NCBI RefSeq assembly: GCF_027579695.1
Contig: NC_083577.1
Coordinates: 64,446,741-64,510,740 of the forward strand
DNA: 64,000 nt
Reading direction: 5' to 3'
From: Neoarius graeffei
Taxonomy: Eukaryota > Chordata > Actinopteri > Siluriformes > Ariidae
In this document: piece after piece, positions 1-64,000 of the stretch
How the letters are laid out: every line of letters starts with the position of its first letter
Position numbering within the stretch: the first letter of the stretch is position 1
Translations under genes and position numbers: made by a program
Notes under the pieces: generated by a model
Seen by the model: only the letters and a program-made list of their open reading frames with translations
What the model was told of the DNA's origin: nothing
Database searches by the model: none

Positions 1-2051
1 AAACACTTGAGTGTGGAGACTTACTCACAAGCATAGTCATGGAAAGTCGACAGAGGCAATGGTGGGAGTTCGTTGAATCGACTGATCTGACCCATAGCAG
101 CCGGAAGGCATGGAAAACAATTCGGATCCTTGGAAATGACTACACTAAAGCCCAACCAGTGCCACAAGTCACTGCAGATCAAGTTGCTCACCAGCTTCTT
201 GTGAACAGCCAAGGAAACCCCAACCATCATCCCCGAAGAGCCAAGCTTCCCAAAGAAGATGTTATGAGCTCTGAAGGAACCTCACTTTTCATAAGGCCCT
301 TCAGCATGGATGATCTACACAATGCCATCAAGGACATGAAAAACAACAAGGCAGCTGGACTTGACGACATTCTATGTGAGCAGATCAAACACTTTGGGCC
401 TCTCGCACTTCAGTGGCTGCTTGACATGTTCAACCAAAGCCTGAGCACCAACAGGATCCCCAAGATTTGGAGGAAATCTAGAGTGATCACCTTATTGAAA
501 CCTGGCAAAGATCCATCCATACCCAAGAACTACAGGCTGATCTCTGCTATGCCATACATACAAACTCTTTGAAAGACTACTACTCAACCGCATTGCACCA
601 TTTGTGGATGAGCTCCTCATTCCTGAGCAGGCTGACTTCAGACCTGGAAAGTCTTGTACCGGCCAACTCCTGAACCTCACACAGTGCATCGAGGACGGCT
701 ATGAGAAAGGCCTGATCACGGGAGCTGTCTTTGTGGACCTCTCCGCAGCATATGACATTATGAACCACAGGATCCTCACCAAAAAGCTCTTTGAGATAAC
801 AAAGGATGTAAGGCTAACTGAACTGATCCAGAACCTACTATCAAACAGACGGTTCTTTGTAGACCTCAATGGCGACCATAGCAGATGGCAAAGGCAGAAA
901 AACGGCCTCCCTCAAGGCAGCGTCCTCGCTCCCTTGCTCTTAAACATCTACACCAATGACCAACCAGTACATCCCAACACTAGGAGATTCCTGTTTGCTG
1001 ATGACCTCAGCATTGGTGCACAGGGAAGGACCTTCAAAGAAGTAGTGAACACTCTCAGTGATGCTCTCATAGTCCTCACCCCATACTACGCTGTAAGCCA
1101 CTTGCGAGCCAACCCTGACAAAACACAAGTGAGCGTCTTCCACCTGAAAAATAGGGATGCAGACCGCCAACTGAGGGTATGCTGGCAGGGCAAGTGGCTG
1201 ACTAGCACCAATAAGCCAGTCTACCTTGGCGTCACCCTAGACAGGACCCTCTCATACAAGAACCACATCCTGAACACCAAAATGAAAGTGGGTGCCAGGA
1301 ATAACATCCTTAAGAAGCTTGCAAACACTAACTGGGGCGCAGATGCCAGTACTGTGCAAGCCACAGCTCTTGGACTGTGCTTCTCTACTGCAGAAGATCA
1401 CTGCAGATCACCGCACACCATAAAGCTGGATACAGCCTTGAACTCAGCTTGTAGAGCCGTCTCCGGCTGCCTACGCTCCACTAGAGTTGATGACCTATAC
1501 CTGCTGTGCAGTATCGCTCCCCCACACATCAGAAGAGCCGTGGCAGCACAACGAGAGAAACTCAAACAAGAGACCGATCCACATCATGTACTCTATCTGC
1601 ATACTCCTGCACAAAAGAGACTTAAATCGAGACATAGCTTTCTGCACTCAGTTGAACCACTCAGTGGTAGTGCAGAGTCACAGAGGATGGCCATGTGGTC
1701 TCACCACCTCCAGACAGCACCATATAAACTCACCATCACCCTGAAGGAATCCCTTCCTTCAGGAGTGGGGGAAGCATGGCCAATTTGGTCATGTCTCAAC
1801 CGCCTTAGAACAGGCACAGGAAGATGCAAGACCCTCATGGAAAAGTGGGGTCTCAGTTCAGATGGACAAACGGCATGCGATTGCGGGCAGGAGCAGACCA
1901 TGAGACACCTTCTTGCCTGCCCCCTCCTGCCTGAACCTTGCACCAAGGAAGATCTGGAAACTCTGACCCCCTGAGGAAGGGCGTTTGCGGAGTACTGGAG
2001 CGGGAGAGTGTAGCAGACTGAGGTGGTGACCTGAGAAGAAGAAGAAGAAGA
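1..2051 (+). mobile_element. Jockey/I-type non-LTR retrotransposon, 3' part
   Basis: This is the 3' portion of a LINE; its 5' end lies outside the window. It encodes most of a reverse transcriptase followed by a C-terminal region, then a short 3' UTR ending in a (GAA)n-like tail at about 2033-2051. The tail abuts a Tc1 transposon that lacks its left end, so the LINE either inserted into that transposon or recombined with it. The RT sequence and the C-terminal cysteine/histidine motif point to the Jockey/I superfamily; the exact clade cannot be fixed by eye. Confidence 0.8.
3..1973 (+). pseudogene. LINE reverse transcriptase ORF2, frameshifted
   Basis: The reading frame is open from the window edge to 572 and resumes in another frame to the TGA at about 1971-1973. 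The join falls at about 540-546, in a short CT run where two bases appear to be missing. The first half has the RT finger region (NNKAAGLDD, then VITLLKPGKD). The second half has FVDLSAAYD, GLPQGSVLAP and the catalytic FADD box at about 991-1002. The C-terminus carries CDCG...H..ACPL, a zinc-like motif found at the end of Jockey-type ORF2. Upstream endonuclease is not in the window. One frameshift makes the copy inactive, although the frames are otherwise clean, which suggests modest age. Confidence 0.8.
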
Positions 2052-3376
2052 CAATCAGGTGTGAGTGGGCACCCTGTTTTATTTAAAGAACAGGGATCTA
2101 TCAAAGTCTGTTCTTCACAACACATGTTTGTGGAAAGTGTATCATGGCACAAACAAAGGAGATTTCTGAGGACCTCAGAAAAAGCGTTGATGCTCATCAA
2201 GCTGGAAAAGGTTACAAAACCATCTCTAAAGAGTTTGGACTCCACCAATCCACAGTCAGAGAGATTGTGTACAAATAGAGGAAATTCAAGACCATTGTTA
2301 CCCTTCCCAGGAGTGGTCGACCAACAAAGATCACTCCAAGAGCAAGGTGTGTAATAGTTGACGAGGTCACAAAGGACCCCAGGATAACTTCTAAGCAACT
2401 GAAGGCCTCTCTCACATTGGCTAATGTTCATGAGTCCACCATCAGGAGAACACTGAACAACTGTGGTGTGCATGGCAGGGTTGCAAGGAGAAAGCCACTG
2501 CTCTCCAAAAAGAACATTGCTGCTCATCTGCAGTTTGCTAAAGATCACGTGGACAAGCCAGAAGGCTATTGGAAAAATGTTTTGTGGATGGATGAGACCA
2601 AAATAGAATTTTTGGTTTAAATGAGAAGCGTTATGTTTGGAGAAAGGAAAACACTGCATTTCAGCATAAGAACCTTATCCCAGCTGTGAAACATGATGGT
2701 TGTAGTATCATGGTTTGGGCCTGTTTTGCTGCATCTGGGCCAGGATGGCTTGTCATCATTGATGGAACAATGAATTCTGAATTATACCAGCAAATTCTAA
2801 AGGAAAATGTCAGGACATCTGTCCATGAACTGGATCTCAAGAGAAGGTGGGTCATGCAGCAAGACAACGACCCTAAGCACACAAGTTGTTCTACCAAAGA
2901 ATGGTTAAAGAAGAATAAAGTTAATGTTTTGGAATGGCCAAGTCAAAGTCCTGACTTTAATCCAATCGAAATGTTGTGGAAGGACCTGAAGCGAGCAGTT
3001 CATGTGAGGAAACCCACCAACATCCCAGAGTTGAAGCTGTTCTGTACAGAGGAATGGGCTAAAATTCCTCCAAGCCGGTGTGCAGGACTGATCAACAGTT
3101 GCCAGAAATGTTTAGTTGCAGTTATTGCTGCACAAGGGGGTCACACCAGATACTGAAAGCAAAGGTTCACATACTTTTGCCACTCACAGATATGTAATAG
3201 TGGATCATTTTCCTCAATAAATAAATGACCAAGTATAATATTTTTGTCTCATTTGTTTAACTGGGTTCTCTTTATCTACTTTTAGGACTTGTATGAAAAT
3301 CTGATGATGTTTTAGGTCCTATTTATGCAGGAATATAGAAAATTCTAAAGGGTTCACAAACTTTCAAGCACCACTG
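2052..3376 (+). mobile_element. Tc1-like transposon, left end lost
   Basis: A Tc1/mariner element with its right terminal repeat ending CCACTG at 3376, followed by a TA. The left terminus is missing where the LINE tail begins. The right end is followed directly by L2-type 3' UTR sequence, so the transposon jumped into a TA of an existing LINE tail. The transposase relic inside is annotated separately. Confidence 0.85.
2144..3156 (+). pseudogene. Tc1 transposase, DD34E, inactivated
   Basis: Cut-and-paste transposase relic. The start at 2144 gives a typical Tc1 N-terminus with paired helix-turn-helix segments. An in-frame TAG lies at 2276-2278, and the frame shifts between about 2612 and 2640. 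The catalytic triad is still visible: WMDETKIEF, then QQDNDPKHT, then NPIEMLW, with 34 residues between the second D and the E, the Tc1 DD34E spacing. The C-terminal ORF is 156 aa long and ends GGHTRY. Full-length Tc1 transposases are about 340 aa, and this copy would match that if unbroken. Confidence 0.85.
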
Positions 3377-3378
3377 TA

Positions 3379-3622
3379 TTTATAATCACGTTGTCTGTTA
3401 TCATCCAAATGAGGATGGGTTCCATTTTGAGTCTGGTTCCTCTCGAGGTTTCTTACTCATATCGTCTGAGGGAGTTTTTCCTTGCCACCGTCGCCACAGG
3501 CTTGCTCATTGGGGATAGATTAGGGATGAAATTGGCTCATGTTTAAAGTCTTTAAATTTCTGTAAAGCTGCTTTGTGACAATGTTTATTGTTAAAAGCGC
3601 TATACAAATAAACTTGACACAT
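3379..3622 (+). mobile_element. L2-type LINE 3' tail
   Basis: 3' UTR of a CR1/L2-group LINE, ending in the stem-loop region (AAAGCTGCTTTGTGACAA then GCGCTATACAAATAAA) and a TTGAC-type tail. Two further copies lie in reverse at 8094-9290 and 35054-35370. The Tc1 at 2052-3376 sits in a TA of this UTR, as shown by comparing 3379 onward with the 8330 region. Confidence 0.7.
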
Positions 3623-3985
3623 TCCTGATGTACATACTCATCATGCATTCTTAGAGCCATCCAAGTATTTTCAGAATAACTCGATAACCATAGCCACGAT
3701 ACACCTCACCTTGGCTCAGAATTAGCTTGGAGAAAAAAGTTTCCATTTTCTCGGACAGTTTCTTTGCCAGAAACTAACAGAACTAACAGAATACACAATT
3801 TCTTGCAATGCATTTTCAGTTGTGTTTCAATCGGAGTGCAGAGCCAGTGATGTATTATTTATGTTTGTATGTACAGGCCAACTCTGCACGAGACTTATCA
3901 AACAGCTGCTGTGCCCTGACAGTTGATGGGGTGAAACTAGCCACTGCCTTTAGCTGATTATCACACCCCTTGCTGTAAAGCTCAA
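3623..3985. other. Unassigned interval
   Basis: No gene or clear repeat boundary seen. Its last part may belong to the 5' side of the RTE-like fragment that follows. Confidence 0.3.
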
Positions 3986-4690
3986 TATGCAGCTTGCACT
4001 TGTGCTACATTATAAATTTGGTCAAGACAATGAGAATGGGGATGAGAGTGTAGTGAAGATGCAAGGAGTAGACGTAAAGAAAGTTGGTGAATTCAAGTAC
4101 CTGGGGTCAACTGTGCAGGAAAATGGGGGCTGCGATAGTGAGGTGAGAAAGAGAGTGCAGGCAGGGTGGAGCAGTTGGAGAAAGATTTTGGGAGTCATTT
4201 GTGATAGAAAAGTCCCAGCAAAAGTGAAAGGTAAGATGTATAAGACAGTAGTGAGACCAGCTGTGATGTATGGATTGGAGACCGTACCCTTAACAAAGAG
4301 ACAGGAGGCAAAGCTGGAGGTGGCGGAGTTGAGGATGTTAAGGTTTGCGATGGGAGTGACAAGGTTGGACAAGATAAGGAATGAGCACATCAGAGGGACA
4401 GCACACGTGGAGAGCTTGGGAATTAAGCTAAGAGAGATGAGACTGAGATGGTATGGGCACATCCTGAGAAGAGATGCAGAGCATGTTGGAAGGAGAATGT
4501 TGAGGATGGAGCTGCCAGGCAAACGAAAACGAGGAAGGCCAAAGAGGAGATACATGGATGTGGTGAGAGAGGACATGAAAGTGGCAGATGTGGTTGAGAA
4601 GGATGCGGAAGACAGGGAGCAATGGAGACGAAAGATCCGCTGTGGCGACCCCTAATCGGGAGCCACCACCAGAAGAAGAAGAAGAAAGAA
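3986..4690 (+). mobile_element. RTE-like LINE 3' end
   Basis: 5'-truncated non-LTR element. An open frame of about 222 aa (3987-4655) begins inside the reverse transcriptase thumb and runs through the C-terminal block: the YLGS step, GWSSWRKILGVICDRK, VVRPAVMYGLE, then a basic R/G-rich stretch (GRPKRRYMDVV). This block is typical of RTE-like or related LINEs common in fish and invertebrates. The ORF stops at the CGACCCCTAA junction, and the element ends in an AGAAG-type microsatellite tail at about 4670-4690. The fragment lacks the catalytic RT core and cannot be active. Confidence 0.7.
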
Positions 4691-5301
4691 GATTCATGTA
4701 ACTATAGTATGTAGGGTGTGATTTTTACTCTTAGTTTCTGCTGTCAATCAGAAGATGATTTCACTTTCCTCTGCTGCCCTGACTAGAGCTGATGAAAATT
4801 TTTAATCCCTTTACTTGTTTTTCTTTTTGTTCTGATTCTCTAACAGGGTTTACCTTGATATTATTCTTAGACCATGACTTATTTGCACTAGAATCAGGAT
4901 TCATGAAAAATACACCAAACAACAGGAGAGACTATTCATTTTTCTGCAAAAAATCATGCAGTGGTTTAATGACAGAAGGAAAGAGCAAGAGTCCATATTG
5001 ACAGACTGGATTTTGCTATTTAGCCCAGTATCTTCCTTAGAAATATTGTTACCCAAATAAGAAACAGTGATTTATATTTATAAATACAATGAGGATTTCA
5101 TTCCACCAGCCTATTGTCTGTAATATGGGGTTGAACAAAGCCCTTAATTAAGTCAGCTGAATGAATCTAACGTATGCTGCAAGTGATGAATGTGCATTCA
5201 TTATTTTATCCACTGAGTAAGAAAGAATAGTAATATGCATATGTATATAAGTAAGTATAAGTAAATATAACTAATACTGTACATTTCTGTACCTCAGTAA
5301 G

Positions 5302-5357
<56 letters not shown>

Positions 5358-5703
5358 TTCAGTAAAAAATATATTAGCTAACCAACTAATCACTGTTGCT
5401 GCAAAGGCATTTTGTGAGAAATGTAGACCCTGGAGAGGACATCCTGCTGTTAGACAAGTGATAGACACTATCTCTGCTATCTAAGTATGGGGTTTTACTA
5501 TCTAAGTAGCTAGTTTTTCCTAGTGGTATTTGTTTTGTTTAGACCGCAGAAGGTGCAATAAAATAAAATAGAGGGAATATGCATGACTTCACCCTAGGCA
5601 GAAGTGACACAGCTCTAATGCCATGAAAATGCACAAAAAAGCAGATCTAAAATGGGAAAGAGCTGTTCTGCAATTGACTGTATAAATAGACTTAATGAGA
5701 AAT
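4691..5703. other. Unassigned AT-rich interval
   Basis: No gene seen. It contains the TA microsatellite noted separately. Confidence 0.3.
5306..5357. repeat. (AT)n microsatellite
   Basis: About 26 AT units without interruption. The tyrosine/isoleucine-repeat ORF across it is an artefact. Confidence 0.95.
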
Positions 5704-6078
5704 CGGCACGCTTGGCGGTGTAGTGATTAGCACTGTCGCCTCACAGCAAGAAAGTTCTGGGTTCGAGCCCAGTAACCGATGGGAGCCTTTCTGTGTGGAA
5801 TTTGCATGTTCTCTCCGTGTCTGCATGGGTTTCCTCCGGGTGCTCCGGTCTCCCCCACAGTCCAAAGACATGCAGGTTAGGCTAATTGGTGGCTCTAAAT
5901 TGACCATAGGTGTGAATGTGAGTGTGAATGGTTGTTTGTCTGTACGTGTCAGCCCTGCGATGATCTGGCGACTTGTCCAGGGTGTACCCTGCCTCTCGCC
6001 TATAGTCAGCTGGGATAGGCTCCAGCTTGCCCGCAACCCTACACAGGATAAGCGGTTACGGATAATGGATGCATGGAT
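5704..6078 (+). mobile_element. tRNA-derived SINE (Mermaid/DANA-like head)
   Basis: Full SINE of the dominant family in the window, here in + orientation. It has a pol III A-box-like start (TGTAGTGATTAGCAC), a B box (GGGTTCGAGCCC), a conserved body (CACAGTCCAAAGACATGCAG), a second domain around GTCCAGGGTGTACCCTGCC, and a GGATGGATG-like tail. More diverged than the copies with CATCTC tails. It does not fold as a functional tRNA: it is a retroposon. Confidence 0.85.
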
Positions 6079-6329
6079 CGGAGCTCTCTTTTTACAGACT
6101 GCTGAAAGCTAAAGAAAAGAGAAGCAAATGAAGGTAGTATAAATGTTCATAAAGTTTATGAAGAAAAAGCCTATTTGTTCTTTTTTTCATTTTTAATAAA
6201 AGGAATATTTTAGTTAATAAGCTATTATATTTTACACCAATCTTTACAAATGTGGGTAAATAATTACTGTTGGTTGTTTTAAAAATGAAACAAAATGTTT
6301 TTTTAATTTATTTAACAGAAGGAACGTCC
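6079..6329. other. Unassigned AT-rich spacer
   Basis: Short T-rich stretches only; no gene seen. Confidence 0.3.
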
Positions 6330-6490
6330 ATCCATCCATTATCTGTAGCCGGTTATCCTGTTCTATAGGGTCGCAGGCAAGCTGGAGCCTATCCCAGCTG
6401 ACTATGGGTGAGAGGCGGGGTACACCCTGGACAAGTCACCAGGTCATCGCAGGGCTGACACGTAGAGACAAACAACCATTCACACTCACA
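6330..6490 (-). mobile_element. SINE fragment, tail half
   Basis: Reverse-strand 3' half of the same SINE family. It begins with the CATCCATCCATT tail complement and stops after the TCACACTCAC segment, so the tRNA-like head is missing. Confidence 0.8.
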
Positions 6491-6896
6491 TTAGAAGTAA
6501 TGTTTAAGTTTCATATATTTCGCATTAAGAATACAAAAGTAAATCTTCCTTCTTTTTTTTGGAAATAAATTTTTCTTTATTTATTATTTTTTCAAAAATA
6601 TCATGGGAAAATCAAATCGTGGACCCAGTATCATGAATTGAATCGAATCATGAATTGGGTGAATCGTTACACGCCTAAGCTGAATACCACTGGCCTGAAA
6701 CTGCTGTTGTAAAACTGTGGGGTATAAAACCGTTGCTCTGCAGACAGATATTGTCCCATCCAGGTTGTATTCCCACCCTACATGCAGTGTTTATCTCCTC
6801 CCCCCTTTTATTTTTGGCTCAGCCTTTGGCTGAAACCTATAGAGGCAGCTGTCTGTATGTGTATGTTTAACCGAGTTCAAGCGTGTTTAAGAATGT
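6491..6896. other. Unassigned interval
   Basis: No gene or well-bounded repeat recognised. Confidence 0.3.
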
Positions 6897-7204
6897 AATA
6901 GAAGAAGAAGCCTTTATTTGTCACATGTACACTCTCGAGCACAGTGAAATTCCTCCTCTGCATTTAATCCATCTGAAGCAGTGAACACACACATACCCAG
7001 AGCAGTGGGCAGCTACGCTCAGTGCCCGGGGAGCAGTTCGGTGCCTTGCTCAAGGGCACTTCAGCCATGATACAGAGGGAGGGGAAAGTGCTGTTCAGTC
7101 ACTCAACTCCCCTCACATTTTTCCTGCCGGTCCCAGGAATCAAGCCAGTGACCCTTTAGGTCCAAGGCTGCTTCTCTAACCTTCAGGTTATGGCTGCCAG
7201 CCTC
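6897..7204 (-). mobile_element. Second SINE family with CTTCTTC tail
   Basis: Read on the - strand, this has a tRNA-like head with a weak B box (GGCTTGATTCC), a conserved core (GCCCTTGAGCAAGGCACC), and a 3' end GTGACAAATAAAGGCTTCTTC. The same tail and core recur at 41072-41272. The trinucleotide tail suggests it borrows the machinery of a LINE with a similar tail; that partnership is an inference. Confidence 0.65.
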
Positions 7205-7711
7205 AGGTAGCAATTCCACAGTCGTGGTGTGGTGCCACTGTGTACTGACTATGTACTGTAAGTGCCATGTTACATAGCCTTAGCTTGCAATGTAAACCTC
7301 CATGACCAAGTAGTCTAGAGCGCTGTTCAGGAAAGGAACAGGTTTTACAGTGTCGGTTTGAATCCTAGTGTTGACATATTTCTGAGCAGGTTGTTTTTTC
7401 TATTTATGTACCGTCGCTTCTATCTCCCAATGAGACAAAGGCTGAGCTCAGACCTGCACAGGTCTCTAGTTTTTCTCTGGCCAGATTACACTTTGAACTG
7501 GAAACATGTCTAACAATAATAGTTCTGGTCATGCATTCCTGTGTACTGTCTTCAGTACACACCTGTACAGGTGAGAGTCGATAGTCAATGTTCTGCTGTT
7601 TTTAAGCATTTAATCTGAAATCGGATAAGGAGCAGACATTGGAGAGCAGTATTTTACAGCCACTTAAGTTAATCAAATTTGAATGATTTGAAAGATGTGT
7701 TTGGCAGGTGG

Positions 7712-7716
<5 letters not shown>
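7205..7716. other. Unassigned interval
   Basis: No coding or repeat structure recognised. Confidence 0.3.

Positions 7717-7804
<88 letters not shown>
7717..7804. repeat. (GA)n(GT)n compound microsatellite
   Basis: About 14 GA units run directly into about 29 GT units. ORFs through it on both strands are artefacts of the dinucleotide repeats. Confidence 0.95.
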
Positions 7805-7805
<1 letters not shown>

Positions 7806-8093
7806 ACTGAGGTGTGCTGCAGCTGTGACATGCTGCAATTACTGTGTGAGCCTGTCAGATAGGAGAGGAGAAGGTGACTGGGCAGACAGGGCAGTGTTAC
7901 AGCACAGGTGCTCCAGCACTCAACACTTCCTGCTGTCCTGTCACTCACACAAATGAGTCCTGCACCTGACAATTTATTTCATAATATTTCGATCCATTAT
8001 TTATCATATGAGACTATGAACTATGATGAATGCAGTATGAAGGGTAATCCATTCAGGAACGTGTGTGTGTGTGTGTGTCGGGGTTGGTTTATC

Positions 8094-9290
8094 AAGTCAG
8101 TTTATTTGTATAGCGCTTTTAAAAATAGACATTGTCGCAAAGCAGCTTTACAGAAAATTAAAGACTTTAAACATGAGCTAATTTTATCCCTAATCTATCC
8201 CCGATGAGCAAGCCTGTGGCAACGGTGGCAAAGAAAAACTCCCTCAGACGACATGAGGAAGAAACCTCAAGAGGAACCAGACTCAAAAGGGAACCTATCC
8301 TCATCTGGGTGATAACAGACAACGTGATTATAAATAACTCACTTCTATAACAGTGTCCTATATAATCACAAAGTATAACTGTGAAAACAGGAAAATCATT
8401 ATAGTTTTAACATGAAGTCTGTTTTGTTGATGTTATAAACTGTTTATTGATGGAAACTTGAGTGTAAAACTGTTCATGACATACTGCAGTCCTAAAGTTA
8501 GCAAGTCCACTGTAGTCCTCAGCCATAAAAGTATTACTGTAAGTGTCCAGAGCATCTTCCAAGAGCGACTTTCAACTGTCCATATGGGGACGTCCTCCAC
8601 AGGAACGATGTGATGAGACTCCAGCCAGACGTAGGGCACCAGGATGGATCACTGGTCTGAGGACCAGCCTGATCCAAGAGCTCAGCATCTCGGTCTCAGG
8701 ATTGACATGTAACTCAGAGGGACAGACAGAGTGTGGGGGGGGGAGAAAACACAGGTTGTTAGGTATGCCTAATGTCACCTAATGAGTAAGAACAGGATAC
8801 ATTTTGCGCTGAATACAAGCAGGGACTAACTAACTATGGCAGCATAACTAAAAGGGGAGAGCCAGAAGGTAACACAGGCATGAGGGAGCCCCGGATCATA
8901 AAGCATCCGGCCACTACACCATCAACAAACCCGAGCGAGTGAGTGGGAGGCTGACAGCATCCATACATCCTAGTTTACCAAAACACTCTATGCCTGAGGA
9001 CCCTCCAGATCTACTCCTTTACCTAATAAAACTATTAACAAAAGGCTTGACTAAGCAGATGTGTTTTCAGCCTAGACTTAAACACTGTGTCTGAGTCCTG
9101 AACACTACTTAAAAGGCTGTTCCATAACTGTGGGGCTTTGTAAGAAAAGTTTATTTCTTGGTGGTAACCATATGTCCCCAGAAGGATAGGAATAGCTGAT
9201 AGTTTTGACTTTGTAGAGATATTGGGCTCTTTCAGCTTTTTGTTTTAGATGTTTTTTTAAAAAAAAGTTTCCTGAGGTTACTGAGGACTG
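8094..9290 (-). mobile_element. L2-type LINE 3' UTR, long fragment
   Basis: Reverse-strand copy of the LINE tail seen at 3379-3622, but reaching about 1.2 kb upstream of the terminus. The 3' stem-loop and tail lie at 8094-8160 (GTATAGCGC, then AAAGCAGCTTTACAG). The upstream UTR includes a poly-G run at about 8738 and a segment (CTTAAACACTGTGTCTGAGTCC) near 9075. No RT sequence is present, so this is a 5'-truncated insertion. Confidence 0.65.
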
Positions 9291-9470
9291 AGTTTACGCT
9301 TAGGGTTAATTTTAGGTCAAGGTAAAGGTTTAATTTGGTTCATTAATAATTATGTTAATGGAAGGTCTTCACAAGGATAGTAGGACAAATGTTTGTGTGT
9401 GTGTGTGTTCTCTATTTTATCATTTCCCCAAGCTTTTCTATTACAATTTGTCTCGGTGTATTAAATCATT

Positions 9471-9765
9471 CATTTATCTCCAATAAGTGCTTTATCCTGG
9501 ATCTGAAGCGTGTCCTGAGAACACCTGGAGCAGGAAGGGAATACACACTAGATGAGTGTTGAGTCCATTGTAGGTCACCGTGTATACACACACACATACA
9601 CACACGTAGCTAATCCACCTACTTGTATGTTTTTGAGAGGCAGGAGGAAACCCAAGAACATAACTTCACACACAAAACAAGCTGAGGTCAAGATTGAACC
9701 AGGAACCCTGGAGCTGTGAGATACCTGCTGTGGCACCAGGAACACTGGTTTGGTGAAACAGTAGT
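9471..9765. repeat. Degenerate SINE-like repeat
   Basis: Contains GCTTTATCCTGGAT, GGAGGAAACCCA and TTGAACCAGGAACC, blocks that recall the body and B box of fish tRNA-derived SINEs on the reverse strand. It is too diverged to assign with confidence. Confidence 0.4.
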
Positions 9766-10333
9766 TTTTGAACACTTAATTTATAAGCATCTGGCTTGTT
9801 CATTCCATAAGTCTGAAGTAAAAAGTGCTTTAATGAAGTGCCCAAAGACAGGACTGAGCTGATAAATGTGTTCAATTACGAGAGGAGGAAAGTAGACATA
9901 ATAGGATATGAAATTGTCTACTGGCAATTACATACAGTAGGTAATGAAAAAATCGAGAATCTGAAGATTGCAAGTCAGAGATAAGGTATTTCATTGCTCT
10001 TGAAGAGTGAGAATAAACACACAGTGCTAACTGTAGTTTCCATACATCCAGCCACAGTCAATAGCTGAAACCAGGCATTTGACCAAACTGTTTTTCACAA
10101 ACATGCCTTTGACTTTTATCAGCTTTGAAACAAAATCCATTCTGTGCCGTGCTATCTGAGCTGGACAGTGACGATCTACTGCCATTTCTTGTTTCAGCCT
10201 TTTTTTTTAACCCATCAGAATTCTTTATTTATTTTTACTGACAAACTTTCTCCCTGTCTCTCTGATAAACAGGCTCTGATTGTGAGAAAAACATCTGTAG
10301 CCCGCCTGCTGTTATCTCCCTGTATGCGCACGC

Positions 10334-10364
<31 letters not shown>

Positions 10365-11160
10365 TGTGGCACTGAGACTTCCCTTTAATCATATGGGCTG
10401 TCCAATGGGTGATCCGATCTAGTGAAATCTTAATCTTTTCTTTAAAGTTGATGTGTGGGATTTGGGCAGCTGCCGTCCTGCTGTGCCTTGGTTGTAAGAA
10501 TGTGACAGACATTTTGATCATGTTGCCATCTTATAACATCCTCGTCTGTTTCTACCGCACCCCCCACAGGCACTTCAAGCTTTCACAATAATTTACATAG
10601 TCCCCACAGAAGATATTAAAAAGATTTTTTAAATGTTTGTTTGTTAAAATTTCATTTTCATTTGGCATGTCTTGGTTGTCTTGGCAAGATAACATAAACA
10701 TGAGGTTTATGTCAAAACTAATAATAATAAAAAAAGATTTTCTTATCTGCTGCAGCCTCTGAAATCAGTGTGTGATGCTCTGTAAAGCTCCAGGTACTGC
10801 TCTTCTCCTGCTTTTATAAGAGAGTGTATGAATAGAAGTGACAGACCAGCATGTATTCTTCCAGTAGGCTTTGGATGAGAAAACAGTGGAGACAAAGTGA
10901 CAATCAAAGTTTGATTAAAGGTTCTGACTGCAAAGTTGAATTCTGGGCAAAAATGTTCTATTTCTGTTGGGGTTTCGAGATGTTTCGCATTGATTTGAAG
11001 TTGATTTGAGTTGAAATCGAGGAGTTGCGCTGCTGCGCACACTGTGTGTCCTGTGTGTGAATGTTTTGCTGAGATAAAACGCGTCCCAGATTTTACAATT
11101 CCACAGATTGCTGTAGCAAGTGAGCAACAATATCATGTGACCACCGTGGGGCATTTCACC
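9766..11160. other. Unassigned interval
   Basis: AT-rich. Holds a short GT microsatellite at about 10332-10361. No exon or transposon could be supported. Confidence 0.3.
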
Positions 11161-11197
11161 TACTTTTAACCAGAACAAGTCAGCATGGGCGGCAAAC

Positions 11198-11395
11198 ATG
11201 GCGGACTCCGCTCTCTCGCCAGTTAAAAGTCAGTGAAAAAGAAAAGGAAAATATGAAAGCGAATCAGCTAGAAAGCGTGCCAGGAAAGCGATGGAAAGAA
11301 TTTTCGTGAAGGGACGGATCGACCGCTGGAATCGACTGAAGGATGAAACAGGTGTGAAATCTGGCGAAGAATTTTCAGTGCTTGTCTTGGATTGA
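11198..11395 (+). pseudogene. Exon-like remnant of a repetitive basic-helix ORF
   Basis: A frame starting MADSALSPVKSQ continues, after an in-frame TGA at 11234-11236, into a basic helical segment (ARKRARKAMERI, then GRIDRWNRLKDETG) and ends LVLD at a TGA (11393-11395). The RW..L motif resembles N-terminal segments of multicopy, transposon-associated fish ORFs. That resemblance is from memory. The remnant is broken and isolated; the remaining exons were not found nearby. Confidence 0.35.
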
Positions 11396-11669
11396 TGAGT
11401 CTGAGTATGGAGTTATACACCTAACGTTTTGATCTTACAGAGAAAGAAATGAAAACACAAAAGCAGTAATGGAGAAAAGATACGTTCATCTTTTGTTTCA
11501 CAGATCTTTTCGTGAATATCAACCACAAATTACATGCCTGTGACTCAAAATTCTCAGAGGTCAATACAGAGTCACCATCTTTTCCTCATGTCACCATATT
11601 GGTGTGATGCAGTTCCATAATTATGCTAATTAATTCAAGCTCCTTGTGTTCAGCTGTTTCCGTAGGACC

Positions 11670-12517
11670 CAGGGGCATAGCTAGGATTTTTCAAAGGGGG
11701 GGGTCACACACTGACTGGCATGGCAGCCTGAGTACATACCCGCCGGTTTGTAAATGAAAAAATACATTGAATAATTTTGAGAAAATAATGCAGTCTTTGC
11801 GTCATTCTTTCATCTCATGTTGCGAGCTGTTGAGATGTCGGACAATGATTAGGCCAAATCAGCTTTATCCGGCAGTGTATGGATAGTGGCTCGACATCTT
11901 ACCCTAGTCAACCGATGCAGATCTCTCTATTCTTGTTGTCTTACTGCTCATCGGCCAAAATGTTTCTAAGTAAAAGGCATTGTGGATGACGAATGGCAAA
12001 GATGTCAACGATCTTGTCAATGTCGATCGCTCTGCCATAGTGTATTCTTCCACATTTTCTTGATGTTGTGTTCTAGAAACGGCACACGAAAACTTAGCTT
12101 CGAAGCCACAAAATGCAACTTTGATGGAAAAAAATATATAATAAATTGCTTCACGTCGAAAGAAGGAGGAAAGTTTCGCTTGTTTTGACATGGTGAATTA
12201 TTAACACAAGAGGAAATACTTGTAATTTGCAACTAAAAAGACTGCAGCTACACTGGCAGCTTGACCATGCTTTCTAGTGTGATCGTGTTGCACTTGCGCA
12301 GAACTGGGTTTTCATGCCCAAACCACAGGAAGTCCATACAAGGTTATAGAAACCCTGATGAGGCTGAGGTGACAATCTAGTTTAAAAAAAAATGTTAGAA
12401 AAATTACAGTGGACGCTTTTCTAATATTCTTATGCGGCTATTGAAAAAAATGTATGGTCCTACAAAGGGGGGGTCCACAGGCACCCCAGGACCCCCCCCC
12501 CCCCAGCTATGCCCCTG
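11670..12517. mobile_element. TIR element (848 bp), non-autonomous
   Basis: Starts CAGGGGCATAGCTAGG and ends with the inverted form CAGCTATGCCCCTG; the inner ends are G-rich on the left and C-rich on the right. Both sides carry GGACC (11665-11669 and 12518-12522), a likely 5-bp target duplication. No transposase ORF is visible inside. Superfamily is unresolved: the terminal sequence looks hAT-like, but hAT duplications are 8 bp. Confidence 0.65.
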
Positions 12518-12522
12518 GGACC

Positions 12523-13081
12523 ATACTGTTTACCTCAAGAGGTAGGATATTTGGTCCCAAAACAGAGAAAGGCAACCCTCAGTGCATCAAAATGATCATA
12601 TCTCATTCACGTGATATTGTTCTTGCGAGACAGAGGAAAATGCCATGCACAATTAAAAAAAAAAGAAGAGTTTGGTTCCAAAACGCAATAAACGCCAAAT
12701 TTGAAAAATTGAAACTCCTGCCACCAAACCATTAGCAATTATCATATCTTACTCGTACCATATTCAGTTTTCACCAAAACATGATATCTGCCATTGATTT
12801 ACACACTGCATTACCGCCTTTCATTCCAAAACGCAACAAGCACCATCACCGATTTTTCTCAAAACCAGACATATCCATTTGGCCAATCAGAGGCCGCCAT
12901 TGGTGTGAAGTCTTCTTCTAAGATAGCTGCGCCCATGAAGTAGGAAATTGCTTTGTCACTTTTCGCATTTATTAGACAATTTCACACTGAATTATGAATA
13001 ATTTCGATAAAATAATCTATAATATAAAATAATCTGTCATGAAAGAACACGGTTAAACGCAGTTTAAATAGAAAGGGATAT
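12523..13081. other. Old repeat flanking the LTR element
   Basis: Contains repeated blocks such as TTTGGTTCCAAAACGC and TTTTTCTCAAAAC. Similar blocks recur at 18190-18240 on the other side of the LTR retrotransposon. This suggests one older repeat split by the LTR insertion; its type is not known. Confidence 0.35.
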
Positions 13082-13086
13082 GTAGC

Positions 13087-13397
13087 TGTGGCAGTGGGGG
13101 CGTGGTCAAACGTCGGTCTGTGACCGGAGGGCGGAGTCAGGGAAGGTAAGTGGCAGAATCACTGCACCTGATGTTGATTAACGTGTGTTTGGATGTCTTC
13201 CCCAGTGACCGCGCCCTATTTAAGGAGAGAGTGAGAGCAGAGGAGGAGCTCTCTCCCCAAACCAGACACCTGATGTGTGTGCGCGTGTATGAGAGAGTGC
13301 AAAAAAACAACTGAAAAGTGTCCAAAATAAACAAGTTATGAAACTCAGTTCTGGCCTGCCGTCTTCTGTGCTCCTCCCACTCCTACAAACTGCTACA
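13087..13397 (+). repeat. 5' LTR
   Basis: Contains a TATTTAAG promoter-like box at about 13218 and an AATAAA near 13326, with the end TGCTACA. It differs from the 3' LTR at about ten positions and one indel, counted by eye, so the insertion is not very recent. Confidence 0.92.
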
Positions 13398-13398
13398 G

Positions 13399-13416
13399 TG
13401 GTGCCGAAACCCGGGA
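13399..13416 (+). other. Primer binding site
   Basis: TGGTGCCGAAACCCGGGA begins one base after the 5' LTR, the expected place for the tRNA primer. The matching tRNA is not assigned here. Confidence 0.75.
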
Positions 13417-13442
13417 CAGGAGCGCAGAAGAAGAACAGCCCC

Positions 13443-14152
13443 ATGGAGTCCTCCCCTTTCGCTGACCTGGTCCACGCCCTCGCCATGGCCCAGCAGAGCC
13501 AGCACCAGGTGCTAGTCGCTCTCTGGAAGGAGCAAGAGCAACAGTTCGAGACCCTGGTGTTGGCACAGCAGGAAGATCGACAGGCGTTCCAGCACCTCCT
13601 CGTGTCAGCGGGGTCCACCACCTCCACCGCCGCGGGCCCTTCCCCCCTCACCCAAAATGAAGATGGGCCCGCATGACGACCCCGAGGCCTTCCTCACGCT
13701 CTTCGAGCAGGTAGCAGAAGCCTCTGGCTGGCTGGTGGAACAGCGCGCGGAGTGCCTCCTCCCCCTGCTAATGGGCGAGGCGCAGCTGACCGCGCTACAG
13801 CTCCCCGCCGACCGCCAGCTGGTCTACACGGACCTCCGCCGGGCCATCCTCCAGCATGTAGGGTGCACCCCTGAACAGCAGTGACAGTGCTTCCGTGCTC
13901 TGCGCTTGGAGGAAGTCGGCTGGCCATTCGCGTTTGGCCAGCAACTCCAGGACGCCTGCTGGCGGTGGTTGAGGGCCGACAACCGCGACACCGAGGGAAT
14001 CATCGATCAGGTGGTACTGGAGCAGTTCATCGCTCGCCTACCAGCAGTGGGTCCAGTGCCACCGCCCGGCGTCGCTGGATCAGGCCATCGAACTGGTGGA
14101 GGACCATTTGGCGGCTGTCCCAATGGCAGGACAGCAGACAACCTCTTCTTCC

Positions 14153-14193
<41 letters not shown>

Positions 14194-14425
14194 CTGTGTC
14201 TCGTCCTCGCCCCATTCCCCCACCATGGAGGCGGGGGCCAGCGCCACTCCAGCTGGCCCGCTGCACCTGCGGTGCCCTCCCGTTTCTCTCTTCTATGTCT
14301 GTCTATTCCCCCCCTCAGGTGAGTGAGCCCCAGAGCGCCAGTGCAGAGAGGATGCCCAGGCCGGTTTGCTGGCACTGCAGGGAGCCGGGCCACTTCCAAC
14401 AGCAGTGCTTGGCAATGGAGGTGGG
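13443..14425 (+). pseudogene. gag relic of the gypsy element
   Basis: Starts MESSPFADLVHALAMAQQ, with a Q-rich helical segment. The frame then shifts near 13650 to one with a capsid-like stretch (DDPEAFLTLFEQVAEASGW ... LVYTDLRRAILQHVG). A TGA interrupts at 13882-13884, after which the capsid continues (FGQQLQDACWRWLRADNR) and shifts again near 14040. A CT microsatellite (about 14158-14191) lies between capsid and nucleocapsid. The zinc knuckle CWHCREPGHFQQQC at about 14368-14409 fits C-x2-C-x4-H-x4-C. At least two frameshifts and one stop. Confidence 0.8.
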
Positions 14426-14469
14426 TGCAGTGGTTCAGATCCCCAATGCACCAGGAGCCACCCTCAATC

Positions 14470-14669
14470 AGGCTGGAGAGTATCGCATACCAGTGAGTGT
14501 CCAAGGGGATACATATCAGGCGTTGGTGGACTCCGGTTGTAATCAGACCTCAATTCACCAAAGCATGGTGCAAAACGAGGCATTGGGGGGAGCACAATTG
14601 GTGAAGGTGTTGTGTGTGCAGGGGGATGTTCACAACTACCCTTTAGTGTCGGTCCACATTCTTTTTTGA
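14470..14669 (+). pseudogene. Aspartic protease of the gypsy element
   Basis: Follows the zinc knuckle in frame. The catalytic ALVDSGCNQT motif is present at about 14521-14550, which is the retropepsin D-S-G type. The frame ends in a TGA at 14667-14669, and the next open frame continues directly in the same register, so this is a single nonsense change inside an otherwise continuous gag-pol frame. Confidence 0.75.
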
Positions 14670-16752
14670 GTGGAAAACTTTAGAGTAAAGGCGGCGGTTA
14701 ATCCTCGCCTTACCCACTTGATAATTTTGGGGACTGATTGGCCGGGATTTGGGGAATTAATGAGTAATTTAGTGAAGAGTGAGTCCTGCCGTAGTTCCGC
14801 AGGGGGAGGTCCCAGTGTCGCATTGGCGGGAGCAGCTGTCACAGAGCCGTCTACGTCTCTGCGTCAGAGTGAGGAGTCGCAGGCTCCTCCTCCTTCTATA
14901 GGGGAATCCCTTGCGGATTTCCCATTAGAGCAGTCGCGAGACGAGACTCTGTGGCATGCGTTTGACCAAGTGAGAGTAATCGATGGTCAAATGCTCCAGC
15001 CAAACGCCACCCCGTTCTTCCCCTACTTCTCAATTATGAAGGATAGATTATACCGAGTGATGCAGGACACTCAGACTAAAGAAAAAATCAAGCAGCTTTT
15101 GATTCCAAAAAGCCCCCGGGAATTGGTATTCCAGGAGGCTCACTTTAATCCCATGGCTGGACACTTAGGGCAGGATAAGACTCTAGCCCAAATAATGGCC
15201 CGGTTCTATTGGCCAGGAATTCGCGGCGATGTCCGTAAGTGGTGCACGGCATGCCGCGAATGCCAGTTAGTAAATCCAGCGGCCATTCCAAAAGCGCCTT
15301 TGCGCCCTCTCCCATTAATCGAGACCCCGTTCGAAAGGATTGGGATGGATCTCGTCAGGCCATTAGATCGGTCAACACGAGGGTATCGCTTTATATTAGT
15401 TCTAGTGGACTATGCAACGCGATACCCAGAAGCAGTGCCTCTTCACAATATCTCAGCACGTAGTATTGCGGAAGCGCTCTTCCGCATCATCTCCCGAGTT
15501 GGAATCCCCAAAGAGATTCTGACTGATCGAGGCACCTCGTTTATGTCACGAACACTGAACGAACTGTATGGGTTATTAGGAACTAAGCCGATCCGCACCA
15601 GTGTTTATCACCCACAAAAGGACGGTTTAGTCGAACGATTCAATCGCACCCTCAAAAATATAATTAAGAAATTCGTAAGCGAGGAAGCACGTAATTGGGA
15701 AAAATGGCTTGAACCCTTGTTATTTGCAGTGCGAGAGGTCCCACAAGCCTCCACGGGGTTCTCCCCATTCGAATTGTTATATGGGCATAAGCCACGTGGC
15801 ATTTTAGATGTGCTGCGAGAAAATTGGGAGGAGGGACCTTCACCAAGTAAAAATGAGATTCAATACGTTATTGACCTGTGCGCAAAACTCCACACACTCA
15901 CCCACCTAACCCAGGAGAATTTGCGGCAGGCTCAAGAACAGCAAACCCGCCTGTACAACAAGGGTACGCGCCTTAGGGAGTTCGCACTTGGAGATAAAGT
16001 ACTCATACTGTTGCCCACATCGAGCTCCAAATTAATCGCCAAGTGGCAAGGACCCTTTGAGGTCACACGGCGAGTCGGGGACATCGACTATGAGGTGAGG
16101 CAAACGGACAGGGGTGGGGCGCTACAGATTTACCACCTCAATCTACTCAAACTCTGGAACGAGGAGGTCCCCGTGGCGTTGGTGTCGGTGGTTCCGGAGA
16201 AGGCGGAGCTGGGGCTGGAGGTTCAAAAGGGAACATTGGCATTGCGTACCTCTCCGGTCCCCTGTGGAGACCACCTCTCCCCGACCCAACTCGCAGAGGT
16301 TGCCCAGTCGCAGACCGAATTTTTGGACATGTTCTTGCCCCTGCCTGGCCGCACCGACCTCATAGAGCACCACATTGAGACGCCCCCGGGGGTGGTAGTG
16401 CGCAGCCACCTTTACCGGCTACCCGAACACAAGAAAAAAGTGGTTCGGGAAGAACTTGAGGCCATGCTCGAAATGGGCATCGTCGAGGAGTCCCACAGTG
16501 ACTGGAGCAGCCCGGTGGTCTTGGTACCCAAGGCCAACGGGTCGGTCCGGTTCTGTGTAGACTATAGAAAAGTCAACGCGGTGTCTAAATCCGACGCGTA
16601 CCCAATGCCTCGTATTGATGAGTTGCTCGATCGACTAGGCACAACTCGCTTTTACTCGACACTGGATTTGACAAAGGGTTATTGGCAGATCCCCTTGACT
16701 CCATTATCCCGAGAAAAAATGGCCTTTTCCACACCATTTGGCTTACATTAAT
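14670..16752 (+). pseudogene. Integrase followed by RT N-terminal half
   Basis: Open frame of nearly 700 codons ending in a TAA at 16750-16752. The first half is integrase: a zinc-binding region (AHFNPMAGH, then CTACREC at about 15245-15265) and the catalytic core with D in GMDLVRPL, D in LTDRGTSF and E in VERFNRTLK; exactly 35 residues separate the last two. A C-terminal region follows (PFEVTRRVGDIDYEV). Only then does the reverse transcriptase begin (SSPVVLVPKANGSVRFCVDYRKVN, STLDLTKGYWQ). The order protease-integrase-RT is diagnostic of Gmr1-like elements. Confidence 0.88.
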
Positions 16753-17646
16753 TTGTCACACTTCCTTTTGGGCTGTTTGGGGCGCCCGCTACGTTCCAGC
16801 GGCTGATGGATAGGGTCCTCCACCCCCACGCCACCTACGCGGCTGCATACTTAGATGACATCATTATCTATAGTAATGACTGGCCGCGGCACCTACAACA
16901 TCTGAGGGCCGTCCTTAGGTCGCTGAGGCGAGCGGGTCTCACAGCCAACCCGAAGAAGTGTGCAATTGGGCGGGTGGAAGTAAGGTATCTGGGCTTCCAC
17001 TTGGGCAATGGGCAGGTGCGTCCCCAAATTAACAAGACAGCGGCAATTGTGGCCTGCCCGAAGCCCAAGACCAAAAAGGGGGTGAGACAGTTCCTGGGGC
17101 TGGCTGGCTACTATCATAGGTTTATACCTAATTATTCGGACGTCACCGGCCCGCTGACTGAGCTCACTAAAAAGGGGGCACCAGATCCGTTCCAGTGGAT
17201 GGAGCAATGCCAGCGGGCTTTCTCTGAGGTGAAGGCTGCACTGTGTGGGGGGCCATTGTTACACTCCCCTGACTTTTCTCTCCCCTTTATGTTACAGATG
17301 GATGCATCGGATAGAGGGCTGGGGGCTGTTTTGGCCCACGAGGTGAGGGGGAGGACCGCCCAGTGCTGTACATCAGTAGAAAGCTGTCGGTGCGTGAGGG
17401 GCGCTACAGCACCATTGAAAAAGAGTGCCTGGCGATCAAGTGGGCGGTCCTCGCCCTCCGTTAGTACCTGCTGGGACGCCCTTTCACCCTCTGTTCGGAC
17501 CACGCGCCCCTCCAGTGGCTCCACCGCATGAAGGATGCCAACGCGCGGATCACCCGTTGGTATCTGGCACTCCAACCCTTTAACTTCAAGGTGATCCACA
17601 AGCCGGGGGCGCAGATGGTTGTGGCGGACTTTCCCTCCCATCAAGG
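16753..17646 (+). pseudogene. RT C-terminal half and RNase H, broken
   Basis: Continues the same frame after the 16750 stop: LPFGLFGAPATFQ, then the YLDD catalytic box at about 16849-16860, YLGFHLGNGQ, and the connection GVRQFLGLAGYYHRF. RNase H starts LQMDASDRGLGAVL at about 17295. The frame shifts near 17345, and a TAG lies at 17464-17466. A last open piece (FNFKVIHKPGAQMVVADFPSH) reaches almost to the 3' LTR. A G-rich run at about 17645-17653 may be the remnant polypurine tract. Confidence 0.85.
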
Positions 17647-17682
17647 GGGGGGGAGTCGGCTGCAGGCCGGACGGTGGGGGTA

Positions 17683-17992
17683 TGTGGCAGTGGGGGCGTG
17701 GTCAAGCGTCGGTCTGTGACCGGAGGGCGGAGTCAGGGAAGGTAAGTGGCAGAATCACTGCACCTGATGTTGATTAACGTGCGTTTGTGTGTCTTCCCTA
17801 GTGACCATGCCCTATTTAAGGAGAGAGTGAGAGCAGAGGAGGAGCTCTCTCCCCAACCAGACACCTGATGTGTGTGCGCGCGTACGAGAGAGTGCAAAAA
17901 GACAACTGAAAAGTGTCCAAAATAAACAAGTTATGAAACTCAGTTCTGGCCTGCCGTCTTCTGTGCTCCTCCCACTCCTACAAACTGCTACA
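17683..17992 (+). repeat. 3' LTR
   Basis: Starts TGTGGCAG and ends TGCTACA, like the 5' LTR. It is followed by GTAGC, the target duplication. Confidence 0.92.
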
Positions 17993-17997
17993 GTAGC

Positions 17998-19301
17998 ATT
18001 TTGGGGGAAAATGCCATGGCGTGGATATGTAGCGACTTGACAAAAAATAATTACTTGGTTCAGTTAAAAGCTGTTAATTAGTTCTGGATTTCATTTTTGA
18101 AGTTTATTATCATTAAGGAGTTACTCGATAAATTTTAAGACAGGATACAGTAGTTTTCCTTTTATCACTTCCCGTAATCAGAAAAAGTGATTTTTCTCAA
18201 AACAATGGAATTGGATATATAGCGTTTGGAACCAAACGCTTCAAAAATAAATTAATTTCAGATGACTTTGCAGTCAGCACCTTTAATCATCCCTGAAATA
18301 TTATGCCTGTATAATCTTGTCCCAATCCTGTGTACAGACTATCAGTGAGAGTTTTGTGAAGATGTCTTGGACCTATGAGGATCGGAGTCAAACTTTTGTC
18401 TTGCAGTAAATAAACACTTTGTTGACTCATATTTCAGCTCCTATTTACCAACTCCTCCGTGTGTGTGCACACAATTTCCTCAGTTCTACTGAGCATCACG
18501 GCTCATAGCATTTCATTCTTAACCAACACAAACCCACTGTCACTGTTCTGCAGTGTTTAAAGCAAACAGACCGCGATGACTTATTTCTCTTTTATAAACT
18601 GTCATTTGTTTTACGGCAAATGTAGCAAAAGCTTTGTGAGACCGAACGCTTTTGAAACTGAACCAGTGAAGCAAAACCAAAGATGCTGGCGAAGTGAAAG
18701 CACAGAGCGATAAGGACTGACTTTCACAAAGGAGGGAATAAAATGTTTGCTTCGTGCTACAGAGCAATTTTTCATTTCGCTGCTTCACTGCAGCCTTCTT
18801 GTGACTACATTTCTTGAATTCAGCAGCAGTTTTAATTATTATTGTTGGTTTCATTAGTGAGCTTACATACATAAAACATTTTTTGTTTTTTTCATATTAG
18901 CACAAATGAAAGTATTGGTGGTCATTGTTGTTTTTTTTATTCTTTAATTACAGATGGGATTTATTGACCTTGTGAGAGACTAATGAATGGTAAGTAAATG
19001 TAGCGCTCATAATTCAAATATTTTGACATTAACAGCAGCTTTATGTGGAGCACTTTGTCATTGCTGTGGGTTGCACTGCCTCTGAATGCTGATGAACTAA
19101 TTTACATAGATTGCATAACAGAAAATTATAACACACCCTGATTTCCCACTCCCGTTCTTTTGCAACTTTTTTTGTCCAAAATCTATAATCATTTAAAATA
19201 TGCAAATGGATAAATATATTAGTTAAGTGCAGCGATTGAAAGGTATTAAAGAGAAAGCATGTGGAATGTTAATGATGAATATAGACAGAATAATGGGGTT
19301 T

Positions 19302-19332
<31 letters not shown>

Positions 19333-19750
19333 GCATTTCCCCCAGGCATGGCTTCCAAACACTAAAATGAAAAACTAATGTGTTATTATTCTGTATTGGT
19401 TTTCAATTAAAACATAATATGAGCTATAGTCAATCAAAACATGCTAAATACCAAATTCTCACGTTTCACTGCATAGAGGCGCTAATAATATCTGATCACA
19501 TTACAAGTAAACACTTGTTGAAAGAGATGAAAAGGTGATTTTTTTTTATGCAAAACACGACCTCTATCACATTTTCTTTTATTCCTACATACTGCAGGGG
19601 AATCCAAGTCCCATACCTGAGAGTTTCCTATTGCTGGGTTTCATGTGACATCACATCTGCCTCATTAGTTATTCAAAACTTTAGCTGGCGGTTTACCAAA
19701 GCTCAGGTGACAAAGCATTTGTACAGAGAAGGTGCATTGCTCGCATGAAA
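17998..19750. other. Unassigned interval
   Basis: First 250 bases look like the second half of the old repeat split by the LTR element. A CA microsatellite is at about 19304-19328. The 19560-19740 segment leads into the THAP remnant and is probably its 5' flank. No other gene seen. Confidence 0.3.
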
Positions 19751-19751
19751 A

Positions 19752-19967
19752 ATGTCTCACGCTTGCGTTGTTTTAGGTTGTTCGAATTGATCAAACCGTG
19801 AAACTGATAAAGTTTCTTCAGGGTTCCCGGTGAACTCATAAAAAAGGGTGAACGAACACAGGATTTCACAAAAAGACATCGAGAAATGTGGCTTTTGAAC
19901 CTCTCACTAAAATCGAAGAGAGCCGAGTCGAAGCATGCTCGAGTTTGCAGTGATCACTTGGTGAAAG
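19752..19967 (+). pseudogene. THAP zinc-finger exon remnant
   Basis: The frame opens MSHACVVLGCSN, giving C-x4-C, and closes with ARVCSDHLVKG, giving C-x2-H: the C2CH signature of a THAP DNA-binding domain. Between them is a basic segment (TKRHREMWLLNLSLKSKR). A stop and frame changes near 19788-19850 break it. After VKG a GT follows (AAAGGTTTGT), which could be a splice donor. THAP exons of this kind sit at the start of P-element-like and other transposase genes as well as host genes; the rest of the gene was not seen. Confidence 0.6.
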
Positions 19968-20349
19968 GTTTGTATTTCCTTCTCAGCGATGTCCTTAGTG
20001 TTCTCCAAGTACTTTTCTTGCTATGTGTCGTTATTTTACGGTACTTTTTTTTTAGTCACGAAGCACTAAACTCCCCAGCTGTTTCTTTGTTTACTCCTCA
20101 CTCCTCACAAAGTCCATATGCATGAAGGTCGCGACAAAATTCTTCCCCAGCCATACAGTTACAATGCACCGTGATCACTTCTCCATCTTGTTTAACTAAG
20201 ATCCAGGTCTTTAAAGGGGTTTCTGATGATCTTTGTGAATGATTTACCTGACAGATAAGAGCCAACACAAGTGAGAATCAAGCCAACTGTTGTTTGTTTA
20301 CACTTCAACTTGCAGCGCTTCATTGTAAAGATGTAAACGAAAAGCTTAA

Positions 20350-20350
<1 letters not shown>

Positions 20351-20385
<35 letters not shown>
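20351..20385. repeat. (CA)n microsatellite
   Basis: About 17 CA units, then a short TA run. Confidence 0.95.
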
Positions 20386-20391
<6 letters not shown>

Positions 20392-20404
20392 GTATATTTG
20401 AACA

Positions 20405-20922
20405 AACATTCAAAAGTTTGGGGTCACCCAGACAATTTTGTGTTTTCCATGAAAAGTCACACTTTTATTTACCACCATAATTTGTAAAATGATTAGAAAA
20501 TATAGTCAAGACATTTTTCTGGCCATTTTGAGCATTTAATCGACCCCACAAATGTGATGCTCCAGAAACTCAATCTGCTCAAAGGAAGGTCAGTTTTATA
20601 GCTTCTCTAAAGAGCTAAACTGTTTTCAGCTGCTAACATGATTGTACAAGGGTTTTCTAATCATCCATTAGCCTTCTGAGGCAATGAGCAAACACATTGT
20701 ACCATTAGAACACTGGAGTGAGAGTTGCTGGAAATGGGCCTCTATACACCTATGGAGATATTACACCAAAAACCAGACATTTGCAGCTAGAATTTACCAC
20801 ATTAGCAATGTATAGAGTGGATTTCTGATTAGTTTAAAGTGATCTTCATTGAAAAGAACAGTGCTTTTCTTTCAAAAATAAGCACATTTCAAAGTGACCC
20901 CAAACTTTTGAACAGTAGTGTA
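20405..20922. mobile_element. Tc1/mariner-type MITE
   Basis: About 520 bp with inverted ends TTCAAAAGTTTGGGGTCAC (left about 20412, right complement about 20895-20913) and TA-rich flanks. It has no coding capacity. The right end is separated by only a few TA bases from the next Tc1 element. Confidence 0.8.
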
Positions 20923-20928
20923 TATATA

Positions 20929-22409
20929 CAGTGGGGCAAAAAAGTATTTAGTCAGCCAGCAATTTTGCAAGTTCTCCCACTTAAAAAGATGAGAGAGGCC
21001 TGTAATTTTCATCATAGGTACACTTCAACTATGAGAGACAGAATGGGGGGAAAGAATCCAGGAAATCACATTGTAGGATTTTTAATGAATTAATTGGTAA
21101 ATTCCTCGGTAAAATAAGTATTTGGTCACCTACAAACAAGCAAGATTTCTGGCTTTCACAGACCTGTAACTTCTTCTTTAAGAGGCTCCTCTGTCCTCCA
21201 CGCGTTACCTGTATTAATGGCACCTGTTTTAACTCGTTATCAGTATAAAAGACACCTGTCCACAACCTCAAACAGTCACACTCCAAACTCCACTATGGCC
21301 AAGACCAAAGAGCTGTCAAAGGACACCAGAAACAAAATTGTAGACCTGCACCAGGCTGGGAAGACTGAACCTGCAATAGGTAAGCAGCTTGGTGTGAAGA
21401 AATCAACTGTGGGAGCAATTATTAGAAAATGGAGACATACAAGACCACTGATAATCTCCCTCGATCTGGGGCTCCACGCAAGATCTCACCCTGTGGGGTC
21501 AAAATGATCACAAGAACGGTGAGCAAAAATCCCAGAACCACACGGGGGGACTTAAGCCAGGACATGTCCAGGCCCGTCTGAAGTTTGCTAGAGAGCATTT
21601 GGATGATCCAGAAGAGGATTGGGAGAATGTCAGATGAAACCAAAATAGAACTTTTTGGTAAAAACTCAACTTGTCGTGTTTGGAGGAGAAAGAATGCTGA
21701 GTTGCATCCAAAGAACGCCATACCGACTGTGAAGCATGGGGGTGGAAACATCATGCTTTGGGGCTGTTTTTCTGCAAAGGGACCAGGACGACTGATCCGT
21801 GTAAAGGAAAGAATGATTGGGGCCATGTATCGTGAGATTTTGAGTGAAAACCTCCTTCCATCAGCAAGGGCATTGAAGATGAAACGTGGCTGGGTCTTTC
21901 AGCAGGACAATGATCCCAAACACACTGCCCGGGCAATGAAGGAGTGGCTTCGTAAGAAGCATTTCAAGGTCCTGGAGTGGCCTAGCCAGTCTCCAGATCT
22001 CAACCCCATAGAAAATCTTTGGAGGGAGTTGAAAGTCCGTGTTGCCCAGCGACAGCCCCAAAACATCACTGCTCTAGAGGAGATCTGCATGGAGGAATGG
22101 GCCAAAATACGAGCAACAGTGTGTGAAAACCTTGTGAAGACTTACAGAAACTGTTTGACCTCTGTCATTTCCAATAAAGGGTATATAACAAAGTATTGAG
22201 ATGAACTTTTGTTATTGACCAAATACTTATTTTCCACCATAATTTGCAAATAAATTCTTTAAAAATCAATGTGATTTTCTGATTTTTTTTCTCATTTTGT
22301 CTCTCATAGTTGAGGTATACCTATGATGAAAATTACAGGCCTCTCTCATCTTTTTAAGTGGGAGAACTTGCACAATTGGTGACTGACTAAATACTTTTTT
22401 GCCCCACTG
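20929..22409 (+). mobile_element. Tc1-like transposon with long IR/DR ends
   Basis: Complete 1481-bp element between TA duplications (20927-20928, 22410-22411). Terminal repeats are about 200 bp, starting CAGTGGGGCAAAAAAGTATT. Inside each there is a second copy of the binding-site-like block ATAAGTATTTGGTCA, the IR/DR architecture known from Sleeping Beauty-type transposons. Confidence 0.92.
21295..22199 (+). pseudogene. Tc1 transposase, DD34E, damaged N-terminal half
   Basis: The start at 21295 (MAKTKELSKDTRNKIVDLH) begins the helix-turn-helix domain (QLGVKKSTVGAIIRKW). The frame is lost at about 21440-21590, where sequence appears deleted and shifted. The catalytic half is open from about 21585 to 22199: [20 protein letters not shown] and NPIENLW, with 34 residues between the second D and the E. 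It ends SNKGYITKY. All three catalytic residues are kept, so the break is confined to the DNA-binding half. Confidence 0.88.
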
Positions 22410-22419
22410 TATACATAGA

Positions 22420-22421
<2 letters not shown>

Positions 22422-22481
<60 letters not shown>
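22422..22481. repeat. (TA)n microsatellite
   Basis: About 30 TA units linking the Tc1 element to the next TIR element. Confidence 0.95.
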
Positions 22482-22483
<2 letters not shown>

Positions 22484-23933
22484 GTAAAATACCAAATAAT
22501 AGCCCGGGCGATTATTTGTCTCAATCACGTAAGAGACCCGGCGCGTATTAGAGACTAGGCGGCTATTTGGAACAGGCAATTAATTCCTTCTTCACAAATA
22601 CCTTCCCCAAAATCTACCTCAAAACGGGGAAAAAAATCATTCTCAGATAGGCCTACTTTTAACCAGTATAACTTACAGTTTGTTTAGAGTTAGATTACAG
22701 ATAGCACGGTGCCGACTTCGGGGAATTTTGAAGACGCAGAATGCATCTTCGCATGGCACAGTCGGGGTGGATAAAGGATAAATCACACACCTTTTCCTGT
22801 TAATGACTAGTTAAGCGCATGCTTTACAAAATAATCAAGAAACCACACCATTGTCTGTGCGCAGCACTGTGATTTAATTACTCTGCAAAGTTATGGTCAC
22901 TTGCTATCACCCTCACCCATGCAGCCTCCACCCTTTGCGCTTCGCGATGTCTGTCAATCTGAAATTGCATGGAGGGCGCGACGTTGAAGCAACATAATTA
23001 GGGTGCGAAGTGTCAAACCAAAGGGTTTTTTCTTATGCTGAAAAATAAGTGACCTGCAGTGGCTACATACTGTCATCTTGCATCACGTTTCTCTCCAAGA
23101 CGTCTCCCTATTTGGCCGATATGAGCCTATTCCCCGAGTGAGTTGGTACGGTGGCTCGACCCCATAGAAAACTTAAAGTTCGGATGAAAGTTAGTTGAAT
23201 AGGTTACTGACTTGTAGGCCTACATGTTGCCTGCCTGACGCGTGCTTCTGCCCAACTTGCACGACAGATTACTTGTTGAAAAGGCCCCTTGGATTAGATT
23301 GGCCGCGAGCAGACTGAAATGCATGTTAGAACGCTCTCACCTTTTTTGTAAAGCGTCTTCCAGATCCAAATGGGTAAGGGCAAGTGAAATGGTATAAGGT
23401 CTTTAATAAAACTCAGTGTGTGCTTTGATGCATGCATTCGGCAATTTAGGTCGTTTAACAGAAGCAGCAGTCCAACCTTGGAAACCCGCAGTCCTCAATG
23501 TCACCACACACGCTGGCTTTCGTTGGGTATACCCAAAGGGGTGGCTAAGACATCTGTCAAAAGTTACGGAGTTGCATTCCTCAAGAAATATTACGGTAGA
23601 CCAAGATTATAACATTGAAATGGCATGTTTATTATCACGTAACAAAATGTTGTAAACAGTATTATAGAAATAATTTCATTCATTCATTCATTCATTCATT
23701 CATATTGTTTCGGTAGAAAACTATGCAATGCAAAATCGTTTAAACACCAGAAAACCAGAAAAGTGCTGGGCCTCAAGATTCTAGATAGAACGTTCGGATG
23801 CTTTTTTTTTTTTTTTTAGACCCCGGCGAGTATTCGGAACCGGCCTTTATTTGTCACAACACACGCGTACACCCGGCCGTTAAAGGGAACTCGGCGGTTA
23901 ATTGGAACTCGGCTATTATTTGGTATTTTACGG
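22482..23933. mobile_element. TIR element of 1.45 kb in a TA target
   Basis: Ends are near-perfect inverted repeats: CCGTAAAATACCAAATAATAG on the left and its complement at 23910-23933, flanked by TA. Near both ends are related blocks (GGCGATTATTTG, CGGCTATTTGG, CGGCCTTTATTTG, CGGCGGTTAATTGG), which look like subterminal repeats. No transposase is recognisable inside; an (ATTC)n run lies at about 23677-23703. Superfamily not assigned. Confidence 0.75.
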
Positions 23934-23934
23934 T

Positions 23935-23973
<39 letters not shown>

Positions 23974-23977
<4 letters not shown>

Positions 23978-25575
23978 CCCGATTCCAAAAAAGTTGGGAC
24001 AAAGTACAAATTGTAAATAAAAACAGAATGCAATGATGTGGAAGTTTCAAAATTCCATGTTTTATTCAGAATAGAACATAGATGACATATCAAATGTTTA
24101 AACTGAGAAAATGTATCATTTAAAGAGAAAAAATAGGTGAGTTTAAATTTCATGACAACAACACATCTCAAAAAAGTTGGGACAAGGCCATGTTTACCAC
24201 TGTGAGACATCCCCTTTTCTCTTTACAACAGTCTGTAAACGTCTGGGGACTGAGGAGACAAGTTGCTGAAGTTTAGGGATAGGAATGTTAACCCATTCTT
24301 GTCTAATGTAGGATTCTAGTTGCTCAACTGTCTTAGGCCTTTTTTGTCGTATCTTCCATTTTATGATGCGCCAAATGTTTCCTATGGGTGAAAGATCTGG
24401 ACTGCAGGCTGGCCAGTTCAGTACCCGGACCCTTCTTCTATGCAGCCATGATGCTGTAATTGATGCAGTATGTGGTTTGGCATTGTCATGTTGGAAAATG
24501 CAAGGTCTTCCCTGAAAGAGACGTCATCTGGATGGGAGCATATGTTGCTCTAGAACCTGGATATACCTTTCAGCATTGATGGTGTCTTTCCAGATGTGTA
24601 AGCTGCCCATGCCACACACACTAATGCAACCCCATACCATCAGAGATGCAGGCTTCTGAACTGAGCGCTGATAACAACTTGGGTCGTCCTTCTCCTCTTT
24701 AGTCCGAATGACATGGCGTCCCTGATTTCCATAAAGAACTTCAAATTTTGATTCGTCTGACCACAGAACAGTTTTCCACTTTGCCACAGTACATTTTAAA
24801 TGAGCCTTGGCCCAGAGAAGACGTCTGCACTTCTGGATCATATTTAGATACGGCTTCTTCTTTGAACTACAGAGTTTTAGCTGGCAACGGCGGATGGCAC
24901 GGTGAATTGTGTTCACAGATAATATTCTCTGGAAATATTCCTGAGCCCATTTTGTGATTTCCAATACAGAAGCATGCCTGTATGTGATGCAGTGCCGTCT
25001 AAGGACCCGAAGATCACGGGCACCCAGTATGGTTTTCCGGCCTTGACCCTTACACACAGAGATTCTTCCAGATTCTCTGAATCTTTTGATGATATTATGC
25101 ACTGTAGATGATGATATGTTCAAACTCTTTGCAATTTTACACTGTCAAACTCCTTTCTGATATTGCTCCACTATTTGTCGGCGCAGAATTAGGGGGATTG
25201 GTGATCCTCTTCCCATCTTTACTTCTGAGAGCCGCTGCCACTCCAAGGTGCTCTTTTTATACCCGGTCATGTTAATGACCTATTGCCAATTGACCTAATG
25301 AGTTGCAATTTGGTCCTCCAGCTGTTCCTTTTTTGTATCTTTAACTTTTCCAGCCTCTTATTGCCCCTGTCCCAACTTTTTTGAGATGTGTTGCTGTCAT
25401 GAAATTTCAAATGAGCCAATATTTGGCATGACATTTCAAAATGTCTCACTTTCGACATTTGATATGTTGTCTATGTTCTATTGTGAATACAATATCAGTT
25501 TTTGAGATTTGTAAATTATTGCATTCTGTTTTTATTTATAATTTGTCCTTTGTCCGAACTTTTTTGGAATCGGGG

Positions 25576-25578
<3 letters not shown>
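23974..25578 (-). mobile_element. Tc1-like transposon, copy A
   Basis: Ends are AACCCCGATTCCAAAAAAGTT and its complement at 25551-25578, flanked by TA/TG microsatellites. The transposase is on the - strand. A second copy of the same family is at 37777-39860. Confidence 0.92.
24194..25216 (-). pseudogene. Tc1 transposase copy A, two stops, E to G
   Basis: Exactly 341 codons including the stop, the usual Tc1 length, with no net frameshift. It starts MGRGSPIPLILRRQIVEQY and ends RKGDVSQW. In-frame TGA codons occur at codon 24 (25145-25147) and codon 231 (24524-24526). The helix-turn-helix region ([17 protein letters not shown]) is clear. Catalytic block: WSDESKFEV and QHDNAKPHT are present, but the glutamate 34 residues later is replaced by G (LSPIGNIW), so the copy would be dead even without the stops. 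Confidence 0.9.
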
Positions 25579-25613
<35 letters not shown>

Positions 25614-25630
25614 CCACACACACACACACG
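25579..25630. repeat. (GT)n/(CA)n microsatellite
   Basis: About 16 GT units, a short spacer, then CA units. It directly abuts the right end of Tc1 copy A. Confidence 0.9.
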
Positions 25631-25633
25631 GGC

Positions 25634-25966
25634 AAAAACAATATAGGATTCATTGGGCAGCGACTTGATACCGAGGTCCTTTAACCAGCTACATGCAAAA
25701 AAGTTGTAAGCCTCCATACTCTTCCACACTTTCATCTGTTTTGCGGTGTAGAAGGACGTCTGCAACACCAGATAATTCGAGATGTCGTGGAACTCGACTG
25801 AAGGGTCGTTTTCGAGATCATATGACAAATCCTTCTTTCCCAGACTGTACGGGTCGATTCCATTGCACATAGCAATCTTCTGAATATATCTAAACTGAGC
25901 AGTGGCTTCTAGATTACGAGCATATGCTGATACGTTATCGCTAATTGTTTGCACTACGGCAGCCGT
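25634..25966 (-). pseudogene. N-terminal exon remnant of a repetitive fish ORF
   Basis: Reads on the - strand as an uninterrupted stretch of about 110 codons: DNVSAYARNLEATAQF, MCNGIDPYSLGKKDL, SVEFHDISNYLVLQTSFYT, MEAYNFFACSWLKDL. The NGIDPY ... NYLV ... AYN...W pattern resembles the N-terminus of multicopy fish ORFs with SWIM-finger or YqaJ-like nuclease parts downstream; this assignment is from memory. The position of the expected ATG (about 25964-25966) is ACG, so the start appears lost. No downstream exon was found; a GT microsatellite follows. Confidence 0.4.
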
Positions 25967-26945
25967 TTAGACCACCAGCTATTTCACTTCCGGTAAAACC
26001 GCTAAGAAAAGTCACATGATAGAAAACCCAGCAATACATCAACTTCACACCAGCTTCAACAATGAAAATGAATTCAACACATTAAAATATGTCCAAGTTT
26101 ATTTATGAAGGAGTGTTTAGTATTAGGAGTACCGGGTTATTCACTGATTTTGAAAAAAGTGCCAAATGAATGGAGAATGTCTTTGGTATCTTTAGGTTAT
26201 TGGTGCGGTTGATTATTATGTAAAAATGTTTTAATACAGTCATGTTATGTTGGATTTATAATGCATTTGTTTGCATTGTGTACTGTACACAGCAGGATGG
26301 ATGAGTGTATGTTTTTCTACTGCGTCTCACAGCCGATGCAGATTCAAACGCTGGTTATCAAAGAAGGTCATGTGTGACTTCATCAGCTGGCATTTAGTAG
26401 CTGCATCGGAGTTGTTTGTTCTGATTTGTTACAGATAAAATAACTGTTAATGCTGTTTTATTTTCATATCAGAGTTACTTTAATGCAAAAAAAAAGTCTG
26501 GCTTGTGTAAAACTAAAATAGCAACACTTCAGCATAATTAACCAGGAAATGATGCGTGTCAGCACAAAAATAGAGCCTTTCATTGTGCTGTACATAAAGA
26601 ATAGCTACTATTGTGTGCAGTGACAAATCTGTACTGTGTAGCAACACGATTATGTGCATTATCTCTCAATCCTCTAGAGTTTCTTTACATGATGTATATG
26701 TGACTTTGCTTAAGGGTTTCTTCAACTCCAGGCACTGTTGGTCCTATCAACTTTTAAGAAATGAAGACTCACAAAACACACTTTTCATATTCTTCCTCGT
26801 TTCATTAATTTGCCTTATAACAAAGTATGATAATGGGAACATTTGCATGACTGAGGAATATCGTTATGCTTTCCTATTTTTCTCAAGCGTCATAAAAAAG
26901 TCATTTCTGCCACATCTCAATTTGTCCATTATTCAGATATAATAG
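25967..26945. other. Unassigned interval
   Basis: AT-rich; no gene, SINE or element ends recognised. Confidence 0.3.
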
Positions 26946-27317
26946 AATTGATTCTATCCACATTCACTGGATATGAGCAATTGCACGCTCTGATTGGCTA
27001 TTCTACTACTAGGTTATCAGCTCCTATACCGTGAGTAGAGGACAAACAAAATGGTGGAACATGTTGCTGAACCGACCGAGAATGAAATAAAAACCCTACT
27101 CGAAAACAAAACTACAAAAAAACCCAACAAAATATGGAATAAAAGTATTTAATGGTAAGGACGTATCTTTTTTTTTCAAGAATTATTACAGCATTTTTCA
27201 CCAATTGTTACTGTCATTTCGATGGTTGGTTTACATTCTAAGCGGAAAATATTTTGTTGGACGTTTTGTATTGTTTTTATTGATCGAATTTGCAAAAAAT
27301 AAAAATGAAAATGCAAT

Positions 27318-27692
27318 CTCATCTCATCTCATTATCTCTAGCCACTTTATCCTGTTCTACAGGGTCGCAGGCAAGCTGGAGCCTATCCCAGCTGACTACA
27401 GGCGAAAGGCGGGGTACACCCTGGACAAGTCGCCAGGTCATCACAGGGCTGACACATAGACACAGACAACTATTCACACTCACATTCACACCTACGGTCA
27501 ATTTAGAGTCACCAGTTAACCTAACCTGCATGTCTTTGGACTGTGGGGGAAACCGGAGCACCCGGAGGAAACCCACGCGGACACGGGGAGAACATGCAAA
27601 CTCCACACAGAAAGGCCCTCGCCGGCCACGCAGCGAACCCAGACCTTCTTGCTGTGAGGTGACAGCGCTAACCACTACACCACCGTGCCACC
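27318..27692 (-). mobile_element. SINE, full length, with target duplication
   Basis: Mermaid-like tRNA-derived SINE, tail CATCTC-type, head ending GGTGGCAC on the reverse strand. A perfect 12-bp duplication TGAAAATGCAAT lies at 27306-27317 and 27693-27704. Confidence 0.92.
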
Positions 27693-27786
27693 TGAAAATG
27701 CAATGTTTTTCTCAAAATCCAGTGAATGTGGATAGAATAAAACGCTAGTTACGAATGTAACTGTGGTTCTATGAATGCCGGATGAC

Positions 27787-27931
27787 CGCCAGAGGCGGCA
27801 CAGCCTGTGGATGATATCCTTCGCGTAGCGCAAGTCGAGACTTATACCAACAAAGAAGTCGTGATGACGTACCTCATGCATAAGAGGCACTGCAGCACAT
27901 CATTCGTCCTCGGAAAACTTCTCGCGGTTGC
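27787..27931. repeat. DIRS terminal inverted repeat, left
   Basis: Complement of 32916-33060. The match is nearly perfect over the outer 125 bp and imperfect in the inner 20 bp. The outermost 40 bases (27744-27786) are unique to this end and are matched only by the internal complementary region. Confidence 0.9.
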
Positions 27932-27951
27932 GATGTCCGAGTGACTGGGAA

Positions 27952-28052
27952 CTCTGGCGGTCATCCGGCATTCATAGAACCACAGTTACATTCGTAACTA
28001 GCGTTCTATTTCATGCCTCCTGACCGCCAGAGGCGGCACAGCCTGTGGATGA
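27952..28052. repeat. DIRS internal complementary region
   Basis: 27952-28002 is the exact reverse complement of the left end 27744-27794 (51 bases). GTT follows at 28003-28005. 28006-28052 is the exact reverse complement of the right end 33033-33079 (47 bases). The two outer ends are thus joined in one place through GTT, the complement of the AAC at both edges, as in the DIRS-1 circle-junction template model. Confidence 0.93.
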
Positions 28053-28084
28053 CTAATACCAGCACTGTCATGAGGACGAGTATG

Positions 28085-29188
28085 TCAATCCATAATTGAA
28101 AGAATGGCAGGCCCAAGGCTTGTAGGTGATGCCACATTTACCCTATAAAACCTGGTGAATGTTGAAGGGCCAGACCATGTTGCTGCTGCACAGATGTCAG
28201 ATAGCGGGGTTCCCCTCAGGGCTGCCCATGAGGTAGCCAAGCTCCTGGTGTTGTGGCACATTACACTGCCCACTGGCAGGGAATCAGCTGACTTGTGTGC
28301 AAGGGAAATCACCTCGCAAACCCAATGTGAGAGGCACTGTTTAGATACAGGCGAGCCAATTGCACCACCTCCATAAGTGACAAACAGTTGGTCTGACCGT
28401 CTCGTGGCTTCAGTCCGGGACACATAGTGCCTCAAGGCTCGCACAGGGCATAGGTCTAGACGGTCCTCATAAGAAGCAAGCTCAATGGATTGGTTAATAA
28501 AGGATGGAGATAGAACCTTCGGCAGAAAGGCTGGGTTTGGCCATAGCGTAACGCCAGATAGATTTGGTCCCCATCTCATACAATCTGGGCTGACTGAGAG
28601 TGCGTGTAACTCACTCACACGTTTTGCCGAGACCATAGCTAAGAGAAAAACGGTCTTCAAGGAAACCCATCTCATGTCCGCTTCAGCCAATGGTTCGAAA
28701 GGGGCCTGGCACAGAGAGTCTAGTACGCGATGCAAATCCCACTGAGGGCTGCGAGGGGCTCTGTAGGGGTGGAGGCGCCTAGCGCCCCTAAGAAAGTTGC
28801 GGATGAGACTATGTGCACCAATAGTCGCACCCTCCACTTTATCATGCCTCGCAGAGATAGCTGCTACATAGACTTTCACGGTAGATGGGGATTTACCCTC
28901 ATCAAGCAGTTTCTGTAGAAACTTGAGCAGTACGGGTATAGGACAACCCGTGGGAGAAACGCTTACGGTCTCACACCACGTCTTGAACAATTTCCAGCGG
29001 TTGTCATACAACGACCTAGTTGAGGGGGCCCTCGCGTTCTCTAAGGTATTAATGACCGCTGGGTCAAACTCTAACAGAGGGTTGTCGGGCCCAAGGGCCA
29101 CACCCACAGCTGGAGACGTTCCGGGCAGGAGTGCCAAACTTTGCCCTCCATCTGAGACAGTAGGTCCCTTCTGAGCGGTAGTTGCCAT
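28085..29188 (-). CDS. DIRS ORF3: tyrosine recombinase
   Basis: Integrates the element by site-specific recombination, replacing the DDE integrase of LTR elements. The chosen start at 29188 (MATTAQKGPT) gives 367 aa and overlaps the end of ORF2 by 118 bp; the frame is open much further upstream, but that part is an off-frame reading of ORF2. An N-terminal SAM-like core-binding region spans about residues 45-140 (STRSLYDNRWKLFKTWC, STVKVYVAAIS). Catalytic residues: R190 in SAKRVSEL, H312 and R315 in CHNTRS, and the nucleophile Y348 in TRFYRVN. No stops or frameshifts. The second catalytic lysine or histidine was not placed. Confidence 0.9.
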   Translation of the reverse strand: MATTAQKGPTVSDGGQSLALLPGTSPAVGVALGPDNPLLEFDPAVINTLENARAPSTRSLYDNRWKLFKTWCETVSVSPTGCPIPVLLKFLQKLLDEGKSPSTVKVYVAAISARHDKVEGATIGAHSLIRNFLRGARRLHPYRAPRSPQWDLHRVLDSLCQAPFEPLAEADMRWVSLKTVFLLAMVSAKRVSELHALSVSPDCMRWGPNLSGVTLWPNPAFLPKVLSPSFINQSIELASYEDRLDLCPVRALRHYVSRTEATRRSDQLFVTYGGGAIGSPVSKQCLSHWVCEVISLAHKSADSLPVGSVMCHNTRSLATSWAALRGTPLSDICAAATWSGPSTFTRFYRVNVASPTSLGPAILSIMD

Positions 29189-31080
29189 GGAGTTCCGGTC
29201 AGCAGGGAATGAAGCACAGCAAACCACGGTCTTGCTGGCCATCGCGGAGCCACCAGCAGAACACGGTGACAGCACTGGCGTATCCGAAGTAGCACTTCCA
29301 GAAGGAGGGGAATCGGTGGAAAGGCATACAGCAGTTCGTCCGGCCACTCGTGTGCCATGGCGTCCAAGCCCAGTGCTTCGTCCTCCTGCGTGCGAGAGAA
29401 CCACTTTTGGCAGTGTGTGGACTCTTTGCTGGCAAACAGGTCCACCGCTGCTGTACCAAAGCGATCCCAAACCTGCTGTACCACCTGTGGGCTCAGGCGC
29501 CACTCCCCCGGGTCGAGGCGTTGTCTCGACAGGGAGTCTGCCACCGCATTCAGTTTCCCTGGCAAGTGGACTGCCCTGAGGGATGCCAGCCTGGGGAAGG
29601 CCCACTTCAGTAGAGATTGAGTTAAGCGAAAAGCAGTGGGGGATCGTGTTCCCCCCTGGTGGTTGATGTTGTACACCGTCGTCACATTGTCTGATCTGAC
29701 AAGTACGTGGCGCCCCTGTAGGTATGGCATAAGGTGTTTTAGAGCCAGGTGTACTGCTCTGATTTCGAGGAGATTGACGTGTTCGCCCATCTCTTCTTTG
29801 CTCCACAACCCACTGACTGCTCTGTGTTGCCATACTGCACCCCACCCTGTAAGAGAGGCGTCTGTAGTCACAATCTCCCTGTGTGTGGGTGCTGCACCAA
29901 GCGGAACACCTGATGTTAAAAAGGTCTCCTTCCGCCATGGGCTGAGGGCAGACATGCAATGTTCTGTGATAAGAACGGGTGTCTTCCTGTGACGGGTCAC
30001 GTCGAGGCCGAGGCCAATCAGCCATATTTGCAGAGGCCGGAGTTCCAGTAGACCCAAGGGGAGGATCTGGGCTGCTGCTGTGAGCATACCCTGGAGCCGC
30101 AGTAGTATTCTGAAACGTAGTCTTCGTCCCACCCGTACTTGTGACAGTAGTGAAGTGATGTTCGCTACACGCCGGCTGGTCAAGGACGCGGACATTGTCT
30201 GTGAGTCTAGGATCATGCCAATGAATTGAGCCGATTGGCTCGGGATAAGTGTGCTCTTTTCTAAATTGATTGTCAGTCCCAGTTCTGAGACATGGCTCTG
30301 CAGTGTTGCTATATCTGCTAGGCTGCGTTCCCTCGTCGGGGAACAGACTAACCAGTCGTCCAGGTATGGTAGAATCCTCATACCTGACTCCATGAGGGGG
30401 GACAGTACTGCCTGTATGCATCTCGAGAAGACTCTGGGTGACAGAGCGAGGCCGAACGGGAGTACCCTGAATTGGAACAGACGGCCCTGGAAGGCAAAGC
30501 GGAGGAACCGACGATGTGCTGGTGCCACCGGGATATGAAAGTAGGCGTCTTTCAAATCCAGGGTAGTAAACCATTCCGCTGGGGAGATTACCTTCAGAAC
30601 GTCTGCTGTGTGCAGCATCTTGAATGGCATTTTCTTTAGGTACTTGTTTAAGCCCCGGAGGTCTAGAATTGGGCGGAAACCGCCGTCTTTTTTTGGAACG
30701 ACAAAATAAACTGAGCAGAAGCCGTTGAAAGTAGGAGAACACTCTACTTCCTCTATGGCCCCTTTCTGCAGAAGAACGGTTATCTCCGACTGGAGAACCA
30801 GAGATCTTATTGAACTTTTTACAATTGTGGGCCTGAGACGGGCCTCTGGAGGGGGCCGACGTCTGAACTGCAGTCTGTAACCCTCTGACACTGTTTTTAG
30901 AACCCATGGGTCGCGAACGATTCTGGCCCATGCGGCCAGTTGAGTCTCTGTGTACAGTCCAACCGTCGGCCCGGGGCCTTCAGCGGGGAGTGCGATTGGG
31001 CTTCGCTCCACTGTTAGTGGGGGTGGAGCGGGGCATGGGATATGCCTGGCGGCGAAAGGGTGCAGAGCCCCTGGGGGCAT
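29071..31080 (-). CDS. DIRS ORF2: RT, RNase H, methyltransferase-like
   Basis: 669 aa, intact. RT domain about residues 95-330: VYFVVPKKDGGFRPILDLRGLN, TLDLKDAYFHI, VLPFGLALSPRVF and the catalytic YLDD at 239-242. RNase H about 400-500: TTDASLTGWGAV (D407), the acidic residue in LLEIRAVHLAL (about 439), and SDN (about 464) followed by HQGGTRS. After this comes a region (AVDLFASKESTHCQKWFS, then LLYAFPPIPLL and LLVAPRWPARPWF) matching the DAM-methyltransferase-like domain carried by DIRS elements. ORF1 overlaps its start by 101 bp and ORF3 overlaps its end. The annotated ATG is the first in frame; the true start may be internal or made by recoding. Confidence 0.92.
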   Translation of the reverse strand: MPPGALHPFAARHIPCPAPPPLTVERSPIALPAEGPGPTVGLYTETQLAAWARIVRDPWVLKTVSEGYRLQFRRRPPPEARLRPTIVKSSIRSLVLQSEITVLLQKGAIEEVECSPTFNGFCSVYFVVPKKDGGFRPILDLRGLNKYLKKMPFKMLHTADVLKVISPAEWFTTLDLKDAYFHIPVAPAHRRFLRFAFQGRLFQFRVLPFGLALSPRVFSRCIQAVLSPLMESGMRILPYLDDWLVCSPTRERSLADIATLQSHVSELGLTINLEKSTLIPSQSAQFIGMILDSQTMSASLTSRRVANITSLLSQVRVGRRLRFRILLRLQGMLTAAAQILPLGLLELRPLQIWLIGLGLDVTRHRKTPVLITEHCMSALSPWRKETFLTSGVPLGAAPTHREIVTTDASLTGWGAVWQHRAVSGLWSKEEMGEHVNLLEIRAVHLALKHLMPYLQGRHVLVRSDNVTTVYNINHQGGTRSPTAFRLTQSLLKWAFPRLASLRAVHLPGKLNAVADSLSRQRLDPGEWRLSPQVVQQVWDRFGTAAVDLFASKESTHCQKWFSRTQEDEALGLDAMAHEWPDELLYAFPPIPLLLEVLLRIRQCCHRVLLVAPRWPARPWFAVLHSLLTGTPWQLPLRRDLLSQMEGKVWHSCPERLQLWVWPLGPTTLC

Positions 31081-32581
31081 GTCTGTTCTCCCTTTGCCGT
31101 TGAGGTGCCGCGCGCTGGGGGGATGAGAATTCCCGCCGTGGTGCTGGGGGCTGCGGTGCTCGGAAGCGAGTCACCTGTGATAAGCCCACCTGCTGTTTCC
31201 GTGTTTCTGAAACTAGGGCGCGGCGTTCCAGAGCGTCCTTAGCGGCTAGCCCGAACAGTTGGCCAGGTATGAGGGGCAGCTCCCGTAGGGTGGCTCTGCA
31301 CGCGTCTGGGAGTGGCGTTTGCGAAAGCCAGACCTGGCGGCGAGCGCGCACTAATACCGCCATCAGACGCCCTAACTCCTGGGTCATGAAGCCCACGCCC
31401 TGTAGGGTGGCTTCAATCGCCTCACGTACAGCCGGATCTGAGTCTGCCTTCAGCAGGGAAGACTGCGCGGCCAGAAGAAGGTGAGAAATCGTATTGTCGA
31501 TCCTTCCGATGCGCGCCGCATGATTGTAGGCTCGAACAAGATCATCGTCTGTGCGCCTACAGGCCTTGCTTGGACAGCGTACCTGGGGACGTACTGCCTC
31601 GTCTGGGGAGACCACCAGAGACGCCACACAGGGATCCACCGCTGGCATTGTATCCAATCCAAACAGGCCTGCATCAGCCATGTTACTCATAGCGCGTGCC
31701 ACAGAGGTGGGGTGGGAACGTGCAGCTGCAGTTTTAAACGCCGTCTGGAACTCGTCCACAAAGGCGTCACATTTTGGGATGATGGAGGAGGCGTCCACCG
31801 AGGGCTGCCTGAAGTAGGCGCTCACACCAGCGTTAGATTGCAGCGGCTGTAGCCCACGTTGTACTAGCGCCGCAGTAATTGTGGCCAGCAAGGATTGGGG
31901 GCCGAGAGTCCCGCCATCCCCATTTTTGTCGGAAAAAACGCTGGAGGGGGCATCGTCAGAGGAAATGCCCGAGCGAGGAGAGCCAGGCAGCTCAAAGGAA
32001 TCGTCTTCCACTGGATTAAAGAGAGAGTCAGTGGCGGCAGTGGAGAGTGTATCGTCCTCCACGTCTGGCTCCTCTCGGGTAGGCAGGGTGGGAGCAGTAG
32101 CCAGGGTACCACCTGCTGGTGGTATGGTCTGCATGTTTGCCTGAGGGGGTTGGAGCTGAAGCAGTAACGTCTCTATTCGGCTTACAGCCGAGGAGAGATC
32201 GTCTACCCGTTTGTTGAGCAAAGAAGTGGAGTGCGATTTCGCCTTCTTCTTGGCTGGCTGCGCAGCCTGAAGGCCTGTGCTGCCGCGTTTTACGGCTTTG
32301 TGGGCACCTGCGGCAATATGCTCGGTTGTCGAGAGCAGCGCGTCACTTTTGGCCAATAACTCGGTAAGTCTGGCCTCTCTTACCGTGAGCGGTAGGACGG
32401 CACAGCTTGGGCAAGGGTTCGTCAAAGCTGAGCGAAGGTGAGCGGTGCCTAGACAAGACGGGCATTCTAAATGACCGTCCTCAGATGCAAGTGGTGCAAA
32501 GCACGTTTTGCATGTGAGGGAAAGGACATCCATCATAGCGCAACTAACGCAAACCCGAACTAACACACGACGCAATAACAA
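30980..32581 (-). CDS. DIRS ORF1: gag-like protein
   Basis: 533 aa, intact. The N-terminal part carries a compact cysteine cluster (CKTCFAPL, CPSCLG, CPSC at about residues 24-60), which suggests zinc binding. A K-rich segment (PAKKKAKS) and a predicted coiled stretch (VDDLSSAVSRIETLLLQL) follow, then acidic and serine-rich sequence. A central helical block (LLAAQSSLLKADSDPAVREAIEATLQGVG) leads to an R/P-rich C-terminus (PQRQRENRHAPRGSAPFRRQ) suited to nucleic-acid binding. Two adjacent Met codons at about 32529-32534 (MMDVLS) are alternative starts. Function as a structural nucleocapsid protein is inferred from its place in the element. Confidence 0.8.
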   Translation of the reverse strand: MLLRRVLVRVCVSCAMMDVLSLTCKTCFAPLASEDGHLECPSCLGTAHLRSALTNPCPSCAVLPLTVREARLTELLAKSDALLSTTEHIAAGAHKAVKRGSTGLQAAQPAKKKAKSHSTSLLNKRVDDLSSAVSRIETLLLQLQPPQANMQTIPPAGGTLATAPTLPTREEPDVEDDTLSTAATDSLFNPVEDDSFELPGSPRSGISSDDAPSSVFSDKNGDGGTLGPQSLLATITAALVQRGLQPLQSNAGVSAYFRQPSVDASSIIPKCDAFVDEFQTAFKTAAARSHPTSVARAMSNMADAGLFGLDTMPAVDPCVASLVVSPDEAVRPQVRCPSKACRRTDDDLVRAYNHAARIGRIDNTISHLLLAAQSSLLKADSDPAVREAIEATLQGVGFMTQELGRLMAVLVRARRQVWLSQTPLPDACRATLRELPLIPGQLFGLAAKDALERRALVSETRKQQVGLSQVTRFRAPQPPAPRREFSSPQRAAPQRQRENRHAPRGSAPFRRQAYPMPRSTPTNSGAKPNRTPR

Positions 32582-32649
32582 TAATGTAGATCAAACACAA
32601 TGCTAATACGAGTGACAGGGCTAACGAGTTGGCTAGCTAGCTAGTCAGT

Positions 32650-32875
32650 CACGGGGAGAGCCACCGTGCTAACTAGGGAATACACCACACTTGTCAACAA
32701 AACGGGGAAAACCACCGCGGGGATGTGAGTGTGTGTGTGCGGGGGTGAACACGGGGTGAACCGCCGTGCACTTCCGATCACGGGAAGAGCCTCCGTGAGC
32801 TTACCTTTCTTGTTCCTTTCCTTCTTTTTTTTTTTTTTTTTAGAATATAAATTCGTTCACGGGGGAACCGCCGTA
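32650..32875 (-). repeat. Five CACGG...CCGTG motifs in the DIRS leader
   Basis: Five 18-19 bp units of the form CACGGGR-RAR-CCNCCGTG begin at 32650, 32701, 32750, 32779 and 32858. The arms can pair, so each unit could fold as a small hairpin. They lie between the ORF1 start and the terminal repeat. The second (32701-32719) and fifth units are imperfect. Confidence 0.8.
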
Positions 32876-32915
32876 CAGGATTCCGGTAATCCGGTAATTA
32901 ACTTGGGATGCTCGA

Positions 32916-33060
32916 ATCAAGCGCGAGAAGAATAAGAGGACGAATGACGTGCTGCAGTGCCTCTTATGCATGAGGTACGTCATCACGACTTCTTTGTTGG
33001 TATAAGTCTCGACTTGCGCTACGCGAAGGATATCATCCACAGGCTGTGCCGCCTCTGGCG
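32916..33060. repeat. DIRS terminal inverted repeat, right
   Basis: Partner of 27787-27931. Its outer extension to 33079 is unique to this end and is mirrored only in the internal complementary region. Confidence 0.9.
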
Positions 33061-33155
33061 GTCAGGAGGCATGAAATAGAACAGTTATTCCACTAAATCT
33101 ATGCATCTCATTGGCTATCGGCTCATGTACAACTCCATTTTGTGGAATAACTGTT

Positions 33156-33601
33156 AAATAACTCATTATGTTTGATTATGTTTCAATTGCCATGCCTATG
33201 ACCACCTAATCATACATAAATCATACATAACAAATCATACAACTTCATGAACTAAATTTATTTTTACTCAACATTGCAAAATGACACGAGTTGTGTTTTT
33301 CATCATCAGAAATTCATTTTTTGCAGGTCCATAGCTATTTTTAAAGTCATTTACATATTTTCTATCACTAATGAAAAATGAATTCTAAATTTGGAAAACA
33401 GTTTAAATATATATCATTTACAGTTTGGGTCCCCCCCCCCCCCCCCCCAAAACATGTGGCGTGATGGAAATGACAGTGAAAGTTTTGTCCCTGGTTGTTT
33501 TTATTGAAATTGCCTGTCAGAATGTTCCCATCATTGTTTATTATACACCAGGCCTACCATGTCTTATGTAATTAAGTGAGGTATATATGTAGGTCAGTGG
33601 A

Positions 33602-33641
<40 letters not shown>

Positions 33642-33645
33642 CACA
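33156..33645. other. Unassigned interval with simple repeats
   Basis: Poly-C run at about 33430-33449 and a (GT)n(AT)n run at about 33602-33641; otherwise featureless. Confidence 0.3.
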
Positions 33646-33647
33646 CA

Positions 33648-34593
33648 CAGTACTGTGCAAAAGTCTTAGGCACATGATAAGAAATCTCATCTCATCATCT
33701 CTAGCCGCTTTATCCTTCTACAGGGTCGCAGGCAAGCTGGAGCCTATCCCAGCTGACTACGGGCGAAAGGCGGGGTACACCCTGGACAAGTCGCCAGGTC
33801 ATCACAGGGCTGACACATAGACACAGACAACCATTCACACTCACATTCACACCTACAGTCAATTTAGAGTCACCAGTTAACCTAACCTGCATGTCTTTGG
33901 ACTGTGGGGGAAACCGGAGCACCCGGAGGAAACCCACGCGGACACGGGGAGAACATGCAAACTCCACACAGAAAGGCCCTCGCCAGCCCCAGGGCTCGAA
34001 CCCAGGACCTTCTTGCTGTGAGGCAACAGCGCTAACCACTACACCACTGTGCCGCCCATGATAAGAAATGCTTTTGACCAAAAATGGCTTCAAAATAATG
34101 AAATGTTTCAACATAAAAAAATAATATTAATAATCCTAGAACCAGCAGTAAGCCATAATAAGTGAAACAAATTCAGTATTTGGTGTGAGACGACCCTTTG
34201 CTTTAAAAAAAAAAAAACAATACCGGTAGCTGTCCCAGGTACAATGAGTGCAGTTTTATGCGGAAATGAGCTGTAGGTTTTACTGAGCATCTTCCAGAAC
34301 CAGCCACAGTTCTTCTGGACACTTTGACTGTCACACTCGCTTCTTCATTTTGCAGCAAAACCCAGTAGCCTTCAGTATGTTTTCTTTTTTAATCTGAAAA
34401 GTGCTCTCTTATGTAATATGCTGCTCAGATACATTTTTTTTCCTGTAACATTTAATTTTGTGCTGGAAAACGAACGTTTGGAACTCTGAAATGTTTTTGT
34501 ACCGACTCGATAATGTAGAAGTCATAAAATAGAAATCTATAACAAAGTTTGTATGAAAAAAAAAACAGGGAGCCTCAGACTTTTGCACAGTAT
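33648..34593. mobile_element. Tc1-like TIR remnant holding a SINE
   Basis: Inverted ends ACAGTACTGTGCAAAAGTCT at about 33648 and its complement (AGACTTTTGCACAGTATT) at about 34575-34593. No transposase ORF. A SINE splits it at 33686-34056. Confidence 0.75.
33686..34056 (-). mobile_element. SINE, full length, with target duplication
   Basis: Same family as 27318-27692. Perfect 13-bp duplication CATGATAAGAAAT at 33673-33685 and 34057-34069. The B box is intact (GGGTTCGAGCCC read on the - strand). Confidence 0.93.
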
Positions 34594-35053
34594 TATTAAA
34601 TTATTATATTGCAAAATAATATAAACTAAACTAAAATAAGATATACGGTAAATTGTAGATATTTCCACCACAGTCTGTAATTTCCACTACAACTTATTCT
34701 GTGGTGGAAATGACATTCTAACAGTTTGTTGCACTATATTAGCGCACTCCCTCGCCATGATAAACCAGTTTTGGTATTGGCACATAATGTATCCAAAATA
34801 CATAAAAATATGCGATTTTTTTCCCCACTTATTTTACATAATTTGACAGATTTACAGCCTGAGTGGAAATGACGCACAATAATAATACTCTGTTTACAAC
34901 TAATAGTTGCCTTGATTTTTCTCCTTTTCTGATCACCACATCCCTCATGTTTGACCTCAACCTTACTCTTCACTGACACTATTGTTTCCTTGGCAACTGC
35001 ATAAACTGTTTTTAAAGGTGACTCTAGTAGTTTAAAATAGTTAGTTGTGGTGG
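34594..35053. other. Unassigned interval
   Basis: AT-rich. The phrase GTGGTGGAAATG or GGTGGAAATGAC recurs several times (about 34700, 34862, 35047) and near 33465, hinting at an old unresolved repeat. Confidence 0.3.
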
Positions 35054-35370
35054 AAATGTCAAGTCAAGTTTATTTCTATAGCGCGTTTAACAAACATTGT
35101 CGCAAAGCAGCTTTACAGAATTTGAACGACTTAAAACATGAGCTAATTTTGTCCCTAATCTATCCCCAATGAGCAAGCCTGTGGCGACAGTGGCAAGGAA
35201 AAACTCCCTCAGACGACACGAGGAAGAAACCTCGAGAGGAACCAGACCCAAAAGGGAACCCATCCTCATTTGGGCAACAACAGACAGCATGACTATAACA
35301 TTAACAGTTTTAACATGAAGACAGTTTCGTTGATGTTGTAACTCTTCATTGACCAATAACTGTGGGATGC
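35054..35370 (-). mobile_element. L2-type LINE 3' tail
   Basis: Same UTR as 3379-3622 and 8094-9290, in reverse. It starts with the GTCAAGTCAAG tail and stem-loop region and is 5' truncated after about 310 bp. Confidence 0.75.
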
Positions 35371-35940
35371 TGATGTTTTACTTGAAAAATTAGTTTAAAA
35401 TGACCCCATGCATTAGAAATTGAAATGGTATTTGTATACTTCATGCTTTCTGAAGACAAGCATGTAAAAGAATCTTTTAAAAGCAATACTTTGAGTGTTT
35501 TAACATTTTAAGATAAGTCTGGGTCTGGGACAAGCATAAAACAGCAAAATTCATTGATAAAAGGCATTTGAGAGCAGTAAAAATGTAATATACAGGCATC
35601 ATTCGATGTCTATTAGGATGCTGTGTGATGTGAACTTCATAAAATTAAATGATTAAAATAAAAATCTGTTAGTTTTGTGGAAAAACAGCCACTGGGACTT
35701 AGAAGTACCTGGAGTTGGAGAAACACTCTTATACATGGTCATATCTCACAAGATCTTATCTGGGGGTTTTCTGTTCAGTTCATGTTGGTTTCAACTCTTA
35801 TGCCAAATGATTATTTTTCTGTGAGCTGTAATGAGCTGGGTCAGGAGCAGTAGGATCTGAAATAACTCATACTTTTGACTTTATTCAATGAAAGTGTTTA
35901 CCTGGGTTGGAATGTTAAGGTTTAAAAAGTGTGTGTATAT

Positions 35941-35953
35941 TTGTGTTTTCCAG
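35941..35953 (+). promoter_or_regulatory. B3GALT1: Candidate splice acceptor of the B3GALT1 exon
   Basis: TTGTGTTTTCCAG is a good 3' splice site 240 bases upstream of the start codon. In vertebrates the B3GALT1 coding exon follows non-coding 5' exons, so an acceptor here fits; it was not otherwise verified. Confidence 0.4.
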
Positions 35954-36193
35954 TTTTTCGATGGAACATGTGGAGGATTCTTGAAAGGAAAATTCAGAGC
36001 CCTATGACAATTTTGTGCAATCTCTGCATGAAGAGAGAGTAGATCAATTTTACTCCAAAGCCATTAGTAACTGACAATTAATATCAAGTGCCACACAGAT
36101 GCAGCGTTGGGCTGCTTTGCCTGAAGCACCGTTACTAATGGCTAGGATGCTACTTGATATTCAGCAACGTAAACACACATAAAACGCTCCATA

Positions 36194-37186
36194 ATGCCTT
36201 CAAAAGTGTCATGCCTATATGTGTTGACAGTTGTTTGTTGGGCAAGTGCCCTGTGGTATCTCAGCATATCCAGACCCACAAATTCATTAGTTGGGCAGCT
36301 GACTGTGCCCGCACGCAAAACCGTTAAGTCACAAAGAACCACCAACACCACATTTAACAACATCCGAACCCGCCCATTAAACCCCCATGCATTTGATTTC
36401 ATTATTAACGAGCCCAAGAAATGTGAGACCAACGTGCCATTCCTGGTTATCCTCATCAGCACGACACATAAGGAGTTTGATGCTCGGCAGGCGATTCGGG
36501 AAACCTGGGGCGATGAGAGCACATTCAGTGACCTTCGCATCATAACACTCTTCCTCCTTGGCCGCAGCACAGACAACATGCTCAATCAGATGGTGGAGCA
36601 AGAGAGTCAGATCTTCCATGACATTGTAGTGGAGGACTTTGTAGATTCCTACCATAACCTGACTCTAAAGACGCTGATGGGTATGCGCTGGGTGGCCACC
36701 TTCTGCAACCAGGCCAAGTACGTGATGAAGACGGACAGTGACATTTTTGTCAACATGGACAACCTGGTGTACAAGTTGCTAAAACCAGACACCAAGCCCA
36801 GACGGAGGTATTTCACAGGCTACGTCATAAACGGCTCACCTATTCGGGATATACGCAGTAAATGGTACATGCCCAGAGACCTGTACCCAGAAAGCAAGTA
36901 TCCACCATTCTGCTCCGGCACAGGCTACGTCTTCTCAGCAGACGTGGCTGAGCTGATCTATAAGACGTCCCTTCACACCCGTCTGCTTCATTTGGAGGAT
37001 GTTTATGTAGGCGTTTGCTTACGGAAGCTTGGGATTCACCCGTATCAGAACAGTGGCTTCAATCATTGGAAAATGGCTTACAGCCTCTGTAGGTACCGTC
37101 GAGTCATCACCGTGCATCAGATCTCTCCTGAAGAGATCCATCGGATCTGGAACGACATGTCCAGCAAGAAACACCTCAAATGTTAG
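36194..37186 (+). CDS. B3GALT1: Beta-1,3-galactosyltransferase 1
   Basis: Golgi type II membrane enzyme (GT31 family) that adds galactose in beta-1,3 linkage to terminal N-acetylglucosamine, building type 1 chains. Single coding exon of 330 aa; the human protein is 326 aa. The first Met is followed by a short cytoplasmic tail and a signal anchor (residues about 6-26, CLYVLTVVCWASALWYLSI). Family motifs in order: RQAIRETWG (about 98-106), FLLG (119-122), EDFVDSYHNLTLKT (147-160), the metal-binding DSD in KTDSDIFVN (181-183), PPFCSGTGYVFS (237-248) and LEDVYVG (268-273). N-glycosylation sites at NTT (51) and NLT (155). The C-terminus HQISPEEIHRIWNDMSSKKH is almost identical to the mammalian protein. 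No breaks. The long luminal domain is strongly conserved; differences cluster in the stem at residues 25-60. Confidence 0.97.
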   Translation: MPSKVSCLYVLTVVCWASALWYLSISRPTNSLVGQLTVPARKTVKSQRTTNTTFNNIRTRPLNPHAFDFIINEPKKCETNVPFLVILISTTHKEFDARQAIRETWGDESTFSDLRIITLFLLGRSTDNMLNQMVEQESQIFHDIVVEDFVDSYHNLTLKTLMGMRWVATFCNQAKYVMKTDSDIFVNMDNLVYKLLKPDTKPRRRYFTGYVINGSPIRDIRSKWYMPRDLYPESKYPPFCSGTGYVFSADVAELIYKTSLHTRLLHLEDVYVGVCLRKLGIHPYQNSGFNHWKMAYSLCRYRRVITVHQISPEEIHRIWNDMSSKKHLKC

Positions 37187-37702
37187 TAACGCCTGAGGAA
37201 TAACCTCTATCTGTATTGATTTTTTAAAAAATATATATATAGAGAGAGAGACACTGGACATTAAAAGACATCTGTGAAGCCTGGAGAACATATACAGAGT
37301 TCTCCTTAAAAAAAAATCCCAAGAACAGCCTGTGACACCTTGAGCCATTTGTAAGTAAAATAGGTAAAGGTCAGCTCAAACTCCTCCAACAGTGAAGAAT
37401 ATGTTACTGTTGACGTGCAACTGTAAAGTACATGGATAAATACATCAACAGTGTGAGTGTTATTGCCGTGCCCGTTTAATTGCCTCAAGAGAGGGTGCAC
37501 TGTGCTTTATTTGAGTACCTTAAACGCTAATTAATTCATAAACGGTCTTCTGCACTGTAATAATTCAGCTCAACAAAAGTGTGCTCTGAGTTCAATGAAA
37601 CCAAACATTAATGTCTTTGATGTTATTTCCTTTCAATGCACATAGTTTTGTTGGATATAATTAAGTGTTGATGTAATCAGCACTAATGACAAGTGTTAAA
37701 CC

Positions 37703-37705
<3 letters not shown>
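37187..37705 (+). other. B3GALT1 3' UTR, probable
   Basis: Follows the TAG stop. No AATAAA found before the TA microsatellite at 37706, so the transcript end is not placed. Confidence 0.4.

Positions 37706-37707
<2 letters not shown>

Positions 37708-37771
<64 letters not shown>
37708..37771. repeat. (AT)n microsatellite
   Basis: About 32 AT units abutting the left end of Tc1 copy B. Confidence 0.95.
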
Positions 37772-37778
<7 letters not shown>

Positions 37779-37970
37779 ACCCCGATTCCAAAAAAGTTGG
37801 GACAAAGTACAAATTGTAAATAAAAACGTAATGCAATGATGTGGAAGTTTCAAAATTCCATATTTTATTCAGAATAGAACATAGATGACGTATCATTTAA
37901 AGAGAAAAATTAGGTGATTTTAAATTTCATGACAACACCACATCTCAAAAAAGTTGGGACAAGGCCATGT

Positions 37971-39498
37971 TTACCACTGTGAGACATCCCCTTTTCTCTT
38001 TACAACAGTCTGTAAACGTCTGGGGACTGAGGAGACAAGTTGCTCAAGTTTAGGGATAAGAATGTTAACCCATTCTTGTCTAATGTAGGATTGTAGTTGC
38101 TCAGCTGTCTTAGGTCTTTTTTTGTCGTATCTTCCGTTTTATAATGCGCCAAATGTTTTCTGTGGGTGAAAGATCTGGACTGCGGGCTGGCCAGTTCAGT
38201 ACCCGGACCCTTCTTCTACGCAGCCATGATGCTGTAATTGATGCACTATGTGGTTTGGCATTGTCATGTTGGAAAATGCAAGGTCTTCCCTGAAAGAGAT
38301 GTCGTCTGGATGGGAGCATATGTTGCTCTAGAACCTGGATATACCTTTCAGCATTGACGGTGTCTTTCCAGATGTGTAAGCTGCCCATGCCACACACACT
38401 AATGCAACCCCATACCATCAGAGATGCAGGCTTCTGAACTGAGCGCTAATAACAACTTGGATCGTCCTTCTCCTCTTTAGTCCGAATGACACGGCATCCC
38501 TGATTTCCATAAAGAACTTCAAATTTTGATTCGTCTGACCACAGAGCAGTTTTCCACTTTGCCACAGTCCATTTTAACTCTTTACCCCTTAATGACGACC
38601 CCATGTATATCCCATAATGATGACATTTGACGACTCTGAATTTGCCTCTACATACGTATTTTACCCTTGACAGGTATCCCAGGTGAATATTTATGATAAA
38701 ATGTATGAATTTTGAAAAGATAATTGAACAACGTTATATAAAGCATCTTTGTAAAGTTGCAGTAATCATTTATTATACACTATTTGACATGAGTTCTTCA
38801 TGTAAAATGTGAAGATTGGTTTTCACACAGGTATTACCTTTCAGACACTACCTGTGAGTTGGTGAATGTTGAAACATAACTTTATTAGTGGTTTTTGCAT
38901 TCTGGGTCATGCCCTCTTTTCAAAAATGTATGATATGTCATGATTGTTTCAACATAATGAAGGAGAAAACTGATATGAATAAATCCTTGTCTTTAGACTT
39001 TTTTTTCTTGTAAATATGTTCTCAGGGTGAACAGGTATACAAGGGTGGCTGTAGCAACTGCTTTAAGGGGTAAAGAGTTAAATGAGCCTTGGCCCAGAGA
39101 AGACGTCTGCGCTTCTGGATCATGTTTAGATACGGCTTCTTCTTTGAACTATAGAGTTTTAGCTGGCAACGGCGGATGGCACGGTGAATTGTGTTCACAG
39201 ATAATGTTCTCTGGAAATATTCCTGAGCCCATTTTGTGATTTCCAATACAGAAGCATGCCTGTATGTGATGCAGTGCCGTCTAAGGGCCCGAAGATCACG
39301 GGCACCCAGTATGGTTTTCCGGCCTTGACCCTTACGCACAGAGATTCTTCCAGATTCTCTGAATCTTTCGATGATATTATGCACTGTAGATGATGATATG
39401 TTCAAACTTTTTGCAATTTTACACTGTCTAACTCCTTTCTGATATTGCTCCACTATTTGTCGGTGCAGAATTAGGGGGATTGGTGATCCTCTTCCCAT
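37971..39498 (-). pseudogene. Tc1 transposase copy B, interrupted
   Basis: Starts at 39498 (MGRGSPIPLILHRQIVEQY). The N-terminal part is open for 158 codons until it runs into the insertion at 39077. Beyond it, the frame resumes at about 38573; a CAG-to-TAG change lies near 38445, and an extra T in a T-run at about 38117-38124 shifts the C-terminus. Unlike copy A, the catalytic glutamate is kept (LSPTENIW), with QHDNAKPHS 34 residues earlier. Codons 24 and 231, which are stops in copy A, are intact here. Confidence 0.9.
38578..39077. mobile_element. TTAA-specific MITE (piggyBac-like)
   Basis: 500 bp between TTAA sites (38574-38577, 39078-39081) with 15-bp inverted ends CTCTTTACCCCTTAA and TTAAGGGGTAAAGAG. 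No ORF. Tc1 copy A has a single TTAA at the same place, the exact empty site. TTAA duplication and the ends fit piggyBac; Kolobok also uses TTAA. Confidence 0.9.
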
Positions 39499-39858
39499 CT
39501 TTACTTCTGAGAGCCGCTGCTACTCCAAGATGCTCTTTTTATACCCAGTCATGTTAATGACCTATTGCCAATTGACCTAATGAGTTGCAATTTGGTCCTC
39601 CAGCTGTTCCTTTTTTGTACCTTTAACTTTTCCAGCCTCTTATTGCCCCTGTCCCAACTTTTTTGAGATGTGTTGCTGTCATGAAATTTCAAATGAGCCA
39701 ACATTTGGCATGAAATTTCAAAATGTCTCACTTTCGACATTTGATATATTGTATATATTCTATTGTGAATACAATATCAGTTTTTGAGATTTGTAAATTA
39801 TTGCATTCTGTTTTTATTTACAATTTGTACTTTGTCCCAACTTTTTTGGAATCGGGGT

Positions 39859-39864
<6 letters not shown>

Positions 39865-39903
<39 letters not shown>
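39865..39903. repeat. (TA)n microsatellite
   Basis: About 19 TA units after Tc1 copy B. Confidence 0.95.
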
Positions 39904-39905
<2 letters not shown>

Positions 39906-41071
39906 CAACAGATGCTTTTGTTTCACGTGGAAACACCGGAGTTCTTTTTGTTTACATGTTGTTGTGTTGACAGAAAAAATTATTTTCTAAAAAGAAAAAA
40001 AAATGTATAACTCATTATTTATAATAACAGCTGTAACTATTTTATTTATTTCTGTAATCAATGCTTATCCTTACTTCAGCTCCAGCTTGCTTATCTTTGT
40101 ATTATTGCTGCATATGCATATTATATATTGATTACTTACCACTTAGTACCAAGTATCCTATAAAGCGCATTTACTGTATTTGGTAAAAGGCACTGTAAAG
40201 ACGTTCCTTGGAGGAATGTTTATCTTGTATATGTTCCATATTAATCTAGGAGAAGAACTTTAATGAAAATGACTGAACAGTGGAAACTTTATATTTTCTA
40301 AAACTTAACTGTGGGGGCCAAAATTTAATTTTCCTGTGTTTTATTTTTTTATTCACTCATAATATTGAACAATTTGTGACATTCAGTTGTGAAAAGCATA
40401 AATAATGGGAAAACTGTCCCTATGGGAGGTTGTTGTATTCTATTATATTGTGGATTTTTTTTTTTTACATAAATGCAATCGTACAGCAGTTTCTTTTTAG
40501 TATTAATCTCTTTCATTGTACTGCATTTTTGTTCATTTTCATGTAAGCTCTATGATCCCATTTCAATCAACATGCACTTTGCTTGTAAATTTGTTTCCCT
40601 ATTTACTGTTTATTAATGCACTCTATGAATTTTGGGGCTACATTCACATCAAATCTTATCTTGAGTTCTCCAAAGCAGCCCTAAAAGCTCCCAAGAGTTT
40701 CTCCTTAAAACCTGTTAATGAAACTGCTGAAAGGAACTTTTACTACAGATTTTTCTAAACCAAGATGGAGGGTTGGGTTAGATCCCATTGCTATAGATGA
40801 CTTCCTGTTTCCTGAAGAAATATTGACAGTGATTGGCTAATGCAGTAGCGACCTGTACGGTAAACAGATAAACAAAAGCAGGTCATGAAAATCAAAAGCA
40901 GGTAGAGAAGCCAGCTCACATCTCCAAGGTTCGATCCTGAGCTTGGGCTACTGTCTGTGTAGAACTCCTCCCTCCTAGTTCCCAAACCCATGGTGGTATG
41001 TGAATTGGTTATACTAAAAGGACCCCTAGGTGTAAATGAGTTTGTGAATGTGTGTGCATGGTGTTCTTTAG
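39904..41071. other. Unassigned interval
   Basis: Intergenic or 3' UTR sequence between B3GALT1 and STK39. No gene or clear repeat seen. Confidence 0.3.
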
Positions 41072-41437
41072 AAGAAGCCTTTATTTGTCACATATACACT
41101 CAAGCACAGTGAAATTCCTCCTCTGCATTTAACCCGGCTGAAGCAGTGAACAGAAGCATGCATGCACGCACACACACACACCCAGAGCAGTGGACAGCTA
41201 TGCTACAGCACCCGGGGAGTAGTTAGGCGTTAGGTGCCTTGCTCAAGGGCACTTCAGCCCAAGGCTGCCCCATGTTAACCTAACCTTATGTCTTTGGACT
41301 GTAGGGGAAACCGGAGGAAACCCACGCAGACACGGGGAGAACATGCAAACTCCACACAGAAAGGCCCTGTTGGCCACTGGGCTCAAACCCAGAACCTTCT
41401 TGCCGTGAGGCGACAGTACTAACCACAACACCACCAT
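41072..41437 (-). mobile_element. Chimeric SINE
   Basis: The 3' part (41072-41272) matches the second SINE family (tail GAAGAAGCCTTTATTTGTC and core GCTCAAGGGCACTTCAG). It joins directly to the 5' half of the Mermaid-like family (41274-41437, with GGGCTCAAACCCAGAA B box). Both halves share orientation. Confidence 0.6.
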
Positions 41438-41694
41438 GATAGATTGGTATCACCTCCAAAATATTCCTGTGTAAAGGGTGTTCCTGGAATAGGCTCTGGA
41501 TTCACCAAACCCTGACTAGGATAAAGTGCTTGATGAAGATGAAATGAATGAATGCTAGAAAGTAAAAGTGCAAATCGAGACTCTCACAGGTCAAATACCT
41601 TCTTCTTTTCCTTATAGCCAGCAAGGGCTGTAAGGGCACCACTGATGACTGATAATAGTCCATCATTGGCATGTCTAGGGCATTTAAAACTTAG

Positions 41695-41925
41695 CGGAGC
41701 CCATCCCCTCTCCAAGCTTGATCAACGGACAGTTTAGAGTAGCCAGTTAACCTAACTACGTCTTTGGACTGTGGGGGAAACTGGAGCACCCGGAGGAAGC
41801 CCAAGCAGACACTGGGAGAACATGCAAACTCCACACAGGAAAGCCCATCGTCGGCCACTGGGCTCGAACCCAGAACCTTCTTGCTGTGAAGCGACAGTGC
41901 TAACCGTTACACCACCATGCTGCCC
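41695..41925 (-). mobile_element. SINE head fragment
   Basis: 5' half of the Mermaid-like SINE, with B box GGGCTCGAACCCAG and the head TGTAACGGTTAGCACT read on the - strand. The 3' half is absent. Confidence 0.75.
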
Positions 41926-42011
41926 TATGTCAAATATATTCTTGGCAGTCTGTGCTATACCATTGTGTATCCATGCCCCCCACCAAGTTCCAGACAGTTT
42001 GTATACATTTT

Positions 42012-42372
42012 CTCATCTCATTATCTCTAGCCGCTTTATCCTGTTCTACAGGGTCACAGGCAAGCTGGAGCCTATCCCAGCCAACTATGGGCGAAAGGCA
42101 GGGTACACCCTGGACAAGTCGCCAGGTCATCACAGGGCTGACACATAGACACAGACAACCATTCACACTCACGGTCAATTTAGAGTCACCAGTTAACCTA
42201 ACCTGCATGTCTTTGGACTGTGGGGGAAACCGGAGCACCTGGAGGAAACCCACGCGGACACGGGGAGAACATGCAAACTCCACACAGAAAGGCCCTCGCC
42301 AGCCACGGGGCTCGAACCCAGACCTTCTTGCTGTGAGGCGACAGCGTTAGCCACTACACCACCGTGCCGCCC
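42012..42372 (-). mobile_element. SINE, full length, with target duplication
   Basis: Mermaid-like. Perfect 12-bp duplication TGTATACATTTT at 42000-42011 and 42373-42384. A small deletion removes one of the CACTCACA blocks. Confidence 0.93.
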
Positions 42373-42465
42373 TGTATACATTTTGCAAACAAGAAAACCT
42401 ATTTGACGTGCAAGTATATAGATTATATTCAGACTATACTCCATATAGTATGAAAGCAACAACAT

Positions 42466-42584
42466 CCATCCATCAATCTATTATCTATACCGCTCATCCA
42501 CCAGGGTCGCGAAAGAAGCTGGAGCTAATCCCAGCTGTCTTCGGGTGAGAGGCGGGGTACACCATAGGCAGGTCACCAGTCTGA
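42466..42584 (-). mobile_element. SINE tail fragment
   Basis: CATCCATCCATCAATC tail complement and the AGGGTCGCGAAAG body only. Confidence 0.7.
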
Positions 42585-43969
42585 AAGCAACAACACTTTT
42601 AAGTGTTTTTTTTTACTCTCTTCAAGTCTTATATAACATTGTGTAGCAGGTTTTTTAATTTATGAGTTTACTATAAAGAACACTCAGCCACTCACTGTCA
42701 ATATTCCCTTCGTAAAACTGATATCACTAACAATGACTTAATTTTTTTTATACCAGCTAGAGAAAGGACGACTTCTTCGATGTAAATTACAGCTGAATGT
42801 GAATGATATTTGTAGTTTATCTTTGCAGCATTACTGCAATTATCATGTGGCCAAGTAGTGGAAAGTTGTGTAAACGTGATCTCCAGTAGTACTGCATTAG
42901 ATAAGAGGCGACTGCCCTTTACCATTCCACTGAACTACTCAACCAAGTGGCACAAATACTGTTTTAAAGCATGATGTCATTAAATATATAGAACACAAGA
43001 CCCGGAGTGCACCGTTAATCAGCTGCAGCCATTTAGGATTGTTTGATTCATTCAGTGTAACTGTCTGAGGAGTCTCACTGTCTGGTGTAAGTTTTCATCG
43101 ACTGCCTTGCGTGCTAAAATGCTTTGTGAATTATTCTCACACAGAAAAACGTAGGAGTAATCCTTTTAAGATTAATACACCCCCTTTTTTCAAGCCTCAA
43201 GACCCTTTGTGGTATCATGAATATGTCTCTAGCTTTCGAATGCAAACGACTTTTATGTCATTTCTGAGAATGGCATCTTTCCGTGCCTTTCACTGAGTGC
43301 ATTTTAAGGAGACTGATTTATAAGTTTCATTATCATTACTACATGTGCATTTCCTCTAAATAGTCTTTATCTCCTGATTATGTGATCATAAATGTGTTCT
43401 GGCTTCCAGCTACAGAGAAAATTGCAGCAGGTTTGCAGGTGTCTGCCAACCATCTAGCGTAGAATAATTTCCATATTAAAATGCAAGGAAGGTGAAATTC
43501 AGTGTGGTTAATCTGCTCCAAAGAATAAAAGCATGCTAGCGATTTGTAGCCAACTTCTCCAATTCACAATACACCACCCTGAAGAATGCACCTGACAAAG
43601 CAACGTCATTTGCCCGGAAGCCTAGCGATCACAAACTGTGCCAAGTAATCCCATCACTAAACTTTCTTCCTGCCAGTGACCAATTGAGGCAATCTTTGGG
43701 ATTTTCAGCATGCAGGTCAAGAAATGATGGGTTTTATGGTGTGGTAGACATGAAGCTAATGTTGTAAGATGAAAACGTTATTGGTCTTACAGAACCAAAT
43801 TCATTTATACATGAACTAGATGAGCCGGTTCAATCATTTCACCATATAGTCGTCTGTGTGAGCTGGGCATTTGTGATGGCATACGTAGCAGTGATCACTG
43901 GATATTAATTTACCAAACAGCCCAGCTGGCCTTGAAGTTCAAAAAAGCCTCAACAAAATCAGGGTAACT
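42585..43969. other. Unassigned interval
   Basis: No gene or repeat boundary recognised between the two STK39-side SINEs. Confidence 0.3.
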
Positions 43970-43971
43970 GG

Positions 43972-44316
43972 TCCATCCATCAATTATCTGTAACCGCTTA
44001 TTCTGTGCAGGGTCGAGGGCAAGCTGGAGCCTATCCCAGCTGATTATAGGCGAGAGGCGGGGTACACCCCAGACAAGTCCCAGGTCATCGCAGGGCTGAT
44101 ACATAGAGACAAACAACCATTCACAGTTACAGTCAATTTAGAGCCACCAGTTAGCCTAACCTGTATGTCTTTGGACTGTGGGGGAAACCCACACAGACAC
44201 GGGGAGAACATGCAAACTCCACACAGAAAGGCCCCAGTCAGCCACTGGGCTCGAACCCAGAACCTTTTTTGCTGTGAAGCGACAGTGCTAACCCCTACAC
44301 AACCATACTGCCATGG
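43972..44316 (-). mobile_element. SINE, older copy
   Basis: Mermaid-like, with a GGATGG-type tail and several small deletions. GGTAACT on both sides (about 43963 and 44315) may be the target duplication. Confidence 0.8.
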
Positions 44317-45263
44317 TAACTTGTGGGTGAGTACAATTACATTCGACTTTGTAATAACCTAATGCCTGATTTGCTTGAGGAGTTATATTCAGGTGAAATT
44401 GAGCACCTGGCTGTTTAGTCTGTTAATAATCATCCCTTTATACTTTGCTATTTTGCGGCAGTTTTCAATTTTGCTGAAACAGATCATGTGTAACAGGATG
44501 GAGAAATGCTAGAATGAGACCATTTCATAAAATAATATTTATTGTAATATTAAGTGTATACAGTATTTTCAAGTACAGTGGAAAATGGAACAATCTGGAA
44601 ATACTGTACTTGTTTTTGGAATCATGACTAATCTCCCATACAGTAGTCATCTTTTGGTTATGAACCTCCTCCTGTCCTGTCTAATAAAAATCAGACAGAT
44701 GCATGCTGGCTAATGCAGTGGGATATCATGGCTACTTCTATATACTCAGCAGCTGGCTTTTTCCCCATCATATCACAGTTCAGGTGTGCATTACAGTTAT
44801 AATGACCTTTCGGTCATAAAACAAAGCTTTAGTTACAGTAAATCTGGAGGTTTTCCAGGGGAGAAGCACATGTACATTGCACAATCCAAAATCAAAGTGC
44901 ATTAAAGCTTTGTCATTTCAACATGAGCCATTTGCCAGTGAAAATACTTTTAAATGGAGCTATCGGCTAGAAAGCAATTCTGCTTGGTTTAACGACATAA
45001 AGCAGTCTATGCTTTTAACAGCTTCGGCTTGTTACCTGTGTTCTTAGGCACGGATTAATGAACAAGGCACCTCTAGCAGTTAAGCGTCAACACTGTCCTG
45101 AAAAATAAGCAGGTACATTTTGCACATGGCAACATTCAGTTCTCGCCTCCTGCTTTCCGTGGGGGAAAATGGTTTCATTCATTCTTAGTGGATTATATGT
45201 TTTGTGTACATACAGTACAGGACAGTTCAGTTTTAAAACAGTATTCATTATAGAATCATTATT

Positions 45264-45303
<40 letters not shown>

Positions 45304-45872
45304 TGCTTATTTCATCATAAATAATATAACTTACATTTGGAAGAAAGGAGAACGTCAATTAACTGACTTAACACCAAGTTTTGCAGTGTTAATGTACGTG
45401 TCAGAAACTTTTAAACCAAGAAAAGGAAAACTGAAGGCTTTTCCCAATAAATAAATAATAATAACTTCTCTGAAAGCAAATGTAACACAATCATAATGAG
45501 AAACACTCATTCTTTTTTTTTTTCGATTGCTGGCTATAGCCACCTGAGAGCATCAAGTTAGCAGGGCTGAAGGAAAGAGAGAGGTGGAATGTTGAGGAAA
45601 GACATTGCAGGAGCAGAATACAGGCCAAGGGAAGCTGGCTGTGTGGTGTGGTGTGGTGTGGGGAGATATTATTTAGTTATTGATAGAATGCTTAGTTATT
45701 GACAGTTAGAAGGTAATTAAAATGAGGATAGATCGGAGAGAGGAGCTCGAGCTGAGAGTAAGCTGGAGATGGCTGCTAAACCCCCAGCCTGCACTTTCTT
45801 TAGCATTCAGTCTCTCTGTTCAAAGCCTTCTTCCTCCTCACATCCTCTTCCTTTTCCCTTCGAGGTACACCA
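44317..45872 (-). other. STK39 3' UTR and downstream, probable
   Basis: Lies 3' of the STK39 stop. An AATAAA on the - strand at 44538-44543 is a possible polyadenylation signal about 1.3 kb from the stop. A trinucleotide repeat (AAT)n is at about 45269-45302. Confidence 0.4.
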
Positions 45873-45947
45873 TCAGGTAACACTGAGCTGGGCAAAGCCA
45901 ATTAGCTTCACCTCATCAGGGATCTCTGTACTGTCACAGCCAGATGC
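45873..45947 (-). CDS. STK39: STK39 last coding exon
   Basis: 75 bp in phase 0: encodes ASGCDSTEIPDEVKLIGFAQ then LSVT and the TGA stop. This is the C-terminal end of SPAK, the Ste20-type kinase that phosphorylates WNK-regulated cation-chloride cotransporters; the exon completes the CCT (PF2) domain that docks RFx[V/I] motifs. Human SPAK ends in LSVS. The acceptor (CCCCATAG) is preceded within eight bases by a (TG)n tract. The identity is secured by the three upstream exons in the right order and phase. Confidence 0.93.
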   Translation of the reverse strand, partial: ASGCDSTEIPDEVKLIGFAQLSVT

Positions 45948-45952
45948 CTATG

Positions 45953-45955
<3 letters not shown>

Positions 45956-46008
<53 letters not shown>
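45956..46008. repeat. (CA)n repeat at the STK39 splice acceptor
   Basis: About 26 units. On the STK39 strand this reads (UG)n and occupies the place of the polypyrimidine tract of the last intron. Confidence 0.95.
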
Positions 46009-46011
<3 letters not shown>

Positions 46012-47026
46012 TAACTAGGTATCCAGGGATACATAATATACCTACCCATTTAATACCTGCACTATGGTCAGGCTAATTTGTACTTTGTTCTACCAATCCC
46101 ACAGTAATAACTCACACCGAGTGCAAAATTAATCGATTCTGCATAAACACCATCCCTGCATTTTGCACCATTAGTTAGAAGATTAAAAGCTATGACACGG
46201 CTGACGTTAAGAGAATCGCCCAAGTGTTAGAAATCGTGATTAACCTTCAGAACCAAAAACACGTTAGTGGTGTCTGAAATCACTCACTCATTCACTACTC
46301 ACTATCTAGGGAATTCTATTGAGCTCATTGGTAAAATGAGGGAGAGAGAAACAAAAAACACCACACTCTTCCAGACACTACTCCACCGCGCCGTTATTTA
46401 CCTCCTTACTGTCGCACAATTAAAACGTGCCAGATCAGTCAGCTGGTGGGTTTTCAAAATAATAAATGCATGCACATATTTTTGTGATAAATCCATATTA
46501 TACTGAGCGCATTTCCCATGTTAATAAATACAAAAGCACTCTGCGTCTGCTGCATCGTTCAGTTCTTTGAAATCAAGGCTGAATACTTTTTTCTTTGCCG
46601 CTGCCTTTTATTAAATCAAATTTGAGGCTTTTGATTAATTCCTCGCTCTGCACTGTAACTGTTATTCTTGTATTTTATCTATTATCCTATTTTAGCTTTT
46701 TTTCTATTCTCTTACTATTTTTAATTGTACTTGAATATCCGTTTATAATGTGTTTCTTCCTCCGTCCGTTTACCCCAACACACTGCAATATTATTGCTAT
46801 TTTCGCCCCACAACTTATAAATTTGTCTCGTGCCCGTTGTCATAAAGAAAAACAAACTACTGCTGTACTCAATCTAAAGTACTTAACACAGTCCTTATGA
46901 AACAGCTTTTACAGCTTTTCTTTCAGCATGACCGTAATGTAGGATGGTATATATTGCTTGGTCAGTGACCATCGGTTTTACACTACTTTTCATGATGCAT
47001 TGTGGGATACTAGGAGTCCACTATAT

Positions 47027-48273
47027 TACTTACTTAATCCTCTTCACCCCAAGTGGGGCATAAGGCCAATAACAAGCACCTCCACTTTTGACAGTCTTTA
47101 GCAAGATGTTGTGCCTCACCCCATGATAGATTTAACTCGGATAGCTCAGAGGTGATTGTTCTTCTCCAAGTGGTCTTAGGTCTTCCAGGCTTCCAGGGGG
47201 TGTCCACATTAGGGCAATTTTGGGGATCCGCTGTTGGTTCATACGCAAGACATGCCCGAGCCATCTCATGCGTCGGTGTTTGATTTCATCAACCATGCTG
47301 CGGCTTCTGGTCTTTTTGTATAGCTCCTGGTTAGATATTACTGCTGGCCAGGAGATACCACAAATCCTTCTCAAACATCTATTGTGGAAAAACGTCCAGC
47401 TTCCTCATGCCACTCTGTACCACTCTCCAACATTCTGAGCCATATAACAAAACTGACTTGACATTGCTGTTATATATTCGGATCTTTGTGCATAGACTTT
47501 AATGTTTAGACTTCCAGATGGAACGAAGTGCAGCAAAAGCACATTGTGCCTTTCCGAGGCGTGCAGTGATGTCTTTGCCGGCTGCACGATTGACGCTCAC
47601 AATACTGCCCAGATAGGCAAATTCATCTACTCCCTCAAGTGGTTTGCCGTCTACTATGATGGGCGCTGCTGTAGTTGGATTGATATACACTATATTGCAA
47701 AAAGTATTTGCTCACCCATCCAAATTATCGGAATGAGGTGTTCCAATCACTTCCATGGCTTCCATAGGTGTATAAAATCAAGCACCTAGGCATGCAGACT
47801 GTTTTTACAGTTTGGAGCTGGCCCCTTCCTCTTCCAACATGACTGTGCACCAGTGCACAAAGCAAAGTCCATAAAGACATGGATGACAGAGTCTGGTGTG
47901 GATGAACTTGACTGGCCTGCACAGAGTCCTGACCTCAACCCGATAGAACACCTTTGGGATGAATTAGAGCGGAGACTGAGAGCCAGGCCTTCTCGTTCAA
48001 CATCAGTGTGTGACCTCACAAATGCGCTTCTGGAAGAATGGTCAAAAATTCCCATAAACACACTCCTAAACCTTGTGGACAGCCTTCCCAGAAGAGTTGA
48101 AGCTGTTCTAGCTGCAAAGGGTGGACCGACGTCATATTGAACCCTATGGATTAGGAACGGGATGTCACTTAAGCTCATATGTGAGTCAAGGCAGGTGAGC
48201 AAATACTTTTGGCAATAAAGTGTACATGGTTTGTGTCTTGGTGGTATTTATGTTCAGGCCAGTCTGCTTGGTT
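47027..48273 (-). mobile_element. RTE-like LINE, 5' truncated, with long duplication
   Basis: Reverse-strand LINE. The reading runs from about 48273 (GLNINTTKTQT) across a Tc1 insertion to TTAAPIIVDGKPLEGVDEF, AYLGSIVS, then RRICGISWPAVISNQELY, RMRWLGHVLRM and the C-terminus LALCPTWGEED at about 47034. The 3' tail is TTAAGTAAGTAA. Only the C-terminal part after the RT core is present. It is flanked by a 79-bp direct repeat (46948-47026 and 48274-48352). Small frame breaks occur between the pieces. Confidence 0.8.
47688..48222 (+). mobile_element. Internally deleted Tc1-like transposon
   Basis: 535 bp between TA sites (47686-47687, 48223-48224), with ends CACTATATTGCAAAAAGTATT and its near-complement. 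It keeps the C-terminal part of a Tc1 transposase: [22 protein letters not shown] at about 47893-47960, with HDCAP just upstream, ending GGPTSY. It interrupts the RTE-like ORF between codons for MY and IN; the host frame is continuous on both sides if one TA is counted. Confidence 0.88.
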
Positions 48274-48431
48274 TATATATTGCTTGGTTAGTGACCATCG
48301 GTTTTACACTACTTTTCACGATGCATTGTGGGATACTAGGAGTCCACTATATAGGGTGTAATAATTCTCACTATACATTCAGACAGCACTACAAAATGAC
48401 GAACTCACTATATAGTGAGTGATTTCGGACA

Positions 48432-50561
48432 CAGGGATTGTGTGTCTTTACTGCAAGTCTAACTTTGTGAACTCCGAAGTCTCACTGTTCAGTAAGGTGC
48501 AGTAAAGATGAGGAGATATGCGAGTGAAGGTGTGCAGGGGCGTGTGCGCGTACATGTGCATTGCGATGTGCTGCAGATGAAGAGATGGAGAAGTGCTGTT
48601 GCATTAGATTCATTCATTCTGCTTCTGCTCAGCATTTTATAGTCCCCACAGATGATACATGACCCATGCACATCTATTTTCAGACCTGACTCCTGACTGA
48701 GAAAAAGGAAACCGTGGGCACATACCGGTACTCGCATTGAGCAATTTCCTGTACTGCTCAGGTGCAAAATTAGAATTCTTTTCTAAAGGGCTTTCCAACA
48801 AAGCATGCATGACTTCACTACTGTGAATCCACCTGAAAAATAATCATTTCTGTGCTGTTTGAACATTAAAATGAGGATTCTTTTCATATGCGTTAATTTG
48901 GAAGTTGCTGGGGGCAAGAACACCTGCTAGATGACAAAGTATTTATTAGCTGTCTGAGTCTCTAAGCAGTGCGCACACTGGGCTTTTGTGTCTTTTTTTT
49001 TTTTCAAAGCAGACTTGGCACCTATATAATGCTGTAAGAAACTGATCAATAGGAGCCAAATCTCCCAAAACAAGATGAGCAAAGAAATACCTGTATTTGG
49101 AGGAGAGAAAAATACAGGTGGAAAAGCATAAATCTCGGTTTTGTGTGTCTGTGCCACGGTGATCCTTATCACAGCTAGCACACACACTGAGACGCTGCAG
49201 AGGGCCAGAGGGGTGATCGATCTTTCCTTCACACACTTTGCCTCACATAGATGGAACAGCAGATTTTGGCAGGACGACACTGAACAATTTACAGCCGGGG
49301 CTGAGAGAGTTGTGGGTGTGTTTTTACAAAGCTGAAAGGGCTGGTGATGAAAAACGCATCTCTGCTGTCACTTTCCCTTTCAATACAGTCAGCCAGGAAG
49401 AGGAGCACTGTGCTGTAGAGACCGCTGCACAATGGCATCCGTTACATAAATCCTCCCAGTGAAATGTTATGAATTACAGCAAGAGAAACAGGAAAGCAGA
49501 ACGTATTTGCTGTGTGAGTGCACCTGCACAACCACAAATGTATATCATCTCAGCCTGATATGCCGGAGTAAATATGGGTTTCTTTTTCTTCACGTTCTGG
49601 AAGCTGGGCCAGTGTTCACAAAAGATGCCTTTGCAAACATTCTCACACTCCTCATCACTATATCTGCTAGATTTCTTTATGGGACAGTTTCAGAGCTGAC
49701 GTTTTAATTTCATCAAGATTTACACAGCAAAATTTGCACATGTTCAGACTTGGGCTGTGCGGCTGCTTAAATCAATCAATTTTCTAGGCTCGGATTAATC
49801 GGCTAAGCCGCTCTGATTATGCAAATTACCCGTGTGTGTGGTTTAGAACTCCAAGTTTGGCAGGTTTTCCTTGAGACAAAGAGTCAGAAGCTAGGTTTTT
49901 CAATAGTATCTAGACCACTGCCTTGAAATCTAAAAATCTTCAATTTAAAAATCGAAGTTTAAAAAAAAAAAAGTCTAACACAATGATATAGTGGATATAA
50001 AAAGCGCACACAGTTGTTAAAATGACAGGTTTTTGTGATGTCAAAAATGTGAAACCTAAATAAATCATGTCTGATGTTTTTTTCCCCTCTCTTGAACGTC
50101 AAAGCAAGTCAACAAAATTCAAGTGTGAAACAAATAGAAATGTTTTAAGGAAAGGAAAAAAGAAATAATTTACAAGAACCTGGTGCAGAAGTGTGCACAG
50201 TGTTTTATAATGGGGCATGTGACGGTGCTCTAAATTAACCAATCACATTCAAACTCGTGTTCAAAAGTAAAAATCACCCATTACTGCATTCATGATTAGA
50301 ATTATCATATCAGTGAAGTGATTCTGATTAACCCCAAATAAAATATCACAAATTGTTAGCTCTGGAGCATTTCTGCAAAGAAGAGTGGAATAAAATTGCT
50401 AAAATCAAGATGCGCTACGCTGGTAGACACTTGCCCATGAATACTTGAGTGCTGTATTACAAGCAACAGGTCCTTTCATAAAGTATTCGTTAAGGGACAT
50501 GAACACTTCCACATTCAGGTTACTGTAGAAGTTTTTCCTGTTCTTTTTTTTTCCCCTTTAA
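48432..50561 (-). other. STK39 intron, unassigned
   Basis: No exon or bounded repeat recognised. Confidence 0.3.
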
Positions 50562-51280
50562 AGGAACAGTCCACCGTACTTCCATAATGAAATATGCTCT
50601 TATCTGAATTGAGACGAGCTGCTCCGTACCTGTCCGAGCTTTGCGCGACCTCCCAGTCAGTCAGACGCGCTGTCACTCCTGTTAGCAATGTAGCTAGGCT
50701 CAGTATGGCCAATGGTATTTTTTGGGGCTGTAGTTAGATGCGACCAAACTCTTCCGCGTTTTTCCTGTTTACATAGGTTTATATGACCAGTGACATGAAA
50801 CAAGTTCAGTTACACAAATCGAAACGTAGCGATTTTCTATGCTATGGAAAGTCCGCACTATAATGACAGGCGTACTAACACCTTCTGCGCGCTTCGGCAG
50901 CGCATTGATACGGAGCTCAGATATCAATGCGCTGCCGAAGCGCGCAGAAGGTGTTAGTATGCCTGTCATTATAGTGCGGACTTTCCATAGCATAGAAAAT
51001 CGCTACGTTTCGATTTGTGTAACTGAACTTGTTTCATGTCACTGGTCATATAAACCTATGTAAACAGGAAAAACGCGGAAGAGTTTGGTCGCATCTAACT
51101 ACAGCCCCAAAAAATACCATTGGCCATACTGAGCCTAGCTACATTGCTAACAGGAGTGACAGCGCGTCTGACTGCGTCTGACTGACTGGGAGGTCGCGCA
51201 AAGCTCGGACAGGTACGGAGCAGCTCGTCTCAATTCAGATAAGAGCATATTTCATTATGGAAGTATGGTGGACTGTTCCT
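50562..51280. mobile_element. TTAA-flanked palindromic (fold-back) element
   Basis: 719 bp. Both halves are near-perfect reverse complements for about 350 bp, from AGGAACAGTCCACC at each end to the centre near 50915-50930. TTAA lies at both edges (50558-50561, 51281-51284). The right arm has one extra short direct repeat (GACTGCGTCT near 51171). No coding capacity: twin ORFs on the two strands are mirror images. Confidence 0.9.
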
Positions 51281-51284
51281 TTAA

Positions 51285-53965
51285 AGCTTTTGTTCACGAT
51301 AGCATTTTAAAGGTAGAAAAAAAAATCTGATATGCAACTTTAACAGGGATGTATAGATTTTTATATCCACTGTACGATATATGAGCAAGATGATGGCGTG
51401 CACTGATGGGAGTCTAATGTACTGCCAACATTTTTGCTTCATGAACAGTCCAAGTTGTAATCATCACATTATCCACTGCAAATTTGGTTTAGGCTAATGA
51501 TACGGTGATGTTAAGACATCCAAACCAGCATTCTCAGTTTTATGCTCCTCATAAATGTACCTGTTAGATTTCCACTATCAATCATCAAACATTTTAATTT
51601 GCTTTTATCACAAAACGGGCGTAGACATACTATCAGAAAGAGCCCTTGAGGTAGATAAACCGATTTGTTAGCAGAAACGGGCAGCTGCTGGAGAAGCATT
51701 CCAGCGCTGAGGATCAGAGTTGGGACAGCAGTGCACTACAGCACAGATGTTTACCTCCACTGCAATGCTCTAAAGGAGTGATCTAAAAAGGAGTGATTAA
51801 AAATGGTCTGGACCAAATTGCACCATTTACTGCAATCTGTGTAATGTATTTAGATTCCTCTTATACTCACACACTGGAAGACTGCATGGTCATGGATGAT
51901 ATGGTGCTAACACCACATCATAACGGCGCAGGACGTACGACAGGCGGCAAGAATGTAGTCATTAAAAAAAATAATAATAAATAGGTACCCTATGGGTACA
52001 TGTCTACTACTTAGCAATAAAATTGTTTTCTGATACCGTGTCCATACAGTAAATATAGCATATATACACGTTATCAATGATACTCGCCTCATCTCCTGCA
52101 AGCATCATCAAGCTGTGCACAGCATCAGGGCTTGTAGTATTTTGGTTACCGATTTTGTTTACTGTGTTTTGTTCAAAATACAGTGCTGTGAACTATATTC
52201 TCAAAATAGTAAGAAAGCACTTGTTCATGAATTGTCTTAGAAGAATTAGTACTAATGAGCACATTTTGTTTCACAAGCGTAAAGATTCTAAAATAAAAAA
52301 TTAAAGCGAACAGCAGAAGTTTGACCAATTATACTTTTACACTTAGTTTTCACGAAGGAGATGATTTATTCTCACATGGGACTTTTGTAATTGCAAACCG
52401 AGCGGATCGCTCAAAAGATTCCAACGCTGCCTTCGAGTTTTTGTTGAATGACTGGAATTCTTAGCGTAAATATCTGCCAGAAAGCTAAAACACCTTACAA
52501 AACCTTTCACTTGACCTTTCAGAAGGACCAAACAAAAGCTGTGATAATCAAAAGGTACATTTTCCTAAAATAAACACCACTTACTTGATATCGAATCAGT
52601 AGCCTTGGCGAACCACGAGGTGAATTTAATTTCTCTTTTTATCTGCCGATTATCTTCCAATACTATGAAGTTATAACGAGGTTTCTCTTATTTCGTTTCT
52701 GCTTCTGATTGGTTCCGAAGTTTATCAAGAAGTAGAACGGGTAATCGAACTTGATCAGGATAATTGCTGATTAGTTACGAAGTTTCGCTATTGTTACACT
52801 CATTCTTTACAACATGACATATTGGCTTCGCTACTCGTTCTTGTGTACCTTTGATATCGCGAGATCACGATTCGCCATTCTGGTGACTGTAATGCTTATG
52901 CGTATGCGCATGCACAGTGTGCTATTGTTACACCCATTCTTACAACATGATGACATAGTAGCTCCGCCTCTTTGAGACAAAAAGAAAAATATCTTTCGAA
53001 AGTGGAACCGTTTGTCCACTGTAGTTGAGTATCGACAAGATCTCCCAACAAAAACATCTGCAATGACAGACTACATTATTCATAATCCTCATCGAGTCCT
53101 CTGTAATGGTTGGGCTCAGCAAGATTCACACTAATCCATTCACTTTTAACGGAGGAGTTTAATTGTAAAGCCTGTCAAAAGAAATAAATGTCAGCATGCA
53201 GATATACACGTTAAAAGCAGATTACCATTTTTCAGTCAGTCATGCTTATAGAGTATCAGAAGTGATAAAGGAATAATGCTGATGAAGAGACATATGATGC
53301 ATTATAAACCACCACTGGATTTAGGGATTAAAAGGGATACAATGAAAAAGAGTGTAATACAAATTACATCCATTTTTTGCACTTTCACCAGCCGCAAAGT
53401 CCGGCTTCTAGCTAGAAAGAATCACCTAGAGGTGGCTGTGAACCATTTTTTTCATTCCAGTGACTAAAGCTTCCATTGAAAAGTGCATCGTGTTGTTTCA
53501 AAACGCTTATCGCAGCCCAGTGCAGGGAGGTGTGAATAGCAATCGAGATTCGAAAGCTGGCAACCAGAAAAGTGTACAAAAGATATCCATGAGCAAAATC
53601 TACTTTGGGTCAGAATGTTTTTTTTTTTTCATAAATACAGTAAAAAATAAAAAATAAAAAAATCAATCAATCAATCAATATGGGTATATTAAGATAGATC
53701 TTTGTGATGTTTACTTGCCAACAATACCCCACAAAGGCAAGACCTTGCTTTGACCTTGACCCTGTTTGGATAATTTCAAAATCTAATCAGTTCATCTGCA
53801 GGTTACAATGATAAATCCATACAAATCCTACAAACACACATTCAAACCACTTGATCTTGAAATACTGCGCTATGGAGAATCTGCACCATGCAGTGGCAAA
53901 GGGATTTTAAAAAAATCAAATATCATTTGATTAATTCCATATCATAATACCAATGTACATCACCA
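51285..53965 (-). other. STK39 intron, unassigned
   Basis: AT-rich. A block GCTATTGTTACAC..CATTCTT with ACAACATGA is repeated at about 52787 and 52920. (AATC)n at about 53661-53680. Confidence 0.3.
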
Positions 53966-54050
53966 GTCAAAAGTTTGGAGACACCTTCTAATTCAGTGGG
54001 TTTCCCTTTACTTTTATTAAAAAAAAAAAAGTCACTTCATGTCTTAAAGT

Positions 54051-54688
54051 GCCATTCCACCATTGGATGTATTCTTTGGCATAAAATACAATATATTTTG
54101 ACAACATATATAAATGGTATCACTAGACAGAGAAATCTTTTAGCTTCAGAATGATATAGCAAACATAATTTGACAACGACAAGTATATTAATTTTGCGAC
54201 CAAAGTCACCTACCCTTTTAATTTCCGCGCGTGATGTCATCGGCAGGTTCCCCTTCTTGTGTACCACGTGACGTGTGACGTGGCACATATTATCAGCAAT
54301 GGCGGATAGAACGCGATAAAAATAATACCAATAAATCTAGCTAATACCAATAAATCTAGCTAACTGAAAGATTAACTCAAAATTTTTCACAATTTTTTTG
54401 GCCCCCATATACGAGGAGAAATGACTCTCTCACTTTGGGGGTTTCCTGGTCTAAAAATAGACCGACACGTGGTACACAAGACGGGGAACCTGCCGATGAC
54501 ATCACGTTTCACTACCGCGTGGAAATGAAAAGGGTAGGTGACTTTGGTCGCAAAATTAATATACTTGTCGTTGTCAAAAAATTATGTTTGATATATCATT
54601 TTGAAGCTAAAAGATTTCTCTGTCTAGTCATGTTGTCATAAAATATATTGTATTTTATGCCAAAGAATACATCCAATGGTGGAATGGC
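54051..54688. mobile_element. Fold-back element with about 220-bp arms
   Basis: Ends GCCATTCCACCATTGGATG and its complement; arms match with small gaps over about 220 bp. The centre holds a short tandem duplication (AATACCAATAAATCTAGCT, about 54326-54360). An AGT occurs on both sides and may be a 3-bp duplication. Confidence 0.82.
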
Positions 54689-55014
54689 AGTGATGGATGT
54701 CATTTCTCTTTACTTAGTTGAGCGCTTCTTGACATAACATGGATTACTACAGTTGTAGAATAGGGCTGTTTACTGCATTTTTATTATTTACTGTTTGATC
54801 TCAAACACATTAAGAAGGCAAGAAATTGCACTAATTAACTTTTGACGAGGCACCTATTAATTGAAAAATATTCCAGGTGACTACCTCATGGAGCTGGTTA
54901 AGAGAATGCCCGTAGTGTGTAAAGCGTCATGAAGGTAAACAGTGGCTGCTTTGAAGAATCTAAAATATAAAACATATTTTGTGTTTTAAAACTGTTTTGT
55001 TTACCACATAATTC

Positions 55015-55202
55015 CAGGCATTTAGCAGACGCTCTTATCCAGAGTGACTTACAATAAGGGAGTCCATGACACAGTGCTCCTGAAACAGGGAGGGTTAAGG
55101 GCCTTGCTCAAGGGCCAAGAAGTAGCAGCTTGTCAGTGCTGGGTCTTGAACCCATAACCTTCAGATCAGTAACCCAGAGCCTTAGCCACTGAGCCACCAC
55201 TA
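55015..55202 (-). mobile_element. tRNA-derived SINE, third family
   Basis: On the - strand: A-box-like TGGCTAAGGCTCTGGG, B box GGGTTCAAGACC, then a body with GCCCTTGAGCAAGGCCC and a tail TTACTGTAAGTCACT..GGATAAGAGCGTCTG-like. The flanks ATAATTCCA and ATGTTCCA suggest a diverged target duplication. Confidence 0.65.
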
Positions 55203-55459
55203 TGTTCCATATCTTATTTCGTAGTTTTGATGTCTTCAGTATTATTCTACAATGTAGAAACTAGTCACAGTACAGAAAAGCCTATGAATGAGTAGGGGTG
55301 TCCAAACTTTTGACTGGTACTGTACAGTACATCACCAAACAAACAGAGTATTAACTTCGTGCTGGCTCATTTGATTTCAAACAGAAGAATCAACACAGTA
55401 AACAAATGTTCACTTAGAGCATTATACTCTTCTGAGTGATACGTTTTTGGAGGACTCAC

Positions 55460-55524
55460 CAGTTTAAAGGTCAACACTTTATAGGTAACAGGGTCTTCTA
55501 CAATTTTCTGAAGGTTAGCAGCAA
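55460..55524 (-). CDS. STK39: STK39 coding exon (third from last seen)
   Basis: 65 bp between TTTCAG and GTGAGT. It completes a valine codon split with the previous exon, then encodes [20 protein letters not shown] and L, ending in phase 0. Human SPAK has [21 protein letters not shown] here, in the CCT domain. The following exon is nearly 9.5 kb away at 45947. Confidence 0.93.
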
Positions 55525-55597
55525 CTGAAACATATTTGTATAAAATGTACAGGTCATAAACTGAAAATCCTATAATCATATAAATGCTAGAGGCTTA

Positions 55598-55819
<222 letters not shown>

Positions 55820-55877
55820 TTAAACCACTAATATAGACAGCTCCTATAACATTGTCTTTTAAGACACCTAGATCTCA

Positions 55878-55881
<4 letters not shown>

Positions 55882-55920
<39 letters not shown>
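55882..55920. repeat. (CA)n microsatellite
   Basis: About 19 units in the short intron between the two upstream STK39 exons. Confidence 0.95.
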
Positions 55921-56025
55921 CAACAGTAAGCTCATCTGGGCGATCCTGCCAGTCACCCCATACACATGCCATGTCCATGAGAGGCACCAGGCCTTGCATG
56001 CTAATGCATTCAGAGCAGCCCTTAC

Positions 56026-56078
56026 CTCGACCTGGAGTGAATTCAAACCGTATGTCATTCAACTCCTTCCTCGAGTTC
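56026..56078 (-). CDS. STK39: STK39 coding exon, most 5' found
   Basis: 53 bp between CTCTCGCAG and GTAAGG. It encodes NSRKELNDIRFEFTPGR and the first base of the next Asp codon, the start of the CCT docking domain. Upstream exons (kinase domain and linker) were not found in the remaining 8 kb and probably lie beyond the window. Confidence 0.93.
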
Positions 56079-56415
56079 CTGCGAGAGAGCCAAGAGATAC
56101 AGATCAGGCTACCTGTCTATCTGTCCAAGAGACAGCCAAATGAGTCGATAATCAAGAAAACAAAACTCGGGAACTAAAATGATTCATCTTAAAGCAAAAA
56201 AACACTACATGTTGGAGTATTATTTTCAAACAACAGACATTACAAATCAACTTCTGTGTATTGAAAAGTGCATATTTATTTATGCAAATGACGCTTTAGC
56301 TCATATGTAGAAATTTTCATATCTAATAAAAAGCTAGTCGTTCACTGATGTTAGACATGTTCAAGAAAAGGATTTTACACAACAGTTTGTTGGGAATTCA
56401 TTTGCACTTTTTACC

Positions 56416-57406
56416 TCGCCCGTGACGGAGTAAGAGGGGTGAGGTATTGTAATCAGTGCGGTTTGTTTGTTATTTGTGTATCAGCCTGTTAACAATCTAG
56501 CATCTAGACGGTTGTACTCATCTCATTTCATCTCATTATCTCTAGCCGCTTTATCCTGTTCTACAGGGTCGCAGGCAAGCTGGAGCCTATCCCAGCTGAC
56601 TACGGGCAAAAGGCGGGGTACACCCTGGACAAGTCGCCAGGTCATCACAGGGCCGACACATAGACACAGACAACCATTCACACTCACACTCACACCTACG
56701 GTCAATTTAGAGTCACCAGTTAACCTAACCTGCATGTCTTTGGACTGTGGGGGAAACCGGAGCACCCGGAGGAAACCCACGCGGACACGGGGAGAACATG
56801 CAAACTCCGCACAGAAAGGCCCTCGCCGGCCACGGGGCTCGAACCCGGGCCTTCTTGCTGTTGCCCACGGTTGTACTGATTGACTTCAAATTTTCAGGGT
56901 AGGTGGGCAATGGTCTGTAGATTACCTGATTAAATTTTGGGGGTAATTGGGTCAAGATGAAGGTCAAGGTCACCAGAAAGGTCAACCTTTCGGTCAAAAA
57001 TAACATTTTCCATTATAACTCAAAAACGGTTGCCGATAGACAAATGTTTACTATTATGAGCGTATAGGAACTCCCATATGGCCTTTCATTTGGCACCATG
57101 ACCTTTGACCTTGAGGGACCCTGAAAGGTCAAACTCAAGGTCACAGATTTTCAGAGGGCCGTGACTTGAAAACGGTTGATGGTAGACAGATACTTACCAT
57201 TATCAACTTAAAGGACATGCCATATGGGCTTTCATTTGGCACCATGACCTTTGACCTTGAGTGACTCTGAAATGTCAAACTCAAGGTCATGGATTTTTCA
57301 TTAGAACTATAACCCGACAGCTGATGACTAAGAAATATTACCATCATCAACATATAGGTATAAAATAAGTGCTGCCGGGTGAGGTTTGTTTTGCCTGGCA
57401 ACACTT
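56416..57406. repeat. Repeat with nuclear-receptor-like motifs
   Basis: Begins ACCTCGCCCGTGACGG and ends near GGTGAGGTTTGTTTTGCCTGGC, probably related ends. The inside has tandem units of about 146 bp, each with TTTGGCACCATGACC, TGACCTTTGACCT and TCAAGGTCA. A SINE (56519-56866) is inserted near the left end. Repeat type unknown. Confidence 0.6.
56519..56866 (-). mobile_element. SINE, head truncated, with target duplication
   Basis: Mermaid-like. It ends at CTTCTTGCTGTTGCCC, missing about the first 30 bases of the head. Perfect 11-bp duplication ACGGTTGTACT at 56508-56518 and 56867-56877, so the truncation predates or accompanied insertion. Confidence 0.92.
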
Positions 57407-57508
57407 GTTGGCTTTTTTCAGCTTAAAAAGGTAATACAAATCCAGCAATTAATCATTTTGAGAAATTCCTCCAGAATATCCCTCAAAATAGGAACAGGAA
57501 TGAACATT

Positions 57509-57745
57509 ATTACCTCCGCCAAGGAGGTTATGTTTTCGGTAGCGTTGGTTTGTTTGTTTGTCTGTTAGCAACATTACGGGAAAAGATATGAACGGATTGC
57601 TCTGAAATTTTTTCCAGGAGGTGTGACTGGGCACAAGTAACAATCCATTAAATTTTGGCGGTGATCCGGATCACCGTCTGGATCCCGGAATTTTTTAAAG
57701 GATTCTTGGCGGAGGTCTGCGCTCTCCGAGTGCTTTTCTAGTATA
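57509..57745. repeat. CCTCCGCCAAGG repeat
   Basis: Starts ACCTCCGCCAAGGAGGTTATG and ends with the inverted CTTGGCGGAGGT followed by GCGCTCTCCGAGTGCTTTTCTAGT. Familiar from fish genomes as a dispersed short repeat; no coding content. Confidence 0.6.
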
Positions 57746-57990
57746 TTTATTTATTCATTCATGAATGCAGATTATCTAGAAACAGATTTTTGAACATAGA
57801 AGAGCATATCTTCTGAGGAACTCGAGTTCATGCGTTTCCACTCTAGTACATGTAGTTTATCAGATTTGTTGCTTTGATCATTATGTTGATGCAATTAATC
57901 CAACAATCTAAAAATTGATCTACTGTACATAAATTGTTGTTTCTCCCTGTAGCGTCTTGTCTTAATGTCCTGAATCTTTGGGAACATGTT

Positions 57991-58365
57991 CTCATCTCAT
58001 CTCATTATCTCTAGCCGCTTTATCCTGTTCTACAGGGTTGCAGGCAAGCTGGAGCCTATCCCAGCTGACTACGGGCGAAAGGCGGGCTACACCCTGGACA
58101 AGTCGCCAGGTCATCACAGGGCTGACATAGACACAGACAACCATTCACACTCACATTCACACCTACGGTCAATTTAGAGTCACCAGTTAACCTAACCTGC
58201 ATGTCTTTGGACTGTGGGGGAAACCGGAGCACCCGGAGGAAACCCACGCGGACACGGGGAGAACATGCAAACTCCACACAGAAAGGCCCTCGCCGGCCCC
58301 GGGGCTCAAACCCGGACCTTCTTGCTGTGAGGCGACAGCGCTAACCACTATACCACCGTGCCACC
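57991..58365 (-). mobile_element. SINE, full length, with target duplication
   Basis: Mermaid-like with a CATCTC tail. Perfect 13-bp duplication TTGGGAACATGTT at 57978-57990 and 58366-58378. Confidence 0.93.
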
Positions 58366-58378
58366 TTGGGAACATGTT

Positions 58379-59194
58379 AAACTGGTCAAATATTGGCAGT
58401 TAGAAGGAAGAAAGCTATATAATGATGATATTTATGTGAACCTGCACCTTACAAGTTTGAGACTCATGTATAATACACAGTGTGGTAATCTGTTATTAGC
58501 CTCCAATTTTAAATTAGACGAAATCCAAAAAGAGCGGCCAAATGCTCACTGGTTTTACAGTGGTTTTAATAATAATGAAGTGAAGAAATAAAAAGGAACA
58601 TGGGAATTATTCATCAACATTTACTAGATGGAATGAGCACGAGAGCTGTAGTGAGTGAGAGGGAGTTTGGATGGTGGCCCAGCCACCCACTTAGGAGCTG
58701 GACTAGGCTTAATTACTTGGCTCAATAAAAGAAAGACTTTCCCTGAAAGTGTTACAACAGAATGACACTAATGACTACCTTGTACACCCAACATATTTAT
58801 TATTTAAATCCCTTCGTACCATCAAGGCCATGAAAGAGAGACTGGGGAGCTGCTTCACAAACGATCAAGAGAACAGTGAACAGAGCAGAGTGAGTAATGT
58901 ACTTGGAGAGGTGCATCAGTGCATACTGGGTTACAGCAAGTCACCAGACTTTAAGCCTCCTTGTTGCATATTTATAATGAACTGAGCTACTCTCTAACGG
59001 AGCACAGTTCTTAACATCTAAGCTTACTGCTGAAGCTGGCTGAGCCTCAGATAAACTGACTTCAAAAAGTTGCAACAAGAGAATATTTTCAGCCTTGCTC
59101 TCACTAGACAAATCACAAGCAGCAATTAGCTCACGTAGACACAATAGAGCATGTTCTCCAAGCTGCCTTATTATTTTGCACAAGCGACAAGCAA
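58379..59194. other. Unassigned interval
   Basis: No exon or element ends recognised. Confidence 0.3.
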
Positions 59195-59199
59195 CCACA

Positions 59200-59395
59200 A
59201 GGGTGGACAAGATTTGATTTCCACCCACCTCCCAAAAACATGCAGTTAAGTGGATTGGCCATGTTAAATTGCCTCTAGGGGTGTTTTTTTTTTTTTTGTG
59301 TGTGTGTGTGTGTACGCACCCATGGTGTCCACCATGTGCCCAGTGTTCCCCAGATAGTCTTTGCAACCTTGACCAGGATAGAGTGGATACTGGGA
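59200..59395 (-). repeat. Degenerate SINE-like repeat
   Basis: CCTCCCAAAAACATGCAG and TTAAATTGCCTCTAGGGG recall the central body of fish tRNA-derived SINEs, with a T/GT simple run at about 59286-59312. No head could be found. Confidence 0.45.
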
Positions 59396-59404
59396 TCAGG
59401 ACAC

Positions 59405-61240
59405 TTTCTCCAATGACCATTTCGTCCAATAGTTGAGACATTTCATCCAAAGCCTTTTTCATACGCACTATCAATTATTTTATATTTCAGGTATTCATCT
59501 GTTAGAAAAAGAAGCACTCAATAGAAAAATAATTCTCAATAGAATTTGACCAAAGCAGAAAACATTTTTGTAAAGCAAACGCCGTAAGATTTAATACGAT
59601 CCAGACGCTTTAAAAATGAATAACTCTGCCAACAAAGCTCACAACGAAGCCAAATTTTACAGGCACTTCCCTCTAAGCCTCCCCTTTCGAAAGAGCATGG
59701 TCTCGGGTCGGTAGGATCACGCCTTGGCCCGGTATAACTTCCTGACAGGAAGCAGCAGGTGAGGCTGGGCAGCATCACATCCAGCACCCGGACTATCAGC
59801 ACTGGCGCCCCCCAGGGGTGTGCGCTTTCCCCAATGCTCTTCTCCCTTTACACCAACGACTGCACCTCAAGTGACCCATCTGTTAAACTCCTGAAATTTG
59901 CAGACGACACAACGGTCATCGGTCTCATCCGAGACGGTGACGAGTCTGCATACAGACAGGAGGTTGAACGGCTGGTCTGTTGGTGCGGTCAGAACAATCT
60001 GGAGCTGAACACACTCAAAACTGTGGAGAGGACAGTGGACTTTAGGAGGAGCCCCACCCCCCACCCTGCCGCCCATCACCAACAACATTGTGACTGCTGT
60101 TGAAACCTTCAGGTTTCTGGGTTCCACAATCTCCCGGGACCTGAAGTGGGAGACCAACACAGTCACTATCATCAAAAAGGCCCAGCAGAAGTTGTACTTT
60201 CTGCGCCAGCTCAGGAAGCTCAACCTGTCTAAGGAGCTGCTGACACAATTCTACTCTGCCATCAGTCTGTTCTCTGCTCTTCCATCACTGTTTGGTTTGG
60301 ATCGGTCACCAAACAGGACAAGAACAGACTGCAACGGACAATAAGGTCTGCAGAAAAAAAAAGTATTGGTGTCAGCCTGCCCTCCATCCAAGACCTGTAC
60401 TTGTCCAGAGTCAGGAAACGGGCAGGTAACATCTCTGCAGACCCATCACACCCTGGTCACAAACTGTTTAAACTTCTCCCCTCTGGGAGACGGTACAGAA
60501 CACTGTACGCAAAAACAACCAGACAAGAACAGTTTATTCCCCCCTCAGGCTGTCTCTGTGATGAACAGCTAAAAGCGGACTCAAATATCAGTAACATCGG
60601 CTGTGAAATATCTGCACACTCATACCGTCATTCTGTGCACACTGTATATTTATATTTACTAATTCATCCTTGCACTATGCTGTCTATACATATATTTACC
60701 CTTCTACATGTACATAGCTTTGTTTTTTTTTTCTATGCTTTTTATCTGTTTGTACTAAGAGAGCTAAGTGAAACCGGAGTCAAATTCCTCATGTGAGTTC
60801 ACATACCTGGCAAATAAAGTTTGTTTCTTATTATCATCATCATCATTATTATTATTCATGAACGAAGCCCCTGAGAGAGTGCTGCTCTGTGCCTGAAGAT
60901 TTAATATGATCCAGCCAGAAACAGAGACATGCAAGCAAGCAGCCTGCAATGATGAGGGAGTTAACTCATCCCAGGGTCAGCAAGTGGCAAAGGCTGGCAT
61001 GGTTACACCCCTTAGTACGCTCTTTAGTGTCGAAGCGCATGTACTATGGCACTCATTTGCTTTACAAAAAATGTGTTTTGCTTCGGTCAAATTCCACTGA
61101 GAATCCATCCTTTTTTCAAACAAACAAATACCTGAAATAAAAAAAAAAAAAAAGCGTGTATGAAAAAGGCTTTGGACGAAATGCCTTAACTATCGGACAA
61201 AACGGTATTGGACGAAATGGTAATTGGATGAAATGACCTG
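59405..61240. mobile_element. TIR element with CATTTCGTCC motifs, holding a LINE
   Basis: Two inverted arms of about 200 bp: left 59405-59600 and right about 61040-61240. Both carry several copies of the block ATTTCGTCCAA or TTTCATCCAA near the end, then ATTTCAGGTATT and TTTGTAAAGCAAA. The inside is occupied by an L2-type LINE (about 59695-60835). No transposase. Confidence 0.65.
59700..60835 (+). pseudogene. L2/Rex1-group LINE, RT C-terminal part
   Basis: 5'-truncated. The frame reads ISTGAPQGCALSPMLFSLY, the catalytic FADD in LLKFADDTTVIGL (about 59890-59925), EVERLVCWCGQNNLELN, then after a frameshift near 60060 FRFLGSTISRDLKWE, KKAQQKLYFLRQLRKLNLSK, and after another frameshift near 60285 SLQDLYLSRVRKRAGNIS and LLPSGRRYRTLYAK. 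The 3' UTR ends AATTCCTCATGTGAG..CCTGGCAAATAAAG, typical of the CR1/L2 group. Two or more frameshifts and no N-terminal half: inactive. Confidence 0.75.
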
Positions 61241-62160
61241 TATTCTGGATACTGAAAAGGAACATTTATGCATAAAATCATAGAGGCATTACCAAATCCT
61301 GCTCGTAGTTCATTTAGTGTGTGTGCATCGTATGTGTGTGTTATACTTCACAGATCACTGAAAATCTCCACCTCCAGCTGCATTACACTACAAATGGTGT
61401 GGATTTAGTAGATTGACAGTTACACTAGCTTCAACCCTTCCAAACCCAGATTAAGATGTCAGCACTCACCACAGATCTTGCGTGAGCCTTAAAATATCCT
61501 CTACCACTACCCACACACAATGGTATACTGACATAATACAGTAATAATAGTCATTTAAGCTGGACATTCATGCGAGAATCAGAGTTGGCGTGAGTTGATA
61601 AAAATGGAACTAAATTTTGCGATGCACTGCAAGAAATGGAGAGAATGTGGGCTGCAACCCAAATGTGTGTGAAAGGATTTCACTTCTATATTTGTTTACT
61701 ACCAGACTAGCAGCACATCAGCTACTCAGCTGACAAGCAGCCATCTGTAGGGGTGTGACGTGAAAATCTCAGCCGGCAAAGAAGGGATAAAGTGAAAAAG
61801 TCTTCGTGTTATCTGTCAAGAGAAAGAGAGGGCTGCAGCTCCTCCTTACCCGTCATAGCCATATCTGACTTACACACCCTAAACCTTCCGACTCAATCTG
61901 CCTGCTTATATTCCGTCAGCAGAAAATGTCAGCCGCAGACAAAGATATAGAGTAGAAGCGGGAACTGAACAGATTAGGAGTGTGTTGGGGAAAGTAGAGT
62001 GTAAGGATCAGGACTCCAAGTGAAAGCGTGAGAAAAAGACTTTCTACTCTATGTTTTAAGGCGTGTGAAGAGTTGAATGATGATCACGTTTGAAAGAGGC
62101 TTGATGTTACAGGTGGTTTAATAATGCATACATTATACAGGCACGATAATGTATCTACTG
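61241..62160. other. Unassigned interval
   Basis: No exon of STK39 or repeat boundary could be supported. Confidence 0.3.
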
Positions 62161-62167
62161 TTCTACC

Positions 62168-62375
62168 ACAGCCCTCTTGAATTCTTGATTCTGATTGGTC
62201 GGAAGGCATTGACTAATTTTCTATAACAGTAGCTATTACAGTAGTTCCGGCTGCAAGTTAAATCGCAGGCTCATTCTAATACAGTTCATTGATGCACCTT
62301 TATTTACATAAGATGTACTGCTATAATCCATCTGTAACAGCGTAGACATTATCAGTAGTTATATCATAACTGCCT
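62168..62375. repeat. Short AT-rich dispersed repeat (MITE-like)
   Basis: CCCTCTTGAATTCTTGATTCTGATTGG, a stretch familiar from fish genomes, runs into TTCATTGATGCACCTTT. Ends not defined. Confidence 0.4.
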
Positions 62376-62378
62376 TTA

Positions 62379-63095
62379 TTCTATCCACATTCACTGGATA
62401 TCACCAATCGCACACTCTGATTAGCTACTCTACTACTAGGATATCAGCTCATATACCGTGAGTAGAGAAAAACAAAACGGCAAAGCTTGTTGCTGAACCA
62501 ACCGAGGACGAAATAAAAACTCTACTCGAAAACAAAATCCTTAAAAATACAAAAATGCAACACAAGTATTTGATGGTAAGAACATATCTTTATTTTTCAA
62601 GAATTATTATTAATAATCGCATTTTTCACAAATTGCTCCCGTCATTTCAACGGTTTGTTTACATTCATCTTTCAGCATTAAAACTTGTTGAATTTTTTTT
62701 TAGACTGGTTCAAAAGCTCAAAGAAGTTTGAAAATTACATAACTGAAATGTCCAAGGAAGAATTAAATAAATGTCTAAAGCTAGTATATACCTCGGCATG
62801 ACAGCGAGACGGCACTTTCTATAAATGAACCAACACGAAAGTCAATTCGTGCAGCCACTGATAGGTTTTTAAGAAGTCTGCAGAAGTGATTTTGTCGGAC
62901 GGTTTGTATAAGTTTTTATTTATCGAATTTGCAAAAAAAAAAAAAAATGCTCCGTTTCTCAAAATCCAGTGAATGTGGATAAAATAAAACAGTTATTCCA
63001 CTCAATCTGGTCATACATGGCTTATAGCCAACTTGGCGCTATGCACCTCGTTGGCTATCAGCTCATGTATGACTTGATTTCGTGGAATAACTGTT
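62379..63095 (+). mobile_element. Uninterrupted copy of the repeat that hosts DIRS
   Basis: Starts TTCTATCCACATTCACT and ends GTGGAATAACTGTT. An exon-like start (about 62495, EPTEDEIKTLLENK) precedes an intron-like gap and a second ORF (about 62703-62885) reading DWFKSSKKFENYITEMSKEE and, after frame breaks, KSIRAATDRFLRS. The second resembles the core-binding part of fish Crypton/KIAA1958-like proteins. Stops (62802, 62826) show decay. Position 62988-62990 is the AAC where the other copy carries the DIRS element. Confidence 0.5.
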
Positions 63096-63612
63096 TTATA
63101 TATATTAGTTTAAGTATAACCATACAGGTGTTAGAAATGCTTAATATAAAGTTGGACCTTAAAAATTTGTAAGTTTTGAAAAATGGCTGCAATTTATTAC
63201 CATTCTTCCATCAGCAGCTCTAAACAGTTCAACTCATCTCGGTGTCTTCTTACAGAAGAGTAGAACACTACTGCATTTGATAATTTTAACACAATTATTG
63301 TCCCCCCCCCGAGCAGCTAATATCAGTGTGCTAGCACCTTTATGAGTCCCAGAGTGCATTTTTTTTTTTATCTTTAATTGAAGAGCCTCATTTTGTGAGT
63401 GCAAATTGTTTTATTCAAAATTACTCTATTTGTTAGTATAAATGGGATTAGGTGACTTTGTAGCTCTTTCAAGTGTTAAAAAAGAACAACTTTCCAGGAG
63501 CATACCAGAGAGCAATGTATGAAAAAGTGTTTTATTTCAACATTGAAAACTAGTAAATTCGTCAGTCAGTCAATGCTCAATCTGGGGCTAATTTAGATAA
63601 GAGATATAGTCC
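63096..63612. other. Unassigned interval
   Basis: Short C run at 63303-63310; nothing else recognised. Confidence 0.3.
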
Positions 63613-63980
63613 ATCCATTTTCTCTAACGCTTATCCATTGCAGGTTGCAGTGAGCTGGAGCCAATCCCAGCTGACACTGGGCAAGAGGCAGGGCACATCA
63701 TGTTGCCAGTCTATCACAGGGATAACACAAACAGACAGACAGACAGTCAGTCAGTCAGTCAGTCAGTCAGTCAGTCAGCCATTCACATTTGCACCTATTG
63801 CCAATTTAGAGTAGCCAGTTCACCTAATCTGCATGTCCTTGGACTGCTGGAGGAAAACCACAAAGGCATGGGGAGAAAATGCAAACTCCACACAGAAAGG
63901 CCCCATTCAACTGGCAGGTTTGAACCCGAACCTTCTTGCTGCGAGGCGGCAGTGATAACCACTGCATCACCGTGTCACCC
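63613..63980 (-). mobile_element. SINE, old copy with imperfect duplication
   Basis: Mermaid-like with CCATCCATTTTCTC tail and an internal (AGAC)n(AGTC)n expansion at about 63730-63778. Flanks 63596-63612 and 63981-63997 match at 15 of 17 positions, an aged target duplication. Confidence 0.88.
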
Positions 63981-64000
63981 GATAAAAGATACAGTCCGCT

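Follow-up and report, generated by a model that had tools for sequence, protein, structure and literature searches.

The route by which DIRS retrotransposons enter DNA has so far been argued largely from anatomy. Ngaro and PAT elements carry split direct repeats in place of inverted terminal repeats (ITRs) and an internal complementary region (ICR). Dictyostelium DIRS-1, as far as the relevant parts of its descriptions go, resembles the element examined here in its ITRs, its ICR and its GAG / RT-RH-MT / YR layout (PMC3266345, PMC5633606), and circular intermediates are reported there as verified in a Dictyostelium agnA deletion strain (PMC5633606). DIRS-1 is described as targeting its own copies, apparently with no preference for sequence, whereas a clear AAAAC-N5-TTTT preference is seen here. 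GaDIRS1, a DIRS1-like element of the stickleback, is 5322 bp long (PMC3266345, Table 3) compared with 5342 bp here and, judged by this published anatomy, shares with our element the termini GTT/GTT, the circular junction AAC, a long ORF overlap, a single terminal extension (rE) and an ICR pair (46-56). The same source lists Ngaro without a methylase. Proposed mechanisms of DIRS integration remain without experimental demonstration, according to the part of PMC5941688 that treats them.

Structure of the Element

The window, which is the whole 64,000-nucleotide stretch of Neoarius graeffei DNA analyzed, contains a DIRS1-like retrotransposon of the fish type that is young and structurally complete (Table 1). 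As an element, 27744-33082 is ordinary, and what is new comes from comparing its sister copies across the host genome. It has ITRs with one extension, an ICR complementary to both ends at 101 of 101 positions, and GAG, RT-RNase H-methylase and YR frames, with ORF1 lacking a family match. Membership in Ngaro or PAT was rejected, as ITRs and an ICR are present and a Dam-like region is weakly detected.

The left junction reads GGATAGAATAAAAC/GCTAG (27743/27744) and the right junction AATAGAAC/AGTTATTCCACTAAATC (33082/33083). Compared with the empty paralogue, GGATAAAATAAAAC/AGTTATTCCACTCAATC, neither contains a target site duplication. The ICR is a perfect reverse complement of the joined ends and thus fixes the ends of the element at the same bases as the empty-site boundary; the start becomes 27741 if the host-shared AAC is counted. 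The initial annotation, made from the window alone, had described a near-intact DIRS with precise boundaries, no target duplication and three open frames, and in all of this it is borne out, the ICR giving the identical boundary independently. Its statement that AAC are the only bases shared at the edges holds for the sole block right at the edge, but a wider similarity is present between the host AATAAAAC and the element end AATAGAAC (7 of 8).

Table 1. Features of the element, its target and the interrupted host repeat (window positions)
Feature	Position	Strand	Basis
DIRS1-like retrotransposon	27744..33082	minus	empty-site comparison and ICR, same ends from both
Terminal extension (rE) beyond inverted repeat	27744..27765	+	ITR alignment begins 27766
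Palindrome AGTTAC-GAAT-GTAACT inside rE	27747..27762	.	covaries in three families; fold z -5.7
Left inverted terminal repeat	27766..27930	+	ITR alignment
Right inverted terminal repeat	32918..33082	-	ITR alignment
Internal complementary region (ICR)	27952..28052	-	33033-33082 and 27744-27794 joined in this order, reverse-complemented; 101/101
Tyrosine recombinase part of ORF3	28085..29188	-	profiles; R in KRVSEL, HNTR, Y in FTRFYR
ORF2: reverse transcriptase, RNase H, Dam-like methylase	29071..31170	-	699 aa stop to stop
YLDD motif of ORF2 reverse transcriptase	30366-30355	-	sequence motif
ORF1, GAG-like	30980..32536	-	518 aa from first Met
ORF1 CxxC..CxxC zinc motif	32512-32453	-	sequence motif
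Target half-site AAAAC	27739..27743	+	flank base counts in other copies
Opposite, weaker half-site	33088..33091	+	TTTT in average target; TTCC here
Host repeat, left part	26948..27314	+	82-86% to parts of 62375-62951
Host repeat, right part	33083..33155	+	empty-site comparison, BLAST
Paralogous empty host-repeat copy, site at 62990/62991	62375..63095	+	junction comparison, BLAST, ICR

Within ORF2, profiles support the reverse transcriptase strongly (2e-29), RNase H fairly well (2.4e-6) and the Dam-like methylase weakly (0.01; 0.0016). ORF1 returned no Pfam family at E<=0.01. The open frame of ORF3 extends over 964 aa, back to 30979, and the recombinase makes up its last ~370 aa; a start at Met 29188 was rejected, as the other 15 close copies have Val there. 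The YR assignment combines motifs with a fair profile score (PHROG integrase 1.5e-6; Pfam Phage_integrase 0.15, below the cut-off). The catalytic residues claimed initially are present as the motifs YLDD; TDAS; and KRVSEL, HNTR and FTRFYR. A single-sequence fold prediction of the recombinase alone was unusable (mean pLDDT 36.5), and a PDB sequence search gave no recombinase match. Searches of public viral contigs found no relatives of ORF2 or of the recombinase and no match to an ITR word, and a search of prokaryote contigs found no relatives of ORF2.

The Interrupted Host Repeat

Alignment of the two host repeats gave 97% identity on the left (27708-27743 versus 62955-62990) and 86% on the right (33099-33155 versus 63039-63095). 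The repeat reaches leftward to 26948 and has a second repeat nested inside it at ~27319-27700. The empty site reported earlier is confirmed, but it belongs to a paralogue of the interrupted repeat, which is abundant, and is not an allele; the repeat occurs at 19,574 places in the genome (up to 3 mismatches). Because there are ~19,600 such sites, the empty site in the window is abundant and not special. The repeat was also considered as a special hot spot, since 6 of the 79 family C/D right flanks lie inside it; this was rejected, as it offers 19,574 sites. By a rough estimate from the AAAAC frequency in the window (272, both strands), insertions into it are a few-fold above expectation at most. 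The host AGTTA adjoining the junction was dropped as a determinant, being subsumed by the wider target motif.

Sister Copies in the Genome

The genome search proposed in the initial annotation found 24 copies with identical ends in the 2.34-Gb host genome, together with hundreds of relatives. These same-end copies (families A/B) match an internal probe at 83-100%, and all 24 left ends that have this terminus retain their ICR. In the stretches examined, no right end was located for 2 of the 24 (L074, L077) or for 4 of the 14 copies in family C (L090, L095, L100, L102). Nine copies have a base other than C at right position -1, and the left end was located in four of them (L104, L108, L110, L111).

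Pattern matches were sorted by mismatches, with at most the best 100 of each pattern listed. The listed matches to the host repeat and to the ATC repeat described below are exact by construction and carry no consensus information, and a separate control pattern was run beside the ATC-repeat count. In several patterns an end letter excludes one base, which biases left positions -9 and -15 and right positions +1 and +17. One left-flank pattern demanded non-G at -4, biasing -4 in that set; with a pattern free of this constraint, G stands at -4 in 2 of 50 family C flanks. Before counting, 34 ICR rows were excluded from the 100 rows with free central bases described below, recognized by their AGAAC start and not individually by pairing. 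The odd ICR row C1:13436199 was excluded from the left-flank sets, C6:29599649 from the left ends, and C2:58514679 (non-C at -1) from the 79 right flanks. Some of these 79 are presumed DIRS ends; a reversed-pattern control found 4 places versus 269.

Target Site

Base preferences around other copies show a target of the form AAAA-C-NNNNN-TTTT, in which two inverted half-sites would flank a six-base spacer. In the left flanks (74 copies), A is found at 82, 91, 99 and 85% at -5 to -2 and C at 84% at -1, compared with 32% A at -5 and 38% at -4 in control AAC sites of the window. In the right flanks, T peaks at +6 to +9 with 55% (73 rows, the 6 host-repeat rows removed), against a control level following AAAAC of about 28%. 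Among target triplets AAC is the most frequent, at 61 of 89 left flanks. The element was initially said to share AAC with its target, which is what integration at a genomic match to the 3-bp circular junction would predict. AAC stands at the site in the window and in 18 of the 24 A/B left flanks; the other six differ. One repeat struck twice has ATC there, with at least 100 empty copies that match this form exactly versus 5 with AAC, and AAC is therefore not strictly required. In the open-access PMC literature we could identify no report of the target motif or of junction polarity. A 2020 paper by Malicki et al. reportedly deals with single-stranded cDNA and may already report part of these findings.

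One-Sided Junctions

The copies read have the central bases of the element at their left junction and those of the host at their right. Among families A/B, the element's central bases stand at the left in 24 of 24 (one change in L019), and all 22 right junctions located among the 24 copies continue into host DNA. When the five bases after C were left free, the best 100 of 103 rows retained the element's bases with at most two changes, and 66 of these 100 are family C left ends. The reversed arrangement is absent among the matches listed, and a right-end pattern carrying the target form TAAAAC had 0 exact matches among 119 places; C4:15645608, the sole listed row with TAAAAC, was rejected as a chance match with no DIRS sequence upstream. 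One right junction, CATGG-TTTCC at C14:24501609, agrees with the family C center at 4 of 5 bases; chance alone should yield ~1 such case among 79 rows. In the twice-struck repeat, the left junctions retain ATC and the right ones have AAC. The polarity of the triplet (5:0) weighs less, as positions -2 and -3 are probably not among the bases exchanged, and it is the central bases that bear the argument. Three informative copies (L014, L108, L111) favor a break at AA^C over one base rightward; L104 has T on both sides, and L013, with G at left -1, fits less neatly.

Mechanism of Integration

In integron cassette integration, one strand is exchanged at 5'-AA^C of a folded single-stranded site and replication finishes the process. 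Our main reading, to which we give a probability of roughly 0.55, is that a young, complete DIRS1-like element has a recombinase that uses AAAA-CNNNNN-TTTT and that one strand of cDNA sense is probably exchanged at AAAA^C. More tentatively, and at somewhat less than even odds, the reaction may be integron-like: the recombinase would link one strand of first-strand cDNA, folded as a hairpin where its ends are joined, to a single strand of an AAAA^CNNNNNTTTT target. Replication would finish the insertion, and the strictly one-sided inheritance of central bases would be the record of this reaction. The ICR supplies the joined-ends sequence ...TAGAA-CGCTAG-TTACG..., the break would fall at 5'-AAAA^C, and only the first-strand cDNA sense (the window + strand) would be exchanged, the complement of the spliced-in single strand being made later through replication. 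The rE palindrome is a putative folded or palindromic binding site. Its arms differ among three families (AGTTAC..GTAACT, GGTTAC..GTAACC and GGTTAT..ATAACC), and this covariation, like the one-sided junctions, is consistent with an integron-like mechanism. The likeness to integron cassettes may extend to one-strand exchange at AA^C, a folded site and replication; it concerns mechanism only, as cassettes are bacterial and are not reverse transcribed, and no homology is claimed. Junction folds gave z -5.5, -5.6 and -4.7, and a junction hairpin is largely expected already from ITR complementarity.

Alternatively, ordinary symmetric tyrosine-recombinase exchange may join a double-stranded circle to the genome where both carry the identical 3 bp (AAC), as proposed for DIRS1-like elements in the relevant part of PMC3266345. 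The reports of circular molecules in Dictyostelium (PMC5633606, in part) and the prevalence of AAC among targets agree with this model, which we nevertheless consider rather doubtful: non-AAC targets function, with host bases remaining on the left, and the target motif exceeds 3 bp. Symmetric double-strand exchange followed by replication also predicts both junction arrangements, so that the single arrangement among the matches listed fits single-strand exchange. It is possible, at clearly longer odds, that a symmetric exchange is followed by mismatch repair or replication that always restores one version. Identical final junctions would be expected, and strand-biased mismatch repair could mimic the polarity; however, a completed exchange should leave no strand-marking nick, making strict bias unexpected, and no exception occurs in the 24 A/B and 66 family C left ends among the matches listed. 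Insertion into A-rich DNA by target priming or end joining, leaving the recombinase unused, would suit the A-run of the left flank but is very improbable given a window copy with neither duplication nor tail, ICRs kept in each of the 24 same-terminus left ends, a break that shifts by no more than one or two bases among the copies read, and an opposed T-run at a fixed distance. The recombinase-type integration initially claimed thus stands in outline, although the junctions of many copies fit one-strand exchange better than a symmetric one.

Together, the one-sided junctions, the two-armed target and the covarying palindrome make the choice between a double-stranded circle and single-stranded cDNA an answerable one, within reach of ordinary genome data together with a straightforward in vitro assay. 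The target motif and its associated features also predict possible insertion places of these elements.

Element boundaries and reading frames

As an element, the DIRS copy in the window is ordinary, and the initial annotation was right about it. Its exact boundaries, which had been placed from the flanking host words and from an empty paralogue (another copy of the interrupted host repeat that lacks the DIRS, with its site at 62990/62991), agree with that account, and the internal complementary region (ICR) gives the identical bases without use of the empty site, AAC being shared. The ICR matches the joined ends of the window copy exactly (101/101), leaving zero mismatches between the ends and their own ICR. 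Within their ungapped 137-base core (27775-27911), the inverted repeats differ at four bases, three of them close to the outer edge and the fourth deeper inside. GaDIRS1 from stickleback belongs to the same size class and likewise has GTT termini, an AAC junction and a single extension.

Also as first described, all three frames are open: the GAG-like ORF1, ORF2 with reverse transcriptase (RT), RNase H and a putative methylase, and ORF3, the tyrosine recombinase, whose open frame overlaps most of ORF2. Pfam detects the RT (2e-29), RNase H (2.4e-6) and a Dam-like methylase (0.01; NCBIfam phage methylase, 0.0016). The recombinase matches a PHROGs integrase at 1.5e-6 and Pfam Phage_integrase at 0.15, which is below the cut-off. 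The names of the catalytic motifs in these proteins are putative assignments.

Features of the window copy and of the repeats around it
Feature	Position	Strand	Basis or remark
DIRS1-like retrotransposon	27744-33082	minus	Empty paralogue and ICR
ICR	27952-28052		Reverse complement of the right end's last 50 bases, then the left end's first 51
Inverted repeats	27766-27930 and 32918-33082
Interrupted host repeat	26948-26972, 27717-27741, 33083-33155, 62375-63095		Short inverted repeats near ends
Other dispersed repeat, either side of the DIRS	27319-27700 and 33684-34060		99% over 273 nt
Simple-repeat tracts sharing words with the right flank	5304-5357, 20347-20394, 22424-22482, 23933-23973, 37707-37778, 39859-39903

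Copies in the genome

The 2.34-Gb assembly (G000; 38 contigs, the window included) was searched with a 501-base probe from the ICR/recombinase end, and scoring covered 40 of the 432 candidates, which makes the counts lower bounds. At least 16 copies, including the window copy, match at 99-100%, at least eight at 83-84%, with further ones at about 70%. A left-end pattern recovers the same 24 copies (families A and B), each with an ICR about 223 bases off, plus four weaker places. Mean divergence among the 16 close copies is 0.6% (range 0.1-1.2% over a 2.26-kb alignment), and in 12 of them the recombinase frame is open for at least 618 codons within the fetched stretch. Together with the mismatch-free ends, this indicates that the family was recently active. 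At position 29188, near a likely start of the recombinase frame, the window copy has Met and the other 15 close copies have Val. The left-end/ICR motif of the related family C occurs at 824 places, or roughly 400 copies.

A two-armed target

Left host flanks were compared for 74 copies: all 24 of A/B, and 50 of family C taken from the 100 matches listed. Counting leftward from the junction as negative, A makes up 82, 91, 99 and 85% at -5 to -2 respectively, against 32% at -5 and 38% at -4 for AAC sites in the window. Position -1 is C (84%) or T (15%); the T fits CpG decay, as this position precedes G, and T occurs in ICRs too. Right host flanks (79 rows of families C and D from the matches listed) are T-rich at +6 to +9, where 55% T is the highest of 13 offsets with six host-repeat rows removed, compared with about 28% T after AAAAC in the window. 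The tendency is weaker in the 22 A/B right flanks (T 48% at +5 to +8, 44% at +6 to +9). The target is AAAA-CNNNNN-TTTT, in which the A-run mirrors the T-run with six bases, C plus five, between them. Six bases is a usual overlap for tyrosine recombinases. The joined ends have a similar layout: TAGAA-CGCTAG-TTACG in the window family, TAGAA-CGATGG-TTACG in family C and TAGAA-CGAGGG-TTATG in a third family.

Some host repeats have been hit repeatedly. The intact site of the interrupted host repeat is present at 19,574 places (up to 3 mismatches), and insertions at this site include the window copy, two further copies (L098 and L110, the latter with a right junction two bases short) and 6/79 of the family C/D right flanks. 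A second repeat carries at least two insertions at a single site (C7:18585214, C8:24142312). Allowing up to 3 mismatches, its joined flanks with the triplet ATC are found at 6,527 places, including at least 100 exact matches; the same word with AAC has 5 exact occurrences, so the usual target in this repeat is AAAATC/TGATGTTTT. Insertions here keep ATC at left junctions and have AAC at right junctions, so insertion does not strictly require a match across the 3-bp junction.

The interrupted host repeat has a terminal hairpin, AACAGTTATTCCAC...GTGGAATAACTGTT, and might be a Helentron-like non-autonomous element; one copy of the other dispersed repeat is nested inside it. A third repeat was apparently hit twice at one site (C2:56899738, C5:63984315), with flanks GAGAAGCTATAAAAC/T at left and TGACYTTCCTTTGAGCA at right. 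At C4:53475826 and C12:67452697, right-end-like words and their flanks are identical, which would mean that an insertion was duplicated or that some other repeat carries a DIRS end. One copy (L012/L031) apparently lies within a tandem minisatellite, as words ACCTACATGACAGT are present in both flanks, offering a further possible empty-site check.

One-sided junctions and the probable position of the break

A symmetric staggered exchange should first produce hybrid junctions and, after replication, leave half of the insertions with the host centre at left and the element centre at right. When the five central bases after C were allowed to vary, the 100 matches listed of 103 keep the element's own bases with at most two changes, and 66 of these were counted as left ends. 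No right end among the matches listed (100/119, 100/269 and 92/92) has the five central bases of the element and then non-element DNA; where the element's central bases do occur at right-end matches listed, they continue into element sequence and so mark an ICR. The nearest exception among these, C14:24501609, reads CATGG then TTTCC, with about one in 79 expected by chance. Right ends with the target-like TAAAAC in place of TAGAAC gave 0 exact matches (119 places). The sole TAAAAC row among the matches listed, with one further mismatch, is not a DIRS end. In the A/B set, collected with the internal probe, element bases stand at 24/24 left junctions, one of which has a single changed base; the right junctions, found in 22/24, all run into host sequence. 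The reversed class was thus not seen with the free-centre pattern, the right-end patterns or the A/B set.

The junctions also bear on where the target is cut. Left -2 follows the host (non-A in 12/89), and right -2 is the element's A, both in the right-end rows listed, for which the search patterns required that A, and in 22/22 of the A/B set, chosen independently of that base. Of 89 left flanks, 88 have C or T at -1. The base at right -1 is T, A or G in a small number of copies. In three copies with both sides readable and differing (L014, which is one of that small number, L108 and L111), left -1 is C or T and right -1 is another base. This suggests that the + strand of the window, the one matching first-strand cDNA in sense, is cut between -2 and -1 (5'-AAAA^C). 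L104, with T on both sides, is uninformative, and L013, with G at left -1, is a misfit that may reflect an insertion.

A covarying palindrome

Beyond the inverted repeat, the terminal extension carries a palindrome, AGTTAC-GAAT-GTAACT in the window copy, GGTTAC-GTAT-GTAACC in family C and GGTTAT-GTAT-ATAACC in the third family, with both sides changed in two of six pairs. The joined ends fold with z of -5.5, -5.6 and -4.7, in part simply what inverted repeats would give. That does not apply to the palindrome within the extension itself, whose z values are -5.7, -2.7 and -2.7, equalled by 1, 4 and 3 of 200 shuffles.

Mechanism

From sequence, the simplest account would be exchange of one strand only, proposed on the basis of the one-sided junctions, a two-armed target in which a non-matching centre is allowed, and the covarying palindrome. 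A nick at AAAA^C would receive the cDNA strand that runs from C-GCTAG to TAGAA. The main rival to this one-strand exchange is the published circle model for DIRS elements, as presented in passages of PMC3266345, and the second is biased repair. The analysis adds a target motif and the one-sidedness of the junctions, and with these a long-standing question about mechanism can be put to the test.
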